Part shown: piece after piece, positions 1 through 8,107 of the stretch
Numbering within the stretch: position 1 is the first letter of the stretch
How the letters are laid out: each line of letters starts with the position of its first letter
Source of the DNA: Anaerolineales bacterium
Lineage (GTDB): Bacteria > Chloroflexota > Anaerolineae > Promineifilales > Promineifilaceae
Direction: 5' to 3'
Length of the DNA: 8,107 nucleotides
NCBI GenBank assembly: GCA_020432595.1
Contig: JAGQGA010000226.1
Coordinates: forward strand, 1-8,107
Notes under the pieces: generated by a model
What the model was told of the DNA's origin: nothing
What the model saw: only the letters and a program-made list of their open reading frames with translations
The model's database searches: none
Made by a program: the position numbers and the translations under genes

Positions 1-1
1 C

Positions 2-733
2 GGCACCACAACCCTCACCTCCGCCCACTTCCCCAGCCAAATCCGCCCCCAAATCCCGCTTCCCATCCAGTTCTCCGGCTTCGGCCCCGCCAACCTCACC
101 TTCAATCTCCAATCTCCCAATCTCCCAATCTCCCAATCTCCCAATCCCCAATCCCCAATCCCCACCCCCTTCACCACCGCCACCCCTGTTTCGACAGGGC
201 TGGATAACGGCCCTTATACCCTCACCGTGCAGGGAGATGGAGCCATTTGTGGCTGGCTGGCGCGGCCAACCAACGGCTGCCTGCTGGGCAAAGTGGAAAT
301 CAGCGGCGTGGCTTTGCCGCCTGATGCCACCAACTTCGATGACAAAATCGCCCTGCTTGGTGTGGATCTGGGCCAAACCGAACTGGTTGCCGGAACCGAA
401 CTACCCGTCACGCTCACCTGGCAAAGCCTGGCTCCACTTGACCACGACTACACCGTTTTTATCCAGATCTTGAACGACCAAGACCATATCGTGGGGCAAG
501 TAGACGCTTGGCCGCTGCAAGGCACGCTGCCCACCAGCCAGTGGCAGCCCGGCCAAACCATTACTGACCCCCATCTGGTGCGGCTGGCCGATGACTTGCC
601 GCCCGGCAATTATCGGCTGCAAGTGGGCTGGTATCTGTTGGCAACCTTGCAACGGCTGCCCGTACTGGACAGCAACGCCACGCCCATGGATGATAAGTTT
701 CTGGTGACGCGGTTAGCGGTATCTAAACAATAA
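2..733 (+). CDS. C-terminal part of a probable extracytoplasmic or membrane glycosyltransferase-type protein (5' end outside window)
   Basis: The frame is open from base 2 to the TAA at 731-733, so this is the end of a longer gene. A GTG at 227 could be read as a start, but the open frame continues upstream without a stop, so truncation by the window edge is more likely. About 243 residues are visible. The first part is Pro/Ser/Asn/Gln-rich and includes a linker coded by a short tandem repeat. The second part, after about base 300, is a beta-rich domain with the pattern 'LPVTLTWQSLAPLDHDYTVF', a QVDAWP segment, a PTSQWQPGQ segment and 'LPPGNYRLQVGWY'. Domains of this pattern occur at the C-terminus of large membrane glycosyltransferases (PMT/ArnT-like) in Chloroflexota; that link is from memory and is inference. 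No catalytic part is in the window. No membrane segment is visible in the part present. Confidence 0.6.
   Translation, partial: GTTTLTSAHFPSQIRPQIPLPIQFSGFGPANLTFNLQSPNLPISQSPNPQSPIPTPFTTATPVSTGLDNGPYTLTVQGDGAICGWLARPTNGCLLGKVEISGVALPPDATNFDDKIALLGVDLGQTELVAGTELPVTLTWQSLAPLDHDYTVFIQILNDQDHIVGQVDAWPLQGTLPTSQWQPGQTITDPHLVRLADDLPPGNYRLQVGWYLLATLQRLPVLDSNATPMDDKFLVTRLAVSKQ
104..163 (+). repeat. Tandem AATCTCC(C)/AATCCCC array inside a coding frame
   Basis: Eight head-to-tail units fill 60 bases: one AATCTCC, four AATCTCCC and three AATCCCC. In the open frame they encode a low-complexity linker rich in Asn, Pro, Ser and Gln. Units are 7 or 8 bp, so gain or loss of one unit would shift the frame of everything downstream. 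The total of 60 bp keeps the present frame. The 14-base word AATCTCCAATCTCC at its left end recurs exactly at 770-783 in the intergenic region after this gene. Confidence 0.9.
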
Positions 734-750
734 CCGATGATTGGTAATTA

Positions 751-782
751 GAGATTGGAAGCTCGACTAAATCTCCAATCTC
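751..782. repeat. Imperfect intergenic hairpin made of AATCTCC-type units
   Basis: GAGATTGGA at 751-759 is the exact reverse complement of TCCAATCTC at 774-782, giving a 9-bp stem with a 14-base loop. It lies 18 bases after the stop of the upstream gene. No T-tract follows, so a standard intrinsic terminator is not supported, though it could protect a 3' end or be a remnant of a dispersed repeat. The right arm belongs to the same sequence family as the array at 104-163. Confidence 0.6.
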
Positions 783-828
783 CTGTAGGTTATTCAATTC
801 TCATTCCTTATCTGCTGCGAGGACATCT

Positions 829-1605
829 ATGCACTTTCACGAAAAAGACGACTTCCCCTATCTCCAATTTGACTCATTAACCATTCCCCGACTTCAGCAC
901 GCCATCTTCACCCGCCAAGGCGGCATCAGCCCCGCCCCCTTCGACAGCCTCAACCTCAGCGTCTCGGTGGCTGACAGCAAGGACAATGTGTATGCCAACC
1001 GCCGCCGGGCGTATGGGTTGTTTGGGCGGGACACAGAAACGGCCGTTCACGCCCACCTTGTCCACGGTAACCAGGTCAGCGTCGTTACCCGCGCCGACGA
1101 TGGCACCTGGCCGCTGGGTGATGCCATCGTCACCAACGAACCCGGCTGCGCCCTGACCATGAACTTTGCCGACTGCGGCTCCGTTTTTCTCTACGACCCC
1201 ATTAACCACGCCATTGGCCTCGGCCACGCCGGGTGGAAAGGAGCCATTTGTAACCTGCCAGGGGCGATGGTGAGGGCGATGACCGCCGCATACGGCAGCC
1301 GCCCCGCCGACCTGCTGGCCGCGCTTGGCCCCTGCATCGGCGTTTGCTGTTATGAAGTAGGCGAACCCGTCATTAGCGAAGTCCACGCTGCCTTTGCCGA
1401 ACCAGAAACGCTACTGCACAATGTAGGTGGCGAACGACCTCATTTTGATTTAGCCGAGGCCAACCGCCGCAACCTACAAAACGCCGGAGTCGCCAAAATC
1501 GAAATGCCCAACCTTTGCACCGCCTGCCGCACCGACCTCTTTTTTTCGCACCGCGCTGAAAAAGGCAAAACCGGTCGTTTTGGCTCCATGTTTATTCTTG
1601 TCTGA
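829..1605 (+). CDS. pgeF: Peptidoglycan editing factor PgeF (YfiH/DUF152 'laccase-domain' family)
   Basis: This 258-residue protein is a full-length member of the DUF152/YfiH family, usually about 230-280 residues. Family landmarks in order are HLVHGNQV (76-83), GDAIVTNEPG (97-106), FADCGSVFLYD (113-123), GLGHAGWKGAI (130-140), ALGPCIGVCCYEVG (165-178) and FFSHRAEKGKTGR (238-250). His79, Cys116 and His133 match the conserved His-Cys-His metal site. Characterised relatives remove wrongly incorporated residues such as L-Ser from peptidoglycan precursors in the cytoplasm; others act on purine nucleosides, like LACC1. Which activity applies here is inferred from the family. The ATG at 829 is supported by GAGG at 819-822 with 6 bases of spacing. 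The gene stands 95 bases after the previous gene and 90 before the next, with no cell-division neighbour in view. Codons for residues 70-73 contain one AACGGCCGTT palindrome (1038-1047). Confidence 0.93.
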   Translation: MHFHEKDDFPYLQFDSLTIPRLQHAIFTRQGGISPAPFDSLNLSVSVADSKDNVYANRRRAYGLFGRDTETAVHAHLVHGNQVSVVTRADDGTWPLGDAIVTNEPGCALTMNFADCGSVFLYDPINHAIGLGHAGWKGAICNLPGAMVRAMTAAYGSRPADLLAALGPCIGVCCYEVGEPVISEVHAAFAEPETLLHNVGGERPHFDLAEANRRNLQNAGVAKIEMPNLCTACRTDLFFSHRAEKGKTGRFGSMFILV

Positions 1606-1686
1606 GTAACACCCCATCATAAGGCAGACAGTAAGATTATTGCCCTACAATATGGCCTGTTTGTGGAACTATCTCTATCAGGAAGT

Positions 1687-1692
1687 GAGGGA
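1687..1692 (+). promoter_or_regulatory. Ribosome binding site fixing the start of the LTD gene
   Basis: GAGGGA lies just before the ATG at 1696; its GAGG core (1687-1690) is 5 bases from that codon. The frame is also open upstream to a GTG at 1663, but that would add 11 polar residues in front of a clean signal peptide and has no such site. The ATG at 1696 is therefore preferred. Confidence 0.75.
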
Positions 1693-1695
1693 CAT

Positions 1696-4512
1696 ATGTT
1701 AACCCGTCGAATACTTGTTCTTGTTCTGCTGTTGCTGTTTGCCAGCAGCACGCTTAGCCTTGTTTTTGCCCAATCCTCCGCTGCCCCCAATGATGTCACC
1801 AATCTACGGATCAACGAATTTATGGCGTTGAACCAAAATAATCTGGAAGACCCAGACGAACCGGGGACCCACCCGGACTGGATCGAAATTTACAATGGGG
1901 GAGGAACGGCCGTTAATCTGCAAAACCTCTACCTCAGCGACGACCCCACCAACCTGACCAAATCCCCCATTACCGCCACCATCATGGTACCCGCCAATGA
2001 TTTCGTGCTTTTCTATGCCGATAGCCAGCCCGAACAAGGGCCACACCACACCAACTTTGGTCTAAGTGGTAACGGCGAAAATATATTGCTGGTCGGCAAC
2101 GACGGCAGCACCATCATTGACAGCTACACCTTTGGCCCGCAAACGGCCGATATTGCCGAAGGCCGCTTCCCCGACGGAGCCGACAACTGGCAGCCCATGA
2201 CCGCCCCCAGCCCCGGCAGCAGCAACGCCATCGCCCCCATCATCGAAGACGTGGTGCAAACCCCGGCCAACCCTAGCAGCAGCGACAGCGTCACCGTCAA
2301 CGCCCGCATCACCGATGACGGCACGGTGGAATTTGCCACGCTTTACTACAGTGCTACCCAAACCAGCTTTACGGCCGTTCCCATGTCGGCCCTGGCAAAC
2401 AACCGCTACGAAGGCACCATCCCCGCTTTCCCCACCAACACCACCGTTGACTATTACATCGAAGCTGGGGACGACATGGGGCAAAGCAGCGTCCACCCCA
2501 GCGATGGCTACAGCCGCTACGTGGTTGGCTTTGTCCCGCCCACGCTCTACATCAACGAATTTGTTGCCCTCAACACCACGCTGCCCGACCCCGATGAGCC
2601 AGGGACTTTCCCCGACTGGATTGAGATTTATAACCCGGGAGGAACGGCCGTTGATCTCGATGGCTACTACCTCACCGACAACCTCACCAACCTCGTCAAA
2701 TCCCCCATCAATGGTTCGGTGATCGTACCGGCAGGTGGCTTTGTCCTGTTTTACGCCGACAGCCAGCCCGAACAAGGTGCCAACCACACTAACTTTGCCC
2801 TTAGCTCTACTAACGGCGAAGACGTAGCCCTGGTTGGCCCCGATGGCAGCACCATCATTGACAGCCACACCTTTGGCCCACAAACGGCCGATATTTCCGA
2901 AGGCCGCTCCCCCGATGGTGCTGACAACTGGATATTCTTCAACCCGCCCACCCCCGGCAGCAGCAACACCCAGCCGCCCCACATCAGCAATACCAGCCAC
3001 GCTCCACAGCAGCCTAGTTCCGCCGACAGCGTGACCGTCACCACCACCGTCACCGATGACGGCAGCGTGACCGTTACGTTGTTCACTGTCATCAACGGTA
3101 ACAGCGGCAGCGCAGCGATGTCGCCGCTGGGCAACAACCAATTCAGTGCCTCCATCCCCGCCCAAACGGATGGAACGATTGTTCAATATTACGTTCGCGC
3201 CGTTGACAACGACAATCAGACGAGCAATGACCCGCCGGGGGCACCGACCGACACCTACACCTACATTGTCGGTTACACCGCCCCGCCGCTGTTTATCAAC
3301 GAATTCATGGCGAGCAACAGCAGTACGCTGACCGACCCGGTGGAGCCAACAGAGTTCCCAGACTGGATTGAGATTTATAATGCGGGAGGAACGGCCGTTA
3401 ATCTCAACGGCTACTACTTCAGCGACGACCCCGCAAACCTCACCAAATCCCCCATCACGCAAACGCTCACCGTTCCGGCCAATGGCTTCCTGCTCGTTTA
3501 CGCCGACAGCGACCCGTTTCAGGGGCCTGAACACACCAACTTTGGCCTGAGCACCAACGGCGAAAGCGTCCTGCTGGTGGCTCCCGACGGCACAACGATT
3601 GTGGACAGCTACACCTTTGGCCCCCAAACGGCCGATGTCTCCGAAGGCCGTCTGCCCGATGGTGGTAACGATTGGGTCTTCTTCAACGTCCCAACCCCCG
3701 GCAGCAGCAACGCCTTCACGCCCCCTAACATTAGCAGCACCAGCTTTGCCCCCACCCAGCCGGGCGACAGCGACCCCGTCACCGTTACCAGCCAAATCAG
3801 CGATGATGGGCAGGTGGTAGCGGCCACGCTGTTCTACCGCACCGGCGGCACCTTCTCGGCACTGCCGATGACGGCGCAGGGAAACGGCAGCTACAGCGGT
3901 ACCATTCCCGCCTTTGCCGCCGGAACGACGGTGGAATTTTATGTGACGGCGCAGGACAATGACGGGCTGATTAGCAGCGACCCGCCCACCGCCCCCAACG
4001 CCACCTACAGCTACACCGTCGGCACAACGCTGCCCACGCTCATCATCAACGAGTTTATGGCCGACAACGGCAGCACGCTGGAAGACCCCGACGAGTCGGG
4101 TGAGTTCCCGGACTGGATTGAGATTTATAATGCAGGAGAAACGGCCGTTGATCTCAATGGCTTCTACCTCAGCGACGACCTAGCCAGCCCGACAAAATCC
4201 CCGATCACGCAAACACTCACCATTCCGGCCGGCGGCTATCTGCTCATCTACGCCGACGGCGACCCGTTCCAGGGTGCCGCTCACGCCGACTTCAAGCTGG
4301 GTGCTGGCGGCGAATCGGTGCTGCTGGTCTACAGCGACGGCACGACCGTCCTCGACAGCCGCACCTTTGGCGCACAAACCACCGACGTATCCGAAGGGCG
4401 CTGCCCCAATGTCACGGGCAATTGGCAAACCATGTCCGCCCCCACTCCCGGCGCGGCCAATGTGTGTACGGTTAACTACACCGTTTACCTGCCGCTAATC
4501 GGCAAGAAATAA
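1696..4512 (+). CDS. Secreted protein with four tandem lamin-tail (LTD) domains
   Basis: The protein has 938 residues from the ATG at 1696. Residues 1-25 are a signal peptide: MLTRR, a Leu/Val-rich core, then LVFA with predicted cleavage before Gln26, so it is exported. Four LTD domains begin near residues 37, 284, 532 and 782. Each starts with INEF, continues with a D-P-x-E-P-type acidic loop and FPDWIEIYN, then a GTAV(N/D)L-x-x-x-YLSDD strand, KSPI, a YADS/YADG segment, and ends with an EGR-PDG / PTPGSSN turn. Three spacers of about 105 residues separate them. These look like Ig/Fn3-type beta domains, with DSVTV-x-x-x-(I/V)-x-DDG and a YY(I/V)xAxD strand. The tail is YTVYLPLIGKK. LTDs occur in bacterial extracellular and surface proteins, often beside enzymatic domains; none is present here, so an adhesive or structural role is inference. 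The ligand is unknown. The gene ends 34 bases before a convergent helicase gene. Confidence 0.88.
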   Translation: MLTRRILVLVLLLLFASSTLSLVFAQSSAAPNDVTNLRINEFMALNQNNLEDPDEPGTHPDWIEIYNGGGTAVNLQNLYLSDDPTNLTKSPITATIMVPANDFVLFYADSQPEQGPHHTNFGLSGNGENILLVGNDGSTIIDSYTFGPQTADIAEGRFPDGADNWQPMTAPSPGSSNAIAPIIEDVVQTPANPSSSDSVTVNARITDDGTVEFATLYYSATQTSFTAVPMSALANNRYEGTIPAFPTNTTVDYYIEAGDDMGQSSVHPSDGYSRYVVGFVPPTLYINEFVALNTTLPDPDEPGTFPDWIEIYNPGGTAVDLDGYYLTDNLTNLVKSPINGSVIVPAGGFVLFYADSQPEQGANHTNFALSSTNGEDVALVGPDGSTIIDSHTFGPQTADISEGRSPDGADNWIFFNPPTPGSSNTQPPHISNTSHAPQQPSSADSVTVTTTVTDDGSVTVTLFTVINGNSGSAAMSPLGNNQFSASIPAQTDGTIVQYYVRAVDNDNQTSNDPPGAPTDTYTYIVGYTAPPLFINEFMASNSSTLTDPVEPTEFPDWIEIYNAGGTAVNLNGYYFSDDPANLTKSPITQTLTVPANGFLLVYADSDPFQGPEHTNFGLSTNGESVLLVAPDGTTIVDSYTFGPQTADVSEGRLPDGGNDWVFFNVPTPGSSNAFTPPNISSTSFAPTQPGDSDPVTVTSQISDDGQVVAATLFYRTGGTFSALPMTAQGNGSYSGTIPAFAAGTTVEFYVTAQDNDGLISSDPPTAPNATYSYTVGTTLPTLIINEFMADNGSTLEDPDESGEFPDWIEIYNAGETAVDLNGFYLSDDLASPTKSPITQTLTIPAGGYLLIYADGDPFQGAAHADFKLGAGGESVLLVYSDGTTVLDSRTFGAQTTDVSEGRCPNVTGNWQTMSAPTPGAANVCTVNYTVYLPLIGKK
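1804..4464 (+). repeat. Four tandem gene-internal repeats of about 745 bp (LTD plus spacer)
   Basis: The INEF codons begin at 1810, 2551, 3295 and 4045, giving steps of 741, 744 and 750 bases. DNA similarity is high, not just protein similarity: the 20-mer GACTGGATTGAGATTTATAA is identical at 2614, 3361 and 4111, and diverged at 1876. In every copy AACGGCCGTT lies exactly 29 bases after the start of that word (1905, 2643, 3390, 4140). AACGGCCGAT occurs in copies 1-3 (2142, 2883, 3627) and is lost in copy 4. Copies 2-4 look most alike at this site, suggesting expansion from a single LTD-spacer unit. Confidence 0.85.
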
Positions 4513-4522
4513 ATGGGGCATT

Positions 4523-4550
4523 GTAGAGACGTAAGATTTTACGTCTCTAC
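4523..4550. repeat. Perfect palindromic element between convergent genes; probable shared terminator
   Basis: GTAGAGACGTAA (4523-4534) and TTACGTCTCTAC (4539-4550) form a perfect 12-bp stem with a GATT loop. It sits between the convergent LTD gene (stop at 4510-4512) and the helicase gene. The helicase stop codon (CTA on the + strand, 4547-4549) lies inside the right arm. Palindromes of the GTAGAGACG...CGTCTCTAC type are common dispersed intergenic repeats in cyanobacteria and some other phyla; this is from memory. There is no long T-tract on either side, so terminator function is likely but not proven. It could be a REP/MITE-like insertion. Confidence 0.75.
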
Positions 4551-7087
4551 CCCCCACCCAACAACATCCGCACCAACCGCCGCGTCACCGCCTTCGTGTC
4601 CGGCCCAATGTCACCGGGCGGGCCGACGCAGGCGGGGCAACCGGAGCGACATTGGCAGTCGGCAATCAATTCCAGCGCCGCTTGCAGCAGCTCGTCGTGA
4701 AGTTCAAACAGCCGTTGGCTAAACCCCACCCCCGCAGCAATGCGCTCATAAATCACCAGCGTTGGGGCTTGGGTCAGCGGGCTGCGGCTTTCGGCCATCA
4801 CCTGAATATCCTCTGGATCACACATCAAATAGAGCGGGGCTAGATTGCCCAGCACATAGGCCAAGCCGCCGAGGGCGGAGCGGGTTTGCTGCCCGGCTTC
4901 GGCGCGGCGGTGGCAGGCAGGGCAGAGTGTCACCAAATTATCAAGCTGGTTGGCTTCCAGATAATGCTCGTTTTCCCCTTTGACGTAGCCGTATTCCCGA
5001 AACGGCCGTAAATGATGCACATGAAGCGTAATGTCGTCGCCGCTGGCACTGCAGGTGCGGCAACTGTGGCCGTCGCGCCGCAATGCCTTTTGCCGCTGCT
5101 GCTGCCAGTTGGGGCCATAATCATTGGGACGCAGCAAAATCCCCTGCTGGTAAAGCTGCTCGGTGAGGGCTTCGCTAAAAATGAGCCAGTAGCCGGACGT
5201 TTCCAGCGTCATCTCTGGCAAATCAATTTCGCCAAACCCAAGCGTTTCGTGGCTGTGCCGTTTGATTTTGCGGTAGCTGGTGGCCTGAGTGACAAGGGTC
5301 ACATCGCCATAGGCACGCTGCACTCCCTCGCCGCTGCTTTCGGCTTCGGGCTGTAGGGCGCGGATGCGGGTGCCGACGTTGGCGCGAGTGTAGTAATCTA
5401 CGTCAACGGCGCGAACCTGGGCTAAACGGCCGTTCCAATCCAACCTCTCCACCAAAAACGACCGCGCCTGGTGCATATAAATCGCCCCCTCATGCAGCAT
5501 AAACGGCGCACTCTCCAAATCCACCTCCCCGATTATTTCCGGCGGTGTTTGGTCAACGGCGTGGATAAGAACCGTCTCGCCGCCGCTGGTACGGAGCGAA
5601 ACCACATTAGCTGGGGCATTTTCCCCCAGCCAGTGGTACTGCTGCCGCGTTTGGTGCAAGGCACCTTCCTCGGTGAGCAAATCGAGCAGGGTACCAAGTG
5701 GTTGATCGCCAGCAAACGGCTCATCGAAGCGCAGCGGCAGTTCATAGGCGGCGCATAGCAAGTGCTTAACCATGATTCGCAGGTTGTCGGGGTTGGTGAG
5801 GGCGTGTTCGGGCGAACGGCCGAAAAGATAGCGCGGGTGGTTACAGATGTATTGATCGAGCGGACTGTTGTTGGCAACCATCAGCGTCACCGACTGGGCG
5901 TTGCGCCGCCCCGCCCTTCCCGCCTGCTGCCAGGTGGAGGCAATGGAGCCGGGGTAGCCGGTGAGAACGGCAACATCAAGCTGTCCGATGTCTATCCCCA
6001 ATTCGAGGGCATTAGTAGCCACCACCCCCCGCACGAAGCCCTGGCGCAATCCTTGCTCGATTTCACGCCGTTCCAGCGGCAGGTAGCCACCGCGATAGCC
6101 AGCAACGGCCGTTTCTTCCCCCTGCTGGTAACGCAATTCATCTTGCAGATAGGTGAGCAGCAGTTCCACCGTTTGCCGAGCGCGGGCAAAGACAATAGTT
6201 TGAATGTCGTTGCTGAGGAACGTCAGGGCGGCATCTTTGGCCGCCAGCACCGAACTGCCGCGCAGCCCCAGCTCTGGGTCAATGATGGGCGGGTTGTAGA
6301 GGATGAACTGCTTTTCGCCACGAGGCGCACCGTTTTGGCTTTCGTCAATGAGGGTAAACGGCCGTTCCACCAGCCGTTCCGCATGTTCCTTGGGGTTGGC
6401 TATGGTGGCCGAGCAGCAAATGAACTGCGGGTCGCTGCCGTAAAAGCGGCACAGGCGGCGCAGACGGCGCAGGACGTTGGCAACATGGCTGCCAAACACG
6501 CCGCGATAGGTGTGGATTTCGTCCAGCATCACAAATTCGAGATTTTGGAACAGGCCGCGCCAACTGGTGTGGTAGGGCAAAATGCCAGCGTGAAGCATAT
6601 CGGGGTTGGTGAGCAGAATGCCGCCATCGCGCCGGACTTTGCTGCGCTGGCTGCGGGGGGTGTCACCATCGTAGCTGTGAATGGGGATGGGTAAACGGCC
6701 GTTGTTGACCAGTGCTGTCGTCTCCGCTAGTTGGTCGTGGGTCAGGGCTTTGGTGGGGAACAGGTAGAGGGCGCGGGCGCGGGGCTGCCACAACAGCCGT
6801 TGCAGCACGGGAATGTTGTAACACAGCGATTTGCCGGAGGCGGTGGCGGTGGCGATGATGACGTTGTGGTGGTCGGAAACGGCCGTTAATGCCGCCAACT
6901 GGTGCGTATAGAGTTCTGTGATGCCTTGTTGGGCAAGGGCGGCGGCAATACGGCCGTCAACAAAATCTGGAATGGCAGAGGACACTGCCCCACGCGACGG
7001 AAGACGTTCCCAGGCCACGACCTGCTCCATAAACGGTCGGTTGCGGCGTAGTTGCAATAAAAGGTCGGTTAAACCATGGTTTATCAT
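4547..7087 (-). CDS. YprA/MrfA-type DEAD/DEAH-box helicase with embedded HNH domain
   Basis: This 846-residue superfamily 2 helicase has YTHQ (60-63), Walker A ATASGKS (81-87), PTKALTHDQ (111-119), TNPDML (160-165), DEIH (189-192), SAT (226-228), VATNALELGIDIG (356-368) and QQAGRAGRR (387-395). The DEIHTYRGVFGSHVANVLRRL stretch and the C-terminal part, including LHEGAIYMHQ (531-540), PLYLMCDPEDI and Cys4 (C811, C813, C817, C820), match the YprA/MrfA family. In Bacillus MrfA is a 3'-5' helicase for mitomycin-damage repair with the exonuclease MrfB; no mrfB is in the window. Between about residues 661 and 726 an HNH motif is inserted. The ATG at 7085-7087 begins the longest reading; no clear Shine-Dalgarno precedes it, so the start is less certain than the rest. 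The gene diverges from the 91-residue gene and converges with the LTD gene. Its last codons (LLGGG, stop) run into the palindrome at 4523-4550. Role in DNA repair is inferred from family. Confidence 0.9.
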   Translation of the reverse strand: MINHGLTDLLLQLRRNRPFMEQVVAWERLPSRGAVSSAIPDFVDGRIAAALAQQGITELYTHQLAALTAVSDHHNVIIATATASGKSLCYNIPVLQRLLWQPRARALYLFPTKALTHDQLAETTALVNNGRLPIPIHSYDGDTPRSQRSKVRRDGGILLTNPDMLHAGILPYHTSWRGLFQNLEFVMLDEIHTYRGVFGSHVANVLRRLRRLCRFYGSDPQFICCSATIANPKEHAERLVERPFTLIDESQNGAPRGEKQFILYNPPIIDPELGLRGSSVLAAKDAALTFLSNDIQTIVFARARQTVELLLTYLQDELRYQQGEETAVAGYRGGYLPLERREIEQGLRQGFVRGVVATNALELGIDIGQLDVAVLTGYPGSIASTWQQAGRAGRRNAQSVTLMVANNSPLDQYICNHPRYLFGRSPEHALTNPDNLRIMVKHLLCAAYELPLRFDEPFAGDQPLGTLLDLLTEEGALHQTRQQYHWLGENAPANVVSLRTSGGETVLIHAVDQTPPEIIGEVDLESAPFMLHEGAIYMHQARSFLVERLDWNGRLAQVRAVDVDYYTRANVGTRIRALQPEAESSGEGVQRAYGDVTLVTQATSYRKIKRHSHETLGFGEIDLPEMTLETSGYWLIFSEALTEQLYQQGILLRPNDYGPNWQQQRQKALRRDGHSCRTCSASGDDITLHVHHLRPFREYGYVKGENEHYLEANQLDNLVTLCPACHRRAEAGQQTRSALGGLAYVLGNLAPLYLMCDPEDIQVMAESRSPLTQAPTLVIYERIAAGVGFSQRLFELHDELLQAALELIADCQCRSGCPACVGPPGDIGPDTKAVTRRLVRMLLGGG
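4910..5107 (-). other. HNH nuclease motif embedded in the helicase (residues about 661-726)
   Basis: The segment reads as a complete HNH module. It has an RRDGHSCRTC start with the first zinc pair C676/C679, then LHVHHLRPF (688-696) with the HH catalytic pair H691/H692, then DNLVTLCPACH (716-726) with N717, the second pair C722/C725, and H726. It lies between the helicase's own C-terminal beta region and GLAYVLGNLAPLYLMCDP, so it is an insertion in the C-terminal domain, not an end fusion. The reading frame is uninterrupted on both sides. Confidence 0.85.
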
Positions 7088-7195
7088 TGAAAATTCGATA
7101 TGGTAAAAAGTTATAAAATCGTTATAATAATTGCTAATTAAGTTACAGTTTAGCCTTAATGCATTTTACACCATTTTCATGATTGAGGATGACGC
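7088..7195. promoter_or_regulatory. AT-rich divergent intergenic region between helicase and small gene
   Basis: This 108-base segment is far more AT-rich than the flanking genes, with many TTATAA-type steps between 7105 and 7145. It must carry promoters for both divergent genes. On the + strand there is a perfect TATAAT at 7123-7128, but no convincing -35 box at the usual spacing (ATGGTA at 7100-7105). On the - strand several TATAAC/TTTATA words are present and none stands out. The ribosome binding site for the small gene is GAGG at 7185-7188. Confidence 0.5.
7123..7128 (+). promoter_or_regulatory. Candidate -10 element for the 91-residue gene
   Basis: TATAAT matches the sigma-70 -10 consensus exactly and lies 67 bases before the ATG at 7196. 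The -35 region is weak and the surroundings are AT-rich, so a chance match is possible. Confidence 0.35.
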
Positions 7196-7471
7196 ATGAA
7201 AGAGAACACAGCAACCCTCCAAGTTTATAGTCCACAGCAGGCCAACATTGTTGCCAGTGTCGTCTTAAATGGCTACAACATTCGCGGGGACGGTCCTTTG
7301 GGTAAACAAGGCTCCATGCGTAGTTTTACCATTGTTTCTGGTGATTTGTGGGAGCAGTGGGACGTTCAGATGCCGCTGCAACTTCAAGATGACACGGGGA
7401 AGTCATCCAATATTCGCATTGCTGCGCTGCCTGTGGAAGATGATGGTTATGGGTTGATTGAGTTTTTGTAA
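7196..7471 (+). CDS. Small protein of unknown function next to the origin
   Basis: The product is a 91-residue soluble protein that I do not recognise. It has no signal peptide, membrane segment or Cys cluster; its sequence alternates polar and hydrophobic residues, suggesting a small beta-rich fold, with an acidic end (VEDDGYGLIEFL). The ATG at 7196 is preceded by GAGG at 7185-7188 with 7 bases of spacing, and the gene is closed by a strong hairpin terminator at 7500-7528. These signals support a real, single-gene unit. Its TAA stop (7469-7471) overlaps the first base of an AACGGCCGTT palindrome. It lies between a repair-type helicase and the replication origin; a role in replication would be guesswork. 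Confidence 0.72.
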   Translation: MKENTATLQVYSPQQANIVASVVLNGYNIRGDGPLGKQGSMRSFTIVSGDLWEQWDVQMPLQLQDDTGKSSNIRIAALPVEDDGYGLIEFL

Positions 7472-7499
7472 ACGGCCGTTTTCTTATCTGACTTCTATG

Positions 7500-7528
7500 A
7501 AAGACCGCTACACTAGCGGTCTTTTTTT
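7500..7528 (+). terminator. Intrinsic terminator of the 91-residue gene
   Basis: AAAGACCGCTA (7500-7510) pairs perfectly with TAGCGGTCTTT (7514-7524) around a CAC loop, and a run of seven T covers 7522-7528. The 11-bp stem plus T-tract is a classic Rho-independent terminator, 28 bases after the stop codon. On the opposite strand the stem is followed by only TTT, so it acts mainly in the + direction. It shields the origin from + strand transcription. Confidence 0.9.
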
Positions 7529-7572
7529 ATCCAACGAGTTATGCCCGTATGTTGATATAGGGTCTTAATAAG

Positions 7573-7588
7573 TAGTAGTAGATAGTAG
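7573..7588 (+). promoter_or_regulatory. DnaA-trio-like element (basal unwinding system)
   Basis: TAG is repeated three times (7573-7581), then after one A twice more (7583-7588). A GGGC block (7589-7592) separates it from the tandem words TGTGGAAT-TGTGGAAAA (7593-7609), the second a good DnaA box. The order AT-rich stretch, TAG repeats, G/C block, paired DnaA boxes is the arrangement described for the bacterial basal origin unwinding system, where DnaA loads from boxes onto the trio strand. Function here is inferred from this arrangement. Confidence 0.7.
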
Positions 7589-7600
7589 GGGCTGTGGAAT

Positions 7601-7609
7601 TGTGGAAAA
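7601..7609 (-). promoter_or_regulatory. DnaA box TTTTCCACA
   Basis: TGTGGAAAA on the + strand is TTTTCCACA on the - strand, one difference from TTATCCACA and within TTWTNCACA. It directly follows a weaker copy, TGTGGAATT at 7593-7601, and lies next to the TAG repeats. Confidence 0.75.
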
Positions 7610-7693
7610 CTGTTTTGCTACCCATATACGCTACTGCTTTCCCCCTTTGCCAAAAACACCCCCCAGGTATACGGTTGTTGCTTATTCGGCTCT

Positions 7694-7702
7694 TGTGGAT
7701 AA
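7694..7702 (-). promoter_or_regulatory. DnaA box, perfect consensus
   Basis: TGTGGATAA on the + strand is the exact DnaA box TTATCCACA on the - strand. Confidence 0.85.
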
Positions 7703-7843
7703 CAATGGGGAGAAACTTTTAGTTTGGTTTGGGTCAGATGTAAGACGCTTTACATGCTGCTTGCATATCTGGTAGATGGTTCCTCTGCCGCCCCCCATAT
7801 GTGGGATTGTTGAGGTTGAACGTGGAATTTTTCTATGTCAACC

Positions 7844-7852
7844 TTTTCCACA
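7844..7852 (+). promoter_or_regulatory. DnaA box TTTTCCACA
   Basis: One difference from the consensus. It is the first of three same-direction boxes spaced 20 and 21 bases start to start, about two helical turns, which would place bound DnaA on one face of the DNA. Confidence 0.8.
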
Positions 7853-7863
7853 AATAGCAGGGT

Positions 7864-7872
7864 TTTTCCACA
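7864..7872 (+). promoter_or_regulatory. DnaA box TTTTCCACA
   Basis: Second of three phased boxes, identical to the first one. Confidence 0.8.
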
Positions 7873-7884
7873 ACTTTAGGAGAG

Positions 7885-7893
7885 TTATCCACA
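7885..7893 (+). promoter_or_regulatory. DnaA box, perfect consensus
   Basis: TTATCCACA exactly, third of the phased boxes and nearest to dnaA. Confidence 0.88.
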
Positions 7894-7911
7894 GATTTGA
7901 GAGGGGGGATC

Positions 7912-7947
7912 AAAAAAACGGCCGTTTCTGGCAGAAAACGGCCGTTT
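7912..7947 (-). terminator. Intrinsic terminator of dnaA built from two AACGGCCGTT palindromes
   Basis: Read on the - strand, AAACGGCCGTTT (7947-7936) pairs with the second AAACGGCCGTTT (7927-7916). CT/AG extends the stem past a single bulged T to a GCC loop, giving about 14 bp. The T-tract continues to 7912, seven T in all from 7918 to 7912. It begins about 48 bases after the dnaA stop codon. Each arm is also a palindrome by itself, so alternative small hairpins are possible. Confidence 0.8.
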
Positions 7948-7995
7948 GCTTTCGATAGTACACCCCCAAATGTAGGGTTGCTGCTGGTAAACTTG

Positions 7996-8107
7996 CTAGG
8001 AATCGTACAGATTTGCCTTTATTTCCAACAGTTCACGTCTGGTAATAGCATCCGTTTCCATCAGCGAAGCAATCTTGTCTACACCATAGAGAATGGTTGT
8101 ATGGTCG
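7996..8107 (-). CDS. dnaA: Chromosomal replication initiator DnaA, C-terminal end (5' part outside window)
   Basis: The last 36 codons and a TAG stop (7996-7998) are present; the gene enters from the right edge. The first full codons encode DHTTILYGVDKIASLM, matching the DHTT signature of DnaA domain IV, the helix-turn-helix domain that reads the DnaA box. The tail (TRRELLEIKANLYDS) fits the final helix. DnaA binds boxes at oriC, forms an ATP-dependent filament and opens the duplex; boxes that it would bind lie directly downstream. Domains I-III cannot be seen. Transcription runs toward the origin and is stopped by the hairpin at 7912-7947. Confidence 0.92.
   Translation of the reverse strand, partial: DHTTILYGVDKIASLMETDAITRRELLEIKANLYDS

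What the first reader, a model, noticed from the sequence alone, without database searches (positions are those of the whole stretch)
1038..7946. A highly iterated 10-bp palindrome, AACGGCCGTT, pervades the window
Thirteen exact copies of a 10-bp palindrome and 16 of its 8-bp core occur in 8.1 kb; at about 60% GC some 0.01 copies of the 10-mer would be expected. This resembles HIP1 (GCGATCGC) in cyanobacteria, but the word is different and I know of no description of it for this lineage. Possible roles are a methyltransferase target, a DNA-uptake or repair recognition word, a nucleoid-protein site, or a by-product of mutational or repair bias.
Basis: partly seen in the sequence, partly recalled or inferred. 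Interest (0 to 1): 0.82.

Follow-up and report, generated by a model that had tools for sequence, protein, structure and literature searches.

The report
Chloroflexota genomes saturated by a palindrome
A short mirror-image DNA word fills almost every place where the protein code allows it in one group of Chloroflexota bacteria and in some phage-like sequences, probably because it is the target of a DNA-methylating enzyme, which gives a case outside cyanobacteria in which to test why such words take over genomes.

Summary
In detail: 13 AACGGCCGTT and 16 ACGGCCGT in 8,107 bases. The window's own genome is not held. In relatives found through its helicase the enrichment is genome-wide: 29 of 56 genomes of the order carry 2,887-15,176 ACGGCCGT; none of 397 sampled Chloroflexota outside the order exceeds 471. 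The word is one dialect of a family with core CGGCCG: A..T flanks in most, AA..TT in the window and two relatives, T..A in two, G..C in one, any flank in six; one relative uses TGCCGGCA; others show no clear word. ACGGCCGT fills 13 of 13 codon-permitted places in the window and 685 of 765 in relative G012 (10% expected), is equally dense in coding and noncoding DNA, and is nearly independent of neighbouring words; word-rich viral contigs show the same. The best candidate recogniser is an undescribed ~660-residue DNA methyltransferase ('HipM', my name): in 29 of 31 flanked-word genomes, beside a NotI-family endonuclease gene in three. Against it: it is also in 14 of 25 genomes without a flanked word, and the six flank-free genomes lack it. 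Methylation is inferred, not shown. Verdict: a new variant of the highly iterated palindromes known from cyanobacteria.

The parts
1038..1047 (.). AACGGCCGTT copy 1, in the laccase-domain ORF (Thr-Ala-Val frame)
1905..1914 (.). AACGGCCGTT copy 2, lamin-tail ORF
2643..2652 (.). AACGGCCGTT copy 3, lamin-tail ORF
3390..3399 (.). AACGGCCGTT copy 4, lamin-tail ORF
4140..4149 (.). AACGGCCGTT copy 5, lamin-tail ORF
5425..5434 (.). AACGGCCGTT copy 6, helicase ORF
6104..6113 (.). AACGGCCGTT copy 7, helicase ORF
6357..6366 (.). AACGGCCGTT copy 8, helicase ORF
6694..6703 (.). AACGGCCGTT copy 9, helicase ORF
6878..6887 (.). AACGGCCGTT copy 10, helicase ORF
7471..7480 (.). AACGGCCGTT copy 11, first base is the last base of the stop codon of the small ORF, rest intergenic
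7917..7926 (.). AACGGCCGTT copy 12, intergenic, next to dnaA 3' end
7937..7946 (.). AACGGCCGTT copy 13, intergenic, next to dnaA 3' end
2371..2378 (.). ACGGCCGT core copy without the AA..TT extension
5002..5009 (.). ACGGCCGT core copy without the AA..TT extension
6950..6957 (.). ACGGCCGT core copy without the AA..TT extension
829..1605 (+). carrier gene: laccase-domain protein, PF02578
   Evidence: E 1.8e-71
1663..4512 (+). carrier gene: protein with four lamin-tail domains, PF00932
   Evidence: E 4.8e-58, 4 stretches
4547..7087 (-). carrier gene: DEAD/DEAH helicase with MrfA Zn-binding (PF09369) and HNH domains; used to find relatives
7196..7471 (+). small ORF, no family found

Best explanation
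AACGGCCGTT is the window's dialect of a lineage-specific highly iterated palindrome (HIP) with core CGGCCG. Shown here by sequence: genome-wide enrichment in relatives, flank switching between lineages, near-saturation of permitted places, density blind to coding, strong retention. Inferred: the 8-bp form is the target of HipM, a solitary amino-methyltransferase of NotI/EagI-type modification systems; because the GCGGCCGC dialect has no adenine, the methylated base would be a cytosine (N4). Further inferred: once methylated, each word is individually favoured (a fixation, repair or retention bias acting site by site), so words that arise by mutation are kept until almost every permitted place is filled; when the enzyme's flank reading changes or is lost, the dialect changes or decays. 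My odds: HIP class 0.95; HipM is the recogniser of the flanked dialects 0.6; a density-independent per-site bias rather than counted-site selection 0.6.
For: Genome-wide counts: CGGCCG 16,381 vs backwards control 4,914 in G001; 13,814 vs 51 in G006; 29 of 56 genomes with 2,887-15,176 ACGGCCGT; backwards control 20-459 in those 29. Confined to the order in the sample. Sharp word: in 400 kb of G012, 766 A..T against at most 41 of any other flank pair; 10.7 expected after masking. Dialects. Saturation: (window 13/13; G012 685/765; G006 GCGGCCGC 90/121; G028 TCGGCCGA 50/68; G015 CGGCCG 157/191). Coding 1.92/kb, noncoding 1.88/kb. Retention: 21 alignment positions hold 129 helicase words in 23 sequences; where amino acids agree the word is kept in 727 of 766 pairs (117 expected) even below 75% protein identity; nucleotide check. 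HipM; in 29 of 31 flanked-word genomes (tally); NotI-family gene directly upstream on the same strand in G006, G021, G026. On the helicase tree no flanked-word genome lacks HipM (25 with both, 8 with neither, 8 HipM only).
Against: HipM is not sufficient: 14 of 25 genomes of the order without a flanked word have it, and G193 and G422 outside the order have it without any clear word. It is not detected in G043 and G044, which do have the A..T word (15/16 and 40/49 places), though G043 gave no helicase and G044 only a contig-edge piece. The six genomes with flank-free CGGCCG (G015, G048-G052) have no HipM by protein or profile search, so the core can be enriched without it. Independent pairs on the tree: 5, of which 2-4 agree and 0 oppose, sign test median p 0.25. 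In G001 a weak NotI-family match (8.1e-6) lies near a different methyltransferase, not HipM. Distant HipM relatives on two plasmids follow a gene that is not NotI-family. Three Pfam methyltransferase families were searched, not all. No methylation data.
Confidence: 0.55

Rival explanations
1. The word is selected as a binding site of an unidentified DNA-binding protein (nucleoid organiser, Chi-like recombination mark). Each copy has a small benefit; methylation is incidental.
For: Strong retention and the sharp 8-bp word fit uniform selection; the six HipM-less genomes still enrich CGGCCG.
Against: Occupancy hardly depends on a word nearby (frame 0: 32/35 within 60 bp, 46/46 beyond 600 bp) and coding equals noncoding density; flank switching needs the protein to change specificity repeatedly; no candidate protein was found or searched for.
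Confidence: 0.2
2. Elhai's model for cyanobacteria: methylated GC within the word directs mismatch repair, so words accumulate up to about one per kb and then saturate.
For: Same class of word, similar density (one search gives 300-2,700 per Mb for HIP1; G012 sample 1,915 per Mb); one-base variants concentrate at the outer position (TCGGCCGT 3.8 times expected) as reported for HIP1.
Against: The model predicts no advantage for extra words near an existing one; occupancy is 0.91, 0.88 and 0.64 within 60 bp in the three frames and spacing is close to geometric with CV 1.12. There is a mild deficit of spacings under 50 bp (40 seen, 71 expected) and a mild rise of frame-0 occupancy with distance, which lean its way. 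No MutH-like gene was searched for.
Confidence: 0.12
3. A DNA-uptake word with lineage dialects, enriched by biased transformation.
For: Core-plus-variable-flank dialects resemble (recalled) DUS dialects; word also dense in phage-like contigs and low-GC methyltransferase loci.
Against: Perfect palindrome; one-base variants total 301 against 238 expected in 400 kb while the word is 72-fold, sharper than recalled uptake words. Competence genes were not searched.
Confidence: 0.05
4. The copies are an artefact of repeated coding domains, codon bias or base composition.
For: Four copies sit in homologous places of the four lamin-tail repeats.
Against: Nine copies are elsewhere, three of them outside ORFs; codon usage predicts 1.8 of the 13; genome-wide counts in relatives.
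Confidence: 0.01

Closest known systems
HIP1 (GCGATCGC) and alternate HIPs of cyanobacteria (Elhai 2015, PMC4390886)
   Same: GC-rich palindromic 8-mer at about 1-2 per kb; core of form CG-NN-CG with preferred flanks; sporadic switching between relatives; outer-position variants; presence of a candidate methyltransferase. HIP1 fills 26/42 and 24/39 permitted places in two cyanobacterial plasmid stretches by the same measure.
   Different: Other phylum, other core (CGGCCG), at least four flank dialects on one core, another methyltransferase family (NotI-linked amino-methyltransferase instead of the GATC and CGATCG enzymes), and occupancy independent of spacing.
NotI / EagI restriction-modification (PF12183)
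   Same: Recognition core CGGCCG (recalled) equals the HIP core, and GCGGCCGC, the G006 dialect, is the NotI site (recalled); NotI-family gene beside HipM in three genomes.
   Different: In most genomes HipM is solitary and its presumed sites are enriched thousands-fold instead of avoided.
DUF1156 / PglXI-type large amino-methyltransferases
   Same: Weak profile matches: PF06634 at the N-terminus (E 0.0029), NCBIfam NF042963 (2.7e-21), PADLOC PglXI (3e-23).
   Different: HipM is about 660 residues, far below the NCBIfam cut-off (75 of 1000 bits), solitary, with no PDB relative beyond methyltransferase-fold fragments.

Membership tests
Highly iterated palindrome (HIP) | GC-rich palindrome of about 8 bp, strongly overrepresented genome-wide | tested here: met
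   In relatives; window's own genome not held
Highly iterated palindrome (HIP) | Density of the order of 300-2,700 per Mb | tested here: met
   G012 14,867 in 7.7 Mb; window 16 in 8.1 kb (range)
Highly iterated palindrome (HIP) | Single-base deviations prefer first and last positions | tested here: met
   outer variants 1.2-3.8 times expected, core variants 0.36-1.46; reported for HIP1
Highly iterated palindrome (HIP) | Replaced by other palindromes in some relatives | tested here: met
   TCGGCCGA, GCGGCCGC, CGGCCG, TGCCGGCA
Highly iterated palindrome (HIP) | Methyltransferase specific for the word or its core present | tested here: inconclusive
   HipM in 29 of 31 flanked-word genomes, but also in 14 of 25 others; none in the six flank-free genomes
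Highly iterated palindrome (HIP) | Word is methylated in the cell | not testable with these tools
   No kinetic or bisulfite data held
NotI/EagI-type modification methyltransferase (HipM) | Gene adjacent to a NotI-family endonuclease | tested here: met
   Met in 3 genomes (G006, G021, G026); in the other genomes with HipM no NotI-family match over cut-off except a weak one in G001 away from HipM
NotI/EagI-type modification methyltransferase (HipM) | Amino-methyltransferase motifs (SAM-binding motif, DPPY) | tested here: met
   DPMMGGGTT-like and TDPPY(F/Y)D present in every row of the 37-row alignment that covers them; PF01555 E 1.3e-14
NotI/EagI-type modification methyltransferase (HipM) | Methylates CGGCCG | not testable with these tools
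   Needs expression or long-read kinetics
DNA uptake sequence | Non-palindromic, oriented word (recalled) | tested here: not met
   Perfect palindrome
DNA uptake sequence | Competence machinery | not tested
   No search made

The most novel reading that the evidence does not exclude
A sequence-specific drive: methylation (or binding) of a palindrome makes each copy self-perpetuating, site by site and regardless of coding, neighbours or function, until nearly every place the proteins allow is filled, proteins are reshaped to hold more copies, phages carry it too, and the dialect follows the enzyme's flank specificity. Support: saturation, coding-blind density, near density-independence, 3-4 fold more permitted peptides in word-bearing genomes, dialect switching.
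Probability: 0.3. Interest if true: 0.9.

Novelty: new variant of a known kind. Interest (0 to 1): 0.74.

Why it matters
Why cyanobacteria are full of HIP1 is an old open question, hard to attack inside one phylum where word and methyltransferases are inherited together. This order offers many close relatives with different dialects on one core, natural losses, and a named candidate enzyme with NotI-linked variants. The occupancy measure (fraction of codon-permitted places filled) turns 'overrepresented' into a number that separates models: per-site drive, counted-site selection, spacing-limited repair. If the enzyme is confirmed it also yields a family of CGGCCG-type methyltransferases with different flank readings, and the word could serve as a host tag for metagenomic phages.

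Tried and rejected
m5C methyltransferases (PF00145) as general recogniser: found in 26 of 56 genomes and missing from many word-rich ones; the one shared by G015, G035, G049, G050 looks Dcm-like (recalled signature).

Dam-like PF02086: in 45 of 56 genomes, in word-bearing and word-less ones alike, and CGGCCG holds no adenine.

NotI-family endonuclease as general recogniser: over its cut-off in 4 of 56 genomes.

Strand asymmetry: AAACGGCCG 13 against CGGCCGTTT 4 in the window, but 3/8, 8/7, 6/7, 5/2 in L001-L004; not pursued.

Gain rates from close relatives: only 12 and 21 exposed one-base variants and 0 gains, too few.

HipM fold search: one PDB match at E 0.001 or better, TM 0.14 on the query, a methyltransferase-fold fragment.

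Viral HipM: 29 loci, best identity over long matches about 28-31%, no close relative.

A script picked wrong ORFs for many methyltransferase loci and its clusters were not used. A first translation of the dnaA end was out of frame; one search has the right frame.

Full report
OBSERVATION. The window holds 13 AACGGCCGTT (0.01 expected in shuffles), 16 ACGGCCGT and 21 CGGCCG at 56.7% GC. Carrier genes: a laccase-domain protein, a protein with four lamin-tail domains, a DEAD/DEAH helicase with MrfA-type zinc-binding and HNH domains, a small ORF without a family, and the 3' end of dnaA on the minus strand (recognised by eye, no Pfam match for the 36 residues). Ten copies of the 10-mer lie in ORFs, three outside or at an ORF end.

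WHOSE GENOME. No whole genome is held for the window. A scan of GTDB contigs with the helicase gave seven relatives, L001-L007, titled Ardenticatenaceae, Anaerolineae or Chloroflexi MAGs; helicase relatives in the protein search carry the names Promineifilaceae and Ardenticatenaceae, nearest 74% identical apart from the window's own cluster. All genome-wide statements below concern relatives, handles G001-G056 (the order of G001) and a sample of 400 genomes of the phylum.

GENOME-WIDE. CGGCCG against its backwards control GCCGGC: 16,381/4,914 (G001), 3,499/445 (G002), 17,663/5,805 (G003), 10,038/3,138 (G004), 13,814/51 (G006), but 4,911/6,531 (G005) and 3,159/8,497 (G007). ACGGCCGT: 29 of 56 genomes of the order have 2,887-15,176 copies, with controls of 20-459 in those 29. 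In 400 genomes of the phylum, of which three belong to the order set, none of the other 397 exceeds 471.

DIALECTS. In 400 kb of G012 the flank pair A..T occurs 766 times, any other at most 41; with words masked 10.7 are expected. Samples of other genomes (3 to 63 kb each) show AA..TT in G002 (46 of 58) and G016 (14 of 16) like the window; TCGGCCGA in G014 (67) and G028 (59); GCGGCCGC in G006 (91); CGGCCG with any flank in G015, G048, G049, G050, G051, G052; TGCCGGCA in G025 (54 in 56 kb; 3,665 genome-wide as the control column); none clear in G005, G007, G020. G035-G042 have 220-646 ACGGCCGT and, with G046-G047 and G054-G056, CGGCCG modestly raised (occupancy 0.22-0.40 against 0.08-0.25 expected). 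On a helicase tree of 42 rows the A..T genomes form one group that also contains G007 and the G035-G040 rows; eight changes of type at least. Rows left out for lack of a full helicase: 15 of 56 genomes.

SATURATION. I counted places where the amino-acid sequence permits a word and asked how many carry it. G012: 685 of 765 for ACGGCCGT (72.6 expected from codon usage), against 7/304, 30/377 and 8/340 for TCGGCCGA, GCGGCCGC and TGCCGGCA. Window: 13 of 13 (1.8). G006: GCGGCCGC 90/121 (8.4). G028: TCGGCCGA 50/68 (3.6). G025: TGCCGGCA 49/88 (3.2). G015: CGGCCG 157/191 (22.0). G018: 15/24 (1.2). G005 and G007: CGGCCG 39/201 (27.9) and 33/258 (30.4), ACGGCCGT 4/31 and 0/23. By frame in G012: 363/379 (Thr-Ala-Val), 212/235, 93/134. 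Places that permit ACGGCCGT number 6.4 per 1,000 codons in G012 and 5.7 in the window but 1.4-3.0 in genomes with another word or none (G005, G006, G007, G020, G025, G028, G035, G037-41), so proteins seem reshaped too. ORFs were called mechanically.

BLINDNESS. Density is 1.92/kb in ORFs and 1.88/kb outside. Spacing in G012 is near geometric (746 intervals, mean 498, CV 1.12) with a deficit below 50 bp (40 seen, 71 expected). Occupancy of permitted places within 60 bp of another word is 32/35, 23/26 and 14/22 in the three frames; beyond 600 bp 46/46, 21/24 and 5/8. So there is at most a weak effect of neighbours.

RETENTION. In a codon alignment of 23 A..T helicases (22 genomes and the window), 129 words sit at 21 positions, two of them shared by 21 of 23. 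Where the amino acids agree the word is kept in 727/766, 250/257, 187/202 and 26/27 ordered pairs in identity bins below 75, 75-85, 85-95 and above 95%, with 117, 47, 69 and 15 expected; pairs are not independent, and pairs with changed amino acids were set aside (1271, 287, 27, 1). At nucleotide level, over two 20-kb neighbourhoods, G012 words are kept in G008 21/33 and in G010 30/33, composition-matched 8-mers 57/399 and 156/405; with G008 as outgroup words changed 17/306 times and matched 8-mers 241/946. Rough inference: in near pairs loss is suppressed about 15-fold at synonymous sites while enrichment is 48-72 fold, so gains are probably favoured too; a scaled fixation bias near 4 would give both. 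This is arithmetic on small, dependent samples.

WHAT READS IT. m5C methyltransferases were found in 26 of 56 genomes, PF01555 at E 1e-3 in 52, Dam-like PF02086 in 45. Weak split PF01555 matches in MTase-poor, word-rich genomes proved to be one protein of about 660 residues, here HipM, with a DPMMGGGTT motif near residue 70 and TDPPYFDS near 470, an order typical (recalled) of alpha-type amino-methyltransferases with the target-recognition part between. It is found at E below 1e-80 in 43 of 56 genomes: 29 of 31 with a flanked word (missing G043, G044) and 14 of 25 without (Fisher p 0.0013, not corrected for kinship). Missing from G005, G007, G025, G045, G053 and all six flank-free genomes even with a profile. 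In G006, G021 and G026 a NotI-family endonuclease ORF lies directly upstream on the same strand (E 5.5e-11, 1.3e-52, 9.1e-55); G006 owns the GCGGCCGC dialect, the NotI site (recalled). The HipM tree (37 of the 43; six fragments left out) puts the two T..A owners together (long branches, flagged by the program), and G006 with the NotI-linked G021/G026 and with G027; G021/G026/G027 and G024/G033/G034 group differently from the helicase tree, so HipM moves between A..T hosts yet the hosts keep A..T. All seven G035-clade rows share HKWWARR to HKWWGRR with catalytic motifs intact, which could mark a changed reading. G012 also has a 957-residue distant relative, so HipM is not its only methyltransferase-like gene besides the Dam-like one. 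HipM has at least 1,617 relatives in the protein database, the named ones called hypothetical protein, DNA methyltransferase or (putative) DNA methylase (best 120 seen). AlphaFold model: pLDDT 84.2, pTM 0.88.

AGAINST. Presence of HipM does not suffice (14 genomes of the order; G193 and G422 outside it) and the flank-free group manages without it. On the tree only five independent contrasts exist and the sign test is not significant. The recogniser of the bare core is unknown.

PHAGES. Two words within 5-35 bp were found in 25 stretches of IMG/VR contigs, a search that favours word-rich DNA. Seven stretches of at least 5.5 kb with 1.7-3.7 words per kb were analysed (L281, L282, L289, L299, L301, L303, L305); four carry head or tail genes (portal and head protease in L289 and L305, major head in L303, tape measure in L299). 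Their pooled occupancy is 142/172 (14.5 expected). Whether these are free phages or prophages is not known.

LITERATURE. Elhai 2015 (PMC4390886; abstract and sections 4 part 1, 12, 13, 14 part 1, 18 part 1) describes HIP1, alternate HIPs, linked methyltransferases and the repair model. By the same occupancy measure HIP1 fills 26/42 and 24/39 permitted places in two 50-kb cyanobacterial plasmid stretches. Passages of PMC6329791 list a lake Chloroflexi genome (BD1, 2.89 Mb) with 77,932 GCWGC motif sequences, 93.3% m4C-methylated, a possible parallel. PMC12772301 and PMC4081073: passages only. The string AACGGCCGTT occurs in four papers by listing, none about this; full-text searches for palindromes in Chloroflexi and for CGGCCG methylation found no description; the library holds open-licence papers only. 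Xu, Lawrence and Durand 2018 on selection on HIP1 is recalled, not seen.

VERDICT. A new variant of the HIP kind: same phenomenon by five tested features, new phylum, core, dialect structure and candidate enzyme. The mechanism of enrichment stays open, but the measures here narrow it to a per-site, coding-blind bias.

Noticed in passing
window 7996-8107 (minus) and about 7560-7900: 3' end of dnaA (DHTTILYGVDKIASLMETDAITRRELLEIKANLYDS) and an intergenic stretch with several TTATCCACA / TGTGGAAAA-like boxes, by eye a likely replication origin.
   Followed up: partly
window 7916-7946: Two words 10 bp apart in the intergenic stretch before dnaA; together they could form a hairpin.
   Followed up: no
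window 101-160 and 742-790; G012 sample: Non-palindromic iterated CAATCTCC (6 copies in the window; 67 in 400 kb of G012, 6 times expected) and related GGATTACG-type words; a second repeated element, apparently intergenic.
   Followed up: no
G012 sample L076-L095; G006; G015: Other palindromes nearly absent: GGGCCC 3 in 400 kb of G012 (o/e 0.01), GCCGGC 51 in 8.0 Mb of G006 and 0 in 28 kb of G015, as under restriction or exclusion.
   Followed up: no
G025: HIP switched to TGCCGGCA (3,665 genome-wide) with CGGCCG almost gone (3 in 25 kb); a different methyltransferase is expected there.
   Followed up: partly
G015, G048-G052: Core CGGCCG enriched with any flank, occupancy 0.51-0.82, without HipM; recogniser unknown.
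   Followed up: partly
G005, G007, G020, G025, G028 and most word-bearing genomes: A Dam-like PF02086 methyltransferase of about 300 residues, usually one strong copy, in 45 of 56 genomes.
   Followed up: no
window, whole: Strand bias of the third A: AAACGGCCG 13 against CGGCCGTTT 4, not repeated in L001-L004.
   Followed up: partly
G193, G422: HipM relatives at about 50% identity outside the order with no clear iterated word in about 14,000-16,000 codons each.
   Followed up: partly
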